64,000 bases of DNA from Prauserella alba (GTDB lineage: Bacteria > Actinomycetota > Actinomycetes > Mycobacteriales > Pseudonocardiaceae), in the NCBI RefSeq assembly GCF_024171735.1, contig NZ_JAMTCH010000006.1, positions 248,001 to 312,000 on the forward strand, in the 5' to 3' direction. The notes below the pieces were generated by a model. That model was given only the letters and a program-made list of their open reading frames with translations, made no database searches and was not told where the DNA came from. Numbering within the stretch: the first letter of the stretch is position 1; each line of letters begins with the position of its first letter. Of this stretch, positions 1 to 64,000 are shown in pieces. Both the position numbers and the translations under genes were made by a program.

Positions 1-429
1 TTGCTTCTCGGTCCGCCTCCCGTGACCGCTCTCCTTCCCCGCCGCGCTGCGCCGTCGGTGCAGGTCGGCCTCGTGTACGCCGCCACGGGAATCGACGGCT
101 CGGCCGTGGAAACACTCTCCTCCGATTCGGACGCCGTGGTCGTCGGGGCCCTCGGCGCGGGTCACGTGTCGCCGTCGCTAGGTGCGGCACTCGTCGAATG
201 TGCCGAGGCGGGCAAACCCGTCGTGATCACCAGTCGATGCCCGGACGGGGCACTGCTCACGAACACCTACGGCGGCGCCGGTTCCGAACAGGAGCTGCGC
301 CGGGCGGGCTTGCACTTCGCCGGCACGCTCTCGGCTCCTAAGGCACGGCTACGACTGCTGTTCGGATTGTCGGCAGGTGTTCCCGTCGGCGAACTGTTCC
401 CCACCCGGCGCCCGGCACCGGCGCACTGA
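1..429 (+). CDS. L-asparaginase, C-terminal part (cut by window edge)
   Basis: The window opens inside this gene, so only the last 142 residues are seen and the TTG at position 1 is not a real start. The visible part looks like the C-terminal domain of an L-asparaginase, which hydrolyses asparagine to aspartate and ammonia. The block VVVGALGAGHVSP, then KPVVITSR followed by a GALLTNTYGG segment, and the final KARLRLLFGL helix are conserved family blocks. The catalytic threonine motifs lie in the N-terminal domain outside the window, so activity cannot be judged. A short GC hairpin follows the stop. Confidence 0.8.
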   Translation: MLLGPPPVTALLPRRAAPSVQVGLVYAATGIDGSAVETLSSDSDAVVVGALGAGHVSPSLGAALVECAEAGKPVVITSRCPDGALLTNTYGGAGSEQELRRAGLHFAGTLSAPKARLRLLFGLSAGVPVGELFPTRRPAPAH

Positions 430-433
430 CACG

Positions 434-448
434 CGGGGAGAGTCCCCG
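434..448 (+). terminator. Short GC hairpin after asparaginase gene
   Basis: CGGGGA-gag-TCCCCG forms a six-base-pair stem with a three-base loop, five bases after the asparaginase stop. There is no U-tract, so it is a weak terminator candidate. The 107 bases between it and the end of the AraC gene show nothing else convincing. Confidence 0.35.
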
Positions 449-555
449 AGCGAAGGAGAGCACCACGTCCGCTGCCCGCACCGAGGCCATCGCCGCCGGG
501 GCGGCAACTCCTTCTTCACCGCGTGTGCCACCCGGTACGTCCCAGCAGCAGGCGC

Positions 556-1485
556 TCAGCGACGCAATGTCGCCGACGGGCTGACGCCGAACTCCCGGCG
601 ATAGGCCGCCGCGAACCGGCCCAGATGCATGAATCCCCACCGGGTGGCCCCGTCCGCGACGGTGTCGACCCGGCTGTGCAGCAGGTCGTCGTGCACCCGC
701 CGAAGCCGGATCCGGCGGAGCGCTTCCGTCGGAGTCTCGCCCCGGTAGCGCTGGAAGCTCTGCTGTACCCGCCGGATGCCGACCCCGGCGCAACGCGCGA
801 TGTCGGCCGACCCCCAGGCCCGCGCCGGATCCGCCTCCATCGCCTCGACCACCCGCGCGACGACCCGCGGGCAGACGTCACCGGTCTCCGGCTCGTCCGG
901 GAAGCAGGCGGTGACGAACGCCGCCGTGAGCGTGGCACCCAACCGCTCCCGCACCGCGCGACGCGCCAGCAGCTCCGGCGAGCGCAGACCCTGCGCTCCG
1001 ATCGAGGTGAGCAGCGCCAACCACGCCTGCGCGGCCTCGGTGCGCAGGTTCAGCTGGGCGGGCATCGCCTGGGCGGTGAGCCCGACGAGCGCGGTGACCT
1101 CGTCGGCGAGGTAGTCGGCGTCGATCCGCATGCCGAGGATGGAACAGTCGGCCGACCAGCGGCTCATCACGGTCTGCGTGTCGGGCGGGCACACGGTCGC
1201 CTGCCCCTCGAGCGACAACACGGAACGGCCGCGGACCTGAGCGTCGAGCAGCCCGCTGCGCGGCACGTTCACGGCCCAGCCGCCGGGATGCTCCGAACGC
1301 ACCCGCACCTCGGCGCCCCAGCCGATGCGGGTCAGCCGCACCGGCCCCAGGTCGACCATGCGCAGTTCCGCGGAGCCGACGCCGTCCCGGAGCACGGTGA
1401 GTTCGTGGGGGAAGTAGGCATCGGCCACGGCCGCGGAGAAGTCCGGCAGCTCCTCCACGGACGTCGCGACGCGACCGTTGGGCAT
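556..1485 (-). CDS. AraC family transcriptional regulator
   Basis: A 309-residue regulator with an N-terminal AraC-binding-like sensor domain (about residues 20-190) and a C-terminal double helix-turn-helix (about 215-305, containing RRVQQSFQRYRGETP and the closing YRREFGVSPS). The start at 1485 is chosen because GGAGG lies seven bases upstream; longer forms have no such site. It is transcribed away from the flavin reductase and HpaB-like genes, so it probably regulates them in response to an aromatic inducer. That role is inferred from position. The 164-base shared intergenic region holds a direct repeat that could be its binding site. Confidence 0.88.
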   Translation of the reverse strand: MPNGRVATSVEELPDFSAAVADAYFPHELTVLRDGVGSAELRMVDLGPVRLTRIGWGAEVRVRSEHPGGWAVNVPRSGLLDAQVRGRSVLSLEGQATVCPPDTQTVMSRWSADCSILGMRIDADYLADEVTALVGLTAQAMPAQLNLRTEAAQAWLALLTSIGAQGLRSPELLARRAVRERLGATLTAAFVTACFPDEPETGDVCPRVVARVVEAMEADPARAWGSADIARCAGVGIRRVQQSFQRYRGETPTEALRRIRLRRVHDDLLHSRVDTVADGATRWGFMHLGRFAAAYRREFGVSPSATLRR

Positions 1486-1537
1486 GGACACCTCCGAAAT
1501 GCACGTGATCCACGCCACGATACATCGCACTTCGGTA

Positions 1538-1563
1538 AGCGGACACCGGCTGCGCTGAGCGGA
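1538..1563. promoter_or_regulatory. Direct AGCGGA repeat, candidate AraC operator
   Basis: AGCGGA occurs at 1538-1543 and 1558-1563, exactly 20 bases apart (about two helical turns). Each copy is followed by a similar GC stretch (ACCGGCTGCGC and GCCGCAGCGC). AraC-type proteins usually bind such direct half-sites. The pair lies between the divergent AraC and flavin reductase genes. Assignment is inference. Confidence 0.4.
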
Positions 1564-1649
1564 TCGCCGCAGCGCACGGGGCCGCCCTACGGTCACCGGC
1601 ATCCGTTCCGCACGGGCGCGACACGTCCGCACTCACCGCTGGAGGCGCC

Positions 1650-2243
1650 ATGGACCCGAAGACGTTGCGCACGGCGTTCGGCCGGTTCACCACCGGCGTC
1701 ACCGTGATCACCTGCCGATCGAGCGACGGCGAGCCACACGGGGCGACGGTGACGGCGTTCATGCCGGTCTCGCTCGACCCGCCGCTCATCACCGTCGCCC
1801 TGACCCGCACCTCCCGTGCCTGCACCTACCTCGACAGAGCCCCGTTCGCCGTCAACGTGCTCGCCGCCGACCAGGTCGACGTGGCGATGAACTTCGCGGG
1901 CAGACCCTCGGCGGACCCGATCCGGTGGGCGCCCGGCCCCACGGCACCGGTGCTGGCCGGCACCGCGGCGACCCTCTCCTGCAGGCCACACCGCACCGAC
2001 GACGGCGGCGACCACCTCCTGTTCCTGGGCGAGGTCGCCGCCGTGGACACCACCGCACGTCCGCCCCTGCTGTTCTCGGACAGCACGTTCGCCGAGGTGG
2101 GGGCTCCCGCATCCGAGTCCGTCTGGGCGGGTTCGTTCGACGACCCGCACTCCGGCTGGTTCGACGCGGCCTGCGACTTCACCCCGATTTCCGCCCGTCC
2201 GGCGTCGACCGTCGCCGGAACCGTCCCGCACGGGCGCCCGTAG
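1650..2243 (+). CDS. Flavin reductase-like protein (HpaC-type partner)
   Basis: A 197-residue protein of the flavin reductase-like FMN-binding split-barrel family. N-terminal [12 protein letters not shown] and the following [20 protein letters not shown] block are the family signature; the domain fills residues 5-165. Such proteins reduce free FAD or FMN with NAD(P)H and pass the reduced flavin to an oxygenase. Its partner is very probably the HpaB-like oxygenase starting 31 bases downstream in the same direction. A GGAGG site sits just before the ATG. The C-terminal 30 residues are low-complexity and not conserved. Confidence 0.9.
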
Positions 2244-2274
2244 TCGGCCCCGTCCCTTCTCAAAGGAGAGAACC

Positions 2275-3861
2275 ATGACCGACACCGCGATCCCGCAGCA
2301 ATCCCTCGACGCCGATCCGCCCACGGTCAACCCGGCCGCGCATTCGGAGGCCAACAACCGCGCCAACTTCGCCGCAGCGCCCATGACCGGCGACGAGTAC
2401 ATCGACAGCCTCCGCGACGGCCGGGAAATCTACCTCCACGGCGAACGCGTCGACGACGTCACCACGCACCCCGCCTTCCGCAACCCCGTACGGATGACGG
2501 CGCGCCTGTACGACGCACTCCACACCGGCCCGCACGTCGACGAACTGACCGCACCGACCGACACCGGCAACGGCGGCGTGACCATGCCGTTCTTCAAAAC
2601 CCCGACGTCCTCGGCGGACCTGCTCAAGGAGCGTGACGCGATCGCGCGCTGGGCCCGGCTGAGCTACGGGTGGATGGGCCGGTCGCCCGACTACAAGGCC
2701 AGCTTCCTCGGCACGCTGCACGCCAACCAGGAGCTCTACGCACCCTTCCAGGCCAACGCCGAACGGTGGTACCGCGAGTCACAGGAGAAGGTCCTGTACT
2801 GGAACCACGCGATCATCAATCCGCCGGTCGACCGCGACCTGCCACCCGACGAGGTCGGCGACGTGTACATGAAGGTCGAGCAGGAGACCGACGCCGGCCT
2901 CGTCGTCTCCGGCGCCAAGGTCGTCGCCACCGGCTCGGCCATCACCAACTACAACTTCATCGCCCACTACGGCCTGCCGATCAAGAAGAAACAGTTCGCC
3001 CTGATCTGCACCGTGCCGATGGATGCACCCGGCATCAAGCTGATTTGCCGCCCGTCGTACACGGAACAGGCCGCGAGGAACGGCACCCCGTTCGACTACC
3101 CGCTGTCGAGCCGGATGGACGAGAACGACACCATCTTCGTCTTCGACCGGGTGCTCGTGCCGTGGGAGAACGTGTTCATGTACGGCGACGTCGACCGCAT
3201 CAACGCGTTCTTCCCTCAGTCCGGCTTCCTGCCACGCTTCACCTTCCAGGGCGCCACACGGCTGGCCGTCAAGCTGGACTTCATCGCCGGCCTCCTGCTC
3301 AAGGCCCTCGACGCGACCGGATCCGGCGGGTTCCGCGGCGTGCAGACCCGGGTCGGTGAGGTGATCGGCTGGCGCAACCTCTTCTGGTCACTGAGCGAAT
3401 CGATGGCCCGCGACCCCGAGCCGTGGATCGGGGACGCGGTGATCCCGAAACTCGAATACGGCCTCACCTACCGGATGTTCATGATGCAGGGCTATCCGCG
3501 GGTCAAGGAGATCATCGAACAGGACGTCGCCTCCGGACTGATCTACCTGCCCTCGGGCGCGGCGGACTTCAAGAGCGACGCGGTGCGGCCCTACCTGGAC
3601 AAGTACGTACGCGGCTCCAACGGCATCACCGCCGTCGACCGGGTCAAGGTGATGAAGGCGCTCTGGGATTCCATCGGCAGCGAGTTCGGCGGCAGGCACG
3701 AACTGTACGAGCGCAACTACTCCGGTAACCACGAGAACGTGAAGGCCGAGCTGCTGTTCGCCGCTCAGAACCGCGGCGGCGTCGCCCAGATGCGAGGGCT
3801 CGCCGAGGAGTTCCTCGACGAGTACGACCTCGACGGCTGGACGGTGCCGGACCTGTTCTGA
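2275..3861 (+). CDS. hpaB: 4-hydroxyphenylacetate 3-monooxygenase-like oxygenase
   Basis: A 528-residue protein of the HpaB/PvcC family, which uses reduced FAD and O2 to ortho-hydroxylate phenols. The N-terminal domain begins with [20 protein letters not shown], the family opening; the middle FAD-binding domain carries HALINP-like '[11 protein letters not shown]' and the conserved WENVF block; the C-terminal helical domain ends near residue 515. Length matches the family. AAAGGAG lies just upstream of the ATG. With the reductase before it, it forms a two-component monooxygenase. The substrate may be 4-hydroxyphenylacetate or another phenol: no homoprotocatechuate ring-cleavage genes are visible nearby, so the pathway cannot be fixed. 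Confidence 0.88.
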
Positions 3862-3892
3862 CCGCCCGGTCACGCACCCCCGGGGGTCGGTG

Positions 3893-3941
3893 GGCGCGGG
3901 GTGGTGCGGGTACCGAGCCGGTGCCCGCACCGCCCCGCGCC
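3893..3941. terminator. Long hairpin between convergent hpaB and hydroxylase genes
   Basis: Arms 3893-3910 and 3924-3941 pair over 18 bases with a single G-U pair and a 13-base loop. It lies between the ends of two convergent genes and can act in both directions. There is no clear U-tract, as is usual in high-GC actinobacteria. Confidence 0.65.
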
Positions 3942-3983
3942 ACCACCCCGTACCCGGAGCCTGCGCCGAGAACACGACGCGGA

Positions 3984-6335
3984 TCACCCGGCCCGGTTGA
4001 TCGCCTCCCACACGCGCAGCGGCGTCGTGGGCATGTCGATGTGGTCCACACCGAACGGTTGCAGCGCGTCGATGACGGCGTTGACGACCGCGGGCGTCGC
4101 GGCGATCGAGCCCGACTCCCCCGCACCCTTGGCACCGAGCGCGTTGGTCGGCGACGGCGTCACCGTGTGATCGAGCGTGAGATCCGGCAGGTCCGGGGCA
4201 CCTGCGACGAGATAGTCGGCGAGCGAGGCGCTCATGAGATTCCCGTCGTCGTCGTAGACCGCGTCCTCGTACAGGGCCTGGCCGATACCCTGCGCGATAC
4301 CGCCGTGCATCTGCCCGTCCACAATGGCCGGATTGATGACGTTGCCGCAGTCGTCGACGCCGAAGTACTCGGGAATGGTGACCTTGCCGGTCTCGGTGTC
4401 GACCTCGACCACACACACGTGCGTGCCGAACGGGTAGGTGAAGTTCGGCGGATCGAAGAACTGCTCCTCCGACAGGCCCGGCTCCATTCCCTCCGGCAGG
4501 TCCGCCGCCAGGTAGGCGGCGCCGGCCACCTCCTGGATCGTCACACTGCTCCCGGAGACGCCCGCGACCGAGAACGCACCGTCGGAGAACTCGAGATCCT
4601 GTTCGGCGGCCTCGAGCATGTGTGCGGCGAGTGTGCGTGCCTTGACCAGCACCTTCTCGCAGGCCAGGTGCACCGCGGTGCCGCCGACGGCGGCGCTGCG
4701 CGAACCGTAGGTGTCCAGACCGTACGGCGCCGACTGCGTGTCGCCGTGCACGACCTCGACACTGTCCATGGGCACGCCGAGACGGTCGGCCACGATCTGC
4801 GCCCACGTCGTCTCGTGCCCCTGGCCGTGCGGCGACGTGCCCGTCACGACCTGCACCGCTCCGCTGGAGAGCATGCGCACGCTGGCCATTTCCCATCCCG
4901 GAGCGCCGAGCCGCAGGGCAGCGGTCATCTTCGACGGGGACAGGCCGCCGTTCTCGGTGTAGCTGCACAATCCGATCCCGAGCTGCACCGTCGCACCGGC
5001 CTCCCGCCTACGCCGCTGTTCGGCGCGCAACCGGTCGTATCCGGCCAGCTCGAGCGCCTTGTCGAGCGCGAGTTCGTAGTTTCCGGAGTCCATCTCCAGT
5101 CCGGCGGGCGTGGTGGCTCCGTCGGTGAAGGCCGGGTGGTAGTTCCGCCTCCGCACCTCGGCCGGATCCATGCCGATCCTGCGTGCCAGTGCGTCCATCG
5201 CACGCTCCACGCCGTAGATACCTTCGGTCCTGCCGGCACCACGGTAGGAATCGGTCGGGGTCTTGTTCGTGAACACGCCTTTGCACTCGATCGAGAACGA
5301 ACCGAACGAATACACACCGGGGAAGATGAACGCGCTCAACAGCGGGATTCCCGGCGTGAGGAGCTGCAGATAGGCGCCCATGTCGGCGAGGATGCGCACG
5401 CGCATGCCCAGCAGCGTGCCGTCCTCACGCGCGGCGAGGTCGACGTACTGCACCTGTCCCCGTCCGTGGGTCATGGTCTGACTGTCCTCGGAGCGTGTCG
5501 CGACCCACTTCACCGGGACGGCCAGCCTCCGGGCCAGCACGATGCCGATGCACTCCTCGGGGTAGACGTTCAGCTTGCCGCCGAACCCTCCCCCGACGTC
5601 GGGCGCGACCACGCGCAGGTTCTGCTCGGGCACCGAACACACGCCCGCCAGCACGCTGCGCAGGATGTGCGGGATCTGCGTCGAGGAGTACAGGGTGAAG
5701 CCCGTCCCCGTGGGTTCCGGGGTCACCACCACGGCGCGCTCCTCCATCGGCGTGGGCTGCAGCCGTTGCTGCACGTAGCGTTCCGACACGGTGATGTCGG
5801 CCGCGGCGAACGCCTGGTCCACGTCTCCGGTCGCCAGCGACCAAGTGTAGCTCTCGTTGCTGTCGAACCGGTCGTGCACCCGCGGCCCGCTCGCGAGGCT
5901 CTCCTCCACGTCGAGGGCAGGGTCGGCCGGCTCGTAGTCGACGTCGATGTACTGCAGGGCGTCCTGCGCCGAGGCGGCGTCGGCCGCGGCCACAACCGCG
6001 ACCGCCTCCCCCGCGAACCGCACCTGGTCCACGGCGACGGGCAGGTGGTCGGGAATCCGGATGTCCTCGGTCACGGGCCAGGCGCAGGGGATGCCGGACC
6101 ACTCATTCGCGAGGTCGGCACCGGTGAACACGCCGACGACGCCGGGGAGCTCCGTGGCCTCGGAGACGTCGATCGACTCGATGCGGGCGCGGGCGAACGG
6201 GCTGCGCAGCACCGCGATGTGCACCGTGCCGGGCGGAGCGATGTTGCCGGTCCATTTTCCCTTGCCCGCCAACAGCTGCGGGTCCTCCTTGCGGGGGACA
6301 GCCGTCCCCATGGTGGGGCGGAGCGTCTCGGTCAT
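3984..6335 (-). CDS. Xanthine dehydrogenase family molybdenum hydroxylase, large subunit
   Basis: A 783-residue molybdopterin-binding subunit of the CO dehydrogenase/xanthine dehydrogenase family. The N-terminal ab-hammerhead domain (about 20-135) is followed by the Moco domain with VGGGFGGK (247-254), SYRGAGR (363-369) and the C-terminal GAGESG carrying the catalytic glutamate. SYRGAGR matches the form II 'CoxL-like' loop; true CO dehydrogenases have AYxCSFR. It therefore probably hydroxylates an aldehyde or N-heterocycle rather than CO. The usual FAD (medium) and 2Fe-2S (small) subunit genes are absent here. It starts 99 bases after the biotin carboxylase gene on the same strand, with GGAGGGTG before the ATG, and probably ends that operon. 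Confidence 0.88.
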   Translation of the reverse strand: MTETLRPTMGTAVPRKEDPQLLAGKGKWTGNIAPPGTVHIAVLRSPFARARIESIDVSEATELPGVVGVFTGADLANEWSGIPCAWPVTEDIRIPDHLPVAVDQVRFAGEAVAVVAAADAASAQDALQYIDVDYEPADPALDVEESLASGPRVHDRFDSNESYTWSLATGDVDQAFAAADITVSERYVQQRLQPTPMEERAVVVTPEPTGTGFTLYSSTQIPHILRSVLAGVCSVPEQNLRVVAPDVGGGFGGKLNVYPEECIGIVLARRLAVPVKWVATRSEDSQTMTHGRGQVQYVDLAAREDGTLLGMRVRILADMGAYLQLLTPGIPLLSAFIFPGVYSFGSFSIECKGVFTNKTPTDSYRGAGRTEGIYGVERAMDALARRIGMDPAEVRRRNYHPAFTDGATTPAGLEMDSGNYELALDKALELAGYDRLRAEQRRRREAGATVQLGIGLCSYTENGGLSPSKMTAALRLGAPGWEMASVRMLSSGAVQVVTGTSPHGQGHETTWAQIVADRLGVPMDSVEVVHGDTQSAPYGLDTYGSRSAAVGGTAVHLACEKVLVKARTLAAHMLEAAEQDLEFSDGAFSVAGVSGSSVTIQEVAGAAYLAADLPEGMEPGLSEEQFFDPPNFTYPFGTHVCVVEVDTETGKVTIPEYFGVDDCGNVINPAIVDGQMHGGIAQGIGQALYEDAVYDDDGNLMSASLADYLVAGAPDLPDLTLDHTVTPSPTNALGAKGAGESGSIAATPAVVNAVIDALQPFGVDHIDMPTTPLRVWEAINRAG

Positions 6336-6434
6336 GGTTCACCCTCCTGCTACGAACGATCGGCGGTTCGGACGGGGACCGGGCATCCGACACCACGGCG
6401 GCGGTCCACAGGGGACACGCAGGCGCCGGTGGTG

Positions 6435-7778
6435 CTACGTCGAGTCCGGCAACAGTTCCTCCAGCCACTTCGTGTGCACGGCCCCCGCGCGGAAGTCGGG
6501 CTCGTCGAGGAGCCGCCGGTGCATCGACACCGTCGTGGGGACACCGTCCACCCGCAGCTCGCTGAGTGCCTGCCGACCGCGCGCGAGGGCCGTGTCCCGG
6601 TCGGGTCCCGAACAGATCAGCTTGGCGATCATCGAGTCGTAGAACGGGCTGATCCGGTCGCCTGCGACGAAGCCGGTGTCGACCCGCACTCCCGGCCCTC
6701 CCGGCAGGTCCAGTCTGGACAGATCGCCGGGACTGGGCTGGAACCGGTTGTCCGGGTCCTCGGCGTTGATACGCAGTTCCACGGCCGCGCCGCGGATCTG
6801 CACCTCGTCCTGGGAGAAGGACACCGGTTCGCCCGCCGCGATGCGCAGCTGCTCACTCACCAGGTCCACACCGGTGATGGCCTCGCTGATGGGATGTTCC
6901 ACCTGGATTCGGGTGTTCATCTCGATGAAGAAGAACTCACCCGACGGCGTCAGCAGGAACTCGACCGTCCCCGCACCCACATAGCCGACCTGACGTGCCA
7001 GGCGGACCGCCGCCTCGTTGATGCTGGCGCGTGTTCCGGCCGCCAGGCCGGGAGCCGGGGCTTCCTCGATGAGCTTCTGCCGGCGCCGTTGAACCGAACA
7101 GTCGCGTTCGAACGTGTGCACCACGTTGCCCGCATGGTCGGCGAGAACCTGGACCTCGATGTGGCGGGCTCCGTCGATCGCCCGTTCCAGGTAGACCGTG
7201 TCGTCGCTGAACGCCGAACGGGCCTCGGCCTGTGCCGCGGGCAGCACCTCGGTCAGTTCTTCACGCGACGCCACGGGCCGGATGCCCCGGCCCCCACCTC
7301 CGGCCGCAGCCTTGACGAGCACCGGGTAGCCGACGTCCTCGGCCGCCGCGAGAGCCTCGTCGACATCGCCGACCGGGCCGCTGCCGGGCACGACCGGCAC
7401 GCCCGCCCGTTTGGCCGCGTCCCGCGCCGCCGCCTTGTCGCCCATCATCTCGATCGTCGACACCGCGGGACCGATGAACGTCAGGCCCGCGTCGGCGAAC
7501 TCCTTGGCTGCGCCGGGACGTTCGGAGAGGAACCCGTACCCGGGGTGCACCGCGTCCGCACCGGTCGACACGGCCGCCTCGACGAGGGCCGCCGAGTTCA
7601 GATAGGACTTCGCCGCGGCCGATTTGCCGATGTGCACGGCGGTGTCGGCCAACTGCACCCATCGTCCCTGTGCGTCCGCGTCGGAGTAGACGGCGACGGT
7701 CTCCAGCCCCGCGGCGTGCGCGGCCCGGATGATGCGCACCGCGATCTCACCCCGGTTGGCCACCAGGATGCGTCTCAT
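6435..7778 (-). CDS. Biotin carboxylase subunit
   Basis: A 447-residue ATP-grasp biotin carboxylase, which carboxylates a biotinyl carrier using ATP and bicarbonate. Visible are the N-terminal ILVANRGEIAVRIIRAA, the ATP-binding glycine loop KAAAGGGGRGI, ERDCSVQRRRQKLIEEAP, and the catalytic EMNTRIQVEHPISE segment. It lies in an operon with PxpB/PxpC-like proteins and a separate carrier, whose stop codon overlaps its start by four bases (ATGA). No acyl-CoA carboxyltransferase is present, so it is not expected to act as acetyl-CoA carboxylase. The likely partner is the KipI/KipA pair, as in urea carboxylase. Confidence 0.92.
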   Translation of the reverse strand: MRRILVANRGEIAVRIIRAAHAAGLETVAVYSDADAQGRWVQLADTAVHIGKSAAAKSYLNSAALVEAAVSTGADAVHPGYGFLSERPGAAKEFADAGLTFIGPAVSTIEMMGDKAAARDAAKRAGVPVVPGSGPVGDVDEALAAAEDVGYPVLVKAAAGGGGRGIRPVASREELTEVLPAAQAEARSAFSDDTVYLERAIDGARHIEVQVLADHAGNVVHTFERDCSVQRRRQKLIEEAPAPGLAAGTRASINEAAVRLARQVGYVGAGTVEFLLTPSGEFFFIEMNTRIQVEHPISEAITGVDLVSEQLRIAAGEPVSFSQDEVQIRGAAVELRINAEDPDNRFQPSPGDLSRLDLPGGPGVRVDTGFVAGDRISPFYDSMIAKLICSGPDRDTALARGRQALSELRVDGVPTTVSMHRRLLDEPDFRAGAVHTKWLEELLPDST

Positions 7779-8014
7779 ACCTCACCCAGCCGCACGATGT
7801 CCTGACCGACGTCGACCTCGTCGCCGTCCTCCACGAGGAACTCGGCCACCGTTCCCGATTCGCCGGCCTTGACCTCGTTGAACGTCTTCATCACCTCGAT
7901 CAGGGCGATGGTCTGGCCCTCGCTGATCTTGTCACCGTCGTCGACGTAGGCCGGCTTCTCCGGCGCAGGCCGCCGGTAGAACACGCCCGGCATCTGCGCT
8001 TTGATCGTCGTCAT
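7775..8014 (-). CDS. Free-standing biotin carboxyl carrier protein
   Basis: A 79-residue single-domain biotinyl carrier. The biotinylation motif EVMKT places the modified lysine at residue 43, and the flanking DGDKISEGQTIALIE and GTVAEFLVEDGDEV are the two half-barrels of the biotinyl domain. It lacks the long N-terminal linker of AccB. Its stop overlaps the biotin carboxylase start by four bases and it follows the PxpC-like gene by 14 bases, so it is very probably the carrier of the carboxylase formed by its neighbours. Confidence 0.92.
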   Translation of the reverse strand: MTTIKAQMPGVFYRRPAPEKPAYVDDGDKISEGQTIALIEVMKTFNEVKAGESGTVAEFLVEDGDEVDVGQDIVRLGEV

Positions 8015-8028
8015 CGCTTACTGCCTCC

Positions 8029-9006
8029 CTACCGTGTGATCTCGCGGCGTACCCGTTCGATGCGCTCGCGGCGGTCCCGCCTCGCCGCCAGCGCCGTGTC
8101 CAGGTCCACCGAGGTGAACCGCACCGCGTCGCCGGTCTTCGTCTGCGCGATGCGGTCGCGGTCGACCGAGATCACGGTGCCGATGGTCGCGTAGCCGCCG
8201 CCGGTCACCGCGTCGTTGAGCAGGACGATCGGCTCGTCCCCGCCCGGCACCTGGATCGAACCGACCGGGTAGCCCAGATCGACGACGTTGGCCGGGTCGC
8301 TGCCGGCTCCGAACGGCTGCTCGCGGTCGGTGAAGTCGAGCTTGCCGCCCCGCAACCGGTAGCCGACCCGGTCGGCGTCCTTGGTGACCTTCCAGTCGGT
8401 GCCGAGGAACGAGGCCAGCGCGTCCTCGGTCAGCCGGTAGGAACACAGCCCGATGACGGTGCGCAGTTCCGCCGGACCGGCCAGCTCGGGTCGGAGCTCC
8501 TCGGGAACGACGGCGCCGGGACGGGCCGAACCGTCGCCGGATCCCAGCGGCAGCGTCTCGTCGTCGACGAGCTTGCGGCCCTGGTGTCCGCCGATCCCGG
8601 TCAGCGTGTACGTCGACCGCGAGCCCAGGTACACCGGCACATCGATGCCGCCACTCACGGCGACGTAAGCCCGGCAGCCCGCGCGGATCATGGCGAAGCT
8701 CAGTACGTCACCGGATCCGACGCGGATCGCCGTCCACGGCTCAACGGGCTCGTCGTTGACCGTCACGGGCACATCGGCACCGGTCACGGCCACCACCCGG
8801 TCGTCGGTGAATTCCAGTGTGGGGCCCACGTAGGTGCCCTCCAGCACGCCGGCGCCGTCCGGGTTGCCCACCAGCATGTTCGCCACGACCGCCGAGTAGA
8901 CGTCCATCGCACCGGAGGGCGGCATGCCCATGTGGTAATAGCCGAACCGGCCCGTGTCCTGCACCGTCGTGTACAGACCACCGGCTCGCACCAGCAGTTC
9001 ACTCAT
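8029..9006 (-). CDS. pxpC: 5-oxoprolinase subunit C family (KipA / carboxyltransferase-type domain)
   Basis: A 325-residue AHS2/KipA family protein. TVQDTGRFGYYHMGMPPSGA and DVYSAVVANMLVGNPDGAGVLE are the family's conserved N-terminal blocks; the C-terminal half has the PVGSIQVPGGDEPIVLLNDA block. This domain forms the carboxyltransferase-like half of urea carboxylase and, with PxpA and PxpB, ATP-dependent 5-oxoprolinase. Its ATG overlaps the PxpB stop codon (ATGA, 9003-9006), fixing the start and implying translational coupling. Substrate here is unproven; a lactam or amide is inferred from the family. Confidence 0.87.
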   Translation of the reverse strand: MSELLVRAGGLYTTVQDTGRFGYYHMGMPPSGAMDVYSAVVANMLVGNPDGAGVLEGTYVGPTLEFTDDRVVAVTGADVPVTVNDEPVEPWTAIRVGSGDVLSFAMIRAGCRAYVAVSGGIDVPVYLGSRSTYTLTGIGGHQGRKLVDDETLPLGSGDGSARPGAVVPEELRPELAGPAELRTVIGLCSYRLTEDALASFLGTDWKVTKDADRVGYRLRGGKLDFTDREQPFGAGSDPANVVDLGYPVGSIQVPGGDEPIVLLNDAVTGGGYATIGTVISVDRDRIAQTKTGDAVRFTSVDLDTALAARRDRRERIERVRREITR

Positions 9007-9902
9007 CGGTACAGCACCTCCAGCAGCTCGCGGTTGACCGCATCGGGGTCGGCCAGCAGCCCCGCCGGCTCGAACTCCACCTCGCGGATGCGGTAGCGGA
9101 ACGTGCCGTTCTCGACCTCGGCGCGGGTCGCCTCGAACTCGGCCATGTCGATCGCCCGGTAACGCAGCACGTCGTTGGCGTTGGGGAAGCTGATGTCGTC
9201 GGCGAAGTCGGGAAGGCTCTGCGAGAGGTCGAACACGGGGGCCGGCGCCATGCCGAACATCTGGTACCCACCCGCGCCGCGCACCGGGTAGACCACCGCG
9301 AAGGCGCCGCCGAACCCGAAGGTGCGTTCCGGGGTGTCGGTGCGCGGCCGCACGTACTTGGGCACCTGGATCTGCCGGTCCCGGGGCACCAGTTGATAGC
9401 AGAACGGCAGTCCCGGCACGAAGCCCAGCATCGTGACGATCCACGGCGCGCTGGTCATCGCGTCGATCACGCCCTGCACGCTGTCGAACCCGTTGATACG
9501 CGCCGCGTACTCCAGATCGGTGGCGTCCGGGTCCTGGTGCCGGTCGCGGAACCGCATGAGCGTCTCGTGGGTCCACGGATCGTTGAACAGGACGGGAACG
9601 TCCACCACCCTCGTCTTGAGCACGTAGTCGTCGGGCAGCGTGCCGACCGTGGATTCGAGCCGGCGCAGCTCCTCGACCAGCTCCCGCGGGTCGAGGCGGT
9701 CGGGGTCGACCTGGACCATGTAGGAGGCGTTGGACGGGCAGATGTCGACGACCCCGTCGATGGCCTCCTCGCGGAGCGCGTTGGTCACGGCCATTCCCGC
9801 GAAGTTCGCCTCCAGGCTCATCGCCTGGTCCAGTTCGACGAACACGAACTCGTCCCCGCCGTACTCGTAACGAGCGGGTGGCAGTTGGATCTTCTCGGTC
9901 AT
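9003..9902 (-). CDS. pxpB: 5-oxoprolinase subunit B family (KipI-like)
   Basis: A 299-residue AHS1/KipI family protein, partner of the downstream KipA-like subunit. The conserved core GFVPGLPFCYQLVP and the later GGYQMFGMAPAPVFD correspond to the family's GFxPGFxY and GGWxLIG blocks. At about 300 residues it is longer than the 220-240 of classical KipI, with a divergent loop in the middle (residues about 195-230). The ATG at 9902 is chosen over upstream in-frame codons because the divergent PucR gene starts only 121 bases away. It is the first gene of the five-gene minus-strand operon. Confidence 0.82.
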   Translation of the reverse strand: MTEKIQLPPARYEYGGDEFVFVELDQAMSLEANFAGMAVTNALREEAIDGVVDICPSNASYMVQVDPDRLDPRELVEELRRLESTVGTLPDDYVLKTRVVDVPVLFNDPWTHETLMRFRDRHQDPDATDLEYAARINGFDSVQGVIDAMTSAPWIVTMLGFVPGLPFCYQLVPRDRQIQVPKYVRPRTDTPERTFGFGGAFAVVYPVRGAGGYQMFGMAPAPVFDLSQSLPDFADDISFPNANDVLRYRAIDMAEFEATRAEVENGTFRYRIREVEFEPAGLLADPDAVNRELLEVLYR

Positions 9903-9996
9903 CACCACGACTCCCAATGTGTCGGCGATCACAACACTGTGCCCGGTGTGGCCACCCTTCGCCAGTGAAACTCTGTACAAAACGGCCGAGCGACAC

Positions 9997-10011
9997 TGGA
10001 CAGAATGTGTA
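9997..10011. promoter_or_regulatory. Imperfect palindrome before pucR-type gene, candidate PucR site
   Basis: TGGACA-GAA-TGTGTA lies 13 bases before the regulator start, inside the region shared with the divergent pxpB operon. The same element occurs before pxpA (11511-11525, TGGCCA-GAA-CGTCCA). Together they define TGGACA-N3-TGTCCA, a perfect palindrome. Binding by the PucR protein is inference. Confidence 0.45.
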
Positions 10012-10023
10012 AAACTGCTGGTC

Positions 10024-11466
10024 ATGCCGACGGCGAATGACCTGACCGCACTCCCCCAGCTCGGGTTGACGCTCCGCGCGGGCAGCGCCGGCGCGGACCG
10101 CCCGATCTCGTGGGTGCACGCCAGCGAGCTCACCGATCCCACGCAGTTCCTTTCCGGCAGTGAACTGCTGCTGACCACCGGCATCGCGCTGCCGGAGACG
10201 CCCGGTGGACAGGCCGCCTACGTCGGCAGCCTCGCCGCCGCCGGGCTGTCCGGGCTCGGTTTCGGGATCCAACTCGGCCACGAGACGATCCCGGAACCGC
10301 TGTTGGCTGCGGCCGAAGCGGCCCATCTGCCGGTTCTCGAGGTTCCGCACCGCACGCCGTTCATCGAGATCAGCAAAGCCGTCTCCCAAGCGCTGGCTGA
10401 CACCCGCAGCGCCGAGGCACGGCGGTTCGAGACGGCCCGCAACGCGCTCACGACCGCCGCCGTGCACGGCGAGGACCTCGGCGGGCTGGTCGCCAGACTC
10501 GCGACCGAACTCGCCTGCTGGGCGATACTCCTGGGGCCCGACGGCACCGTGGCCCACTCCGCACCGGTCGCCGCGGCCGAGCACATGCCGGCGCTGGGCC
10601 CGGACCTCGACCGGCTCCGCGCCGCCCGCCTGCCCTCCAGCGTCGGGGTGTCCGCCGACGACGGGTTCGTCGCCGCACATTCCCTGGGCGGTGGGCACAA
10701 GCTGGCGGGGTTCCTCGTCGTCGGCAGGGAGCACGCCTTCTGCCCGACCGACCACCACATCACGCACGCGGCAGCGTCACTGCTGTCCATCGCCTTGACG
10801 CGGACCCGGTCCGCTGCGGATACGCGCCTGCGCACCACGGCGTTGAAACTGCTGCTCACGGGACACCGCACGGCCTTCGACGAACTCGCCGACCCGCTCG
10901 GCATGAGGCTGCCCGACGAACCCGTCGTGGTCCTCGCCGGATCCGGTCATTCCCCGACCCTGGTGGACGGCGGCGCCTCATCGGACCTGCTTGCCGGGGA
11001 CCTCGACGGGGAGCTGATCGCGGTGGCGTCCGCGTCGCAACAGTTGCCGTCGGCCCGCCACCTGGGCGTCTCCCCTTCGACCGGGCTGGACGGCCTGCCT
11101 GCCGCCCACCGGCAGGCCAGGCAGGCCCTGGCCGAGGCCACGCGACGCGGCACGGCGGTGGTGCGGTTCGACGACCTGGGCGTCGGCCTGCTGCGCGACG
11201 TCGCGGACCACGGCGTCGTCACGCGCGCCGAAGCGATGCTGCGGCCGTTGTACGAACACGACGCCGGGCAGCGGGGCGAGCTGGTGCGGTCGCTGCGCAG
11301 TTGGCTCGCCCACCACGGGCACTGGGACCCCGCCGCGGCGGAACTCGGCGTGCACCGCCACACGCTTCGGCATCGGATGAGCAAGGTGGCCGCACTGCTG
11401 GACTGCAATGTGGACTCGCCCGACGTCCGCGCACAACTCTGGCTCGCCATCCGGCTCGTGGCCTAG
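10024..11466 (+). CDS. PucR family transcriptional regulator
   Basis: A 480-residue regulator with an N-terminal PucR domain (about 15-125), a middle GGDEF-like region and the C-terminal PucR helix-turn-helix (about 415-475, with LGVHRHTLRHRMSKV). PucR-type proteins regulate purine or other nitrogen-compound catabolism. It sits between the divergent pxpB operon and pxpA, so it probably regulates both. The ATG at 10024 is chosen from the domain start; there is no clear ribosome site, so the message may have a very short leader. Confidence 0.87.
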   Translation: MPTANDLTALPQLGLTLRAGSAGADRPISWVHASELTDPTQFLSGSELLLTTGIALPETPGGQAAYVGSLAAAGLSGLGFGIQLGHETIPEPLLAAAEAAHLPVLEVPHRTPFIEISKAVSQALADTRSAEARRFETARNALTTAAVHGEDLGGLVARLATELACWAILLGPDGTVAHSAPVAAAEHMPALGPDLDRLRAARLPSSVGVSADDGFVAAHSLGGGHKLAGFLVVGREHAFCPTDHHITHAAASLLSIALTRTRSAADTRLRTTALKLLLTGHRTAFDELADPLGMRLPDEPVVVLAGSGHSPTLVDGGASSDLLAGDLDGELIAVASASQQLPSARHLGVSPSTGLDGLPAAHRQARQALAEATRRGTAVVRFDDLGVGLLRDVADHGVVTRAEAMLRPLYEHDAGQRGELVRSLRSWLAHHGHWDPAAAELGVHRHTLRHRMSKVAALLDCNVDSPDVRAQLWLAIRLVA

Positions 11467-11485
11467 CGGCACGTCGACGCCGCGC

Positions 11486-11510
11486 ATTGTCGCGTCAGGA
11501 CAGCGACAAT
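11486..11510. promoter_or_regulatory. Dyad ATTGTCGC-N9-GCGACAAT before pxpA
   Basis: Two perfect eight-base arms (11486-11493, 11503-11510) lie between the regulator stop and pxpA. No T-run follows, so an operator is more likely than a terminator. Directly adjoining is the candidate PucR palindrome at 11511-11525. Confidence 0.45.
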
Positions 11511-11525
11511 TGGCCAGAACGTCCA
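11511..11525. promoter_or_regulatory. Second copy of candidate PucR palindrome, before pxpA
   Basis: TGGCCA-GAA-CGTCCA repeats the element found before the PucR gene (9997-10011), and the similarity extends left through GCGACA in both copies. It lies 60 bases before the pxpA start. Function is inferred from recurrence at two promoters of one module. Confidence 0.45.
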
Positions 11526-11585
11526 TTCCCACACCGGCCTCCGGCGGCCTACCGTTGCCCCGTTCCCGACGTGAAAGGACAGGCC

Positions 11586-12359
11586 ATGAAGACAGTCATC
11601 GACCTCAACGCCGACGCAGGTGAGAGCTTCGGCCGATGGAAACTCGGGGACGACGCCGCGCTGCTTCCCCAGGTCAGTTCGGTCAACGTCGCCTGCGGCT
11701 GGCACGCGGGCGATCCGGGGACCATGCGCCGGTCGGTGCAGCTGGCCGTGTCCAACGGTGTCGCGCTCGGTGCGCACCCCGGGTTCCCCGACCTCGCCGG
11801 GTTCGGCCGCCGCGCCATGGCACTGAGCCCCGCCGAAGCCGCCGACGCCTGCCTGTACCAGTACGGCGCGCTGCGCGCGTTCGCCGAGGAAGCAGGCGCC
11901 CGCATCGCCCACGTCAAACCACACGGTGCGCTCTACGGGCTGACGCTCCGCGACCCGGACGTGGCCTCCGCGGTCGCCGAGTCGGTCACGAAGGCCGATC
12001 CGAACGTCCTGCTCGTCCTGCTGGCCGGGCCCACCGCGGAACGGGTACTCGCCGACGGCCACCCCGTCGCCCGCGAGGCGTTCGCCGACCTCGACTACGA
12101 CGACAACGGGCACATCATCATCGAGCCGGTTCCCGAGGCGAAGGACCCCGACGTCTGCGCCCAGCAGGCCGTCGACGTCCTGAACGGCGGGGTCACGTCC
12201 GTCAACGGCAAGGCGATCGACGTCGACGCCGACACGATCTGCCTGCACGGCGATCGTCCCAACTCCCCCGACATCGCCAGGGCGATCCGCGCGAGGTTCG
12301 AACAGCACGGGGTGCGCACGGCGACGATGCACGACGTCGTCGCCTCCCGGAACCGGTGA
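11586..12359 (+). CDS. pxpA: 5-oxoprolinase subunit A (LamB/YcsF family)
   Basis: A 257-residue LamB/YcsF protein. The signature IDLNADAGESFGRWKLGDD at the N-terminus, SVNVACGWHAGDP, HPGFPDLAGFGRR, HVKPHGALY and CLHGDRPNS are all conserved metal and substrate-site blocks of the family. PxpA works with PxpB and PxpC in ATP-dependent opening of 5-oxoproline to glutamate. Here the PxpB/C genes are divergent across the PucR gene and carry biotin-dependent partners, so the substrate may be a different lactam. AAAGGACAGGCC precedes the ATG. Confidence 0.92.
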   Translation: MKTVIDLNADAGESFGRWKLGDDAALLPQVSSVNVACGWHAGDPGTMRRSVQLAVSNGVALGAHPGFPDLAGFGRRAMALSPAEAADACLYQYGALRAFAEEAGARIAHVKPHGALYGLTLRDPDVASAVAESVTKADPNVLLVLLAGPTAERVLADGHPVAREAFADLDYDDNGHIIIEPVPEAKDPDVCAQQAVDVLNGGVTSVNGKAIDVDADTICLHGDRPNSPDIARAIRARFEQHGVRTATMHDVVASRNR

Positions 12360-12482
12360 CGCCGAGTCCACGGCCGGTCGCACCCCGGCGGTGGGCGGCC
12401 CCGGCGCGCGGGCGAGGACGGCGTCACCTTGCGCGGCGGGCGTATCATCGACCGACAGGGGTTCACCGACCGGGGAGCCGCC

Positions 12483-13361
12483 ATGTTGATCGAGATCCTG
12501 AGCGCGATAGGAGTCGTCGGCGCCGTCGGACTCGCGGCGAGCGTCCGGATCGTGCGGCAGTACGAGCGTGGGCTCATCTTCCGCTTCGGCAGGGTGCGCC
12601 GCGCGCCCAGTGAGCCCGGGATCATGCTGCTCGTACCGGCCGTCGATCGCATGGTGAAGGTCAACATGCAGATCGTGACGCTGCCCGTGCCCGGCCAGGA
12701 CGGCATCACCCGCGACAACGTGACCGTGCGCGTCGACGCCGTCGTCTACTTCAAGGTCATCGATCCGGTGCAGGCGATCGTCGGGGTCGAGAACTACCGG
12801 TTCGCGATGCTGCAGGTCGCGCAGGCGAGCCTGCGCAGGATCATCGGCGAGAGCAGCCTCGACGACCTGTTGTCCAACCGGCAACGGCTCAACGAGGGCC
12901 TCGAGCTGATGATCGACAGTCCGGCTCTGGGCTGGGGCATCCACATCGATCGCGTGGAGATCAAGGACGTCGCGCTGCCCGAGACGATGAAACGCGCGAT
13001 GTCACGGCAGGCGGAGGCGGAACGCGAACGCCGTGGCAGGGTGATCGCGGCCGAGGGCGAGCTGCAGGCGTCCGAGAAGCTGGCCGAAGCGGCCGAGCGC
13101 ATGGCCGACACTCCCGCGGCCCTGCAACTGCGCCTGCTGGAAACCGTGGTGGAGGTCGCCGCGGAGAAGAACTCCACCCTCGTGTTGCCCTTCCCGGTCG
13201 AACTCCTCCAGTTCCTCGACCGTAAGACCACGGGTGACCGGTCGAACGACGCGAACGTCCCGCAACAGGCGCGCACCGAACACGATGCCGGCGGCAGGAC
13301 CGGCGGCGCCGACGGGGAGCTCGACAGGACGGGCAACCGTTCGCCCGAGCGCACGACGTGA
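12483..13361 (+). CDS. SPFH domain / stomatin-like membrane protein
   Basis: A 292-residue slipin/stomatin-type protein. An N-terminal hydrophobic hairpin (about 1-22) is followed by the SPFH domain starting VRQYERGLIFRFGRV and running to about 190, then a charged helical segment (MKRAMSRQAEAERERRGRVI) and a disordered polar tail after about 255. These proteins form membrane-bound oligomers and organise membrane microdomains. No NfeD partner is visible. GGGGAG precedes the ATG. The stop is only a few bases before the promoter region of the ABC exporter operon; a link is not evident. Confidence 0.88.
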   Translation: MLIEILSAIGVVGAVGLAASVRIVRQYERGLIFRFGRVRRAPSEPGIMLLVPAVDRMVKVNMQIVTLPVPGQDGITRDNVTVRVDAVVYFKVIDPVQAIVGVENYRFAMLQVAQASLRRIIGESSLDDLLSNRQRLNEGLELMIDSPALGWGIHIDRVEIKDVALPETMKRAMSRQAEAERERRGRVIAAEGELQASEKLAEAAERMADTPAALQLRLLETVVEVAAEKNSTLVLPFPVELLQFLDRKTTGDRSNDANVPQQARTEHDAGGRTGGADGELDRTGNRSPERTT

Positions 13362-13366
13362 TCCCC

Positions 13367-13378
13367 TGACATCTGTCA
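13367..13378. promoter_or_regulatory. Dyad TGACA-TC-TGTCA before the ABC exporter operon
   Basis: A perfect five-base dyad with a two-base centre lies 61 bases before the ATP-binding subunit start, in an otherwise short 77-base gap. It is a plausible binding site for the response regulator encoded downstream in the same cluster. It is also flanked by CCCC and GGGG and could form a hairpin. Confidence 0.4.
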
Positions 13379-13438
13379 CGGGGTATCGATGACGCCTGCA
13401 CTGGGATCGGCGCCGCGGCACCCGCAAGACTGCAGAAC

Positions 13439-14395
13439 ATGGTTTCCGAATCCGTCATCTCCGCCCGCGACGTGCGGATGTCGTTCCCCGACGGCGCGGG
13501 CGGCCACGTCCACGCCGTCGCCGGGGTCGACCTCGAGGTCGCCCGAGGCGAGGTTCTCGCCCTGCTGGGCCCGAACGGGGCGGGCAAGACCACCCTGCTG
13601 GACATCCTGCTGGGGCTGACCACACCGCGCTCGGGCGACGTGAGCGTCGGCGGGCTGAGTCCGCGGGCCGCGGTGCAGTCGGGCATGCTCTCGGCGTTGC
13701 TCCAGACGGGCGGGTTGCTTCCCGACCTGACCGCCGCCGAGACCGTGCGGATGATCGCCACGCTGCACGCCGACCCGGCCGGCGTCGACGAGGTCATCGA
13801 CACCGCGGGCGTGCGGCCGTTCGCGTCGCGTCCGGTGGGCAAGTGCTCGGGTGGCCAGCAGCAACGGCTGCGCTTCGCGCTGGCGCTGCTACCGCGTCCG
13901 GAGATCGTCGTCCTCGACGAACCCACCGCCGGCATGGACGTCGCGGCCCGGCACGAGTTCTGGGGCCGCATGCGCGCCCAGGCGGACGAAGGCGTCACCG
14001 TCGTGTTCGCCACTCACTACCTGGAGGAGGCCGAGCAGTTCGCACGCCGGACCGTGCTGATGGACCGCGGCCGTGTGCTCGCCGACGGCCCCACCGACGA
14101 GGTGCGCGCCCGAGCCGGGGCCGCGTACGTGACGGTCAGCTGGACTCCGACGGCCGCCGAGCTGGCGCAGGTACCGCACGTGCTCCGGGCGGACCGGGAG
14201 GGCGCCCGGACCACGTTCCGTACCGAGGACTCCGACGGGCTCGCGCGGTATCTGCTCACCGCCACGGGCGCACGGGGACTCACCGTGCGTCCCGCCAGCC
14301 TCGAGGAGGCGTTCCGCCTGCTGACCGAGGACTCCCCCACCCCGGGCGACACCGAACACCCGGTGACCGCCGACTCCGAGGAGGTCACGGCATGA
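13439..14395 (+). CDS. ABC transporter ATP-binding protein
   Basis: A 318-residue ABC ATPase of the ABC-2 exporter type. Walker A GPNGAGKTT (about residues 43-51), signature SGGQQQRLRFALALL, Walker B VVLDEPTAGMD and the switch histidine in FATHYLEEAEQ are all present. A C-terminal extension after about residue 225 resembles the DrrA/NatA accessory region. Its stop overlaps the permease start by four bases. With the two-component genes downstream the layout resembles drug- or lipid-responsive exporter cassettes. No strong ribosome site precedes the ATG. Confidence 0.93.
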   Translation: MVSESVISARDVRMSFPDGAGGHVHAVAGVDLEVARGEVLALLGPNGAGKTTLLDILLGLTTPRSGDVSVGGLSPRAAVQSGMLSALLQTGGLLPDLTAAETVRMIATLHADPAGVDEVIDTAGVRPFASRPVGKCSGGQQQRLRFALALLPRPEIVVLDEPTAGMDVAARHEFWGRMRAQADEGVTVVFATHYLEEAEQFARRTVLMDRGRVLADGPTDEVRARAGAAYVTVSWTPTAAELAQVPHVLRADREGARTTFRTEDSDGLARYLLTATGARGLTVRPASLEEAFRLLTEDSPTPGDTEHPVTADSEEVTA

Positions 14396-15195
14396 CGACC
14401 GCGACGACTCCGCACCGCCACGTCCGGGGCGGCTACAGCCTCGGCCGGTACATCGCCATGGACTTCCGGCGGAACCTGCGCAACGTCGGCAACAGCTTCT
14501 TCGTGATCGTGCTGCCCACCGCGCTGTTCCTGTTCTTCGGCGCCTCGATGGACTGGTCGGGCGAACCGGTGGGTGTGGGCAACGTCAGCGCCTGGACGAT
14601 GATCGCGATCGCCTCGTACGGCGCGGCCATGGCCACCACGTCGATGGCGGGTTCGGCCGCGCTGGAGATCCAGCAGGGCTGGGGCAGGCAGCTGGCGTTG
14701 ACGGCCATGCCACACGGGGCGTTCATCGTCGCCAAGGCCGTGGTCGCCGTCGCGATGGCGGCGCTGCCGGTGCTGGTGCTCAACCTCGCCGGCGTGTTCA
14801 CGGTCGCCGACATGCCGCCGGGTGTCTGGCTGGCGACCGTGGCGCTGACGATCGGCGGATCGCTGCCGTTCGCCTTCTACGGGCTCGCGATCGGGTTGAG
14901 CTTCCGCTCCGACGCCGCGGTGGGTGCGGCGACCGGATTGCTGGTGATCCTCAGCTTCCTCGGCAACGCGTTCATGCCACTGGACGGCGTGCTACTCGAC
15001 ATCGGCCGATTCACCCCGATGTACGGCATCGTGGCGCTGGCCCGGTATCCGCTCACCGGCGGCGACCTCGTCGCCATGGGAGGGGCCGCCGGTAGCGATC
15101 CACTGTGGATGGTTCTGGCGAACGTCGCCGCGTGGACGGTCGTGTTCGCCGTCGCCTGCCTGCTGCTGCAGCGCAGTCGAACGACCCGGCGGTGA
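14392..15195 (+). CDS. ABC-2 type permease
   Basis: A 267-residue membrane protein with six predicted helices, beginning with a polar N-terminus and the amphipathic GGYSLGRYIAMDFRRNLRN before the first helix at about residue 33. The FLGNAFMPLDG motif in the fifth-helix region is typical of ABC-2 permeases. The ATG overlaps the stop of the ATPase gene (ATGA), so the two are co-translated. The exported substrate is unknown. Confidence 0.9.
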   Translation: MTTATTPHRHVRGGYSLGRYIAMDFRRNLRNVGNSFFVIVLPTALFLFFGASMDWSGEPVGVGNVSAWTMIAIASYGAAMATTSMAGSAALEIQQGWGRQLALTAMPHGAFIVAKAVVAVAMAALPVLVLNLAGVFTVADMPPGVWLATVALTIGGSLPFAFYGLAIGLSFRSDAAVGAATGLLVILSFLGNAFMPLDGVLLDIGRFTPMYGIVALARYPLTGGDLVAMGGAAGSDPLWMVLANVAAWTVVFAVACLLLQRSRTTRR

Positions 15196-15315
15196 CCGCG
15201 AACATCCGCGAACATCGGCGACACGCGGCACTCGCCGCGCTCGGGCGGACGGGGCACGTACGGCCATCGGGGACGGTGGTTATCCGGCACGGCGGACATC
15301 GGGCAGGATCAGGTC

Positions 15316-16386
15316 ATGGCGATACGCATCTATCGGCTGCTGTACGCAGGGGTGTGGCTGGTGTTCCTCGCCATCCCCGTGACGGCCGCCGTCACCGCCG
15401 AGGTGTCAGCCGCCCTGCAGGTGCTCGCCGTCGCCGCCACGGCGTGTTTCGCGGTGGTCTACCTGGAGCTGTTCTGGCACGACGTCGAGGGCGACGAGGC
15501 CGCGCAGCGTCTGCGCCGGTTCGCGGGCCGCATCGCCCTCCTGGTGGTGCTGGCCGGCCTCGCCGTGCCCGCCGCCGGCTACACGGCCGTCACCTACGCG
15601 TGCTTCCTCACCGCGGCGTTGGTGTTCACCCTGCCACTGCGAACGGGCCTGGTCGCCGGTGTCACGACGTGGGTGGCCGCGTGCCTGGTCGCGTTGCCGT
15701 TCGCGGAGACGCCGTGGCCACTGTTCGGCACGGGACTCGGAGTGCTGTTCATCGTCGTGATCCGGCTGGCGGATCATCTCGAACACCGGCAGCTCGACGC
15801 CCAGGAGGAACTGCGCCATGCCTCCCAGCGCGACACCATCGCCCGCGACGTGCACGACGTGCTGGGACATTCGTTGACGGTGCTGTCCATCCGGGCGCAG
15901 CTGGCGCGGAGGATGATCGACCTGGACCCGGAGCGGGCACGGGAGGAGCTCGACCGCATCGACACGCTGGCACGCGAATCGCTCGGCCAGGTGCGCTCCA
16001 CGGTGGCACGGTTGCGCACGCCGCTACTCGCCTCGGAGGTGGAGACGGCGCGGGAGTCGCTGGCGGCCGCCGGCATCACGGCCGACGTCGAGGTGCATAC
16101 CGTCGAGGACGGCGAGGCGGAACTGTTCGCCTGGGCGCTGCGGGAGGCGGTGACCAATGTGGTGCGTCATTCCGGCGCGTCGACCTGCCGGGTCAGCGTC
16201 CGGCCGGGCATGCTCCGGGTCGAGGACGACGGCGTGGGCACGGGCGACGGGACCGCGTTCGGCGCCGGGTCGGGGCTGCGCGGACTGCGCGAACGGGCGG
16301 CCACGGCCGGTGCGCGACTGACCGTGTCGGCGCGCAGTGACGACCACGAGCATCCCGGAACTGTCCTGGAGGTGGGGCGCGCGTGA
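15316..16386 (+). CDS. Sensor histidine kinase, DesK/NarX-like (HisKA_3)
   Basis: A 356-residue kinase with about six N-terminal transmembrane helices (residues 7-155), a HisKA_3 dimerisation domain with the phosphoacceptor in RDTIARDVHDVLGHSL, and a C-terminal ATPase domain with N-box ALREAVTNVVRHS and G-boxes GDGTAFGAGSGLRGLRER. Its stop overlaps the regulator start (GTGA). It follows the exporter genes in the same direction after 120 bases, so it probably senses membrane state or an exporter substrate and controls that operon. Confidence 0.92.
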   Translation: MAIRIYRLLYAGVWLVFLAIPVTAAVTAEVSAALQVLAVAATACFAVVYLELFWHDVEGDEAAQRLRRFAGRIALLVVLAGLAVPAAGYTAVTYACFLTAALVFTLPLRTGLVAGVTTWVAACLVALPFAETPWPLFGTGLGVLFIVVIRLADHLEHRQLDAQEELRHASQRDTIARDVHDVLGHSLTVLSIRAQLARRMIDLDPERAREELDRIDTLARESLGQVRSTVARLRTPLLASEVETARESLAAAGITADVEVHTVEDGEAELFAWALREAVTNVVRHSGASTCRVSVRPGMLRVEDDGVGTGDGTAFGAGSGLRGLRERAATAGARLTVSARSDDHEHPGTVLEVGRA

Positions 16387-16988
16387 TCCGATTGCTTCTT
16401 GCCGACGACCAGGATCTGGTCCGCGGCGGACTGGCCGCGCTGCTGTCGCTGGAGCGTGACCTCGACGTCGTCGCCGAGGTCGGGCGCGGCGACGAGGTGC
16501 TGCCCGCGGTCACCGAGCACCGGCCCGACGTCGCGCTGATCGACATCGAGATGGCGGGTGGTGACGGCATCGAGGCGACGGCGGCGGTGACCGCGTCCGG
16601 GGCACGCTGCCGGTGCCTGATCGTGACCACCTTCGGCAGGCCCGGATACCTGCGGCGGGCCATGGAGGCCGGCGCGGCCGGATTCGTCGTCAAGGACACG
16701 CCCGCCGAACGGCTCGCCGAGGTGGTGCGCCGGGTGGCAGGCGGGGAACGCGTCGTCGACCCGACCCTGGCGGCGGATTCGCTGGCCGGCGGTATCGACC
16801 CGCTGACCGACCGGGAGCGGGAGGTGCTGCGCGCCGCCGCCGACGGCGCGTCGGTCCGCACCGTCGCCACCCAGCTGCACCTCTCCCCCGGCACGGTGCG
16901 CAACCACCTCTCGTCGGCCATCGGGAAGACCGAGGCGGAAAACCGTTACGCCGCGGCGCGGCTGGCCCGCGATCGCGGGTGGATCTGA
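16383..16988 (+). CDS. LuxR/NarL family response regulator
   Basis: A 201-residue regulator with a receiver domain (acidic pair DD at 8-9, phospho-acceptor aspartate in VALIDIEMAGGDG, conserved lysine in GFVVKDTPAE) and a C-terminal LuxR helix-turn-helix starting DPLTDREREVLRAAADG. It starts with GTG overlapping the kinase stop by four bases. Cognate to the preceding kinase; likely targets are this cluster and possibly the TGACA-TC-TGTCA dyad upstream of the exporter. Confidence 0.94.
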   Translation: MIRLLLADDQDLVRGGLAALLSLERDLDVVAEVGRGDEVLPAVTEHRPDVALIDIEMAGGDGIEATAAVTASGARCRCLIVTTFGRPGYLRRAMEAGAAGFVVKDTPAERLAEVVRRVAGGERVVDPTLAADSLAGGIDPLTDREREVLRAAADGASVRTVATQLHLSPGTVRNHLSSAIGKTEAENRYAAARLARDRGWI

Positions 16989-17017
16989 CGGTGCGTCGCG
17001 GTCGACCGGCGTGAGCG

Positions 17018-17044
17018 GGCCGCGTGTGCCTGCGACACGCGGCC
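17018..17044. terminator. Bidirectional hairpin terminator
   Basis: Ten-base arms GGCCGCGTGT and ACACGCGGCC (17018-17027, 17035-17044) with a seven-base loop lie between the convergent response regulator and RNA methyltransferase genes. No U-tract. Confidence 0.65.
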
Positions 17045-17058
17045 GACGACGAGGGGCG

Positions 17059-17622
17059 TCACATCGCCCGTAGCGCGTACAGCGCGATCCCGGCCGCGAC
17101 GCTCACGTTCAGCGAACTCTTCCTGCCGAACATGGGGATCTCCAGCAGCAGGTCGCACCGGGAGCGGAGGTCCGGGTCGATGCCGCGCACCTCGTCGCCC
17201 AGCACCAGTGCAACCTTGGGCCCCGGCGAGTAGTCGCCCAGCGTCACCGCGTCCGGGTCGATCTCCAGGCCGGCGACCGTGTAGCCGTCCTCGTGCAGCG
17301 AATCGAGCAGGGCGTGGACGTCGTCGTGCCGCCGCAGCGGCATGGTGCGTTCGGCGCCCGCGGCGGCCTTGGCGAGCCGCCGGGTCTGCCGGGCCGCCAG
17401 CACGGGGTCCCGCTCGTCGTCCGGGTGCTGCGGGTACGGCGTGAACCCGGTGACATGAACGGTGTCCACGGCGAAGACCTCACCGGTGCGCAGCAGCGAA
17501 CCGACGTTGTGCGCCGAACGCAAGTTGTGCGCGACCACCACGATGCCGCGCTGTTCGAACGTGCCCTGCTGCCCGAACGTGCCCTGCTGTCCGGAGGTGT
17601 CGGTCTGACCGGAAGTGCTCAC
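17059..17622 (-). CDS. TrmH/SpoU family RNA methyltransferase
   Basis: A 187-residue SPOUT methyltransferase, which 2'-O-methylates tRNA or rRNA with SAM. Motif 1 is HNLRSAHNVGSLLRTGEVF, motif 2 VALVLGDEVRGID and motif 3 IPMFGRKSSLNVSVAAGIALY, the latter with the SLNVSVA knot. There is no extra RNA-binding domain. The N-terminal 25 residues are a low-complexity Gly/Gln/Thr stretch encoded by an imperfect 18-base tandem duplication, so a downstream start at the core is possible. Exact target nucleotide unknown. Confidence 0.88.
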   Translation of the reverse strand: MSTSGQTDTSGQQGTFGQQGTFEQRGIVVVAHNLRSAHNVGSLLRTGEVFAVDTVHVTGFTPYPQHPDDERDPVLAARQTRRLAKAAAGAERTMPLRRHDDVHALLDSLHEDGYTVAGLEIDPDAVTLGDYSPGPKVALVLGDEVRGIDPDLRSRCDLLLEIPMFGRKSSLNVSVAAGIALYALRAM

Positions 17623-17668
17623 GGCGCAGGAACACTAGCAGGCCGCGGCAGACCCGCCGGGGCGGCAC

Positions 17669-18691
17669 TCACGGCGTCAGCAGTGCTTTGATGGCGCGCC
17701 GTTCGTCCATGGCACGGTAGGCTTCGGCTGCCTGGTCCAGGGGCAGTTCGAGGTCGAACACCTTCCCCGGGTCGATCTCCCGCTTCCAGATGCGGTCGAT
17801 CAGCTCGGGCAGGAACCGGCGCACCGGTGCCGGACCGCCGTGCAGATGCACGTGGGAGAAGAACAGCTCCACCCCGGGCAGTGAGACGTCGTGCGCGACA
17901 CCGACGTAGCCGACGTGCCCGCCCGGCCGGGCCGAGCGGATGGCCTGCATCATCGACTCCTGCGTACCCACGGCCTCGACGACGCTGTGCGCACCGAACC
18001 CACCGGTCAGCTCGTGCACCCGCGTCACGCCCTCGTTGCCGCGTTCGGTCACGATGTCGCTCGCCCCGAATTCCCTGGCCAGTCGCTGCCGGGGTTCGTG
18101 GCGGCTCATCGCGATGATGCGCTCGGCACCGAGCTGCTTGGCCGCCAGCACCGCGAGCAGCCCGACCGCGCCGTCACCGACCACCGCGACGGCCTTGCCC
18201 GGCCCGACCTCCGCGGCCACGGCGCCGAACCAGCCCGTGCCGAGAACGTCCGAGGCTGCCAGCAGACCGGGAATCATGTCGGCGGGCGGCATGGCGGGCG
18301 TCGGCACGAGCGTGCCGTCGGCGTGCGGAACGCGGACCAATTCGGCCTGCGTGCCGATCGAACCCATGATCACGCTGTACGGACAGGACGGCTGATAACC
18401 GGACCGGCAGATCTCACACGTGTTGTCGGAGGCGAAGAACGACCCGACCACGAACTGACCCGGGGAAATGCCCTTCACCGCACCGCCCACCTGCTCGACG
18501 ACACCGACGTACTCGTGGCCCATCGGCGTGGCGCCACCCACGGGCTCGATACCGCGGTAGGGCCACAGGTCCGAGCCGCACACACACGCCGCCGACAACC
18601 GGAGGACGGCGTCCGTCGGCTCGACCAGCCGGGCATCCTCCCGCTCCTCGACCCGCACGTCACCCGGTGCGTACATGACAGCGCCACGCAT
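17669..18691 (-). CDS. Zinc-dependent alcohol dehydrogenase family protein
   Basis: A 340-residue medium-chain dehydrogenase. The catalytic zinc site is seen in CVCGSDLWPYRG (Cys) and GHEYVGVVEQVG (His-Glu). The structural zinc lobe is reduced to CEICRSGYQPSC, with fewer cysteines than horse-liver-type enzymes. The nucleotide fold has VVGDGAVGLLAVLAAKQLGA. It resembles Zn-dependent dehydrogenases annotated as IMP/sorbitol-like of unknown substrate. GAGGAG lies seven bases before the ATG. It is divergent from the nrdAB riboswitch region. Confidence 0.87.
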   Translation of the reverse strand: MRGAVMYAPGDVRVEEREDARLVEPTDAVLRLSAACVCGSDLWPYRGIEPVGGATPMGHEYVGVVEQVGGAVKGISPGQFVVGSFFASDNTCEICRSGYQPSCPYSVIMGSIGTQAELVRVPHADGTLVPTPAMPPADMIPGLLAASDVLGTGWFGAVAAEVGPGKAVAVVGDGAVGLLAVLAAKQLGAERIIAMSRHEPRQRLAREFGASDIVTERGNEGVTRVHELTGGFGAHSVVEAVGTQESMMQAIRSARPGGHVGYVGVAHDVSLPGVELFFSHVHLHGGPAPVRRFLPELIDRIWKREIDPGKVFDLELPLDQAAEAYRAMDERRAIKALLTP

Positions 18692-19022
18692 GGTGCAACT
18701 CCTCGCTCTGCCGTGAGGGGCCGCCGCGGTCGTACTATCGGCGGCGTCACCGCGATCGCCGGAAGCGGTGACCTCCCCAGTGGACCACCGCCGCACGGGT
18801 CGTGCGAGGTATCGCCGATCCGGGGACCGCCGGTCCCCCTCATTACCGCGGCACGGTGGAAGCGTCACCGGAACCGAGTGCCCGCATCGGAACACGGCCC
18901 GGCGCCGGTGATGCAGGCCCCGCCGTGCACCTCGAACAGTGGCCGCCGCTGTGCGCTGTCGGCCCGATCCGGCCGTGAGTACCGCTACGACACGCCCATC
19001 TTGGGCAATGCAGAAGTGTTGA
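18692..19022. other. Intergenic region before nrdAB leader
   Basis: About 330 bases divergent between the alcohol dehydrogenase and the nrdAB leader. No convincing gene is seen. It must hold both promoters. The last 60 bases are less GC-rich and lead into the NrdR-like box. Confidence 0.5.
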
Positions 19023-19038
19023 TCACAAGATGTAGTAT
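19023..19038. promoter_or_regulatory. Candidate NrdR box and -10 of nrdAB
   Basis: TCACAAGATGTAGTAT agrees with the NrdR consensus ACACWATATATWGTGT, as I recall it, at 12 of 16 positions. TAGTAT at 19033-19038 could be the -10 hexamer, which NrdR would cover. NrdR boxes usually come in pairs 31-32 bases apart; I find no second good copy upstream, so the call is tentative. Confidence 0.45.
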
Positions 19039-19044
19039 TGCCAC

Positions 19045-19260
19045 TGCTGGTGGTCCACGGAGTCTGCAACGGCTTCGTGGGGCAAGAGGGAACCCGGTGG
19101 AAATCCGGGACTGCCCCGCAGCGGTGAGCGGGAACGACAGCCGTCACAGGCACTGGACACCACACGGTCCGGGAAGCGACGGCCGGTAGGTCGGCACACG
19201 GTGCCGGTGCCCGCGAGTCCGAAGACCTGCCATCGGTGCGCGCACACCCGTGCGCGCTGT
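19045..19260 (+). ncRNA. Cobalamin (B12) riboswitch upstream of nrdAB
   Basis: The leader contains the conserved cobalamin aptamer: GGCAAGAGGGAACCCGGTG, the GACTGCCCCGCAGCGGTGAG core, and the B12 box AGTCCGAAGACCTGCC at 19216-19231. A perfect eight-base-pair hairpin with a four-base loop follows (19238-19257). Downstream, CCTCGCG at 19267-19273 is complementary to CGCGAGG at 19362-19368 in the ribosome-binding region, which suggests control of translation. B12 should switch off this B12-independent reductase, as reported for the Streptomyces nrdABS operon. Confidence 0.95.
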
Positions 19261-19378
19261 CCCGGGCCTCGCGGGAGGGCTGACGCGGACGACGAACGAC
19301 GGCAGGGTCCGTGCTCCGATTCGTCGCACGTCCAGCTGCTCGCGAGCGCCCTCCACGACCTCGCGAGGAGAGAGTGAC

Positions 19379-21979
19379 GTGACTCAACGTGCCACCGCCG
19401 TGTCCCCCACCGCACCGGAATCACCGCCCGCCGTTCGACGCCGGCAACACCACGACCCGCCGTCCGACGGCGCCACCGGATCGGACGCGGCGCACACTCC
19501 CCGCCTGACGATCACCGATGCGGCCGGACACACCCGCTCCCTCGACTGGACGCGGGTGTGCGCGCTGGTCGAACAGGCGAGCTCCGACCTGTCCGATGTG
19601 GATGTTCCCGCCGTACTGCGGGAACTACGACGCGGCCTCTACGACGGAATGACCACGGCCGAGCTCGACCAAGCCCTCGTCATGGCCGCACGCACATTCG
19701 TCGAGCGTGCCCCTGAGTACTCGCGGGTCAGCGCGCGCCTGCTGCTGGACACGCTGCGGCGCGAAGCGCTGTCGTTCATCGCGGGCGCACCGGAGGAGGC
19801 GGACCAGGAACAGATCCGTGGCCGCTACCCCACCTACTTCGCGGATTACGTGCGGCGCGGCGTCGAACTGGGGGCGCTCGACCCCGAGCTGGCGACCTTC
19901 GACCTGGAGCGCCTCGGCGACGCGCTCGACGCGGACCGGGATCTCCGTTTCGACTTCCTCGGGCTCCAGACGCTCTACGACCGCTACCTCCTGCACCACG
20001 ACGGCACCCGATTCGAGCTGCCGCAGGCGTTCTTCATGCGCGTGGCCATGGGCCTCGCGCTGCGCGAGGACGACCGGGAGGAGCGGGCGGTCGAGTTCTA
20101 CCTGCTGCTGTCGTCGTTCGACTTCATGTGCTCGACACCGACGCTGTTCAACGCGGGAACCACCCGTCCCCAGCTCTCGTCGTGCTTCCTGACCACCGTC
20201 AGCGACGATCTGGACTCGATCTTCCAGGCGTACCGCAACAACGCACTGCTCGCGAAGTACTCGGGCGGGCTCGGCAACGACTGGACCCCGGTGCGCGGCA
20301 TGGGCGCCCACATCAACGGCACCAACGGGACCTCGCAGGGCCTGATTCCGTTCCTGAAGATCGCGGGTGACACCGCGGTTGCGGTCAACCAGGGCGGCAA
20401 ACGCAAGGGTGCGGCGTGTGCGTACCTCGAGACCTGGCACATCGACATCGACGAGTTCCTGGAGCTGCGCAAGAACACCGGCGACGACCGGCGGCGCACG
20501 CACGACATGAACACCGCGAACTGGGTGCCGGACGAGTTCCTGCGCCGTGTCGAGGCCGACGCCGAGTGGACGCTGTTCTCCCCGGACGAAACGCCCGACC
20601 TGCACGAGGTCTACGGCACCGAGTTCGACGAACGCTACCGTGCCTACGAGGCCGCGGCCGACCGCGGCGAAGTGGCGGTGTTCCGCCGCGTGCGTGCCGT
20701 GGAACTGTGGCGGCGGATGCTGACGATGCTCTTCGAGACCGGGCATCCGTGGATCACGTTCAAGGATCCGTGCAACCTGCGCTCCCCGCAGCAGCACGCC
20801 GGCGTCGTGCACTCGTCGAACCTGTGCACCGAGATCACCCTCAACACGGCCGCCGACGAGGTCGCCGTCTGCAACCTCGGCTCGATCAACCTCGCCGCGC
20901 ACGTCACGGCCGACGGCCTCGACCGACCCCGGCTGGAGCGCACGACCCGCACGGCGGTGCGCATGCTCGACAACGTCATCGACATCAACTTCTACACGAT
21001 TCCCGAGGCCAGTCGGTCGAATCTGACACACCGGCCGATCGGGCTCGGGCTCATGGGATACGCCGATGCGCTGTTCCGGCAGCGGATCCCGATGTCCTCG
21101 CCGGAGGCGGTGACCTTCGCCGACCGCAGTACGGAGCTGATCTCGTATCACGCGATCGCGGCCTCGGCCGACCTGGCGGTGGAGCGTGGGCGTTACGAGT
21201 CCTTCGACGGATCGTTGTGGAGCCGCGGGATCCTGCCACTCGACTCACTGCGGCTGCTGGAGGACGCCCGCGGCGGTGACGTCCAGCTCGACCACTCATC
21301 CACTCTGGACTGGGATGCGCTGCGGACCCGGGTGCGCGAACGGGGAATGCGCAACTCGAACGTCATGGCCGTCGCGCCGACGGCGACGATCTCCAACATC
21401 TGCGGCGTCGCCCAGTCGATCGAACCGCTCTACCGGAACCTCTACGTGAAGGCGAACATGTCCGGCGACTTCACCTCGATCAACCCGTCGCTGGTCGACG
21501 ACCTTCGGCAACGCGGTCTGTGGGACGAGACGATGGTGGCCGAGCTGAAGTACTTCGACGGCAGCCTCGGTGAGATCGACCGTGTCCCCGCCGAGCTCAA
21601 AGAGCTCTACGCGACCGCATTCGAGATCGACTCGTCGTGGCTCGTCGCCGCCGCCGCGCGCCGGCAGAAGTGGATCGATCAGGCACAGTCGCTGAATCTC
21701 TACGTCGCGGGCGCCAGCGGTCGCAAGCTCGACGAGCTGTACCGCCTCGCGTGGCGCCACGGCCTCAAGACCACGTACTACCTGCGATCCACCGGGGCCA
21801 CCCACGTCGAGAAGAGCACGCTGCGCGGCACCGACGGCAGGCTCAACGCGGTTCCGGCCGAGCCGTCGGCGGCGCCGACGGGGCAGCCGACACCGTCGGC
21901 CGTGGACCCACCCGGCGCGTTTCCGACTCCGGACAGCGCCTGCTCGGTCGAGGACCCCGAATGCGAAGCCTGCCAGTGA
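19379..21979 (+). CDS. nrdA: Class I ribonucleotide reductase, alpha subunit
   Basis: An 866-residue catalytic subunit that reduces ribonucleoside diphosphates. An ATP-cone-like region covers about residues 45-135. Active-site cysteines are in [18 protein letters not shown] (with the N-x-C-x-E triad) and [11 protein letters not shown]; the radical-transfer tyrosine pair is in [12 protein letters not shown]; the C-terminal redox pair is in PECEACQ. The GTG at 19379 follows GAGGAGAGAG at good spacing; the protein begins with about 30 disordered residues. It needs the NrdB encoded next. The riboswitch leader makes it B12-repressed. Confidence 0.94.
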
Positions 21980-22029
21980 CGAGCACGCGAGACCACAAGA
22001 CACCGCAGGTGACCACGGAAGCGAGTGCC

Positions 22030-23109
22030 ATGACCGTCCAACCCACCTCCGCCACGGCGACGACCGGGCTCGGCGCGATCGACCGGGGCGCGGGTCGCGT
22101 CGACGTCGGCGAGAAGTCGATGATCAACGCGCGTGCCGACGTCAACCAGCTGTTGCCGATGAAGTACGGCTGGGCGTGGCAGAAGTACCTCGCCGGCTGT
22201 GCCAATCACTGGATGCCGACCGAGGTGTCGATGCAGGCCGACATCGCACTGTGGAAGTCCCGCGACGGACTGACCGACGACGAACGCCTGATGCTCACGC
22301 GCAACCTGGGATTCTTCGCCACCGCGGAATCGCTCGTGGCCAACAACATCGTGCTCGCGGTGTACCGCCACATCACCAACCCCGAGTGCCGGCAGTACCT
22401 GCTGCGGCAGGCCTTCGAGGAGGCCGTGCACACGCACACGTTCCAGTACATCTGCGAGAGCCTCGGGCTCGACGAGGGCGAGCTGTTCAACGCCTACCGC
22501 GAGATCCCGTCGATTGCCGACAAGGACTCGTGGGCACTGCGCTACACCCAGAACCTCGAGAATCCCGACTTCACGACCGGCACCCCCGAGGCCGACCAGG
22601 CGTTCCTGCGTGACCTCGTCGCCTTCTACGTGATCTTCGAAGGCATGTGGTTCTACACCGGTTTCGCGCAGATCCTGTCGCTGGGCAGGCGCAACAAGAT
22701 GGTCGGCATCGCCGAGCAGTACCAGTACATCCTGCGCGACGAGTCGATCCACCTGAACTTCGGCATCGACTGCATCAACCAGATCAAGCTCGAGAATCCG
22801 CACCTGTGGAGCCCGGAGTTCCAGGAGGAAGTGCGGCGGATGCTGACCGAGGCGTGCGAGCTGGAGATCGCCTACGGCCGCGACACCATGCCCCGCGGCA
22901 TCCTCGGGCTCAACGCCGAGCTGTGCGCGCAGTACATGCACTTCATCACCAACCGCCGGTGTGACCAACTGGGACTGCGACCGGTGTTCGCCGAGGTCGA
23001 CAACCCGTTCCCGTGGCTGTCGGAGGCGATGGATCTGCAGAAGGAGAAGAATTTCTTCGAGACCAGGGTGATCGAGTACCAATCGGGCTCGAGCCTCGAC
23101 TGGGACTGA
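22030..23109 (+). CDS. nrdB: Ribonucleotide reductase beta subunit with Phe at the radical position (class Ic-like)
   Basis: A 359-residue R2-type ferritin-fold protein that supplies the radical or oxidising cofactor to NrdA. Metal ligands are seen at Glu100 (FFATAESL), Glu131 and His134 ([10 protein letters not shown]), in the [10 protein letters not shown] helix, and in [10 protein letters not shown]. The position four after His134, normally the radical tyrosine, is Phe138. Phe there, together with Glu rather than Asp as the first ligand, matches the Mn/Fe class Ic enzyme of Chlamydia. An in-frame ATG at 21961, overlapping nrdA, is an alternative start with a weak GAGGA. It is co-transcribed with nrdA; no nrdS-like gene follows. 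Confidence 0.92.
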
Positions 23110-23119
23110 GACCCGCGTC

Positions 23120-23160
23120 GGGACCCGGGCCGGCCCGCCCCGCCGTCCGGTCCGGGTCCC
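23120..23160 (+). terminator. Terminator-like hairpin after nrdB
   Basis: GGGACCCGG (23120-23128) pairs perfectly with CCGGGTCCC (23152-23160) across a GC-rich 23-base loop, starting 11 bases after the nrdB stop. A second small dyad TCCCGAT-G-ATCGGGA lies at 23210-23224. Confidence 0.5.
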
Positions 23161-23295
23161 TCGGTGCACATCGGATCCACGGTTCGTTGTGATCGACATC
23201 TCCGCCACCTCCCGATGATCGGGAATGCCGACGTCGCGGGCCGTGCCGGACCGGACGGTGGCCACCGCGCGCTCCGTGCGGTGGCCCGTGCGGGC

Positions 23296-23323
23296 TTGTC
23301 ATGGGGCCGACCGCGACTAGGCT
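23296..23323 (+). promoter_or_regulatory. Candidate promoter of metE leader
   Basis: TTGTCA (23296-23301) and TAGGCT (23318-23323) are separated by 16 bases and lie about 20-60 bases before the cobalamin aptamer, the expected place for the metE promoter. Not tested. Confidence 0.45.
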
Positions 23324-23344
23324 GGCGGTGCTGGTGGTTCGCCC

Positions 23345-23565
23345 GTTCCCGATCACGACCCGGTCGCGTCGGGTGCGGACGAGGCAAGAGGGAACCCGGT
23401 GCGAATCCGGGACTGCCCCGCAGCGGTGAGCGGGAACGACAGCCGTCAGAAGCACTGGACCTCGATCCGGGAAGCGACGGCCGGTAGGAATCCCGGCGTA
23501 CAGCGCCGGAAACGCCCGTGAGTCCGAAGACCTGCCACCGGTACGTGCGCCACGGCGCGCGTGGT
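23345..23565 (+). ncRNA. Cobalamin (B12) riboswitch upstream of metE
   Basis: The aptamer core 23383-23448 is almost identical to 19081-19146 of the nrdAB leader (about two differences in 66 bases), and the B12 box AGTCCGAAGACCTGCC recurs at 23521-23536. The following hairpin (23543-23562) has the same size and place as in the first leader, with one G-U pair. TCTCGCG at 23572-23578 can pair with CGCGAGG at 23675-23681 beside the ribosome site. B12 binding should lower MetE synthesis. Confidence 0.95.
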
Positions 23566-23689
23566 CCGAGGTCTCGCGGGAGGACCTGACGGACGACCGG
23601 CTCGGGTGGCGAGGTGTGCCGCTCTCCGGTCGGCGTGTCCTCCTCGAAGGCCTCGGCGTCCGTATCGTCGAGCTCGCGAGGAGAGAGCC

Positions 23690-25975
23690 TTGACCGGCAC
23701 CATCGGATCCACCGTCCTGGGATATCCCCGTATCGGCCCCGACCGGGAACTCAAACGTGCCCTGGAGAAATACTGGTCGGCCGAGACCGGCGAAGCCGAC
23801 CTGCGTGACGTCGCGCGGACGCTCCGAGTCGACTCCTGGCACGCACTGCACGACGCCGGGCTCGACTCGGTTCCCGGCAACACGTTCTCCTACTACGACC
23901 AGGTCCTGGACACCGCCGTCACGGTCGACGCCGTTCCGCACCGTTACCGCAAGCTGGGCCTGAACCCGCTGGACACGTATTTCGCCATGGCACGCGGCGT
24001 GGAATCGACGCCGCCGTTGGAAATGACGAAGTGGTTCGACACCAACTACCACTACCTCGTTCCGGAGATCGGACCGGACACTGCGTTCTCGCTGGCGGAC
24101 CGGACACCGGTCGAACAGTTCCGCGAGGCCGCGGAACTCGGCATCACGACCCGCCCGGTGCTCGTGGGACCGCTGACGTTTCTGTTGCTGTCCAAACCGG
24201 ACGACGACGCACCGAACGGGTTCCGACCGCTGGACCGGCTCGACGACCTCGTCGACGTCTACGCCGCACTGCTCGCCGAGCTCCGGCGTGCCGGGGCGGA
24301 GTGGGTCCAGCTCGACGAACCCGCATTCGCGGCCGACCGCACGCAGGCCGAACTGGACGCGCTGCGGGAAACCTACCGCCGGCTCGGTGGCCTGTCCGAA
24401 CGGCCGAAGCTCCTCGTCGCGGGCTACTTCGGCGACCTCGGCGACGGCCTGGAGGTGCTGGCCTCCTCCCCTGTCGACGGCGTCGCGGTCGACCTCGTCA
24501 CCGGCCCCGCCACCGTCGGCGCGCTGCCGACACTGACCGGCCTGCAGGACAAGACCCTGGTCGCAGGACTGGTCGACGGCCGCAACATCTGGCGCACCGA
24601 CCTCGACAAGGCGCTCGCCACGGCGGCGAAACTGCTGGGCAGTGCCGGAGAGCTGGCCGTCGGCACATCGTGCTCGCTGCTGCACGTGCCCTACGACGTC
24701 GAGCCCGAGGACATCGATCCCCAGGTCAAATCCTGGCTGGCGTTCGCGATCCAGAAGGTGCGCGAGGTGGTCACCCTGGGCAGGGCCTTGCGCGAAGGCC
24801 GGGACGTGGTGGCCACCGACCTCGGCGCCGCGCGTGCCGCGATCGCCGACCGAGCCACCGCGGACCGGGTACGGGACTCCGAGGTGCGATCACGGGTGGC
24901 GGCGCTGCGCCCCGAGGACTCCCGGCGCGCCGACTATCCGGTGCGCCGCGACGCACAGGCCGCGGCGCTGGCGCTGCCACCACTGCCCACCACCACGATC
25001 GGCTCGTTCCCGCAGACCACCGACGTCCGCAGGGCTCGCGCGGAACTGCGCCGCGGCAGCATCGACGAGGCCGCCTACCGCCTGCGGATGCGCGAGGAGA
25101 TCGAGCGGGTGATCCGGCTGCAGGAGGATCTCGGCCTGGACGTGCTCGTCCACGGTGAACCCGAGCGCGGCGACATGGTGCAGTACTTCTCCGAGTATCT
25201 GGAGGGCTTCGTCTCCACCCGTCACGGCTGGGTGCAGTCCTACGGCTCCCGGTGCGTGCGCCCGCCGATCCTGTTCGGCGACGTCTCACGGCCTGCGGCG
25301 ATGACCGTCGACTGGACGACCTACGCCCAGGGACTGACGTCGAAACCCGTCAAGGGCATGCTCACCGGCCCGGTCACGATCCTGGCGTGGTCGTTCGTCC
25401 GCGACGACCAGCCGCTCGGGGACACGGCCAGACAGGTGGCGCTCGCGATCCGAGACGAGGTGTGCGACCTCGAAGCGACCGGCATCGGTGTGGTGCAGGT
25501 CGACGAACCCGCGCTGCGGGAGCTGCTGCCGCTGCGGGCGGCACAGCAGCAGCAGTACCTGGACTGGGCCGTCGAATCGTTCCGGCTCGCGACCGCGGGC
25601 GTGGCCGACGCCACCCAGATCCACACTCACCTGTGCTACTCGGAGTTCGGCGACGTCATCGACGCGATCGTGGCACTCGACGCCGACGTGACCAGCATCG
25701 AGGCCGCTCGCTCGCGCATGGAGGTCCTCGGTGACCTGAGCGACGTCGGCTACGCCAAGGGCGTCGGACCGGGCGTCTACGACATCCACTCCCCGCGCGT
25801 GCCCGAATCGGCCGAGATCACCGACCTGCTGCGGGCCGCGTTGCAGGCCGTGCCCGCCGAGCGGCTGTGGGTCAATCCGGACTGCGGACTCAAGACCCGC
25901 GGTTACACCGAGGTCGAACACGCGCTGCGGAACATGCTCGGCGCGACCACCCGAGCACGCGCGGCACTGAGCTGA
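23690..25975 (+). CDS. metE: Cobalamin-independent methionine synthase
   Basis: A 761-residue MetE, which transfers a methyl group from 5-methyl-tetrahydrofolate-polyglutamate to homocysteine. The N-terminal barrel starts [20 protein letters not shown]; the catalytic barrel starts [10 protein letters not shown]. Zinc ligands are the His-x-Cys of [10 protein letters not shown] and the cysteine of [11 protein letters not shown]. The TTG start is chosen because GAGGAGAGAG lies just before it, in the same arrangement as nrdA, and because homology begins there. The upstream B12 riboswitch implies that a B12-dependent MetH exists elsewhere in the genome. Confidence 0.95.
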
Positions 25976-26034
25976 TCGGCGCGGTGCTGATCGGCGCGTG
26001 CTGAGCTGATCGGCACTGTGCTGACCGGCGCGGT
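25971..26034. repeat. Four degenerate copies of a 15-base tandem repeat
   Basis: Units close to GCTGATCGGCGCGGT begin at 25971, 25986, 26005 and 26020, with small indels between them. The first unit includes the metE stop codon. The array separates metE from the convergent small gene and its hairpins. No function is evident. Confidence 0.7.
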
Positions 26035-26050
26035 GCGCGGGAACACCGGT

Positions 26051-26106
26051 GTGGGGCCGCCCTGCCGATCGGCGGCCCCACACCGCCCGGCCGGGCCGGG
26101 CGGTGT
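26051..26106. terminator. Two overlapping long hairpins between convergent genes
   Basis: Hairpin one pairs 26051-26061 with 26071-26081 (11 perfect base pairs). Hairpin two pairs 26080-26092 with 26094-26106 (13 perfect base pairs at DNA level, tight loop). They share two bases at 26080-26081. Placed between metE and the convergent 78-residue gene, they probably end transcription in both directions. Confidence 0.65.
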
Positions 26107-26114
26107 GGAAACGG

Positions 26115-26351
26115 CTACGGCGCGGCCGGTTCGACCGCGGCGTCGACCGCGCCGGACTTCACGTCGGACACGAGCACGGCGAGCTGCTCCCGGCTCATCT
26201 CGATCCGTTGCCCGAAGTCGTCGGTGATCACGATCCGCCGTTCCTCGTCGGCGTCCGGATCCACGTACAGCTCCGGGCACCCGCAGCTGCAGTTCCCGCA
26301 GAACGTCGCGATGTGCCGGAGGCCTCGTCGCGACGGGGCTTCGTTGTCCAT
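26115..26351 (-). CDS. Small cysteine-rich protein of unknown function
   Basis: A 78-residue protein I do not recognise beyond a general resemblance to small actinobacterial hypothetical proteins. The N-terminal third has FCGNCSCGCPELYVD, four cysteines in a compact CxxCxCxC pattern that suggests metal binding. The rest is acidic, with RRIVITDDFGQRIEMS resembling a small beta-hairpin domain. The ATG at 26351 has GGAG eight bases upstream; a GTG 15 bases earlier is possible. It is next to copZ and other copper genes, so metal binding or sensing is a reasonable guess only. Confidence 0.7.
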   Translation of the reverse strand: MDNEAPSRRGLRHIATFCGNCSCGCPELYVDPDADEERRIVITDDFGQRIEMSREQLAVLVSDVKSGAVDAAVEPAAP

Positions 26352-26395
26352 GGCTTGCTCCTTCACTCCTTCACTCCTTCGCCCGCCGAGCGCCG

Positions 26396-26602
26396 TCAGT
26401 CGACCAGCTCGTAGCCGGCCTCGGTGACCGCCCGGCCGATGGCCTCGAACGGCAGCGGCCGCTCGCTCGTCACCCGAACCTGCGCGGTCGCCAGGTCGAC
26501 ATCGACCTGCTCGATCCCGCTCACCGCGATCAGTTCCTCGGTCACCGATGCCGCGCAGTGGTTACACGTCATTCCTGCCACCGTGTATGTCGTCTGATTC
26601 AC
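26396..26602 (-). CDS. copZ: Copper chaperone, heavy-metal-associated domain
   Basis: A 68-residue HMA domain protein with the copper motif GMTCNHCAASV (MxCxxC) near residue 12 and the usual beta-alpha-beta-beta-alpha-beta length. It would carry Cu(I) to the copper ATPase encoded about 6 kb away. The start is GTG at 26602, preceded by GGAAGAA. It lies downstream of the His-rich membrane protein gene on the same strand. Confidence 0.92.
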   Translation of the reverse strand: MNQTTYTVAGMTCNHCAASVTEELIAVSGIEQVDVDLATAQVRVTSERPLPFEAIGRAVTEAGYELVD

Positions 26603-26787
26603 CGGTTCTTCCGTCCTCGTCGTCGTGGGTCCACACGCGACATGTCGGGCCAGTGACACCGCGAGTTCCCGGATGCCGGCGCCCGGTCCCGGATCGACCA
26701 CGATCGGATGAGTCGCCGCGTCACCGTCAACGGTGCGCCGGCGGCGCCGACACGGGTGACGCCCACCCAGTGCGAGGCTGCTCCGGG

Positions 26788-27459
26788 TCAGCCGGCACCG
26801 CCGGCGAGGAACATGACACCCATGCCGAACGTCATGGCCGCGTGACAGCTCCGGTCGGCGACCACCCGGCCCAGCCGGGGCGAACGTGGATCGGGCCACC
26901 GGCGGCCGAGGTCGAAGGCTTGCGCGAGCCACGGCAGGCAGGCGATGACGAAGCCGACGCCGAGGACGATGTTGGTGACGACCAGCGCCGTCGGCGCGGC
27001 CGCGAGATCCGCCCCGTCGACGGCCGCCATGGGTGCTGCGCCGCCCCCGCCCAATGCGTGATGGTGATGACCGCCGCCCTGCTGGGATCCGTGCCCGCCC
27101 ATCAGACTGGGCATGCTGGCCACCATCCACGCCATGGCACCCATCATCACGGCGTGGTGTACGCCCGCGGCACGGGATGCCACGAGCGTGTCGCCGTGGT
27201 GATGAACGGGACCGAAGGCGATCCGGCCCACGAACCAGACACCGGCGACTGCGAAAAGGACGGTCTGGGGTGTCGTCGCCACGCCCATCCCCCACGGCCA
27301 TGCCATCACCACCATGGCGGCGCCCATCAGCATGTGCCAGGCCGAGTCGACACGGACGGCGGCCCGGACACGGGGCAGGACCATGACCGTCCCGTACCAC
27401 AACGCGGTGGCGGCGAACACCGAAGTCAACAGCCAGCGCAGCACCGGGGCGTCGATCAC
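26788..27459 (-). CDS. DUF5134-like membrane protein with His-rich loop
   Basis: A 223-residue protein with about six transmembrane helices. An internal loop contains GGHGSQQGGGHHHHALGG, and other helices carry paired histidines and methionines (HHHGDTL, MGAMAWMVASMPSLM), all potential copper ligands. The GTG start overlaps the stop of the upstream PepSY gene (GTGA) and GGAAGGAGG precedes it, so the two are co-translated. It fits a role in copper binding or transfer at the membrane; no biochemical role is known to me. Confidence 0.75.
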   Translation of the reverse strand: MIDAPVLRWLLTSVFAATALWYGTVMVLPRVRAAVRVDSAWHMLMGAAMVVMAWPWGMGVATTPQTVLFAVAGVWFVGRIAFGPVHHHGDTLVASRAAGVHHAVMMGAMAWMVASMPSLMGGHGSQQGGGHHHHALGGGGAAPMAAVDGADLAAAPTALVVTNIVLGVGFVIACLPWLAQAFDLGRRWPDPRSPRLGRVVADRSCHAAMTFGMGVMFLAGGAG

Positions 27460-28841
27460 GACGCGACCTCCTTCCGGCCGCGCTCGGCACGCCGGGCGCG
27501 GAAACCGAGCAGGCAGTCCCACAGCAGGAACGCCGCCAGGGAGATACCGAGCAACGGGACGACATAGGCGACGAACACCGACAGCACCACGGCCGGGGCC
27601 AGCACCGCGCCGGGAACCCGCCGCCACGTCCCGCGCACCGGCGGGCGGCCGAACCCGCGGCGCTCACCACGAGTGGGCCGCCGCAGCCACCACATGCGGT
27701 AACCCCAGCCGACGACGCCGAGCAATCCGCCGCCGAGCAGCACGAGCACGACCTGGTTGACCCAGCCGAACAACAGCCCCATGTGCGCGTCGATGCCCCA
27801 GCGTGCGAGCTTGGCGACCAACGGATAGTCCTCGAATCGGAGGGTGTCGATCACCCTGCCGTCGACGGGATCGATCGCCACGGAGTCCTGTTGGCTGGGC
27901 CATTGCCTGCCGACCTGTTGGACCACGTAGGCCTCGCCGGAACCGCCCGGTGGCGTCAGTTCGATGTCACCGGACAGACCGTGCTCGCGTGCCGTACTGA
28001 CGACCCGGTCCACGCCCACGTCCACACCGGACTCCACATCCGGCTCCGTGCCGGGCGGAACGGTGGCGGAGACCTCCGGGGTCTCCCAGGACAGGGCCGA
28101 GCGCAGGTCACCGATGTTCCCGCCCGCGTACTGCGACCACGTCAGACCGGTCGCGGACAGGAACACCAACCCTGCGGCGATCCAGACTCCCGTCGCGCCG
28201 TGCCAGGACAGTACTCTGCGCCGCCCCGTCGCTCCCGGCTCCGGACGCAGCAGCGTTCGTGCCCGACGCCGGCTGAACCACAGCACGACCCCGCCCGCAG
28301 CGACCACCCACAGCCAGCTCGCGGCGAGTTCGCTGTAGATCCGGCCGGCGTCACCGAGATGGAGTCCGCGGTGAAGGTTGTCCACCCATGCCCGGATCGG
28401 CAGCGCCTGGCCGCTCCCGTAGGTCTCCAGTACGCCCGTGACCTCGGCCGAGTGCGGATCGACGAACACCGTCCTGCGGTAGCTGGCGGGCAGGTCGGGC
28501 GCCTCGAAGATGACCTGGGTCGCGTCCGTTCCCGTGGTCGCGGGACGGACCGCCATGAGCGGGTCGTCCGGCCGGGCCGCCAGGCCTGCGCTCACCTGCC
28601 GGGCCAGCGGCACCGATTCGGCGCGGTCCGCCACATGGACGATGTCGTCGTAGACCAGGTCGTCCAGCTGTGGTGTGAACACGTACAGCAGACCGCTGAG
28701 TGCGGCGACGACGAGGAACGGAGCAATGAGGACCCCGGCGTAGAAGTGCAGTCGCAGCAACAGCGACCGGACTCCCGACCACACCGGCGGCGGCGCCGCG
28801 GCTCGGTCCGGTCCGGCATCCTCGTCGACCGTCATGGGCAC
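27456..28841 (-). CDS. PepSY-associated transmembrane protein
   Basis: A 461-residue membrane protein of the PepSY-TM family, with four or more helices: LHFYAGVLIAPFLVVAALSG at about 30-50, one near 180, one near 220 in the WHGATGVWIAAGLVFLSATG block, and C-terminal helices around 365-450. PepSY domains lie between them outside the membrane. Proteins of this family are linked to iron or copper handling. A second ATG two codons in is possible. It heads a minus-strand operon with the His-rich protein and is divergent from the CopD-CtaG fusion gene. Confidence 0.85.
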   Translation of the reverse strand: MPMTVDEDAGPDRAAAPPPVWSGVRSLLLRLHFYAGVLIAPFLVVAALSGLLYVFTPQLDDLVYDDIVHVADRAESVPLARQVSAGLAARPDDPLMAVRPATTGTDATQVIFEAPDLPASYRRTVFVDPHSAEVTGVLETYGSGQALPIRAWVDNLHRGLHLGDAGRIYSELAASWLWVVAAGGVVLWFSRRRARTLLRPEPGATGRRRVLSWHGATGVWIAAGLVFLSATGLTWSQYAGGNIGDLRSALSWETPEVSATVPPGTEPDVESGVDVGVDRVVSTAREHGLSGDIELTPPGGSGEAYVVQQVGRQWPSQQDSVAIDPVDGRVIDTLRFEDYPLVAKLARWGIDAHMGLLFGWVNQVVLVLLGGGLLGVVGWGYRMWWLRRPTRGERRGFGRPPVRGTWRRVPGAVLAPAVVLSVFVAYVVPLLGISLAAFLLWDCLLGFRARRAERGRKEVAS

Positions 28842-29011
28842 CCGCTTCCGTCGTCCGGCTCTGCGATCCGTCGGAGTTGTCGCCGCGACGGGTCCCCGAG
28901 TTCATCTCGCCGATGTGTTTTGACGCAGATCACAACTCGCTTGACCTGCGGGGCCGGATGTGTCGCGCGGCGCGGGGAACTCCGCCCCACCACTGTTCGA
29001 CACCTGTTGAC

Positions 29012-30976
29012 ATGGATCTCTCGGATACGGCCGTGCGGCGCCGTCCGGTGCCGCGCGGCCGGCTGATGCTCGCCGGTATTTGTGGGCTTGCGGCCGTCGT
29101 CGCGGCGGCCGCGTTCGGCGGAGACGTGTACGGCCCGGTCGGTGACAACGACCCGGGCGCACCGACCTCCTACGGCTTCGTGATCGTGCGTTACCTCGCG
29201 GAAGGAGCAGCCATGGTGTGCGGCGGCGCACTGGCGTTCGCCGCCTTCGTCGTCCCCGCGCGCGGCACCGGGCGGATCGTCGCCGACGCCTACGGTGCCG
29301 TCCGCACGGCGGGTGTCGCCGGTCTCGTGTGGACCGTCGGCGCGTTGCTGGCGGTGCCGCTGTCGGCCGCCGACTCGTCCGGACAGCCGGTGCGGAACAT
29401 GCTGTCGCCGTCGGCGCTGGCCGCTACCGTCGGCGCGGCGGACGAACCCACGGCGTGGCTGGTCACGGCGACCACGGCGACGATCGTGACGGCACTGTGC
29501 CGGTTCGCGCTGCACTGGCGGACCGTCGTGGCTGCCTGTGCGATCGCCATGGTCGGCCTGCTGCCGCCGATGGTGGTCGGTCACGCCGCTGTCGGCGCCT
29601 GGCACGACGTCATGACCAACGCACTCGTCTGGCATGTCCCCGCGGCGAGCGCCTGGCTCGGGGCGTTCGTGGCCCTGCTGGCCCACGGTCACCGGCGCGG
29701 GGGCGTCTCCGATGTCGTGCTCACCCGCTACGACCGGCTCGTCTCGATCTGCGTCACGGTCGTCGGCGTGTCCGGCGTGATCGCCGGTCTCACCGGTGCC
29801 CGTCCGGACAATCTGACCAACAGTCCCTACGGACTGCTACTCGTCGGCCAGGCCGTCGTGCTCACTGCGTGGGTGGGCGCGCTCGTCGTCGTGCGGCGAC
29901 GACGAGGGAGCACCGGGATCTCCCGGCGCCGGATACTCACGGCCGAGGGTTGCGTGCTCGGGATCTCCCTGGGCGCCTCGGTGGGCCTGACGCATCTCGT
30001 GCTGCCGTCGTTCCTGAGCGACGTCCCCTCGGTGCACGAAACGATCCTCGGTTACGACCTGAACCTCGCCCCGACCCTGGTGACGTGGCTGACCGAATGG
30101 CGATTCGACCTCGTCCTCGGCACGTTCTCCGTGCTCGCGGTCGCCGGTTACCTCGCCGGTGCCGTCCGGCTCCGCCGCCGCGGGGACCACTGGCCGGCGG
30201 GCCGGACCGTGGCGTGGTGCCTCGGCTGGTTCGCGGTGCTGCTGGCGACGTCCTCGGCGCTGGGACGCTATTCACCGGGCAGCTTCAGCCTGCACATGGT
30301 CACGCACATGACCCTGAACATGCTCGCGCCGGTGTTGTTGGTCCTCGGCGGACCGATCACGCTCGCACTTCGGGCGCTGCCCACCTCGGGCAGGACTCGC
30401 GCGACCGGACCGCGCGAATGGTTGGCGGCTCTCGTCCACTCCCGCGCCACCCGGCTGTTGTCGCACCCGGTACTCGCCGGTGCCGGATTCGTCGGATCGT
30501 TCTACGTGCTGTACTTCTCCGACCTGTTCGGGCAGGCGATGCTCGAACACTGGGGACACCAGCTGATGAACATCCACTTCCTGATCTCCGGCTACCTGTT
30601 CTACTGGGCGGCCATCGGAGTGGACCGCTCGCCCCGGCCGTTGCCGCCGCTCGTGCGACTGGGCATGTTGTTCGCGGTGATGCCGTTCCACGCCTTCTTC
30701 GCCGTCATCGTGATGAACGACCAGACGGTCATCGCCGAGACGTTCTACCGTTACCTGTCGCTGCCGTGGGTCGAGGATCTGCTCGCCGACCAGCGCCTCG
30801 GCGGCGCGATCGCGTGGGCGACGGGCGAGATCCCCATGCTGATCGTGGTGACGGCTCTGCTCACGCAGTGGTGGCGCGCCGACCAACGGGAGGCTCGCCG
30901 CAGGGATCGCCACGGCGACGACGAACTGGCTGCCTACAACGCGATGCTCGACGAGCTCGCGAAGCAGCGCCGGTGA
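29012..30976 (+). CDS. CopD-CtaG fusion: copper import / cytochrome oxidase assembly protein
   Basis: A 654-residue polytopic membrane protein. The N-terminal half (about 15-290) resembles CopD copper-resistance proteins, with helices near 22, 50 and 90 and WHVPAASAWLGAFVALLAHGH. The C-terminal half (about 350-640) is a CtaG/caa3 assembly domain, with HMVTHMTLNMLAPVLLVLGG and GHQLMNIHFLISGYLFYW rich in Met and His. Both halves suggest copper delivery, possibly to cytochrome c oxidase. The ATG at 29012 is chosen from the start of similarity; earlier in-frame ATGs at 28877, 28913 and 28958 are possible and no ribosome site is clear. Confidence 0.85.
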   Translation: MDLSDTAVRRRPVPRGRLMLAGICGLAAVVAAAAFGGDVYGPVGDNDPGAPTSYGFVIVRYLAEGAAMVCGGALAFAAFVVPARGTGRIVADAYGAVRTAGVAGLVWTVGALLAVPLSAADSSGQPVRNMLSPSALAATVGAADEPTAWLVTATTATIVTALCRFALHWRTVVAACAIAMVGLLPPMVVGHAAVGAWHDVMTNALVWHVPAASAWLGAFVALLAHGHRRGGVSDVVLTRYDRLVSICVTVVGVSGVIAGLTGARPDNLTNSPYGLLLVGQAVVLTAWVGALVVVRRRRGSTGISRRRILTAEGCVLGISLGASVGLTHLVLPSFLSDVPSVHETILGYDLNLAPTLVTWLTEWRFDLVLGTFSVLAVAGYLAGAVRLRRRGDHWPAGRTVAWCLGWFAVLLATSSALGRYSPGSFSLHMVTHMTLNMLAPVLLVLGGPITLALRALPTSGRTRATGPREWLAALVHSRATRLLSHPVLAGAGFVGSFYVLYFSDLFGQAMLEHWGHQLMNIHFLISGYLFYWAAIGVDRSPRPLPPLVRLGMLFAVMPFHAFFAVIVMNDQTVIAETFYRYLSLPWVEDLLADQRLGGAIAWATGEIPMLIVVTALLTQWWRADQREARRRDRHGDDELAAYNAMLDELAKQRR

Positions 30977-31017
30977 ACCGGCTGCGCCGGCCGTTCAGGC
31001 CACGTCGTGCCGGGCGT

Positions 31018-31743
31018 TCAGGCCGCGTCGTGCCGGGCGGACGGCCCGCGGCGCTTCCGCCACTCCGCCCCCGCGGCCAACGCGAGAGTGCCCTGTTGCG
31101 GCGGCCCTTCGACGGGCTCGTCCTCGGCCGCCGGTGCCGCCGACGACGCCGGTCCCGTCGTGCGATACCGGTGCCGCACCAGAAGCAGCAGGCAGATCCC
31201 GGCCACCAGGATGCCGTGCGACAGGACCCGTGTCGCCGTGACGGCACCGGTCGCGAGGTCGGCGACCGACACGACCGCCAGCACGCCCGCGAACGCGGTC
31301 AACGCGGGCAGCAGGCCTGCCGCCGCGTGCGGACGCAACGCCGCCCACAGCAGGCCGACCCCCACCGCGAGATTCCAGGCCGCGCTCTCGTTGCCGAGAT
31401 GTCCCGCCCCCGCACCGGCCGTGACGGCGTGACCGACGTGCACGCCCAGCAACTGCGCGATCCCCAGTCCGCATTGGAGCAGTGCCACGACGATCAGCGG
31501 CACCCGCAGACCCCAGTGTTCGCGCGGTGGGGGCGCGGCGACGGCGACGATGCGTTCGGTCAGATCGGGCATATCCGGCGCCTCGGCCAGTCGCATCGAC
31601 CGGCGCAAGCGGCTGCTGTGCTCCCACCAGACACCGCAGGATCCGCAGGAGGCGACGTGCCGATCGACGCTCGCGGGATCCAGCTGCTCGTCCTCGCCGT
31701 CCAGTCGCGCGGACAACGCTTCCCGATAGCTCGTACAGTCCAC
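31018..31743 (-). CDS. Zinc-finger anti-sigma factor (SigC partner)
   Basis: A 241-residue protein with an N-terminal cytoplasmic zinc-finger anti-sigma domain (MDCTSYREALSARLDG, then HVASCGSCGVWW giving the H-x3-C-x2-C site) and about four transmembrane helices between residues 80 and 190. It is divergent from the ECF sigma gene across 63 bases and should hold that sigma factor inactive at the membrane. GTG start at 31743. The last codons lie in the second copy of a 23-base duplication (30993-31015 and 31016-31038, one mismatch). Confidence 0.85.
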   Translation of the reverse strand: MDCTSYREALSARLDGEDEQLDPASVDRHVASCGSCGVWWEHSSRLRRSMRLAEAPDMPDLTERIVAVAAPPPREHWGLRVPLIVVALLQCGLGIAQLLGVHVGHAVTAGAGAGHLGNESAAWNLAVGVGLLWAALRPHAAAGLLPALTAFAGVLAVVSVADLATGAVTATRVLSHGILVAGICLLLLVRHRYRTTGPASSAAPAAEDEPVEGPPQQGTLALAAGAEWRKRRGPSARHDAA

Positions 31744-31792
31744 GACTCAATGGTCGGCCAACCGGGCCGCGGAGTTCCCGGCGCCCCTCGAC

Positions 31793-31798
31793 TAGAGT
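31793..31798 (+). promoter_or_regulatory. Candidate -10 of sigC with leaderless start
   Basis: TAGAGT fits the TANNNT form of a -10 element and ends eight bases before the GTG start at 31807. A transcript from it would begin at or next to the start codon, so the mRNA would be leaderless. No ribosome site is visible, which agrees. Confidence 0.45.
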
Positions 31799-31806
31799 CG
31801 CCGCGC

Positions 31807-32379
31807 GTGAACGCCAGTGGACAGCGCGACGACGAGCGAACCACCGAGCTGGCACTCGCCGCGGCCCGGGGCGACCGGGCCGCCTTCGAGGCCTGGGTCA
31901 GACGAACCCAGGCCGACGTGTGGCGCTTCCTCGTCCACTTGAACGGATCGCAGACGGCCGACGACCTCACCCAGGAAACCTATCTGCGCGCCGTGACCGC
32001 TCTGCCGCGCTTCGCGGGACGCTCCTCGTCACGAACGTGGCTGCTGTCCATCGCCCGGCGGGTGTACGTCGACAGCGTCCGCCGGGAGACGGTCCGTCCC
32101 CGCTCGTCCCACCAGGAGTGGGAGGACGTCGCCGAGCAGCTCCCGACCACCGGCGACGACGGTTCCACCGGCTTCGAGGCCGCCGTCGACACGCAGCTCC
32201 TGCTCGACCAGCTCGAGCCCGAACGCAGGGAAGCACTGGTCCTGACCCAGATACTCGGCTACAGCTACGCCGAGGCGGCCGAGGTCTGCGACTGTCCTGT
32301 CGGGACACTTCGCTCCCGGATAGCCCGTGCCCGCGAGGACCTCCTCGTCGCACTCCGTCAGCAGCACCACGCCAGCTGA
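31807..32379 (+). CDS. sigC: ECF RNA polymerase sigma factor, SigC-like
   Basis: A 190-residue ECF sigma factor. Region 2 contains TQADVWRFLVHL, ADDLTQETYLRAV and SSRTWLLSIARRVYVD; region 4 contains LEPERREALVLTQILGYSYAEAAEVCDCPVGTLRSRIARAR. The wording of both regions is close to Mycobacterium tuberculosis SigC as I remember it. Unlike that protein it has an obvious divergent anti-sigma gene. It sits between CopD-CtaG and a copper ATPase, so it probably drives copper-handling genes. GTG start, likely leaderless. Confidence 0.9.
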   Translation: MNASGQRDDERTTELALAAARGDRAAFEAWVRRTQADVWRFLVHLNGSQTADDLTQETYLRAVTALPRFAGRSSSRTWLLSIARRVYVDSVRRETVRPRSSHQEWEDVAEQLPTTGDDGSTGFEAAVDTQLLLDQLEPERREALVLTQILGYSYAEAAEVCDCPVGTLRSRIARAREDLLVALRQQHHAS

Positions 32380-32556
32380 CCGGCGCAGTGGACCGCCACG
32401 TACCGGACGCCACCGGTGAAGTGGTCGGACGGGACCGGGGCCGAGTTCCCGAACCCTTCCGGTTCCTTCACCACGCCCCGAGTACGCTTCCTGGCAGTCA
32501 CGCTTCCGCCGCGTACCGGACGGCCACCACTGTCGGTAACGGTGGACGAGGACGTG

Positions 32557-34881
<2,325 letters not shown>

Positions 34882-34923
34882 ACGCGGGTGCCGCGGTGAT
34901 CGCCGGTACCGAATGCCCGGTTG

Positions 34924-35889
34924 TCACCGCGGTCGCCGTTGCCTGCCACGCCGCAACGGGTGGGTCACCGCCCCGGAACCCGGCACGATGTGCCGTCGCC
35001 GTAGCGCGAGCACGACGACCCCGGCGACGGTGAGGCCGGCAAGGTTGATCACCAGCTGGCCGATCGCCTCGCCGCAGCGCATCCAGTCACCGGCGACGGC
35101 GGCGAGCGCGGCGTACCCGGCGGCAGGCACCGTGACCACCGAGATGAACACCCCGATCAGGACGCCGGATTTCTCGGAGGTCAGCGCGAGCATGCCCGCG
35201 GCGCCCGCGAGCAACGCGACGATCACCGAGTAAGGACCGATCTGATAGATGAAGGCCGCTTGCCGAAGGTCGTCGAGCCTGCTCGGGTCGTAGAGGCCGA
35301 CGGCCGTCGCCAGCAGGGCACATCCGATGGTCGCGAGGATGACGGCCGGGAAACCGACGCCGAGGGCGATACCGGCGCGGGCCGCGAGATCCCGCCGCCG
35401 TCCCACCGTGGCCACCGCGAGCGCGGCGACGGGCCCGAAATCGGGACTCACCACCATCGCGCCCACGATGGTGATCGGTGAATCGGTCAGCACCCCGACT
35501 GCCGCCAGCAGACACGCGATGGTCAGAAAGCCGAGGAACACGCGGTTGAGCTGGCTCTCCTCACCCGTGGTCGCGACCAGTTCGTCCCAGACGACCGCGT
35601 CCGCGTCGTGACCCGGCAACGAGCGTTCCGCGGCATCCGCGGTGTCGGACAACATGGTGTCGACCGAGTGCAGGCTGACCTCGCCGCGCCGGTCGACGCC
35701 GAGTTCGACCAGCCGCTGCAGGACGTCCTCCGCGACCTCCCGCGCGATCACCGCCTCCATCACGTCGCCGGCGGGCTGCCTGCCCGCGCCCACGGCGACC
35801 GCGAGGTGGGTGACCCCCGGCTCGGCGCCCAGCAGGTCGATCACCGCTGCGCTGTCCTCCGACGGGCACAGCACCCGGAGCTGCATCAT
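34924..35889 (-). CDS. DUF389 family membrane protein
   Basis: A 321-residue protein with a cytoplasmic N-terminal domain (about 1-95, starting MMQLRVLCPSEDSAAVIDLL) and six transmembrane helices between about 105 and 295, including SPITIVGAMVVSPDFGPVAA, the conserved DUF389 block. The function of the family is unknown. Two adjacent ATGs (35889 and 35886) can serve as start. It converges with the copper ATPase and is downstream of the symporter gene on its own strand, 151 bases apart. Confidence 0.85.
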   Translation of the reverse strand: MMQLRVLCPSEDSAAVIDLLGAEPGVTHLAVAVGAGRQPAGDVMEAVIAREVAEDVLQRLVELGVDRRGEVSLHSVDTMLSDTADAAERSLPGHDADAVVWDELVATTGEESQLNRVFLGFLTIACLLAAVGVLTDSPITIVGAMVVSPDFGPVAALAVATVGRRRDLAARAGIALGVGFPAVILATIGCALLATAVGLYDPSRLDDLRQAAFIYQIGPYSVIVALLAGAAGMLALTSEKSGVLIGVFISVVTVPAAGYAALAAVAGDWMRCGEAIGQLVINLAGLTVAGVVVLALRRRHIVPGSGAVTHPLRRGRQRRPR

Positions 35890-36040
35890 GCCGGCCAGTG
35901 TCGGCGACCGTGAGGTCCCGGCGCCACTCCGGCCGCGCACCGGTACGGACCGTCGCCCGCGTCGACGAGCGGTCCCGACCGCCGCGTGGCCTGCCCGGGG
36001 ATCAGGTCCACGGCAGGCCGCCGCTGGCGGGGACCGGTGA

Positions 36041-37540
36041 CTACACCACTTCGGCCACGGACTCGCCGGCTTTCGCCTCACTGGGCGACTGGCGGACGAG
36101 CAGACTGCCGACCACGCAGATCACCAGGTTGAGCGCCAGTCCGATCAACCCGCCGTGCACGCCGTAAACGGTCTCCATGCCGGTGAGCGTCATCATGCTC
36201 GCGAGGGCGGCACCGGCCGCCATTCCCCAGAACACCGGCCCGGAGGCGAGCCGCCGCCAGTACAGGCCGAGGATGAACGCGGGGGCCAGCTGGACGAGCA
36301 GCTCGATCTTGAGCACGAAGATCTCGACGAGAGTGGCAGGCGGGTTCCACGCCAGCAGGAGGAGGGCGAACACCACCGCGGCGCCCACTCCCTTGCCGAT
36401 GATCACCTGCCGGTGCTCACCGACCTCTCGCCGCGCGTAGCGAGCGTAGAGGTCCTTGGACACGAGCGACGAGAAGCTCAGCAGCGCCGAGTCCGATGTC
36501 GACACGATCGCGGCGACGATGCCACCGACGAACAGCAACATCACGACGTAGAAGACGGGGTTGATACCGGCCACCGCGTTGGTGAGCCTGCCGACGAGCT
36601 GTTCCGACTCGCCGTCCGACAACCCGGGAAAGATCTGCGTGGACAGCATTCCCACGCAGAACACCGCACCCGCGGTGATCAGCGGCATCCACACCATCCG
36701 CTTCAACGAGCGTTTGAGAGTCCGTTCACTGCGGGCCGAATAGATCCGCTGAATCGCGTGCGGGTACATCGCGATACCGATGGCCACGAGCAGAATCATC
36801 GAGAACCAGTTCACGGAGTCCTCGAGCGGCGGAACGGCCACCGCGTCCGGACGTTCCTCGACCAGATACTGCGTGGTCTCGGACCAGGATCCGCCCGCGA
36901 GCACGAAACCGCCGACCAGCAGCGCGACGATACCGACGAGCAGTGCGATTCCCTGCATCACGTCGGTCAGCGCCACCGCCCGCATTCCGCCCATCCACGA
37001 GTAGATCAGCATCACACAGACGAACACCAGCACGCCGATCTGATAGGGCACGGTGTCGCCGGTCAGTCCCGCGATGGCCTGCCCCATCGCGATGAGCTGT
37101 TCGAGCAGGTAACTGGCCAGCCCCCACAGCATGAGGACGGTGGCGAGCAGCGCGACCGCAGGGGACGAGAAACGATGTCGCACCCAGTCGGTCGGCGTGA
37201 TGAAGGAATGCTTTTTCGCCACCGCGTACAGGCGCGGCGCGAACAGCATGTAGCCGGCCATCACCACGGTGAAGAAGGTGACCGACTGCCACCACGGAAA
37301 GCCCACCCGGTAGGCCTGGGGTGCGTAGCCGATGACCGTGTTCCCGCTGTATTGCGTGGCATAGAGCGTGAAGAACAGCACGACGACGCCGAGATTGCCG
37401 CCTGCGAGGTAGTAGCTCTTCATGTTGTGCCGCATATTCGGCTGACCCCGACCGGAGAAATAGCCGATGAGCAGCATGAGCACGGCGAAACCCAGCAGGA
37501 CGCTGATTCCGGCCCAGCCGCCGAAGGTCAGGTTGTCCAC
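36041..37540 (-). CDS. Sodium:solute symporter family protein
   Basis: A 499-residue SSS transporter with about 13 helices. YYLAGGNLGVVVLFFTLYATQYSG at the N-terminus and the later YSWMGGMRAVALTDVMQG are the family's conserved blocks. GTG at 37540 is the start, with GGGAG upstream, overlapping the end of the small DUF3311 gene by 13 bases. Members with this small partner commonly carry monocarboxylates or other organic acids. The CoA transferase and HMG-CoA lyase genes across the IclR gene suggest an organic acid substrate. Confidence 0.9.
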   Translation of the reverse strand: MDNLTFGGWAGISVLLGFAVLMLLIGYFSGRGQPNMRHNMKSYYLAGGNLGVVVLFFTLYATQYSGNTVIGYAPQAYRVGFPWWQSVTFFTVVMAGYMLFAPRLYAVAKKHSFITPTDWVRHRFSSPAVALLATVLMLWGLASYLLEQLIAMGQAIAGLTGDTVPYQIGVLVFVCVMLIYSWMGGMRAVALTDVMQGIALLVGIVALLVGGFVLAGGSWSETTQYLVEERPDAVAVPPLEDSVNWFSMILLVAIGIAMYPHAIQRIYSARSERTLKRSLKRMVWMPLITAGAVFCVGMLSTQIFPGLSDGESEQLVGRLTNAVAGINPVFYVVMLLFVGGIVAAIVSTSDSALLSFSSLVSKDLYARYARREVGEHRQVIIGKGVGAAVVFALLLLAWNPPATLVEIFVLKIELLVQLAPAFILGLYWRRLASGPVFWGMAAGAALASMMTLTGMETVYGVHGGLIGLALNLVICVVGSLLVRQSPSEAKAGESVAEVV

Positions 37541-37818
37541 GACTCGCTCCCGTCCTTCGATGCGCCCGAGGCCGCGGCCTCCTCGACGTCCTCCACCAGA
37601 TTCCAGTGCTTCGACAGGGCCCAATGCAGGAAGCCGCACACCCCGACCGACGAAGCGACCGCCACGAGCGTCCAGACGGGCAGTCCGAACAGGAGCGGGT
37701 ACAACGTTCCGGGCGGCAGATACCACGGGATACCCACCAGGACGATCACGACGAGACCGATCCAAATCCACGGATTTCGGATCGGCTCCCTCCGCCGCGA
37801 CGGGGCCGATTCAGACAC
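37528..37818 (-). CDS. DUF3311 small membrane protein, symporter partner
   Basis: A 96-residue protein with two transmembrane helices (IWIGLVVIVLVGIPWYLPPG and FGLPVWTLVAVASSVGVCG). DUF3311 proteins are regularly encoded directly before SSS symporters, as here, where the genes overlap by 13 bases. It is probably a small subunit or assembly factor of the transporter. GGAG lies upstream of the ATG. Confidence 0.87.
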   Translation of the reverse strand: MSESAPSRRREPIRNPWIWIGLVVIVLVGIPWYLPPGTLYPLLFGLPVWTLVAVASSVGVCGFLHWALSKHWNLVEDVEEAAASGASKDGSESWTT

Positions 37819-38024
37819 AAGGACTCCTCTCCTGCTCGGACTGGCGCTGTCCGGCGGGCGGATCCATCACAGTCCTGCACTACGGGTCACGCGGAGCGTC
37901 GAATGCGACCTCGGACTCGACGTCACCGCGTTACCACCGACGAAGCTAACCCGCGATGTGAGCTAGCCCTCCATGATGTAGCGGCAAGCATGCGGGGAGC
38001 GGGACGTTTCGTCAAGACGCAAAC

Positions 38025-38062
38025 TTCCCGAAATATCGGGAAAACGTTCCCACCATATGGGA
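38025..38062. promoter_or_regulatory. Two adjacent TCCC-TGGGA-type dyads, candidate IclR operators
   Basis: TTCCCGA-AATA-TCGGGAA (38025-38042) and TCCCA-CCATA-TGGGA (38048-38062) have centres about 21 bases apart, two helical turns. They lie between the IclR gene end and the divergent-looking upstream region of the symporter operon, about 210 bases before its start. They could instead form hairpins that end iclR transcription. The rest of 37819-38024 shows nothing clear. Confidence 0.45.
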
Positions 38063-38899
38063 CTACTCGCGATAGCCGACACTCGCCGACAGCCGCTTCG
38101 CGGCGCTGATCACCAACGGTGCGATCCGTTCGGCGTCGGCCTCGGTGAAGCGTTGAATCGGAGCGCCGACCCCGATCGCCGCCACGATGGTGCCCGCCAT
38201 GTCGAAGACCGGAGCGCTCAGCGAACCGGCCCCGGCGGAACGTTCCTCGAACGTCGCCGAGTAGCCGGCTTCGCGAACCTCGGCGACCTCGCGCTGGAGG
38301 TTCTCGAGGGAGACGGTCCGGTTGTCCTCGGGACTCCGCAGGCCGCTGTCGATGGCGTCGCGCCAGGCACCGGGATCGTGCGCGAGGAACACCTTGCCCG
38401 CCGACCCGACGTGCAGCGGCATGACCATGCCGACCATGAAGCGGCGGATGACCACGTTCCGCACCTCGGAGAGCGACACGATCGTGCGGTGCGGGCCGTC
38501 GCGCACCTGGAGAAAGGAGGTCTCACCGGCCGCGTCGCGCAGTTCGTCGAGGACGGGGCCTGCGAGTTTGACCAGGTCCATGCCGTACGTGCCGGGAGCG
38601 GCCCAGCGCACCATGCCCAGCCCGATCCGGTAGACGTCGCCGTCCTTGCTCAGGAAGCCCTCACTGACGAGGTTCTGGACCAGTCGCTGGCACGTACTCG
38701 GGGGCAGTCCGGTGCGGTTGACGATCTCCCGAAGCCCGAGTTCGGGCTCGTCGAGCGTGAAGCACTCGAAGATCCGCCGGAGCTTCTGCAGCACCAGAAT
38801 CGGGCGCGCCGAACTTCCGGACGCCTCCATCCCGCCGGAGCCCGTCCCCTCGGAGTCCGTCCCCTCGGGGTCGTCCGGGGTGTTCTCGACGTCGGCCAC
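38063..38899 (-). CDS. IclR family transcriptional regulator
   Basis: A 278-residue IclR protein: winged helix-turn-helix at about 35-95 (LGLREIVNRTGLPPSTCQRLVQ region) and an effector-binding domain to the end (PLHVGSAGKVFLAH is its conserved block). The N-terminal 30 residues are acidic, Gly/Ser-rich and disordered. It lies between the symporter operon and the divergent CoA transferase/lyase operon and probably regulates both. GGAGGAG precedes the ATG. Confidence 0.92.
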   Translation of the reverse strand: MADVENTPDDPEGTDSEGTGSGGMEASGSSARPILVLQKLRRIFECFTLDEPELGLREIVNRTGLPPSTCQRLVQNLVSEGFLSKDGDVYRIGLGMVRWAAPGTYGMDLVKLAGPVLDELRDAAGETSFLQVRDGPHRTIVSLSEVRNVVIRRFMVGMVMPLHVGSAGKVFLAHDPGAWRDAIDSGLRSPEDNRTVSLENLQREVAEVREAGYSATFEERSAGAGSLSAPVFDMAGTIVAAIGVGAPIQRFTEADAERIAPLVISAAKRLSASVGYRE

Positions 38900-39056
38900 G
38901 GTCGCTCCTCCTCATGCGGTGCCACGGCGACCGTACCGCAATGTGGGATTCCCGCGGCGAACCGCGACGCCACCCGCAGCCATTGACACCCATCCGCAAC
39001 CTGCATTCTAATTCGGTGACCCACATCGTGAGTGCATGGCCCGGAAAGGTGGCCTG

Positions 39057-40292
39057 ATGGACGACTCCGCAACTTCGCAATCCGACTCCCGGCCCGGCCC
39101 ACTCGCCGGCATCACCGTGCTGGAGATGGGCAACTTCATCGCGGCTCCCTCTGCGGGCAGGCTGCTCGCCGACTTCGGTGCCGACGTGATCAAGGTCGAA
39201 CGGCCGGGAACCGGCGACGAACTGCGCAGTTGGCGTCAGTACGGAGCCGATACCTCGCTGTTGTTCCGGCTGTTGGGCAGGAACAAGAAGTCCGTCACGC
39301 TCGACCTGCGCACCGAACAGGGCCGCGACATCGCGCTACGACTGGTGGCGCGAGCCGACGTGCTGCTGGAGAACTTCCGGCCCGGCACCCTGGAACGGTG
39401 GGGGCTGGGCCCGGATCGGCTGCACGAGATCAACCCGGAGCTGGTGGTGACCCGGGTTTCGGGCTACGGCCAGACCGGACCGTACCGGGATCAGCCGGGC
39501 TTCGGCGGCGTCGCCGAAGCGGTGGGCGGCCTGCGCCACCTCGCCGGCTATCCGGGTATGCCGCCGGTACGGGTGGGAGTCAGCCTGGCCGACACGGTCG
39601 CCGGGCTCTACGCGGTCATCGGCACCCTGATGACGCTGCTGCGGCGCCATCGCGGCGGAGCCGGCACCGAGGTCGTCGACGTCGCGCTCTACGAGGCCGT
39701 CTACAGCCTGACCGAATCGCTGGTGCCCGAGTTCGAAGCGTTCGGGGTCGAGCGCGGCCCTTCGGGCAGCACGATTCCCGGCGTCGTCCCGTCGAACAGC
39801 TACCCCTGCGCCGACGGCAAGCACATCGTGATCGGCGGCAACAACGACGGCATCTTCCACCGGCTCATGCAGCTGATCGAGCGGCCGGACCTGGCCTGCG
39901 ACCCGCGGTTGCAGGACAACCCGGGGCGGGTCACCCACGTCGAGGAGATCGACGGCGCGATCGCCCGATGGACCGAACGGCGCGAACTCGCCGCCGCCCT
40001 CGACGAGCTCCGCGCCGCGTCCGTCCCGTGTGGACCCATCTACACGGCGCGGGACATCGTCGACGACCCCCACTACGCCGCACGGAACATGCACGAGAAG
40101 CACACCGTGCAGCTCAAGGACGAGCAGACCGGCGAGATCTCCGTTCCTGGCATCGTGCCGAAGCTCTCGGGCACGCCGGGTGGCACGAAGTGGCTCGGCC
40201 CCGAACTCGGCCGGCACACCACCGAGGTGCTCGGCGGCATCGGGATTGACGAGTCCGAACAGGACAGTCTCCGCGCTGCGGGAGTGATCTGA
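39057..40292 (+). CDS. Class III CoA transferase (CaiB/BaiF family)
   Basis: A 411-residue CoA transferase. LAGITVLEMGNFIAAPSAGR and LLADFGADVIKVERPGTGD are the opening blocks; NKKSVTLDLRTEQGR and ENFRPGTLERWGLG follow; the catalytic aspartate is in SLADTVAGLYAVIG. The ATG at 39057 (AGGTGG upstream) is preferred over the ATG at 39036. It ends one base before the lyase gene, so the two form an operon. A likely reaction is transfer of CoA from succinyl-CoA to a dicarboxylate such as 3-hydroxy-3-methylglutarate, inferred from the neighbour. Confidence 0.9.
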   Translation: MDDSATSQSDSRPGPLAGITVLEMGNFIAAPSAGRLLADFGADVIKVERPGTGDELRSWRQYGADTSLLFRLLGRNKKSVTLDLRTEQGRDIALRLVARADVLLENFRPGTLERWGLGPDRLHEINPELVVTRVSGYGQTGPYRDQPGFGGVAEAVGGLRHLAGYPGMPPVRVGVSLADTVAGLYAVIGTLMTLLRRHRGGAGTEVVDVALYEAVYSLTESLVPEFEAFGVERGPSGSTIPGVVPSNSYPCADGKHIVIGGNNDGIFHRLMQLIERPDLACDPRLQDNPGRVTHVEEIDGAIARWTERRELAAALDELRAASVPCGPIYTARDIVDDPHYAARNMHEKHTVQLKDEQTGEISVPGIVPKLSGTPGGTKWLGPELGRHTTEVLGGIGIDESEQDSLRAAGVI

Positions 40293-40293
40293 G

Positions 40294-41271
40294 GTGACCG
40301 ACGTGCTGATCACCGAGACGGCGCTGCGCGACGGGTTGCAGAACGAACCCGGCATCGTTCCCACGGCCACCAAGGTGCGACTCGCCCGGTTGCTGGCGGC
40401 GGCCGGGTTCACCTCGCTCGAGGTCGGCGCGTTCGTACGCCCCGACCGGGTCCCGTCGATGGCCGACACCGACGAGCTGGTCACCGCCCTCGGCACGCTG
40501 CCCGGCGTGACGCTGCAGACCCTGGCCTTCAACTCGGCCGGTGCCGAACGGGCGGTGGCGTGCGGGGTGGACGGCGTGCGGATCACGGTCTCGGCCAGCG
40601 ACGGGCACAGCCACGCGAACACCGGTGCCGGTACCACGCGGGCACTGGAACGGCTGGAGCGCTGCGCGGCGATACTCACCGACGGGGGCGTCCGGGTGGA
40701 AGCGGCCATCGCGACGGCCTTCGTGTGCCCGTTCGACGGCGACACCGACCCCGCACGGGTCGCGCGCCTGGCGGGCGGCCTCGTCGCCATGGGGGCCGAA
40801 CGGATCCACCTGGCAGACACCATCGGTGCCGCACATCCTGCCCAGGTCCGTGGCACGATCGCGGCGGTACAGGACGCCCAGCCGGAACTGGAGCTGGGAC
40901 TGCACCTGCACAACACCTACGGCATGGGACTGGTGAACGCCCGCGAAGGCCACCGCGCGGGAATCCGCCGGTTCGACGCCGCCGTCGGCGGGATCGGCGG
41001 CTGTCCGTTCGCTCCCGGCGCCGCGGGCAACGTCGCCACGGACGACCTGGTGAACCTGTTCCACCACGACGGCATCGACACCGGGGTCGACCCGGATGCG
41101 CTCACCGAAGCCCGTGCGCAGCTGCGCACGGCGGTCGGCCGCGAGCTCGACTCGGCGCTCTCGGCCGTACCGGCCGCGCCGGTCGCACGGCCGGTGCCCG
41201 GCGATGCCGCATCACGTCGCACGAGCGCCGACCCGACCGTCCTCACCGGCCCGACGGGGGAACGCGGCTGA
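40294..41271 (+). CDS. Hydroxymethylglutaryl-CoA lyase family protein
   Basis: A 325-residue DRE-TIM metallolyase that cleaves HMG-CoA or a related acyl-CoA to acetyl-CoA and a keto acid. TALRDGLQNEPG carries the catalytic aspartate, HLHNTYG the metal-binding His-x-His, and GGIGGCPFAPGAAGNVATDDL the flexible-loop catalytic cysteine. In animal enzymes the third block reads HCHDTYG, so the Asp-to-Asn change here may mark a different substrate such as a citramalyl-type CoA. GTG start. The last 30 residues are unconserved. Confidence 0.9.
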   Translation: MTDVLITETALRDGLQNEPGIVPTATKVRLARLLAAAGFTSLEVGAFVRPDRVPSMADTDELVTALGTLPGVTLQTLAFNSAGAERAVACGVDGVRITVSASDGHSHANTGAGTTRALERLERCAAILTDGGVRVEAAIATAFVCPFDGDTDPARVARLAGGLVAMGAERIHLADTIGAAHPAQVRGTIAAVQDAQPELELGLHLHNTYGMGLVNAREGHRAGIRRFDAAVGGIGGCPFAPGAAGNVATDDLVNLFHHDGIDTGVDPDALTEARAQLRTAVGRELDSALSAVPAAPVARPVPGDAASRRTSADPTVLTGPTGERG

Positions 41272-41414
41272 CGGGCCCGGGCCGGCGAAACGAACCGGGA
41301 GCGACGTGGAGCCGTGCGGGACCGTGCCGGGCGGCACGAATACGGGCCCACCGGAGGACTTCGCCGGTGGCGCAATCGCTTTCCTGCCCGCTGAGGCGGC
41401 CATAGCTTGACGTC

Positions 41415-42042
41415 ATGCACTCACCGATCACGGGGACGGCGGCAGGCGTCCCGTTCACCGCGTTGCCACCGGCCGACGGCGGACCCGCACCGTTGATCGT
41501 CACCTGGCACATGCTCGACTCGCCGAGGTCGGACGCCGCGTTCGCCGCGGCCTTGCCGATGAACGGCCTGCCCGCGTGGCGGGTGAGAGGGCCCGATCGG
41601 CGTGCTCGGCGGTTCCCTGGGCGGGGCCGTCGCGCTGCGGATACTCGCCGACACGGACGTTCCGGTGTTCGCCGCCGCCGTCGTGAACGGCGCCATCCGG
41701 ATCCGGTCCGCCGTGGAACTCGTCCGGAGTGACTATCCCTACGACGCCGAGTCCCGGGCCGCTGCCGACGGCCTCGACTTCGTCGCGAGGGCCGGCGACA
41801 TCGCGGACCGCGCCCCACTGCTGGTCGTCAGCGGCGAGTCGGATCATCCCGCCCTGCGTGTCGACGCGTCGGAACTGGTCAGCGCTACGGGAGACGGGAC
41901 GCAGCTGCTGTCCGTCCCCGGGCTGGCACACCCGCTCGCCGACGAACCGGGCATCGAACCCGCGCCACAACTGCCGATCGCACGGGAGGTCGATGCCGGT
42001 GTGACCGCGTGGTTCCGGCGCCACCTACCGAGTTCCGGTTAG
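41415..42042 (+). pseudogene. Alpha/beta hydrolase, broken by internal deletion and frameshift
   Basis: The N-terminus (from 41415, MHSPITGTAAGVPFTALPP, then LIVTWHMLDSPRSDAAFAAALP) is in one frame and runs to about 41585. The nucleophile block GPIGVLGGSLGGAVALRI and the rest to 42042 are in another frame, from about 41593. An intact hydrolase of this type should have roughly 50 more residues between these blocks, so a deletion that also shifts the frame is likely. The C-terminal part keeps GESDHPALRVD and GLAHPLADEPG with acid and His positions. It could still be translated from an internal ATG at 41602, but would lack its N-terminal sheet. Confidence 0.75.
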
Positions 42043-42077
42043 CTCGCACGGGGTGTGCGCCGGTTCGGGCGCCGGGG

Positions 42078-43124
42078 TCAGCCACCGCGGGCGGGCGACC
42101 GGCCGAACGGAGCGACGTACGAGAGCGCGCGGCCGTGCTCGTCCAGTACCCAGCCGAGTCGCTTCGGCGTACGCAGGACGAGCGCCGACTCCACCACGGT
42201 CAGCGGCGCCAGGTCCTGCTCCAGGTACTCCTGCACCTGCATCGACTCCTCGATCGAGCGCATCCAGGTGGTCACCAACAGATTGGCCGGACCGGGCAGG
42301 CTGACGATCTGCCGCACCGTCGACAGTGCACGGAGCTGGTTGACGCACTCGGGCACGTGCCCCACCGGCACCCGGCACCACCAGTTGTGCACGATCGGGG
42401 ACGGGGTGTGCCCCTGTGCGATCTCACATCGGAACGTCATCGCGTCGGCGGTGAGGAGCCGGCCGAGCTGACGGCGCACGGTCGCGACCGGACGGCGGAC
42501 GAGCCGGGCCAGCTGGGCCGCGTTCCGACGCCCGTCCATACCCAGTGCCTCGGCCAGGTCCGCATACGGCGCGTCCCAGGGCGTGACGCTCGCCGGCCGA
42601 TCGGCTCCGCCCTGCCCGCCGCCGGTGGCCGGGATCGTCGTCAGTGCCCGGGTGCGCGCCTTGTCCAGCGCCCCGACCCGCCAGCTGCTCCCCTCCAGAT
42701 GCATCCGCGCGGCCAGGTGGGAGCGGGTGTTGAGCACCCCGGGAAGGCCGGGAAGCTGATCGAGCAGCAGTGAGGACAGCTCGGCCATCCCCCGCCCGAA
42801 GAGCGTGAGCACCAGGCTGTACTCCCGCGACGACTCCTCGATCGTCATGACCGCGGGCCACTGGACGAGTTCGTCGACCAGCTGGCGGACCTGCCCGCTG
42901 GCACACCGCAGCTCCACGTACGCGACCCGGAGCTCGTAGTGCACGCTCACCCGCGGATAGGCCGTCACCCACGCGCTTCCGTCGGCGCGTAGCCGATCCC
43001 AACGGCGGGCCAGCGTCACCGGCGCAACGCCCAGGACGGAGCCGAGGCGGGTCCAGGTGGCGCGAGGCCGTATCTGGAGGGCGTGGATGAGCGAAAAGTC
43101 CTCCTCGTCGAGATGAGTGGTCAC
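42078..43124 (-). CDS. Lrp/AsnC family transcriptional regulator (double length)
   Basis: A 348-residue regulator with two AsnC-type units: helix-turn-helix near 10-55 and effector-like region to about 150, then a second helix-turn-helix near 190-235 (GMDGRRNAAQLARLVRRPVATVRRQL) and a second ligand-like domain ending near 330. It is divergent from the M20 amidohydrolase/MFS operon and probably controls it, in response to an amino-acid-like compound. GGAGGAAC precedes the ATG. Confidence 0.88.
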   Translation of the reverse strand: MTTHLDEEDFSLIHALQIRPRATWTRLGSVLGVAPVTLARRWDRLRADGSAWVTAYPRVSVHYELRVAYVELRCASGQVRQLVDELVQWPAVMTIEESSREYSLVLTLFGRGMAELSSLLLDQLPGLPGVLNTRSHLAARMHLEGSSWRVGALDKARTRALTTIPATGGGQGGADRPASVTPWDAPYADLAEALGMDGRRNAAQLARLVRRPVATVRRQLGRLLTADAMTFRCEIAQGHTPSPIVHNWWCRVPVGHVPECVNQLRALSTVRQIVSLPGPANLLVTTWMRSIEESMQVQEYLEQDLAPLTVVESALVLRTPKRLGWVLDEHGRALSYVAPFGRSPARGG

Positions 43125-43145
43125 TGTTCCTCCTGATTCCGCCCT

Positions 43146-43178
43146 CAGGTGCGCGAATTCATCGATTTTACGCGCCTG
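43146..43178. promoter_or_regulatory. GC-armed inverted repeat with AT-rich centre, candidate Lrp operator
   Basis: CAGGTGCGCG (43146-43155) and CGCGCCTG (43171-43178) are near-complementary and flank the AT-rich AATTCATCGATTTTA. This shape suits an Lrp-type protein. It lies between the divergent regulator and amidohydrolase genes. Confidence 0.4.
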
Positions 43179-43238
43179 ACGACGTCACTTCTCACACTCG
43201 AAGGCACCCGTTCACCGATGCACGAGGAGCACAACACC

Positions 43239-44465
43239 GTGGACCTCCACGACGACGCGCGAGGCCAGCAGGAGGAGCTCGAACGCCTGCGCCGCGAACT
43301 GCACCGCGAACCGGAGGTCGGGCTCGACCTCCCCCGCACCCAGGAGAAGGTGCTGGACGCGCTGCACGGACTCGGCCTCGACATCACCACCGGGGACGCG
43401 ACCACCTCGGTCACCGCGGTGCTGCGCGGCACCGGCCCGCGGCGGGACGCCGCCGAGCCGAAGACCGTACTGCTGCGCGCCGATATGGACGCCCTGCCCG
43501 TGGCCGAAGCCACCGGCCTCGACTTCGCCTCCCGCAACGGCGCGATGCACGCCTGCGGCCACGATCTGCACACCACCTCGCTGGTCGGCGCCGCGCGACT
43601 GCTCAGCAGCCACCGCGACCGGCTCGACGGCGACGTGGTGCTCATGTTCCAGCCGGGCGAGGAGGGCTACGACGGCGCCTCGGTGATGATCGACGAAGGC
43701 GTACTGGACTCCGCAGGCCGCCGGGCCGACGCGGCGTACGCCCTGCACGTCTTCTCCGCGACGCTGCCGAGCGGCAGACTGGCGAGCCGCCCCGGGCCGA
43801 TCCTGTCGGCGTCGAACCGGCTACGCGTCGTGGTCCGCGGCGCCGGCGGCCACGGTTCGATGCCGCACCGCGCCAAGGACCCGGTGACGGCCGCCGCCGA
43901 CATGGTCGGCGCGCTGCAGACCATGGTGACCCGGCGCTTCGACATCTTCGATCCGGTCGTGCTGTCGGTCGGGGTGCTCCGCGCAGGCACCGCCCGCAAC
44001 GTCATCCCCGACCACGCCGAGTTCGAGGCGACGGTGCGGTGCTTCTCCGCCGAGGCGATCGCCCGGCTCGACGAGATGATCAACGAGACCCTCGACGGGG
44101 TTGCCCGCGCCCACGGTGTCGCGGTCGACGTCCGGTTCGAGCGCGAGTACCCGGTGACCGTCAACAACGCCGACGAGGCCGAGTTCGCCGCCGACGTGGT
44201 GCGCGAGGCGATCGGCGAGGAGCACTACACCGAGCTGCCGACGCCGGTCGCCGGTTCGGAGGACTTCTCGCGGGTCCTCGACGAGGTCCCCGGCGCCTTC
44301 CTCGGCCTCGGTGCCACCATGCCCGGCCTCGACCCGGCCGAGGCGCCCAACAATCACAGTCCGTACGCCACGTTCGACCCCGCCACGCTCTCCCGCGCGG
44401 CCACCGTCTACGCCGAGCTCGCGATGCGCCGGCTGGACCGCTTCACCGAAGGAGCACCGCGATGA
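43239..44465 (+). CDS. M20 family metallo-amidohydrolase (hippurate hydrolase-like)
   Basis: A 408-residue M20D peptidase/amidohydrolase that splits N-acyl amino acids or similar amides. Metal-site motifs are MHACGHDLHTTSL, MFQPGEEGYDGA and the C-terminal GSEDFSRVL; the dimerisation domain (about 190-305) contains GGHGSMPHRAKDPV. GTG at 43239 is chosen because GAGGAG sits eight bases upstream; ATG at 43218 is the alternative. Its stop overlaps the MFS start (ATGA), so uptake and hydrolysis of one substrate are coupled. Confidence 0.9.
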   Translation: MDLHDDARGQQEELERLRRELHREPEVGLDLPRTQEKVLDALHGLGLDITTGDATTSVTAVLRGTGPRRDAAEPKTVLLRADMDALPVAEATGLDFASRNGAMHACGHDLHTTSLVGAARLLSSHRDRLDGDVVLMFQPGEEGYDGASVMIDEGVLDSAGRRADAAYALHVFSATLPSGRLASRPGPILSASNRLRVVVRGAGGHGSMPHRAKDPVTAAADMVGALQTMVTRRFDIFDPVVLSVGVLRAGTARNVIPDHAEFEATVRCFSAEAIARLDEMINETLDGVARAHGVAVDVRFEREYPVTVNNADEAEFAADVVREAIGEEHYTELPTPVAGSEDFSRVLDEVPGAFLGLGATMPGLDPAEAPNNHSPYATFDPATLSRAATVYAELAMRRLDRFTEGAPR

Positions 44466-45850
44466 CCGACTCCCCCGCATCCCCCGCTGGCGGCCACTCC
44501 GCAGGAACCGACGACGAGACCGTGCCCGACCGCGGTCGTACCCTGTTCGGCCTCGGCGCCGGCAACGCGATGGAATGGTTCGACTGGACCGTCTACGCCA
44601 CTTTCGCCTCCTTCTTCGCCGGCCAGTTCTTCAACAACGAGGACTCGGTCTCTGCGCTGTTGAGCACGCTGGCCGTTTTCGCGGTCGGCTTCGCGGCCCG
44701 TCCGCTGGGCGGCTTCGTGTTCGGCTGGATCGCCGACCGCAAGGGCCGCCAGGTCTCGATGGCCCTGTGCCTGGCGTTGGCCGCCGGCGGCAGCCTGGTG
44801 ATCGGGCTGTCGCCGACGTACGAGCAGATCGGGCTCGGCGCCTCGGCACTGCTGCTGCTCGCACGGCTGGGCCAGGGACTCGCGCACGGCGGGGAGCTGC
44901 CCGCGGCGCAGACCTACATCGCCGAGGTGGCGCCCCGCAAGCGCCGTGGTCTCTGGTCGAGCCTCATCTATTTCTCCGGCACGTGCGGCGTGCTCGCCGG
45001 AACCCTGCTCGGCGCGCTGCTGTCCGGGGTGCTCACGCAGGACCAGATGTACAGCTACGGCTGGCGGGTGCCGTTCATCCTCGGCGGCGTCTTCGGGCTC
45101 TACTCGCTCTACGTGCGACTGCGGATGCGGGAGACCGAGGTCTTCCTCGCCGAGAACGACGAGGACGAGGAAACGGCCGAGGCCAAGGGCCGGATGTGGG
45201 CGACCATCAAACAGCACCCGAAACTGCTGTTCCAGGTGATCGGCATAACGGTCGGTGCCACCGTGCTCTACTACGTGTGGGCGATCTCCGCGCCGTCCTA
45301 CGCCATCTCGGTGCACGGCGTCGATCCGACCAGCGCGCTGTGGGCCGGTGTGGGCGCCCAGCTCCTCTTCCTGGTGTCGCTGCCGTTGTGGGGCATGCTC
45401 TCGGACCGGATCGGCCGCAAGCCGGTGCTGTTCATCGCCGCCGGCGGACTGCTGGTCACGTCCATCCCGCTCAACACGCTGCTCGGCGACCAGGCCTGGC
45501 AGTTGTTCCTCGCCATGTCGATCGCGCTGCTGCTGATGGGCGGGTTCTCGTCGATCGCGCCTGCGATCTACGCCGAGATCTTCCCGACCAGGATCAGGGC
45601 GATCGGCCTGGGACTCCCGTACGCGATCGCAGTGGCGGCCTTCGGTGGTACCGCGCCCTACCTGCAGACCCTGTTCGCCGACCTCGGCAATCCGTCGCTC
45701 TTCCTGTTCTACGCGATGGGACTGATGGTGATCAGCATCCTCGTGCTGTTCACCCTTCCCGAGACCCGCGGCATCGACCTGAGCAGCGACGACGTCGGTG
45801 CCCACGGCAGGCGGAAATCGGCTGTGCCCACTCACGCAGGCACGTCGTGA
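44462..45850 (+). CDS. MFS transporter, metabolite:H+ symporter type
   Basis: A 462-residue 12-helix transporter of the MHS (metabolite:H+ symporter) group. GNAMEWFDWTVYATFASFFA at helix 1, RPLGGFVFGWIADRKGRQ in loop 2-3 and LSDRIGRKPVLFIAAGG in loop 8-9 are the group's signatures. Co-translated with the amidohydrolase, so it probably imports the amidohydrolase substrate. A very strong hairpin follows. Confidence 0.9.
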   Translation: MTDSPASPAGGHSAGTDDETVPDRGRTLFGLGAGNAMEWFDWTVYATFASFFAGQFFNNEDSVSALLSTLAVFAVGFAARPLGGFVFGWIADRKGRQVSMALCLALAAGGSLVIGLSPTYEQIGLGASALLLLARLGQGLAHGGELPAAQTYIAEVAPRKRRGLWSSLIYFSGTCGVLAGTLLGALLSGVLTQDQMYSYGWRVPFILGGVFGLYSLYVRLRMRETEVFLAENDEDEETAEAKGRMWATIKQHPKLLFQVIGITVGATVLYYVWAISAPSYAISVHGVDPTSALWAGVGAQLLFLVSLPLWGMLSDRIGRKPVLFIAAGGLLVTSIPLNTLLGDQAWQLFLAMSIALLLMGGFSSIAPAIYAEIFPTRIRAIGLGLPYAIAVAAFGGTAPYLQTLFADLGNPSLFLFYAMGLMVISILVLFTLPETRGIDLSSDDVGAHGRRKSAVPTHAGTS

Positions 45851-45903
45851 GGGCTGTCGCGGCCGTCGACCGTGCGCGTCCCGCCAGCTGAAGCGGCATG
45901 CGT

Positions 45904-45942
45904 CGACGGTCCGGGGAGGTAACCGTCCTCCCCGGACCGTCG
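45904..45942. terminator. Perfect 16-base-pair hairpin terminator
   Basis: CGACGGTCCGGGGAGG (45904-45919) is perfectly complementary to 45927-45942, with loop TAACCGT. It lies between the convergent MFS and DUF4242 genes and is the longest perfect stem in the window. Confidence 0.8.
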
Positions 45943-46009
45943 GCCGGCGGCGCCGTCGCCGTTCGCTCCGGCGGCCCGCGTCACGAGCCGCCGACACGCC
46001 CTCGGCGCC

Positions 46010-46282
46010 TCAGGATCCGGTTCCCGGGTCGATGACCGCGCGGACCGGAGCAACGCGGTCGCAGGGAAACCCGCCGCGCTTGGCGTGTTCCTCGATCAGA
46101 TCGGGATCGGCCGCGTCGTAGACGCAGTACAGCTTGTCATCGGTCACGTACGACTCGACCCAGTGCACGTCCTCTCCCATCCCGGCGAGGACCTCGTTCG
46201 ACTTCACCGAGACGTCCCGCAGTTCCTGTTCGGACAGCGTGCCCGCTCCTGGCAGTGTCCGCTCCACGACGTAGCGACCCAT
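46010..46282 (-). CDS. DUF4242 small protein (possible nickel-binding)
   Basis: A 90-residue ferredoxin-like-fold protein of the DUF4242 family. MGRYVVERTLPG at the start, VHWVESYVTDDKLYCVYDA in the middle and HAKRGGFPCDRV near the end are conserved; a Streptomyces member of this family has been described as nickel-binding. AAGGAG lies six bases before the ATG. No clear functional link with its neighbours. Confidence 0.82.
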   Translation of the reverse strand: MGRYVVERTLPGAGTLSEQELRDVSVKSNEVLAGMGEDVHWVESYVTDDKLYCVYDAADPDLIEEHAKRGGFPCDRVAPVRAVIDPGTGS

Positions 46283-46499
46283 GGCAGCTCCTTCGGTATC
46301 GGCGAAACCTCGTTCCGTGCCGGACGTGACACCTGGCAACCGTGGACACTAATCAGCCCGCCGGGAGCCGTAACCGCACCGAACGGGCGCCCCGACCCGT
46401 CCGAACGGACAGGTCACCGGACACCGACACACGGGTTCGGCACGCTGCTTCCACTGTCGCATTCGGACAGACGGGAGGATCACCGGCCGTCGGCGGGTC

Positions 46500-47873
46500 T
46501 CAGCACTCGATGACGTTGACGGCGAGTCCGCCGAGCGAGGTCTCCTTGTACTGCGAGGCCATATCGGCGCCGGTCTGCCGCATCGTGGCGATGGCCTGGT
46601 CCAGGGAGACCCGGTGTTCGCCGTCGCCGTTGAGGGCGAGCCGGGCGGCGTTGACGGCCTTGACCGAAGCCATCGCGTTGCGTTCGATGCACGGAACCTG
46701 CACCAGGCCCGCCACCGGGTCGCAGGTCAGGCCGAGGTTGTGTTCCATCGCGATCTCGGCCGCGTTCTCGACCTGGCGTGGCGTACCGCCGAGCACCTCG
46801 CACAGCCCGGCCGCCGCCATCGACGAGGCCGAACCGACTTCGCCCTGACAGCCGACCTCGGCACCGGATATCGAGGCGTTGCGCTTGTAGAGGCTGCCGA
46901 CGGCGCCCGCAGCCAACAGGAACCGGCGTACGCCGTCGCGGTCCGCCCCTTCGCAGAAACGCACGTAGTAGTGCAGCACCGCGGGAATGATCCCGGCTGC
47001 GCCATTGGTCGGGGCGGTGACCACCCGGCCGCCCCCGGCGTTCTCCTCGTTGACGGCCAGGGCGAACAGGTTGATCCAGTCCACGATGCGCAGCGGATCA
47101 CGACCGGCTCCCTCCTCGGTGAGCCGCCGCAGCAGCTGCGGAGCGCGCCTGCGCACGTTCAGCCCGCCGGGAAGGGTCCCCTCCGTGCTGCAACCGGCGT
47201 CGACACAGCGCTGCATCACCGACCAGACCCGGTCGATGTGGGCGAGCACCTCGTCCTCGGCGCGGACGGCGCACTCGTTGGCCAGCATCACCGCGCTCAT
47301 CGACAGCTGCTCCGTGGCACACCACGCGAGCAGTTCACTGCCGGAGGAGAACGGGTACGGCAGCTCGGTCTCGGTGGCCTCGCCGCCCGTGCCGGCCTCG
47401 GCGCCGTCCTCCACGACGAAGCCGCCACCGACCGAGTACATCGTCGCCTCCCGCAACGCGTCGCCGCCGGGGCCGGATGCGAGGAACCGCATGCCGTTGG
47501 GATGTCGCGGCAACGTCTCGCGGGCGAGCATCACCAGGTCACGGTCGACGTCGAAGGCGATCCGTTCGGTGCCGTGCAGGTCGAGCCGCTGCTGTTCACG
47601 TACCCGCGATACCACGGCGCCGGCTCGGTCCGGCTCGACCGTCTCGGGGTCCTCGCCCGCGAGGCCGAGCAGGACGGCCCGGTCGGTGCCGTGGCCCGGC
47701 CCGGTCGCGGCCAGCGAGCCGAAGAGCTCGACCTGCACCCGTGCCGTCCGGGCGAGCAGGCCCTCCTCCGCCAATGCGGCCACGAACCGCCGGGCGGCCC
47801 GCATCGGGCCCACCGTGTGCGAACTGGAGGGACCGATGCCGATGCTGAACAGCTCGACGACGCTGACGTTCAT
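46500..47873 (-). CDS. sdaA: L-serine ammonia-lyase, iron-sulfur type (paralogue 1)
   Basis: A 457-residue single-chain L-serine dehydratase, giving pyruvate and ammonia. The beta domain starts [22 protein letters not shown]; the catalytic domain has [17 protein letters not shown]. The three cluster cysteines are in [18 protein letters not shown] and VPCIERNAM. The ATG at 47873 matches the start of the second paralogue at 59407; a TTG at 47885 has the better-placed GAGGAGG and may be the real start. Upstream lies the remnant of a membrane protein gene ending 11 bases before that TTG, so sdaA once sat in an operon with it. Confidence 0.92.
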
Positions 47874-47895
47874 GTGTGTAGTCAACACCGCCTCC

Positions 47896-48110
47896 TCACC
47901 CGATCGCGAGCACCCCGTGGGCGATGAGCGCCGACGCCACGAAAGGTCGCGGTGAGCACCGTCAGCCCCACCGGAACGACCCGCCAGGCGATCCGGCGCA
48001 ACAGATGGGCGTCCTCGCCCAGCCCGGGCCCGGCGAGCACGAGCATCGCCACCGTGGTGATCGCGAGCAGCAGCCAGGAGGAGACCGGGGCGCGCTGCTC
48101 GTCGGCAGGT
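47896..48110 (-). pseudogene. Remnant of a membrane protein gene (C-terminal end)
   Basis: Translating the minus strand gives [20 protein letters not shown], a hydrophobic helix, then [21 protein letters not shown]. The expected continuation [14 protein letters not shown] and a stop are in another frame, displaced by one extra base in the run near 47941-47944. Only this C-terminal end is left; nothing upstream continues it. Family not recognised. Confidence 0.55.
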
Positions 48111-48159
48111 AGTGACGCCGCAACGCTCGTCCCGGAGTCGCCGACCGCCGGTGTCGCCT

Positions 48160-48468
48160 TCGGCGCGGGTGCTGGAGTGGTTCTTCCTCCGAGTGCCCTC
48201 CGACCGGCTCGACGAAGCCGGCCGGACGCTCGCCGCCGTACCCGAGGTTCGGGCGATCCTGACGGCGGCCGGCCCCGTCAACCTGACGGTCGCCGCCTGG
48301 CTGCACTCGGTCGCGGACGGGCAGCGCCTCGAGACGCAACTGCGCCGGCTGCTGCCGCACGTCGACGTGGTCGATCGCAGTGTCGTGCTCCGGCCCTACA
48401 AGCTCGTCGGGCGCCTGCTCGACGCGCGCGGCTTCGCCACCGGTGTCGTTCCCCTCGAACTCACCTGA
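48160..48468 (+). pseudogene. Remnant of an Lrp/AsnC family regulator (C-terminal domain)
   Basis: About 100 residues (from [18 protein letters not shown] to VVPLELT) align in order with the end of the intact regulator at 42078-43124: the blocks PGPANLLVTTWMRSIEE and VLRTPKRLGWVLDE there correspond to [17 protein letters not shown] and [14 protein letters not shown] here. The DNA-binding half is missing and no start with a ribosome site is seen, so it is a fragment. Confidence 0.65.
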
Positions 48469-48485
48469 CCCGCGTAGCCCAGGCC

Positions 48486-48575
48486 GGTGTTGCCCCGGGC
48501 GGTGTTGCCCCGGGCGGTGTTGCCCCGGGCGGTGTTGCCCCGGGCGGTGTTGCCCCGGGCGGTGTTGCCCCGGCC
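48486..48575. repeat. Six tandem copies of a 15-base unit
   Basis: GGTGTTGCCCCGGGC is repeated five times exactly from 48486 and a sixth time with an altered end (48561-48575). Each unit contains the self-complementary CCCCGGGG-like core. It begins right after the Lrp remnant. Frames through it give short repeated peptides that are not credible proteins. Too regular and spacerless for CRISPR. Confidence 0.9.
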
Positions 48576-48968
48576 CGCGGAACCGGCACGTCTCGGCAGA
48601 CCCGGCGGCAGCGCCGGGGCCAGGGAGGGCCCCGCACCGGACAATCACACATTCGTTCTATCGAAATGTCGACCGGCGAATGAACCGAGGGTGACGACGG
48701 CGCGAAGTTCGAAGAATCGAATGTCGCACGGCACTGCGGCGAGACATCGCCACCGTGCGGCCAACACATGCACCGGCGATTCTCCCCGGCCGGATCGTCT
48801 CCCCGAAGGGGAATCCCCGACGATTTCGCAGGTCACGATGGCGCAGCGCAACGGTGACAAGCAGCACTCGCCGTCATCGCGACGGAATCTGCTATACTAG
48901 TCTCGTATCAGAATTCGAGGTGTGCTGGATTTGGGGATGCAGGTTTCGGCGATGCAATCGGGGTCACG
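48576..48968. other. Intergenic region before the GntR gene
   Basis: About 390 bases without a gene. It is less GC-rich than its surroundings. TATACT at 48893-48898 is a good -10 hexamer 70 bases before the GntR start, and ATAC-TAGTCTC-GTAT there is a small dyad that could be an autoregulatory site. Confidence 0.5.
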
Positions 48969-49625
48969 ATGAGCGCAACCACCGAGGATCAACCGGTTTC
49001 CATGGCCGAGAAGGCCTATCAGGCGATCCGCGACCGGCTGATCATGCTGGACATCCCGCCGATGGAACCGATCGACGACGCCGCGCTGGCGCAGTCGCTC
49101 GACATCGGCAGGACCCCGGTGCGGGAAGCGCTCAAGCGTCTCGAGATCGACCGCTTGGTCGTGTCCTACCCGCGCCGGGGAACCTTCGCCACTGCCGTGG
49201 ACATCACCGACCTGGCATCCATCTCCGATCTGCGCGTGCACCTCGAACCGCTCGCGGCGCGCCGCGCGGCCGAGACCCTCGGCGACACGGAGGCCGAGGA
49301 GTTCGCCGAGCTCGCCGATTTCCTCGACGACATGGACTTCCGCTCCCTCACGCGCGACGAGGTGATGCGGTGGGACCTCCACGTGCACCGCGCGATCTAC
49401 CACGCGGCGGGAAATACGCACCTGGAAGACACGCTGATCCGCTACGACAATCTCGCGACCCGAATCTTCTGTGTCTTCCTCGACCGCATGCCGGAGTTCG
49501 ACAGTCACGTCATGGAGCACTCGGGACTATTGCGGGCGATCAGCGCGCGCGAGCCGGACAAGGCTGAACGGCTCGCGCGCGAACACGTGCTGAACTTCGA
49601 CAAGGCCATGCGCTCGTTGGTCTGA
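48969..49625 (+). CDS. GntR family transcriptional regulator (FCD domain)
   Basis: A 218-residue FadR-subfamily GntR regulator. The winged helix covers about 12-75 (AYQAIRDRLIMLDIPP, then GRTPVREALKRLEIDRLV), and the helical FCD ligand domain about 80-215, with metal-type histidines in DLHVHRAIYHAAGN and HVMEHSGLLRAI. It is at the left end of the betaine-catabolic region and is the best candidate for the protein that binds the repeated GATATATC palindrome. Confidence 0.92.
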   Translation: MSATTEDQPVSMAEKAYQAIRDRLIMLDIPPMEPIDDAALAQSLDIGRTPVREALKRLEIDRLVVSYPRRGTFATAVDITDLASISDLRVHLEPLAARRAAETLGDTEAEEFAELADFLDDMDFRSLTRDEVMRWDLHVHRAIYHAAGNTHLEDTLIRYDNLATRIFCVFLDRMPEFDSHVMEHSGLLRAISAREPDKAERLAREHVLNFDKAMRSLV

Positions 49626-49667
49626 AACCGTTTCGATTCGGGAGACGTGCGTTCGGCGGCGTGCCGG

Positions 49668-50831
49668 TCACCGGCTCTTGGCCAGTTTGCGCCGCCATTG
49701 CCCGAACGGACGAGCCCTGTCGATGGCCAGGACTCCCACGGGACGTTCCTCGGCGTCGAGGTAGAGGGCCAGGAAGTCGCCCGAGTCCGGGTCTCCCTCC
49801 TCGACCTGCACCGTGCAGTCGGCCGAGCGGTGGCCTGCGAACTGGATCTTGTGGCCGTACTGGTCGGACCAGAAGTAGGGAACCGAGTGATGCGCCGGGG
49901 CCGAGTGCTCCCTGCCGAGCAGCGCGGCGACGGCGGCCGCCGGTTGCTGCAACGCGTTGGTCCAGTGTTCGAGACGCAGCCAGCCGGCCGTGTAGTCGCG
50001 GTAGGAGTGAGCGCAGTCGCCGACCGCGAGGACCTCGGGGATGGTCGTGCGCCCTTGCTCATCGGTGCGAACGCCGTCGTCGATCTCCAGACCGGATCCG
50101 GCGAGCCACTCGGTGTTCGGCTGGGCACCGATGCCGACCACGACGACGTCGGCCGGCAGTTCGCGCCCGTCGGTGAGGCGCACCGCCGTCACGCGGGTCT
50201 CCCCGACCAGCTCGGCGAGCCCGGTGCCCACGTGCAACCGTGCACCGTTGCGTGCGTGCAGCCTGCCGCACACGGCGCCCATCTCCGCGCCCAGCGGTCG
50301 CTGCAGCGGGACGTCCGCCGCCTCGACGACGTCCACCTCACAACCGAGGGCCGCTGCGGTGGAGGCGATCTCTGCGCCGATGAAGCCCGCGCCGATGACG
50401 ACGAGCCGCGCGCCGGGGACCAGCTCGCTGCGCAGCGCCCTGGCGTCGTCGAGGGTGCGCAGGGTGTGCACGCCCTGCGGGCAGCCGCCGGGGAACTGAC
50501 GCGCTCGTGCACCGGTGGCGAGGACGACAGCATCGGTGCCGACCCGGGATCCGTCCTCGAGGACCACGGCCTTTCCGGCGTTGTCCAGTGAACTGGCCGC
50601 CTGGCCGAGGACCCATTCCACGCCGAGTTCGACGTCGTCGGAATCGGTGAGCCCGATGTCCTCCTCGCTGACGGTTCCGGCGAGGTATTCCTTCGACAGC
50701 GGCGGCCGATCGTAGGGCTCGTGCTGTTCGTCGCCGATCACGGTGATCCGACCTTCGAACTCCTGCGCGCGCAGTGCGCGGACGGTCGCCAGCCCCGCCA
50801 GCGAGGCCCCGACGACAGTGATGTGCTCCAT
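49668..50831 (-). CDS. FAD-dependent ferredoxin reductase
   Basis: A 387-residue reductase of the Rieske-oxygenase type (ferredoxin--NAD(P)+ reductase). FAD-binding VVGASLAGLATVRAL at the N-terminus, NAD-binding VIGAGFIGAEIASTA in the middle, and VLAVGDCAH for the FAD ribityl contact. The ATG overlaps the stop of the Rieske ferredoxin gene by one base (TGATG), so the two are co-translated. They should form the electron chain NADH to FAD to 2Fe-2S for a Rieske oxygenase, most simply the one at 55753-56901. Confidence 0.9.
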   Translation of the reverse strand: MEHITVVGASLAGLATVRALRAQEFEGRITVIGDEQHEPYDRPPLSKEYLAGTVSEEDIGLTDSDDVELGVEWVLGQAASSLDNAGKAVVLEDGSRVGTDAVVLATGARARQFPGGCPQGVHTLRTLDDARALRSELVPGARLVVIGAGFIGAEIASTAAALGCEVDVVEAADVPLQRPLGAEMGAVCGRLHARNGARLHVGTGLAELVGETRVTAVRLTDGRELPADVVVVGIGAQPNTEWLAGSGLEIDDGVRTDEQGRTTIPEVLAVGDCAHSYRDYTAGWLRLEHWTNALQQPAAAVAALLGREHSAPAHHSVPYFWSDQYGHKIQFAGHRSADCTVQVEEGDPDSGDFLALYLDAEERPVGVLAIDRARPFGQWRRKLAKSR

Positions 50832-51172
50832 CAACCGACCTCCTCCACAACCGCGCCACCGACGGTGACCCGGGTCGACTCGTGCACGTAGATCAAGCCG
50901 TCCTCGATCGAGACCGCGTGCGTGCGCACCGGCTTCTTCGCGGGCGGACCGCTCGGCTGACCGGTCCGGAGGTCGAAGCAGGCGGCGTGCAGCGGACACT
51001 CCACCGCGCACCCCTCGAGCCATCCGTCCGACAGCGACGCGTCCTGATGCGAGCAGGTGTCGTCGATCGCGTAGAGCTCACCGTCCACGTTGAATACCGC
51101 GATCGCCACCTCGCCCTGAACCCGGACCGACTCCCCGGGCGGCAGGCCGGCCAACTCACCAACCAAGATCAT
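50831..51172 (-). CDS. Rieske-type ferredoxin
   Basis: A 113-residue Rieske 2Fe-2S ferredoxin. Ligands are Cys40 and His42 in DDTCSHQDASL and Cys59 and His62 in VECPLHAACFDL, the CxH...CxxH pattern. Length and lack of a membrane anchor fit the soluble ferredoxins of three-component dioxygenases. The upstream 350 bases are shared with the divergent ProP-like gene and contain a copy of the GATATATC palindrome. Confidence 0.92.
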   Translation of the reverse strand: MILVGELAGLPPGESVRVQGEVAIAVFNVDGELYAIDDTCSHQDASLSDGWLEGCAVECPLHAACFDLRTGQPSGPPAKKPVRTHAVSIEDGLIYVHESTRVTVGGAVVEEVG

Positions 51173-51427
51173 TAGGGGCCCCTGTTGCTCATAGAGGAAC
51201 GAGTAGTGCATTACGCAACTCACAGGATGGGGCTCGACACCCCCCGAGTCAACGGTCAAATTCGGTCGGAAACACGCGAGTTTCGAGCGACACGACCAGC
51301 GAAAACGACCTTGGACGCGCAGTGGCCACGGAGCCGCACCGAACGATGTGACGGCTCCGCGGACGTCTGCGAAGAGGGGGTAGATTCTTGCTTCGAAGAG
51401 CGCTGACCGGCTACCTTATCGCGGACA

Positions 51428-51435
51428 GATATATC
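51428..51435. promoter_or_regulatory. GATATATC palindrome, copy 1 (ferredoxin/proP intergenic)
   Basis: AGATATATCAG contains the perfect palindrome GATATATC also found at 63607-63614 and, with one change, near 63815-63822. It lies 89 bases before the transporter start in an AT-rich stretch that could be a promoter. Candidate operator of the betaine region. Confidence 0.5.
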
Positions 51436-51523
51436 AGTAGTCGATCGCGGTCACAACCGCGATGCTGCCGCGGCATCGCGCCACCACCACTCGCCGCCGC
51501 ACATCGCACCTTCGGGGAGCCCC

Positions 51524-52957
51524 ATGACCGATAAGTCCAGGCGACCGCGCCGGGGCCTGACGCCCCCCGTGGTGCAAGAAGAGCGAACGGTCCGCCGCGC
51601 CACCGGCGCGGCCGCGGTCGGCAACGTCGCGGAGTGGTACGACTTCGGCATCTACTCCTACCTGGCCGCGGTCGTACTGGACCGGGTCTTCTTCCCGGAC
51701 CTCGGCCAGTGGTCGGCGGTCTTCACCCTCGGCGCGTTCGCCGCCGCGTTCGTCATGCGACCGCTGGGCGGGCTGATCTTCGGCAGACTCGGCGACCGGT
51801 ACGGCCGCACCAAGGTCCTCTCGGCCACGATCCTCCTGATGGCCGTGGCCACGGTCCTGCTCGGCCTCGTGCCCAGTTACGGCGCCGCCGGAATGCTGGC
51901 CCCGGTGCTGGTCCTGATCATCCGGATGCTGCAGGGATTCTCCGCCGGCGGCGAGTACGTCGGGGCGCTGACCCTGATGGCCGAGTACGCACCGGACCGC
52001 AGACGCGGATTCTTCGGCAGCTGGCTGGAGTTCAGCACGATCACCGGCTACACCCTCGGCGCGAGCACCTGCGGTGCAGTGATCGCGCTACTGCCCGACG
52101 ACCAGCTGATCGCCTGGGGCTGGCGCGTGCCGTTCATGCTCGCACTGCCGTTGGGCATCGCCGGGCTGTACCTGCGCATGCGCCTGGAGGACACCCCGGC
52201 GTTCCGGCAGCAGATGGAGCGCTCCCCCGCACTGGCCACGATGTCGACCAGGCGCGCGGTGCAGATCGTGCGGCGTCACTACCGCACCGCGGCGCTCGTG
52301 GCCGCGGGCGTGGTCGTGGCATGGAACGTGACCAACTACGTGCTGACCAACTACGTGCCGACCTATCTGACCGGCACGCTCCCCCGCTACGGCGAGAGCG
52401 GGACGACCAGCGGCATCGCCACCGGATTGCAGGTGGCCGTCATGCTCGTGATGCTGTGCGCGATCGTCAGCGTCGGACGACTCAGCGACCGCATCGGCCG
52501 TAAACCGGTACTGATGACCGGAAGCGTGGCGCTGGTGCTGCTCGGCTTGCCGGCCGTGTGGCTGCTGCGCACCGGGATAGCGGGCCAGATCGTCGGGTTG
52601 CTGATCATCGGTATGTGCCTGATGTGCTTCGCGGCGGTCTCACCGTCGACGTTGCCCGCACTGTTCCCCACCATGATCCGGTACAGCAGCCTCGCGGTGA
52701 TCTTCAACCTGTCGGTGTCGCTGTTCGCCGGTACCGCGCCCACCATCATCGAGGCCGCGGTCACGGCGACCGGCAACCTGGATTGGCCGGGTTACTACCT
52801 CATCGGCGCCGGCATCATAGGCATCGTCGCCACCCATTTCCTCCGCGAGCACGCCGGTAAACCGCTCGACGGCGCCGCTCCACTGACCTCCAGCGCCGAA
52901 CTCCCACCGCCCCCGTTGTCCGAGGACGGCGTCCCGCTGGAACCGCCCCGGCACTAG
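51524..52957 (+). CDS. MFS transporter, ProP-like (proline/betaine uptake)
   Basis: A 477-residue MHS-group MFS transporter. GNVAEWYDFGIYSYLAAVV, RPLGGLIFGRLGDRYGRTKVL, QGFSAGGEYVGALTLMAEYAP and LSDRIGRKPVLM are hallmarks of ProP and relatives. ProP imports betaine and proline with protons. Its place among betaine-demethylation genes and the shared palindrome upstream favour betaine or dimethylglycine uptake. GGGGAG lies before the ATG. Confidence 0.88.
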   Translation: MTDKSRRPRRGLTPPVVQEERTVRRATGAAAVGNVAEWYDFGIYSYLAAVVLDRVFFPDLGQWSAVFTLGAFAAAFVMRPLGGLIFGRLGDRYGRTKVLSATILLMAVATVLLGLVPSYGAAGMLAPVLVLIIRMLQGFSAGGEYVGALTLMAEYAPDRRRGFFGSWLEFSTITGYTLGASTCGAVIALLPDDQLIAWGWRVPFMLALPLGIAGLYLRMRLEDTPAFRQQMERSPALATMSTRRAVQIVRRHYRTAALVAAGVVVAWNVTNYVLTNYVPTYLTGTLPRYGESGTTSGIATGLQVAVMLVMLCAIVSVGRLSDRIGRKPVLMTGSVALVLLGLPAVWLLRTGIAGQIVGLLIIGMCLMCFAAVSPSTLPALFPTMIRYSSLAVIFNLSVSLFAGTAPTIIEAAVTATGNLDWPGYYLIGAGIIGIVATHFLREHAGKPLDGAAPLTSSAELPPPPLSEDGVPLEPPRH

Positions 52958-53109
52958 TACTCCCGCAGCTCGGGCTGGCCCTGGTTCGCGGGTTGGATCG
53001 TCGGTAGTGGCGTTGTCGTGCTCGGTGCCGGGACATCGGCGCCGTGGTGAACGGCCGATTCGAGGCTCGATGTCCACGACCGGTGCGATGATCCGTGTGG
53101 GGCACAGGT

Positions 53110-53140
53110 GTGGATTTCGTTGCAGGTCAACGAAATCCAC
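53110..53140. repeat. Perfect 13-base inverted repeat
   Basis: GTGGATTTCGTTG (53110-53122) and CAACGAAATCCAC (53128-53140) are perfectly complementary with a five-base loop. The stem is richer in A and T than its surroundings. It lies about 150 bases after the transporter stop; it may be its terminator, though it has no U-tract. Confidence 0.75.
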
Positions 53141-53244
53141 CTGTCGGGTTGCGTGGTCACACCCCCTCCTTCGCGGGCCGTGACGACGGAAGGAAAGGCA
53201 CGGGCGAGCACGGCCAAGTGCTCCAACGGAGCCAGGAGCGGCCT

Positions 53245-53322
53245 CAGGCGTCGGTGGCCGGAGTTGATACCAGGCGTCGTTGCCAGGCTTCGGTGGCAGG
53301 CGTCGTTGCCAGGAGCCCCTGC
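53245..53322. repeat. Three degenerate copies of a 26-base repeat
   Basis: Units beginning CAGGCGTCG start at 53245, 53271 and 53297, exactly 26 bases apart. The last two share CAGGCGTCGTTGCCAGG exactly; the first is more diverged. Confidence 0.65.
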
Positions 53323-54147
53323 GGCGTAGCTGTCCACGTGTATTGCGGCGGTCTCGAAGCGACCGCATCGGCGCGAAGAGTTCCCGTCCCGGTGCTGGTT
53401 CGCCGATCGCGGCTGATGGCAAGACCCTGGCCGGCCCGGCTATTCCAGACGCGCGCGGAGTCCCGGGTCGGCGCCGGACGCCTCTCACCTGCCACCCATG
53501 AGGCCGCGACACGGCATCCAGGGCGTGTTCGATCAGCGCGTTCAATCGGCACCGTGGTGAACGGCGTGGTCGATCGGCGTGGTCGCGAGGGCGGGTTTCG
53601 TCGCGAACGCAGTGGTCCTCGATTCCGGACTCCGCGCAGCGATCCGGGTCGTTGGTCCACGAGACCGGAAGATGCAGAACCCGAACGAGGAACGTGTGTT
53701 CTACCGTGGCGGAACAGATTGAGGCCTGCCGTGGTCAGGGCACTCTCGCGTCTTCGAACGTCTCCGGCCGCGTCGCCGGCCTGCGTCTTCGGCGCTACGC
53801 CGACCCCCGCAGCCCGCCAGCTGATCATCATTCGTCCACCCGACCGACCATACTCAACCGGCTGCCACAGCCGTCTCCACCAGCAACATCACAGAGTCCG
53901 GCCGAGGTGCCGAGGCCGGAACTTCCCGCCGCGCATTGCCGGGCCGACGTAGGTGCCGCCGGATCGATGTGGGTGCCGGGTCGATACGACTTCCGGGCCC
54001 GACGTGCAGGTCGAGACCACCGGCGGAGGCATGGACCGGGATCTTTCCTCCGCCGAGCCTTCGGTGCATGCCACCGGAGTCCGGTTCACCCTATTGTGCA
54101 ATGGCAGATTCGTACACCAGTTCGATAGCGTGGGTGTTGTGGATGAC

Positions 54148-55545
54148 ATGGGGGACGACAGAGTTAGTGACGACGGTGTTGGTGACAGCATCGAGCAGCT
54201 GCGGGGCCTACGTGCCTGGCGGGCGCAGCGCGACGCCGAAGAACTGGCACTACTGGCCGACCTCTCGGCGGCGGTGGGTGACGATCGCGGGTTGGCGGAG
54301 GAGCTGACCCCGGTGTTGCGGGTCTCGACCCGTGAGGTCGAACGCCGCATTGACGACGGCAAGTCGTTGACCCGGCGGATGCCGCGGCTGCTCGCATCGA
54401 TGCGCACCGGCGAGCTCGAGGCGTACGGAGCAAGGCGGGTGCTGACCGTCGTCGATCCGCTCGATGATGACGCGGCCCGCCAGGTCGACGAGCTGCTGGC
54501 CGACAAGCTGGTGGAGGCGCCGGAAACGGCGTGGCAGCCAGGAAACCTGGCCCAGCGCGCACGCCGACTCGCGGAAAAGGTGGACCCCGGCGGGCGAACC
54601 CAGCGTGCACGGCGGGCGCGGGCAGAGCGGAAACTGGAGCTCACGCCGGGCGAGCATGCGATGTCTACGTTGGAAGCCAGCCTGCCCGCCGAGGTCGCAG
54701 CGGCCTGCTACTCGCGGGTCGATGGGATGGCACGGTCACTGCGCCACGGTGGCGACGGGCGCACCCTGGAACAACTACGTGCCGACGTGACCGCCGACCT
54801 GTTGCTCGGGCGCGATGTCGGCGTGACGGCGCCGGAGGCGGCGGCCATGGTTTACCTGCACCTTCCGGTGGATGCGGCCCTGACGATGTCTGATGAGGGG
54901 TGCGAGCTGGACGGCTACGGACCTGTCCCGGCGGCGATCGCGCGGGAGATCATGACCAACGAACGCAGCACCTGGCGCGCGGTGCTGTGTGATCCCGGGA
55001 CGGGTGAGCCGGTCGATCTGGGTCGTACTCGGCGGCGGCCGAGTGCGGTGATCCGTGACCTGGTGCGGGTGCGAGACCGCGAATGCGTCATGCCCTGGTG
55101 TCACCGGCCGGCCCGGCACTGCGACCACGACCACGAAACGCCCTGGGCCACCCCCGACCGGAGCGCTGGCGGTGGCGCTGGTGGTGGGTCCACGTCGGTG
55201 GCCAACGGCGGCCCCCGCTGCCGACGACACCACCGCCTGAAAGACCAACCCGGCTGGAGCACCCGCTACGACCCCGCCCGCGGCATCACGTCCGTGACGA
55301 TGCCACACGGAGCGACTTACACCGCACACCGCGAGCCCGTCCTCACCCCGAGTCGCACCGCCCCGACACGCGACACCCAGCCACACCGCGGCCCAGCCCA
55401 CCACGGCCAGGCACCCCACAGCCGGGCACATCAAAGCCACGACCCGGCACGCGACGCCCTGGTGTGCCGCCGAACCGCCGCAGCCGAACCGACGCGAGAA
55501 ACGACCGACCCGGAACACCAGGACGACGCCGGCCTACCGTTCTAG
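54148..55545 (+). CDS. DUF222 / HNH endonuclease domain protein (13E12 repeat family)
   Basis: About 465 residues. A DUF222 helical region (about 10-250, with LRAWRAQRDAEELALLADLS and STREVERRIDDGKSLTRRMP) is followed by an HNH nuclease motif: VRVRDRECVMPWC, then HCDHDHETPWA and CRRHHRLKD, giving paired cysteines and the H-N-H-like histidines. The C-terminal 80 residues are disordered. Such genes are multicopy and mobile in actinobacteria; their role is uncertain. The start is unclear: ATG 54148, GTG 54139 or GTG 54130 follow a possible -10 (TATTGT), while an ATG at 54031 lies before it. It interrupts the betaine region. Confidence 0.82.
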   Translation: MGDDRVSDDGVGDSIEQLRGLRAWRAQRDAEELALLADLSAAVGDDRGLAEELTPVLRVSTREVERRIDDGKSLTRRMPRLLASMRTGELEAYGARRVLTVVDPLDDDAARQVDELLADKLVEAPETAWQPGNLAQRARRLAEKVDPGGRTQRARRARAERKLELTPGEHAMSTLEASLPAEVAAACYSRVDGMARSLRHGGDGRTLEQLRADVTADLLLGRDVGVTAPEAAAMVYLHLPVDAALTMSDEGCELDGYGPVPAAIAREIMTNERSTWRAVLCDPGTGEPVDLGRTRRRPSAVIRDLVRVRDRECVMPWCHRPARHCDHDHETPWATPDRSAGGGAGGGSTSVANGGPRCRRHHRLKDQPGWSTRYDPARGITSVTMPHGATYTAHREPVLTPSRTAPTRDTQPHRGPAHHGQAPHSRAHQSHDPARDALVCRRTAAAEPTRETTDPEHQDDAGLPF

Positions 55546-55614
55546 GCGGACCCGGCCATCAGGCTGGTCACACCGAGTTCTCACGCCGAGTTCGGTGGGC
55601 CTTCCGACAACCCT

Positions 55615-55738
55615 GGGCCTCTTCGCCCACCCGGCCATGGGCGCAAAGAGGCCCCGCGCCTTTCCGAGCTGCCCCTGGAGGCCGGAACTGAACTCTCCGT
55701 CCTCCCCCAGGGGCGCAACTGCTACCCGGCGCGGGGCC
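55615..55738. terminator. Two overlapping long hairpins between convergent genes
   Basis: Hairpin one: GGGCCTCTT (55615-55623) with AAGAGGCCC (55646-55654), continued inside by CGCCCA/TGGGCG. Hairpin two: GGCCCCGCGCC (55650-55660) with GGCGCGGGGCC (55728-55738), containing a nested GCCCCTGG/CCAGGGGC stem (55671-55678, 55707-55714). They share 55650-55654, so only one can form fully at a time. The pair lies between the HNH gene and the convergent Rieske oxygenase gene. Confidence 0.65.
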
Positions 55739-55752
55739 CTTCCGAGACGGGG

Positions 55753-56901
55753 TCAGCCGATGTGCTCGCGGACCCAGTCGTGGAACTCGGAGATGTGGTG
55801 CTCACTGGGCACCAGGACACCGCCGCCTGCGTAGGCACGGGAGTCCATGGCCAGCTGGCAACGCTCACACGCGTCGAAGTCCTGCTGGTTGACCCGGTGG
55901 AACAGCTCCACGGAGCGGTCGATGTCGACGCCCGAGTCCACCACGTCCGGCAGGTAGAGCCAGTCGCAGCGCACCAACGTGCGCTCGGCGGTCAGCGGGA
56001 ACATCCGGTGGAAGACCACGTGGTCGGGCACCAGGTTGATGAACACCTGCGGCCGTACGGTGATGGCGTAGTAGCGGCGGTCCTGTTCCTCGCTGACCCC
56101 GGGAAGCTTCTCCAGGCCCTCCGACCCGTCCACAGTGAAGCCCTGGACGTCCTCACCGAACTCGGCGCCGTGCCCCACGAAGTACTGCGCCGCCAGCCCG
56201 TCGGCGAACTCCGGGAGCACCTCGGTGAGCTCGGGGTGGATCGTGGCGCAGTGGTAGCACTCCATGAAATTCTCGACGATCTGCTTCCAGTTCGCCTTCA
56301 CGTCGTACTCGATACGCCTGCCGAGCTTGAGATCCGCGACCTGGTAGCCGACGATCGCATCCGGGGTTCCCAGCCGCGCGCTGACATCACCGATCACGGT
56401 GTCCTCGAACGACGGTGGCTCCTCGGCCAGGCACAGCCACACGTAGCCGAGCCACTCGCGCACATGCACCTCGTGCAGCCCGTACTGGGTGCGGTCGATG
56501 TCGTCCATCGCGCCCAGGTTCGGCGCGGCGATCAATGCGCCGTCGAAGGAGTAGGTCCAGGCGTGATACGGGCACTGGAAGGACCGGCGGACCTCGCCCT
56601 TCTCCTCGGTGCACAGCCGCGCGCCGCGGTGGCGGCAGACGTTGAGGAACGCCTTGATCGCACCGTTGCGGCCTCGCGTGACCAGCACGCTCTCGCGTCC
56701 GATCTGGACCGTCTCGAACTGCCCGGGCTTGGCCACGTCCGCGCTGAGCACAGCGCAGAACCACGTGGCTTCGAAGATGTGCTCCTGTTCCAGGCGGAAG
56801 ATCTCGGGGTCGGTGTAGTAGTGCCCGGCCAGGGTCTCGCGCAGGCTCTCGGGAAGGTCGCCTGCCTGCTCCTGTGCGGTGGGAAGCTCACCGGTCGTCA
56901 T
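55753..56901 (-). CDS. gbcA: Rieske oxygenase alpha subunit, glycine betaine monooxygenase-like
   Basis: A 382-residue ring-hydroxylating-type oxygenase. The Rieske site has Cys89 and His91 (NVCRHRGARLC) and Cys110 and His113 (FQCPYHAWTYSFDG). The mononuclear iron site has His217 and His222 in ENFMECYHCATIHPEL and an aspartate in QQDFDACE. The alpha-only architecture and the neighbours (dimethylglycine oxidase, folate genes, glyA) point to N-demethylation of glycine betaine to dimethylglycine with release of formaldehyde, as by GbcA. Choline monooxygenase-like or another quaternary amine oxygenase is the alternative. It follows purU on the same strand after 273 bases, so it may have its own promoter. 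Confidence 0.85.
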   Translation of the reverse strand: MTTGELPTAQEQAGDLPESLRETLAGHYYTDPEIFRLEQEHIFEATWFCAVLSADVAKPGQFETVQIGRESVLVTRGRNGAIKAFLNVCRHRGARLCTEEKGEVRRSFQCPYHAWTYSFDGALIAAPNLGAMDDIDRTQYGLHEVHVREWLGYVWLCLAEEPPSFEDTVIGDVSARLGTPDAIVGYQVADLKLGRRIEYDVKANWKQIVENFMECYHCATIHPELTEVLPEFADGLAAQYFVGHGAEFGEDVQGFTVDGSEGLEKLPGVSEEQDRRYYAITVRPQVFINLVPDHVVFHRMFPLTAERTLVRCDWLYLPDVVDSGVDIDRSVELFHRVNQQDFDACERCQLAMDSRAYAGGGVLVPSEHHISEFHDWVREHIG

Positions 56902-57174
56902 GGGTAACGCTCCTCGTCGGAGAGAAGTGGGGCTCTCGCTGCGGCGCGAACACAGCGGGCGCCGGCTCGAATTCGATGATGGTGTGGCAGTAGGGCTCGG
57001 GCGGGCGGTGATTGCCCGCCGGGGCGGAATCACGCAGGTTTTCGCCGCGCGACGGCGGTCCGCGGCCGCGGGGCCACCGAGCGACTCGCGCGTGGCGACG
57101 GCGCGGTGCGTTGCCGGGAACACCGGGAGAATCGCGGTTCGCGGGCCAAGATACTCGCACTTCTTGCCTCGCGG

Positions 57175-58023
57175 CTAGCGGAACACCACGGTGCTGTTGC
57201 CGTTGAGCAGGACACGGTTCTCGCAGTACCACCGCACCGCCCTGGACAGCGCCAGCGCCTCGGCGTCCCTGCCCACGGTCTGCAGCGCGGCCGGGTCGTA
57301 GGTGTGGTCGATGCGGATCACCTCCTGCTCGATGATCGGACCCTCGTCGAGATCGGGGGTGACGAAGTGCGCGGTGGCACCGACGAGCTTCACGCCCCGG
57401 TCGTAGGCCTGGTGGTAGGGCTTGGCGCCCTTGAACCCGGGCAGGAACGAGTGGTGGATGTTGATCGCCCTGCCGTGCAGCGCCTTGCAGGTCTGATCGG
57501 AGAGAACCTGCATGTACCGGGCGAGCACCACCAGATCGGCCTGATGGTCGTCGACCAGCTGCAGCAGCTGCGACTCGGCCGCCGGCTTGGTCTCCGAGGT
57601 CACCGGCACGTGATGGAACGGCAGGCCGGCGGCCTCCGCCATCGGGCGCAGGTCCTCGTGATTGGACACCACGGCCACGATCTCGGCGCCCAGTGCTCCG
57701 GCCCGCCACCGGTAGATCAGGTCGTTGAGGCAGTGCCCAAGCTTGGAGACCATCACCACGACCCGGGCGTCGCGGTCCGGGTGCAGCTCGAAGTTCATTT
57801 CGAAGTCGGTGGCCACCGGCGCGAAGTCGTGCGACATCGCATCCAGGTCGACCTCGGCGGCGGCGGTGGCCTGTACCCGCAGGAACAGACGCCCGCGCAC
57901 CGGATCGTCGAACTGCCGGTACTCCACGATGTCGCAGCCGTGCTCCACCAGGTAGGAACTGACGGCCTGGACGATCCCGGTGCGGTTCGGGCAGCTCAAG
58001 GTGAGGGTGAACGATCGTGTCAC
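57175..58023 (-). CDS. purU: Formyltetrahydrofolate deformylase
   Basis: A 282-residue PurU, hydrolysing 10-formyl-THF to formate and THF. An N-terminal ACT domain (about 3-75, CPNRTGIVQAVSSYLVEHG) precedes the formyltransferase domain (about 85-280) with catalytic residues in NIHHSFLPGFKGAKPYHQA, GATAHFV and DLDEGPIIEQE. The GTG start has AGGAG upstream, lying within the ten bases after the sdaA stop. In this operon it would drain one-carbon units released by methyl oxidation and regenerate free THF. Confidence 0.95.
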   Translation of the reverse strand: MTRSFTLTLSCPNRTGIVQAVSSYLVEHGCDIVEYRQFDDPVRGRLFLRVQATAAAEVDLDAMSHDFAPVATDFEMNFELHPDRDARVVVMVSKLGHCLNDLIYRWRAGALGAEIVAVVSNHEDLRPMAEAAGLPFHHVPVTSETKPAAESQLLQLVDDHQADLVVLARYMQVLSDQTCKALHGRAINIHHSFLPGFKGAKPYHQAYDRGVKLVGATAHFVTPDLDEGPIIEQEVIRIDHTYDPAALQTVGRDAEALALSRAVRWYCENRVLLNGNSTVVFR

Positions 58024-58033
58024 GGGATTCTCC

Positions 58034-59407
58034 TCAGCATTCCACGATGTTGAGCGCGAGACCGCCACGCGCGGTCTCCTTGTACTTGTCCTTCATGTCG
58101 GCCCCGGTCTCGCGCATCGTCTTGATCGCCTTGTCCAGGGACACGTGGTGCCGGCCGTCTCCGCGCAGCGCCATCCGGGCCGCAGTGATCGCCGTGATCG
58201 CGGCCACCGCGTTCCGCTCGATGCACGGAATCTGCACCAGCCCGCCCACCGGGTCGCAGGTCAGCCCGAGGTTGTGTTCGATGCCGATCTCGGCGGCGTT
58301 CTCCACCTGCTCCGGCGTGCCGCCGAGCACCTCCGCGAGCCCGGCCGCGGCCATCGAGCAGGCCGATCCGACCTCGCCCTGGCAGCCGACCTCGGCTCCG
58401 GAGATGGAGGCGTTCTCCTTGAACAGCACGCCGATCGCCCCTGCGGTGAGCAGGAAACGCACCGCGGCGTCGTCGTCGAAGCCGGGCAGGTAGCGATGTG
58501 CGTAGTGCAGTACGGCCGGCACGATCCCGGCCGCGCCGTTGGTCGGCGCGGTCACGACCCGGCCGCCAGCTGCGTTCTGCTCGTTGACGGCCAGGGCGAA
58601 CAGCGTCACCCACTCCATGTCCTGCGCACCGCTGCTGTCGCCCTCACTGCCCTCGAGGCTCGCGCGCAGTTCGCGAGCGCGGCGGCGGACCTTGAGTCCG
58701 CCGGGAAGCGTGCCGCCGGTGTTCACACCCTGCTCCACGCACTCCTGCATCACCGACCAGATGTGCAGCAACCCGGCACGAGTCTCGACCTCGGTGCGCC
58801 AACTGCGCTCGTTGGCCAGGACGACGTCGCTGATCCGCGACCCGCTGGCGGTGGTGTGCGCCAGCAGCTGTTCGCCGGTGCTGAACGGGTGGCGCACCGG
58901 GGTGTCGTCCTCGACAAGCACCTGCCGTCCCGCTTCGTCCTCGTCGAGGACGAAGCCGCCGCCGACCGAGTAGTACTCCCGGCGGTCGAGCCGCGCTCCT
59001 GCGTCGTCGAAGGCTTCGAACACCATGCCGTTGCTGTGGAAGTCGAGCCGGGTGTTGCGGTGCAACACGACGTCCTCGTCCACGTCGAAGGCGATCTTGT
59101 GTTCGCCGCCGAGGCTCAGCCGGGCTTCTTCGCGCGCGGCCTGCACCTGCGGTTCGGCGGCGACCGGGTCGACCAGGTGCGGCTGCTCGCCTGCCAGCCC
59201 GAGCACCACGGCCTTGACACTGCCGTGCCCGTGCCCGGTCGCGCCCAGCGAACCGAACAGCTCGCACCGCACCTGCTCGACCCGCGGCAGTGTGCCGGTC
59301 TCACGCAGGTGCTCGACGAACAGGTACGCGGCTCGCATCGGGCCGACGGTGTGCGAACTCGACGGCCCGATGCCGACCTTGAACAAGTCGAATACGGAAA
59401 GGCTCAT
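58034..59407 (-). CDS. sdaA: L-serine ammonia-lyase, iron-sulfur type (paralogue 2)
   Basis: A 457-residue L-serine dehydratase similar in length and order to the one at 46500. It begins [19 protein letters not shown], has [17 protein letters not shown], and carries cluster cysteines in [18 protein letters not shown] and IPCIERNAV. The ATG overlaps the FolD stop by one base (TGATG). In the betaine pathway it would convert serine made by GlyA from glycine and methylene-THF into pyruvate. Confidence 0.95.
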
Positions 59408-60333
59408 CAGTGCTCCGAACCGGTTCGCGGCTGGGCCCCGGCGGCGTGCCGGAGCCGGCGGACACTGCGGGTCGCCGACCACACGGTGTGCTGCAGCAGC
59501 AACGCAGTGGTCACCGGGCCCACTCCCCCTGGTACTGGGGTGAGCCCTGCGACCTGCACGGACGGATCGACGTCGCCGACGAGTCCGCCGTCGGCTGTCG
59601 GGTTGGTGCCGACGTCGATGACGATCGCCCCGTCCCTGACGTGCTTGTCGGTGATCAGGCCGGGCTTGCCGACCGCGACCACCAGCACGTCGGCATCCGG
59701 AGTGAACGCGGTCAGCTCCGGGGTGTGCCGGTGGCAGACCGTGATGGTCGCGTCGCGCTGCAGCAGCAGCTGCGCGACCGGTTTGCCGACCACGTTCGAG
59801 CGCCCCACCACGACGCAGTTGCGCCCTGCCAGCTCGACCTCGTGGTGGTCGAGCAGTTCCAGGACCGCGGCGGCGGTGGCAGGCGGGTACGCCGGCAGGC
59901 CCGCGGCCAGGTTGCCGAGCGAGACCGGGTTGGCCCCGTCGACGTCCTTGCGAGGGTCGATCGCCGAGGCGAGGTCTTCGAAGTGAGCCCCCGCCGGCAA
60001 CGGGGTCTGCAGGATGATGCCGTGCACCGATTCGTCGGCACTCAGCGTCTCCAGCGCGGCGCGGATCCGCTCGACCTCGGCGCCCGCACCGAGGTCGACC
60101 GTCCGGCAGTCGATCCCGGCCTTGCCCGCGGCGCGGGCGATCGAGCGCACGTACCAGGCGCTGGACTCGTCGTCGGTGGCCACCACCACTGCCAGTCCCG
60201 GCGTGACACCGGAGTCGGCGAGTTCGGCGGCGTCGGCCGCGGCTCGTGCGCGGATCTCGCGGGCCAGTCCGCTGCCGCCGAGCTCTCGCACGGCCGCGGT
60301 GGTTCCGGGTTCGGTGGGCTGAATCGTGGTCAT
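59407..60333 (-). CDS. folD: FolD-like methylene-THF dehydrogenase lacking the cyclohydrolase lysine
   Basis: A 308-residue FolD-family protein. Conserved blocks include [58 protein letters not shown] and [17 protein letters not shown]. The first signature is altered: where E. coli FolD has YVASK with catalytic Lys54, this protein has YVRSI (Ile65), and the PCTPRG block is replaced by PPATAAA. Loss of that lysine should abolish the cyclohydrolase step while the NAD(P)-dependent dehydrogenase may remain. The next gene upstream, overlapping by four bases, encodes a cyclodeaminase/cyclohydrolase-family protein that could supply the missing step. The C-terminal 25 residues are unconserved. Confidence 0.9.
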
Positions 60334-60950
60334 CGCAGGATCTGCTCCCGGACGGCGGAGGTGACGGTGTCGGCGCGCAGCAGGGTGTCGTCGGTCTTGA
60401 CGATCGCCTCGTCGAGTTCGGCGTGGACGTCGGGATCGGTGATTCCGGCGAGATTGATCTCGACGTTGACCCGGGCGGTCGAGATCGCCGCCCGCGCCGC
60501 GACCGCGGCGGCCGCGACATCGCTGATCACGTTGGGGTTCCCGATCGGCCGCAGCAGCTCGGCGAGCTCGACGAGCCTGGCGGACAGGACGATCACCCGC
60601 GCCGGGACCCGGCCCGCCTCGGCGAGCGCGGCCGCGATGGCCGCGGAGCGCTCGTGCTTCTCCTCGGCAGTCTGCTTCGGCAACTTGTAGGCGGCCGCGA
60701 CCGCGCCGAAGGCCTCCGCGTCCTGCTCGGCCAGTTCGAGGCAGAGCCCCCGCAACTCGTCGGCGGCCTCGCACGCCTCCCGAACGGTGACGGCGTGCTC
60801 GGCGTACTTCTCGCCGTCGCTGTAGTGGGCGACCATGGACAGCAGCGCCGCGGACTGCGCCGCGTGCAGCGCAGCGGCCGCCCCACCGCCGGGCGCGGGC
60901 ACCCTGGCGGCCAGCTCGTGCAGGTAATCCTCGATGGTGTCGGTGCGCAT
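60330..60950 (-). CDS. Cyclodeaminase/cyclohydrolase family protein (FTCD_C / FchA-like)
   Basis: A 206-residue protein of the formimidoyl-THF cyclodeaminase family. [24 protein letters not shown] near the N-terminus and [21 protein letters not shown] near residue 145 are the conserved folate-site blocks. The family also includes the methenyl-THF cyclohydrolase FchA of methylotrophs. Without histidine-degradation genes nearby, and directly upstream of an atypical FolD with a four-base overlap, cyclohydrolase activity is the better guess. AAAGGACG precedes the ATG. Confidence 0.87.
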
Positions 60951-60991
60951 GGACGTCCTTTGTGGTCGTGCGCTCTCAGGCGCGGTGCTGG

Positions 60992-63796
<2,805 letters not shown>

Positions 63797-63801
63797 CTAC
63801 C

Positions 63802-63823
63802 TTGACATTCATCTGATATGTCA
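63802..63823 (+). promoter_or_regulatory. Candidate glyA -35 and TGATATGTCA operator, copy 3
   Basis: TTGACA (63802-63807) is a consensus -35. TGATATGTCA (63814-63823) lies directly after it, where a bound repressor would block RNA polymerase. A weak TTGGCT -10 follows at 63825. The site differs by one base from the perfect copy at 63606. The gap 63458-63901 contains no other gene. Confidence 0.55.
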
Positions 63824-63901
63824 GTTGGCTTTCAGGTGATCTCAGCGTCCGGCCTGCGAACCCTCGATCCCCCTGCTGCGTGCCAGCGCGGAAGGAGTCC
63901 C

Positions 63902-64000
63902 ATGAATTCGTCCACCGATGACCTGTTCGACCACCCGCTCTCGACGGTGGACCCGGAGGTGGCGACGGCGGTCGGCGCCGAACTGGGCCGCCAGCAGAAC
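63902..64000 (+). CDS. glyA: Serine hydroxymethyltransferase, N-terminus (cut by window edge)
   Basis: Only 33 codons are in the window. The segment PLSTVDPEVATAVGAELGRQ is the standard N-terminus of actinobacterial GlyA. GGAAGGAGT lies before the ATG. It would combine glycine and 5,10-methylene-THF to serine, joining the products of dimethylglycine/sarcosine oxidation to the serine dehydratase in the divergent operon. Confidence 0.85.
   Translation, partial: MNSSTDDLFDHPLSTVDPEVATAVGAELGRQQN

What the first reader, a model, noticed from the sequence alone, without database searches (positions are those of the whole stretch)
3984..12359. Possible N-heterocycle/lactam degradation system: biotin-dependent split carboxylase with PxpA and a molybdenum hydroxylase
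Seen: KipI-like, KipA-like, free biotin carrier and biotin carboxylase genes in one tightly coupled operon, a molybdenum hydroxylase large subunit at its end, and PxpA and PucR across the divergent promoter. Known: KipI/KipA (AHS1/AHS2) domains, biotin carboxylase and biotin carrier are all fused in urea carboxylase, while PxpABC opens 5-oxoproline; xanthine dehydrogenase-family enzymes turn N-heterocycles into lactams. Inference: the system may hydroxylate a heterocycle to a lactam, activate it by biotin-dependent N-carboxylation and hydrolyse it with PxpA. The full combination is not one I can match to a described pathway.
Basis: partly seen in the sequence, partly recalled or inferred. Interest (0 to 1): 0.75.

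Follow-up and report, generated by a model that had tools for sequence, protein, structure and literature searches.

The report
Biotin-driven lactam-opening gene module
This stretch carries a compact set of genes, found again in many bacteria and salt-loving archaea, that probably attaches CO2 to the nitrogen of a ring-shaped amide using biotin and then cuts the ring open, often beside a molybdenum enzyme that may make the ring amide first; no such pathway turned up in the papers searched.

Summary
A KipI-KipA-biotin carrier-biotin carboxylase-Mo-hydroxylase operon (9902-3984, minus) faces pucR-pxpA (10024-12359, plus) in a Prauserella genome. The five-gene core (PxpA, BCCP, BC, KipI, KipA) is complete in 79 of 92 related loci from Actinomycetota, Bacillota, Pseudomonadota and haloarchaea; 0 of 20 ordinary PxpB loci have BC or BCCP. 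By its marks the module's KipI is a carboxyltransferase: the urea-carboxylase general-base Lys is kept in 101 of 101 rows and is Arg in 22 of 22 canonical PxpB; biotin Lys kept in 96 of 96 carriers. Module KipI and PxpA separate from canonical ones in trees; 27 of 34 module genomes, this one included, hold a further PxpB-like gene. Inferred mechanism: biotin-dependent N-carboxylation of a lactam, then hydrolysis by PxpA. GABA transaminase and/or SSADH near the module in three phyla suggest 2-pyrrolidone to GABA (moderate); haloarchaea instead show a hydantoinase-like neighbour. The hydroxylase is a recurrent but optional partner (37 of 92; 0 of 20 controls), here a lone large subunit without linked FeS/FAD genes. 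No chemistry was tested. New variant between urea carboxylase and 5-oxoprolinase.

The parts
3984..6335 (-). XdhA: xanthine-dehydrogenase-family Mo-cofactor large subunit (SYRGAGR motif, form II CoxL-like by recall; GAGE with the active-site Glu), without S/M subunit genes nearby
   Evidence: Pfam Ald_Xan_dh_C, MoCoBD_1, MoCoBD_2; no NCBIfam cut-off reached; motifs; no S/M
6435..7778 (-). BC: stand-alone biotin carboxylase
   Evidence: Biotin_carb_N, CPSase_L_D2, Biotin_carb_C; PRK08591 632 > 597; 80 positions at least 98% conserved in 94 loci, among them those that I recall as catalytic in E. coli AccC
7775..8014 (-). BCCP: free 79-aa biotin carrier, EVMKT with Lys43
   Evidence: PF00364; PRK07051 106 > 87; MK in 96 of 96
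8029..9006 (-). KipA-like carboxyltransferase subunit (CT_A_B) with a urea-carboxylase-type AGxxPxN segment
   Evidence: PF02626 297 bits; N240 in 99 of 101 module rows, 5 of 5 UC-like, 0 of 22 PxpC
9003..9902 (-). KipI-like carboxyltransferase subunit (CT_C_D) with the UC-type general-base Lys at 182
   Evidence: PF02682 129 bits; K in 101 of 101 module rows, R in 22 of 22 PxpB
9903..10023 (.). divergent intergenic/promoter region with conserved blocks
   Evidence: alignment of 8 loci; no binding site shown
10024..11466 (+). PucR-family transcriptional regulator
   Evidence: PF07905 and PF13556
11586..12359 (+). PxpA / LamB_YcsF ring-opening hydrolase
   Evidence: PF03746 281 bits; Asp/His/Glu set at least 98% conserved in 95 loci and kept in E. 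coli PxpA

Best explanation
The module is a split, biotin-dependent, ATP- and bicarbonate-driven lactam-opening system. BC carboxylates biotin on the free carrier (expected from conserved residues). KipI-KipA, a urea-carboxylase-type transferase, moves the carboxyl to the ring nitrogen of a lactam (inferred). PxpA hydrolyses the activated N-carboxylactam; the carbamate loses CO2 and leaves an amino acid (inferred). The likeliest substrate is a gamma-lactam such as 2-pyrrolidone giving GABA (inferred from neighbours; about 0.33 for exactly this one). In a subset of lineages, this one included, a Mo hydroxylase probably supplies the lactam by oxidising a cyclic imine or N-heterocycle (inferred). 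PucR probably controls the divergent operons (inferred).
For: Core complete in 79 of 92 loci from four large groups; 0 of 20 canonical PxpB loci have BC or BCCP. The UC general-base Lys (KlUA K1605, PMC5770610, passages; alignment) is K in 101 of 101 module KipI rows (99 different loci), in 13 of 13 UC-like rows, and R in 22 of 22 canonical PxpB. KipA shares a UC segment missing from PxpC: N240 in 99 of 101 versus 0 of 22. Biotin Lys 96 of 96; BC positions conserved in 94 and PxpA residues in 95 loci. The best solved relatives of KipI over nearly its full length are fungal urea carboxylases. Trees: module KipI (with a second copy of Bacilli) apart from UC-like and PxpB rows; module PxpA apart from canonical PxpA, 98/95. 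Own genome has separate PxpB/C (C7) and PxpA (C1) of canonical type. GABA context: Halobacillus run GABA-AT-KipI-KipA-BCCP-BC-PxpA-SSADH; GABA-AT over an equivalog cut-off in 6 of 16 class III aminotransferases scanned, in Pseudomonadota, Bacillota and Actinomycetota; SSADH, carbonic anhydrase and bioB beside it in Rhizobium. Hydroxylase: 37 of 92 loci, 36 within 5 kb, 0 of 20 controls; one-strand runs XdhS-XdhA-XdhM-PxpA-KipI-KipA-BCCP-BC in Janibacter and XdhA-PxpA-BCCP-BC-KipI-KipA in Pseudonocardia.
Against: No biochemistry. The substrate is a guess from neighbours: 10 of 16 aminotransferases scanned fail GABA-AT cut-offs (one is HemL), and no GABA gene was seen beside the module in the window. 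A dihydropyrimidinase/hydantoinase-like gene lies near the module in four haloarchaeal loci (the two scanned score 359 and 331 against a cut-off of 393), which fits a cyclic ureide. Six haloarchaea and Verminephrobacter show only the module-type KipI, so 5-oxoproline could be the substrate there. Six full-length loci (five Bacilli, one Actinomadura) lack a BC hit. XdhA relatives are common without the module (119 of 396 genomes), and the lone XdhA has no obvious electron-transfer partners. The controls all come from the window's own order, the 92 loci from many groups.
Confidence: 0.58

Rival explanations
1. It is a biotin-dependent 5-oxoprolinase: same chemistry, substrate 5-oxoproline, product glutamate.
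For: PxpA family; in 7 of 34 module genomes only the module-type KipI was found; glutamate decarboxylase lies beside the module in nine of nine Saccharopolyspora loci (one member scanned).
Against: 27 of 34 module genomes, including this one, also hold a further PxpB-like gene of 119 bits or more, 17 over the curated cut-off; KipI and PxpA separate from the canonical ones; GABA-AT/SSADH fit GABA better.
Confidence: 0.18
2. It handles a cyclic ureide or urea-like compound (hydantoin, dihydropyrimidine, creatinine type), N-carboxylated as urea carboxylase does urea, then ring-opened by PxpA.
For: Fungal urea carboxylases are KipI's best solved relatives and tie with E. coli YbgK for KipA; a dihydropyrimidinase/hydantoinase-like gene near the module in four haloarchaeal loci; histidine-catabolism genes (hutG and a deiminase) near it in Azospirillum; PucR-type regulators include a purine regulator (PMC7652997, passages); amidase hits in 14 of 92 loci.
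Against: The hydantoinase-like genes scanned stay under every curated cut-off shown and would themselves open such rings without ATP; GABA-AT/SSADH context in three phyla.
Confidence: 0.16
3. BC and BCCP belong to an acetyl-CoA carboxylase (as annotated) and merely sit beside pxp genes.
For: NCBIfam and the plasmid records call them acetyl-CoA carboxylase subunits.
Against: No PF01039 carboxyltransferase on contig C4 of this genome; overlap with the kip genes' operon; adjacency kept in four large groups; KipI keeps the carboxyltransferase Lys.
Confidence: 0.04

Closest known systems
Urea carboxylase / urea amidolyase (KlUC 3VA7, KlUA 5I8I)
   Same: BC, BCCP and CT_A_B/CT_C_D carboxyltransferase; general-base Lys; ATP/bicarbonate-driven N-carboxylation expected; a hydrolase follows
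   Different: Four separate proteins; KipI outside the UC-like rows in the tree; the hydrolase is PxpA, not the Ser-dependent allophanate hydrolase
PxpABC 5-oxoprolinase (E. coli; C. glutamicum, PMC13274462, abstract start and passages seen)
   Same: PxpA plus KipI/KipA-type partners
   Different: Canonical PxpB loci have no linked BC/BCCP (0 of 20), Arg instead of the Lys, no UC segment in PxpC; separate in trees
ATP-dependent caprolactamase CapAB (P. jessenii, PMC8453981, passages seen)
   Same: ATP-driven lactam hydrolysis that needs bicarbonate; a carboxylated lactim was one of three proposed intermediates
   Different: Not similar to PxpABC by that paper's own statement; no biotin role in the passages seen
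Aspergillus nidulans lam locus (lamB; 2-pyrrolidinone use)
   Same: lamB is a relative of YcsF/PxpA tied to lactam use (PMC3412718, passage and reference entry seen)
   Different: Fungal; the lam paper itself is not held, and the nature of lamA was not checked
XDH-family Mo hydroxylases (solved relatives 8UEM CoxL, 1T3Q quinoline 2-oxidoreductase, 7DQX)
   Same: MoCoBD domains, YRGAGR motif, active-site Glu
   Different: Lone large subunit in this clade

Membership tests
Biotin-dependent carboxylase (urea-carboxylase type) | biotin carboxylase with catalytic residues | tested here: met
   (positions compared with E. coli AccC from recall)
Biotin-dependent carboxylase (urea-carboxylase type) | biotin carrier with acceptor Lys | tested here: met
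   MK in 96 of 96; biotinylation itself not testable here
Biotin-dependent carboxylase (urea-carboxylase type) | UC-type carboxyltransferase with general-base Lys | tested here: met
Urea carboxylase proper | single fused chain with allophanate hydrolase partner | tested here: not met
   split genes and a PxpA partner; KipI outside the UC-like rows
Urea carboxylase proper | carboxylates urea | not testable with these tools
   needs assay
PxpABC 5-oxoprolinase | PxpA hydrolase with its conserved residues | tested here: met
PxpABC 5-oxoprolinase | PxpB over the TIGR00370 cut-off (145.55) | tested here: not met
   62.6 bits; Lys not Arg
PxpABC 5-oxoprolinase | 5-oxoproline hydrolysis | not testable with these tools
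   needs assay
Acetyl-CoA carboxylase | PF01039 carboxyltransferase partner nearby | tested here: not met
   none on contig C4
XDH-family Mo hydroxylase (three subunits) | Mo large subunit with active-site Glu | tested here: met
XDH-family Mo hydroxylase (three subunits) | linked 2Fe-2S and FAD subunit genes | tested here: not met
   none near the gene; the full Fer2_2 and over-cut-off FAD_binding_5 hits of the genome lie beside other large subunits, one partial Fer2_2 hit apart; borrowing from a paralogue is not excluded

The most novel reading that the evidence does not exclude
A widespread, undescribed biotin-dependent lactam amidolyase of bacteria and haloarchaea: BC-BCCP-KipIA N-carboxylates 2-pyrrolidone or a kindred lactam and PxpA opens it to an omega-amino acid, often fed by a Mo hydroxylase that turns a cyclic imine or N-heterocycle into the lactam (one Actinomycetota clade doing so with a lone large subunit that borrows its electron carriers). 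It would also suggest that biotin-free PxpBC and the biotin enzymes share a carboxyl-transfer ancestor, the Lys/Arg switch marking the change.
Probability: 0.4. Interest if true: 0.85.

Novelty: new variant of a known kind. Interest (0 to 1): 0.72.

Why it matters
Few substrates of biotin carboxylases are known, and of those I recall mainly urea as one carboxylated on nitrogen. A split biotin enzyme coupled to PxpA would add lactams, give a clear chemical role to bicarbonate in amide-ring opening, and offer a testable origin for PxpBC, whose activation step is unsettled as far as I know.

Tried and rejected
Considered and rejected: orphan acetyl-CoA carboxylase subunits; plain PxpABC; hydroxylase as an obligatory member (absent in G031 and G032, remnant in G011); HpaB (2275-3861) and the SPFH and ABC genes as members: among the nine relatives they accompany the module in four same-genus genomes and not in G001, G002, G011, G031 or G032. 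Literature: ten searches of open-licence papers, seen as listings with abstract starts, showed no biotin-dependent lactamase (subscription papers were not searchable). The 2017 PxpABC paper and the 1992 lam paper are not held. Passages of PMC4222082 and PMC13390462 concern other LamB/YcsF or pxpABC genes and were not used. The intergenic region was aligned, not tested. A KipI structure prediction never finished.
Full report
What is there. The seven genes reported are present at the coordinates given. KipI (9003-9902) and KipA (8029-9006) overlap by 4 nt, KipA and the 79-aa biotin carrier (7775-8014) are 14 nt apart, carrier and biotin carboxylase (6435-7778) overlap by 4 nt, and the Mo large subunit (3984-6335) follows after 99 nt. 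PucR (10024-11466) and PxpA (11586-12359) are transcribed the other way from a 121-nt gap.

Conservation. Among 60 genomes (own and relatives), KipI of 70% identity or more is in 10: own, six of six other same-genus genomes and three of other genera; 41 further genomes have matches of 46% identity or less, mostly over part of the protein, and 9 have none. In all six same-genus genomes the order PxpA-PucR-KipI-KipA-BCCP-BC-XdhA is kept (in G001 KipI and BC are split by frame shifts); in G011 XdhA is a remnant, in G031 and G032 there is no XdhA hit while the five-gene core stays. A tblastn of plasmids gave 511 records with a match, one at 60-80% identity and 510 under 60%; I read 12 annotated stretches of the 60 listed, and all 12 show PxpA, BCCP and BC within the stretch, in Rubrobacter, haloarchaea, alpha- and betaproteobacteria and Rhodococcus jostii RHA1 (there spread over about 10 kb). 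Of the 92 loci (12+80), 79 carry all five core genes at E<=1e-6; of the 13 others, six are loci under 12 kb cut by contig ends, six lack a BC hit and one a PxpA hit. Within 5 kb of KipI lie BCCP in 86, PxpA in 82 and BC in 81 of 92. In an even sample of 396 Actinomycetota genomes 21 have a module-type KipI at E<=1e-50 (13 of 237 genera): patchy.

Control. Twenty canonical-type PxpB loci, hand-picked from the weak hits and fetched with 20 kb each, have BC in 0, BCCP in 0, PxpA in 9 and a PxpC/KipA neighbour in 20, and an XDH large subunit in 0. They come from the window's own order, so they are not matched by group to the 92 loci.

Is it a real carboxyltransferase? The general-base Lys of urea carboxylase (KlUA K1605; passages of PMC5770610) aligns with KipI K182 (position worked out from the alignment). 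It is K in 101 of 101 module rows (two loci were fetched twice, so 99 different loci), K in 10 of 10 further KipI-like copies in the same loci, K in 13 of 13 UC-like rows (two places fetched twice; 'UC-like' is my label for hits of 37% identity or less, several in frames over 1000 aa) and R in 22 of 22 canonical PxpB, counting this genome's own and E. coli's. KipA keeps a UC segment with N240 in 99 of 101, in 5 of 5 UC-like rows and in 0 of 22 PxpC. The carrier keeps MK in 96 of 96; BC keeps the positions that I recall as catalytic in AccC, at least 98% conserved in 94 loci; PxpA keeps its Asp/His/Glu set in 95 and in E. coli PxpA. The profile of 14 KipI hits fungal urea carboxylases best and over nearly full length; KipA hits them and E. 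coli YbgK equally well.

Trees. KipI: 38 module rows and five second copies of Bacilli stand together (100/99), apart from 12 UC-like rows (98/89) and 14 PxpB rows (100/99); the module alone is one group with only 72/85 (the tool warns of long branches; one PxpB row and split copies fell to the length and stop filters). PxpA: 32 module rows and 11 canonical rows part with 98/95 (two of 34 candidate module rows and 11 of 21 control loci gave no usable row). Own genome: PxpB/PxpC on C7 and a second PxpA on C1 of canonical type. Of 34 module genomes that I chose, all show a TIGR00370 match (the module KipI itself counts), 17 over the cut-off; by my reading of the list 27 have a hit of 119 bits or more besides the module KipI, and seven (six haloarchaea, Verminephrobacter) do not. 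So in most of these carriers the module is not the only oxoprolinase-like system; in haloarchaea it may be.

Substrate. Neighbour clusters were computed with a crude gene caller, and part of the representatives were classified. Halobacillus has SSF symporter, GntR regulator, GABA-AT (763.6 > 676), KipI, KipA, BCCP, BC, PxpA and SSADH (640.9, just under 646.35) in one direction. Ruegeria TM1040 has GABA-AT (832 > 724) and SSADH (724.8 > 646.35) on the other strand about 2 kb away; Rhizobium CIAT894 has SSADH (727 > 646.35), carbonic anhydrase and bioB downstream; Acidiphilium has bioB. Of 23 loci in the class III aminotransferase cluster I scanned 16: six pass a GABA-AT equivalog cut-off (L067, L097, L105, L107, L113, L114; Ruegeria, two Bacillota, three Rubrobacteraceae-type Actinomycetota), ten do not, one of these being HemL. 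Glutamate decarboxylase (425 > 380.4 for the one scanned) and a C-N hydrolase lie beside PxpA in nine of nine Saccharopolyspora loci, which would fit glutamate as well. Against the GABA reading, four haloarchaeal loci carry a hydantoinase/dihydropyrimidinase-like gene (two scanned: 359 and 331 against 393), and haloarchaeal aminotransferases scanned fail GABA-AT cut-offs (L068, L120, L128, L140). The PxpA-family gene lamB of Aspergillus belongs to a locus for lactams such as 2-pyrrolidinone (PMC3412718, passage and reference entry). A PucR-type regulator runs GABA use in C. glutamicum, others run purine, proline and alanine use (PMC7652997, passages). Together these favour a lactam giving GABA outside the haloarchaea; none of it is proof, and I saw no GABA gene beside the module in the window.

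Mechanism precedent. Caprolactamase, an ATP-dependent lactamase not similar to PxpABC, needs bicarbonate for both ATPase and lactam cleavage, and a carboxylated lactim was one of three proposed intermediates (PMC8453981, passages). The module would do the same job with biotin.

The Mo hydroxylase. XdhA of 40% identity or more occurs in 37 of 92 loci, 36 within 5 kb; S and M hits occur in 25 and 23 of 92 loci, both in 22; 13 loci have XdhA of 59-93% identity without either. Janibacter has XdhS-XdhA-XdhM-PxpA-KipI-KipA-BCCP-BC and Pseudonocardia XdhA-PxpA-BCCP-BC-KipI-KipA in one direction. In the 396-genome sample 119 genomes have an XdhA relative at E<=1e-180, so the family is far wider than the module; at least 11 of the 21 module genomes have one on the same contig within 10 kb (counted by eye, whose list is cut). 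The window's XdhA belongs to a lone-subunit clade (12 rows, 100/100) with Rubrobacter, Actinomycetospora and Pseudonocardia, without S/M genes nearby (weak FAD-subunit-like matches in five of these loci, the best at 2e-6, were taken as noise, since a locus with a true one shows such a match antisense too). In this genome the full Fer2_2 and over-cut-off FAD hits sit beside other large subunits; one partial Fer2_2 hit lies by XDH fragments on C1. The nearest paralogue, 54% identical, has both subunits and could lend them. How a lone subunit works is unexplained.

Verdict. A recurrent gene system with clear carboxyltransferase marks, best read as biotin-dependent lactam activation plus PxpA hydrolysis. 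I found no description of it in ten searches of open-licence papers. The 2011 survey of biotin carboxylases (PMC3199775, passages) treats the UC-type transferase and mentions homologues of unknown function, but the passages seen do not name this module.

Noticed in passing
L048 (sister genus G011) 6781-7400: XdhA is reduced to remnant matches with stops at the same place beside an intact five-gene core.
   Followed up: partly
L088, L092, L095, L098, L112, L113, L116, L122, L124 (Bacilli): A second KipI-KipA pair (KipI 36-44%, KipA 42-46% identical, the Lys kept) lies about 2-4 kb after PxpA (L095 has no PxpA hit), with no second BC/BCCP hit in the stretch: two transferases may share one biotin carrier.
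   Followed up: partly
Saccharopolyspora loci L072-L079, L085: Glutamate decarboxylase and a carbon-nitrogen hydrolase run towards PxpA in all nine (one of each scanned).
   Followed up: partly
haloarchaeal loci L068, L128, L129, L142: A hydantoinase/dihydropyrimidinase-like gene lies near the module (two of four scanned, both under the cut-off).
   Followed up: partly
L153 (own genome C2:1103696): A second lone XDH large subunit (42% identical to the window's) with no S/M hit in 20 kb.
   Followed up: no
L152 (own genome C1:452000-471900): Canonical-type pxpA sits apart from pxpBC (C7) and near fragments that look like XDH small and large subunits.
   Followed up: no
window 2275-3861: HpaB-like 4-hydroxyphenylacetate 3-hydroxylase gene (653.7 bits, under the 885.2 cut-off), convergent with XdhA; 97-98% identical in four of six same-genus loci.
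   Followed up: no
window 9903-10023: The divergent gap has well conserved blocks near the KipI start in eight aligned loci, a candidate regulator site.
   Followed up: partly
L063 (Rhodococcus jostii RHA1 pRHL2): Module genes are spread over about 10 kb beside bacterial microcompartment genes.
   Followed up: no
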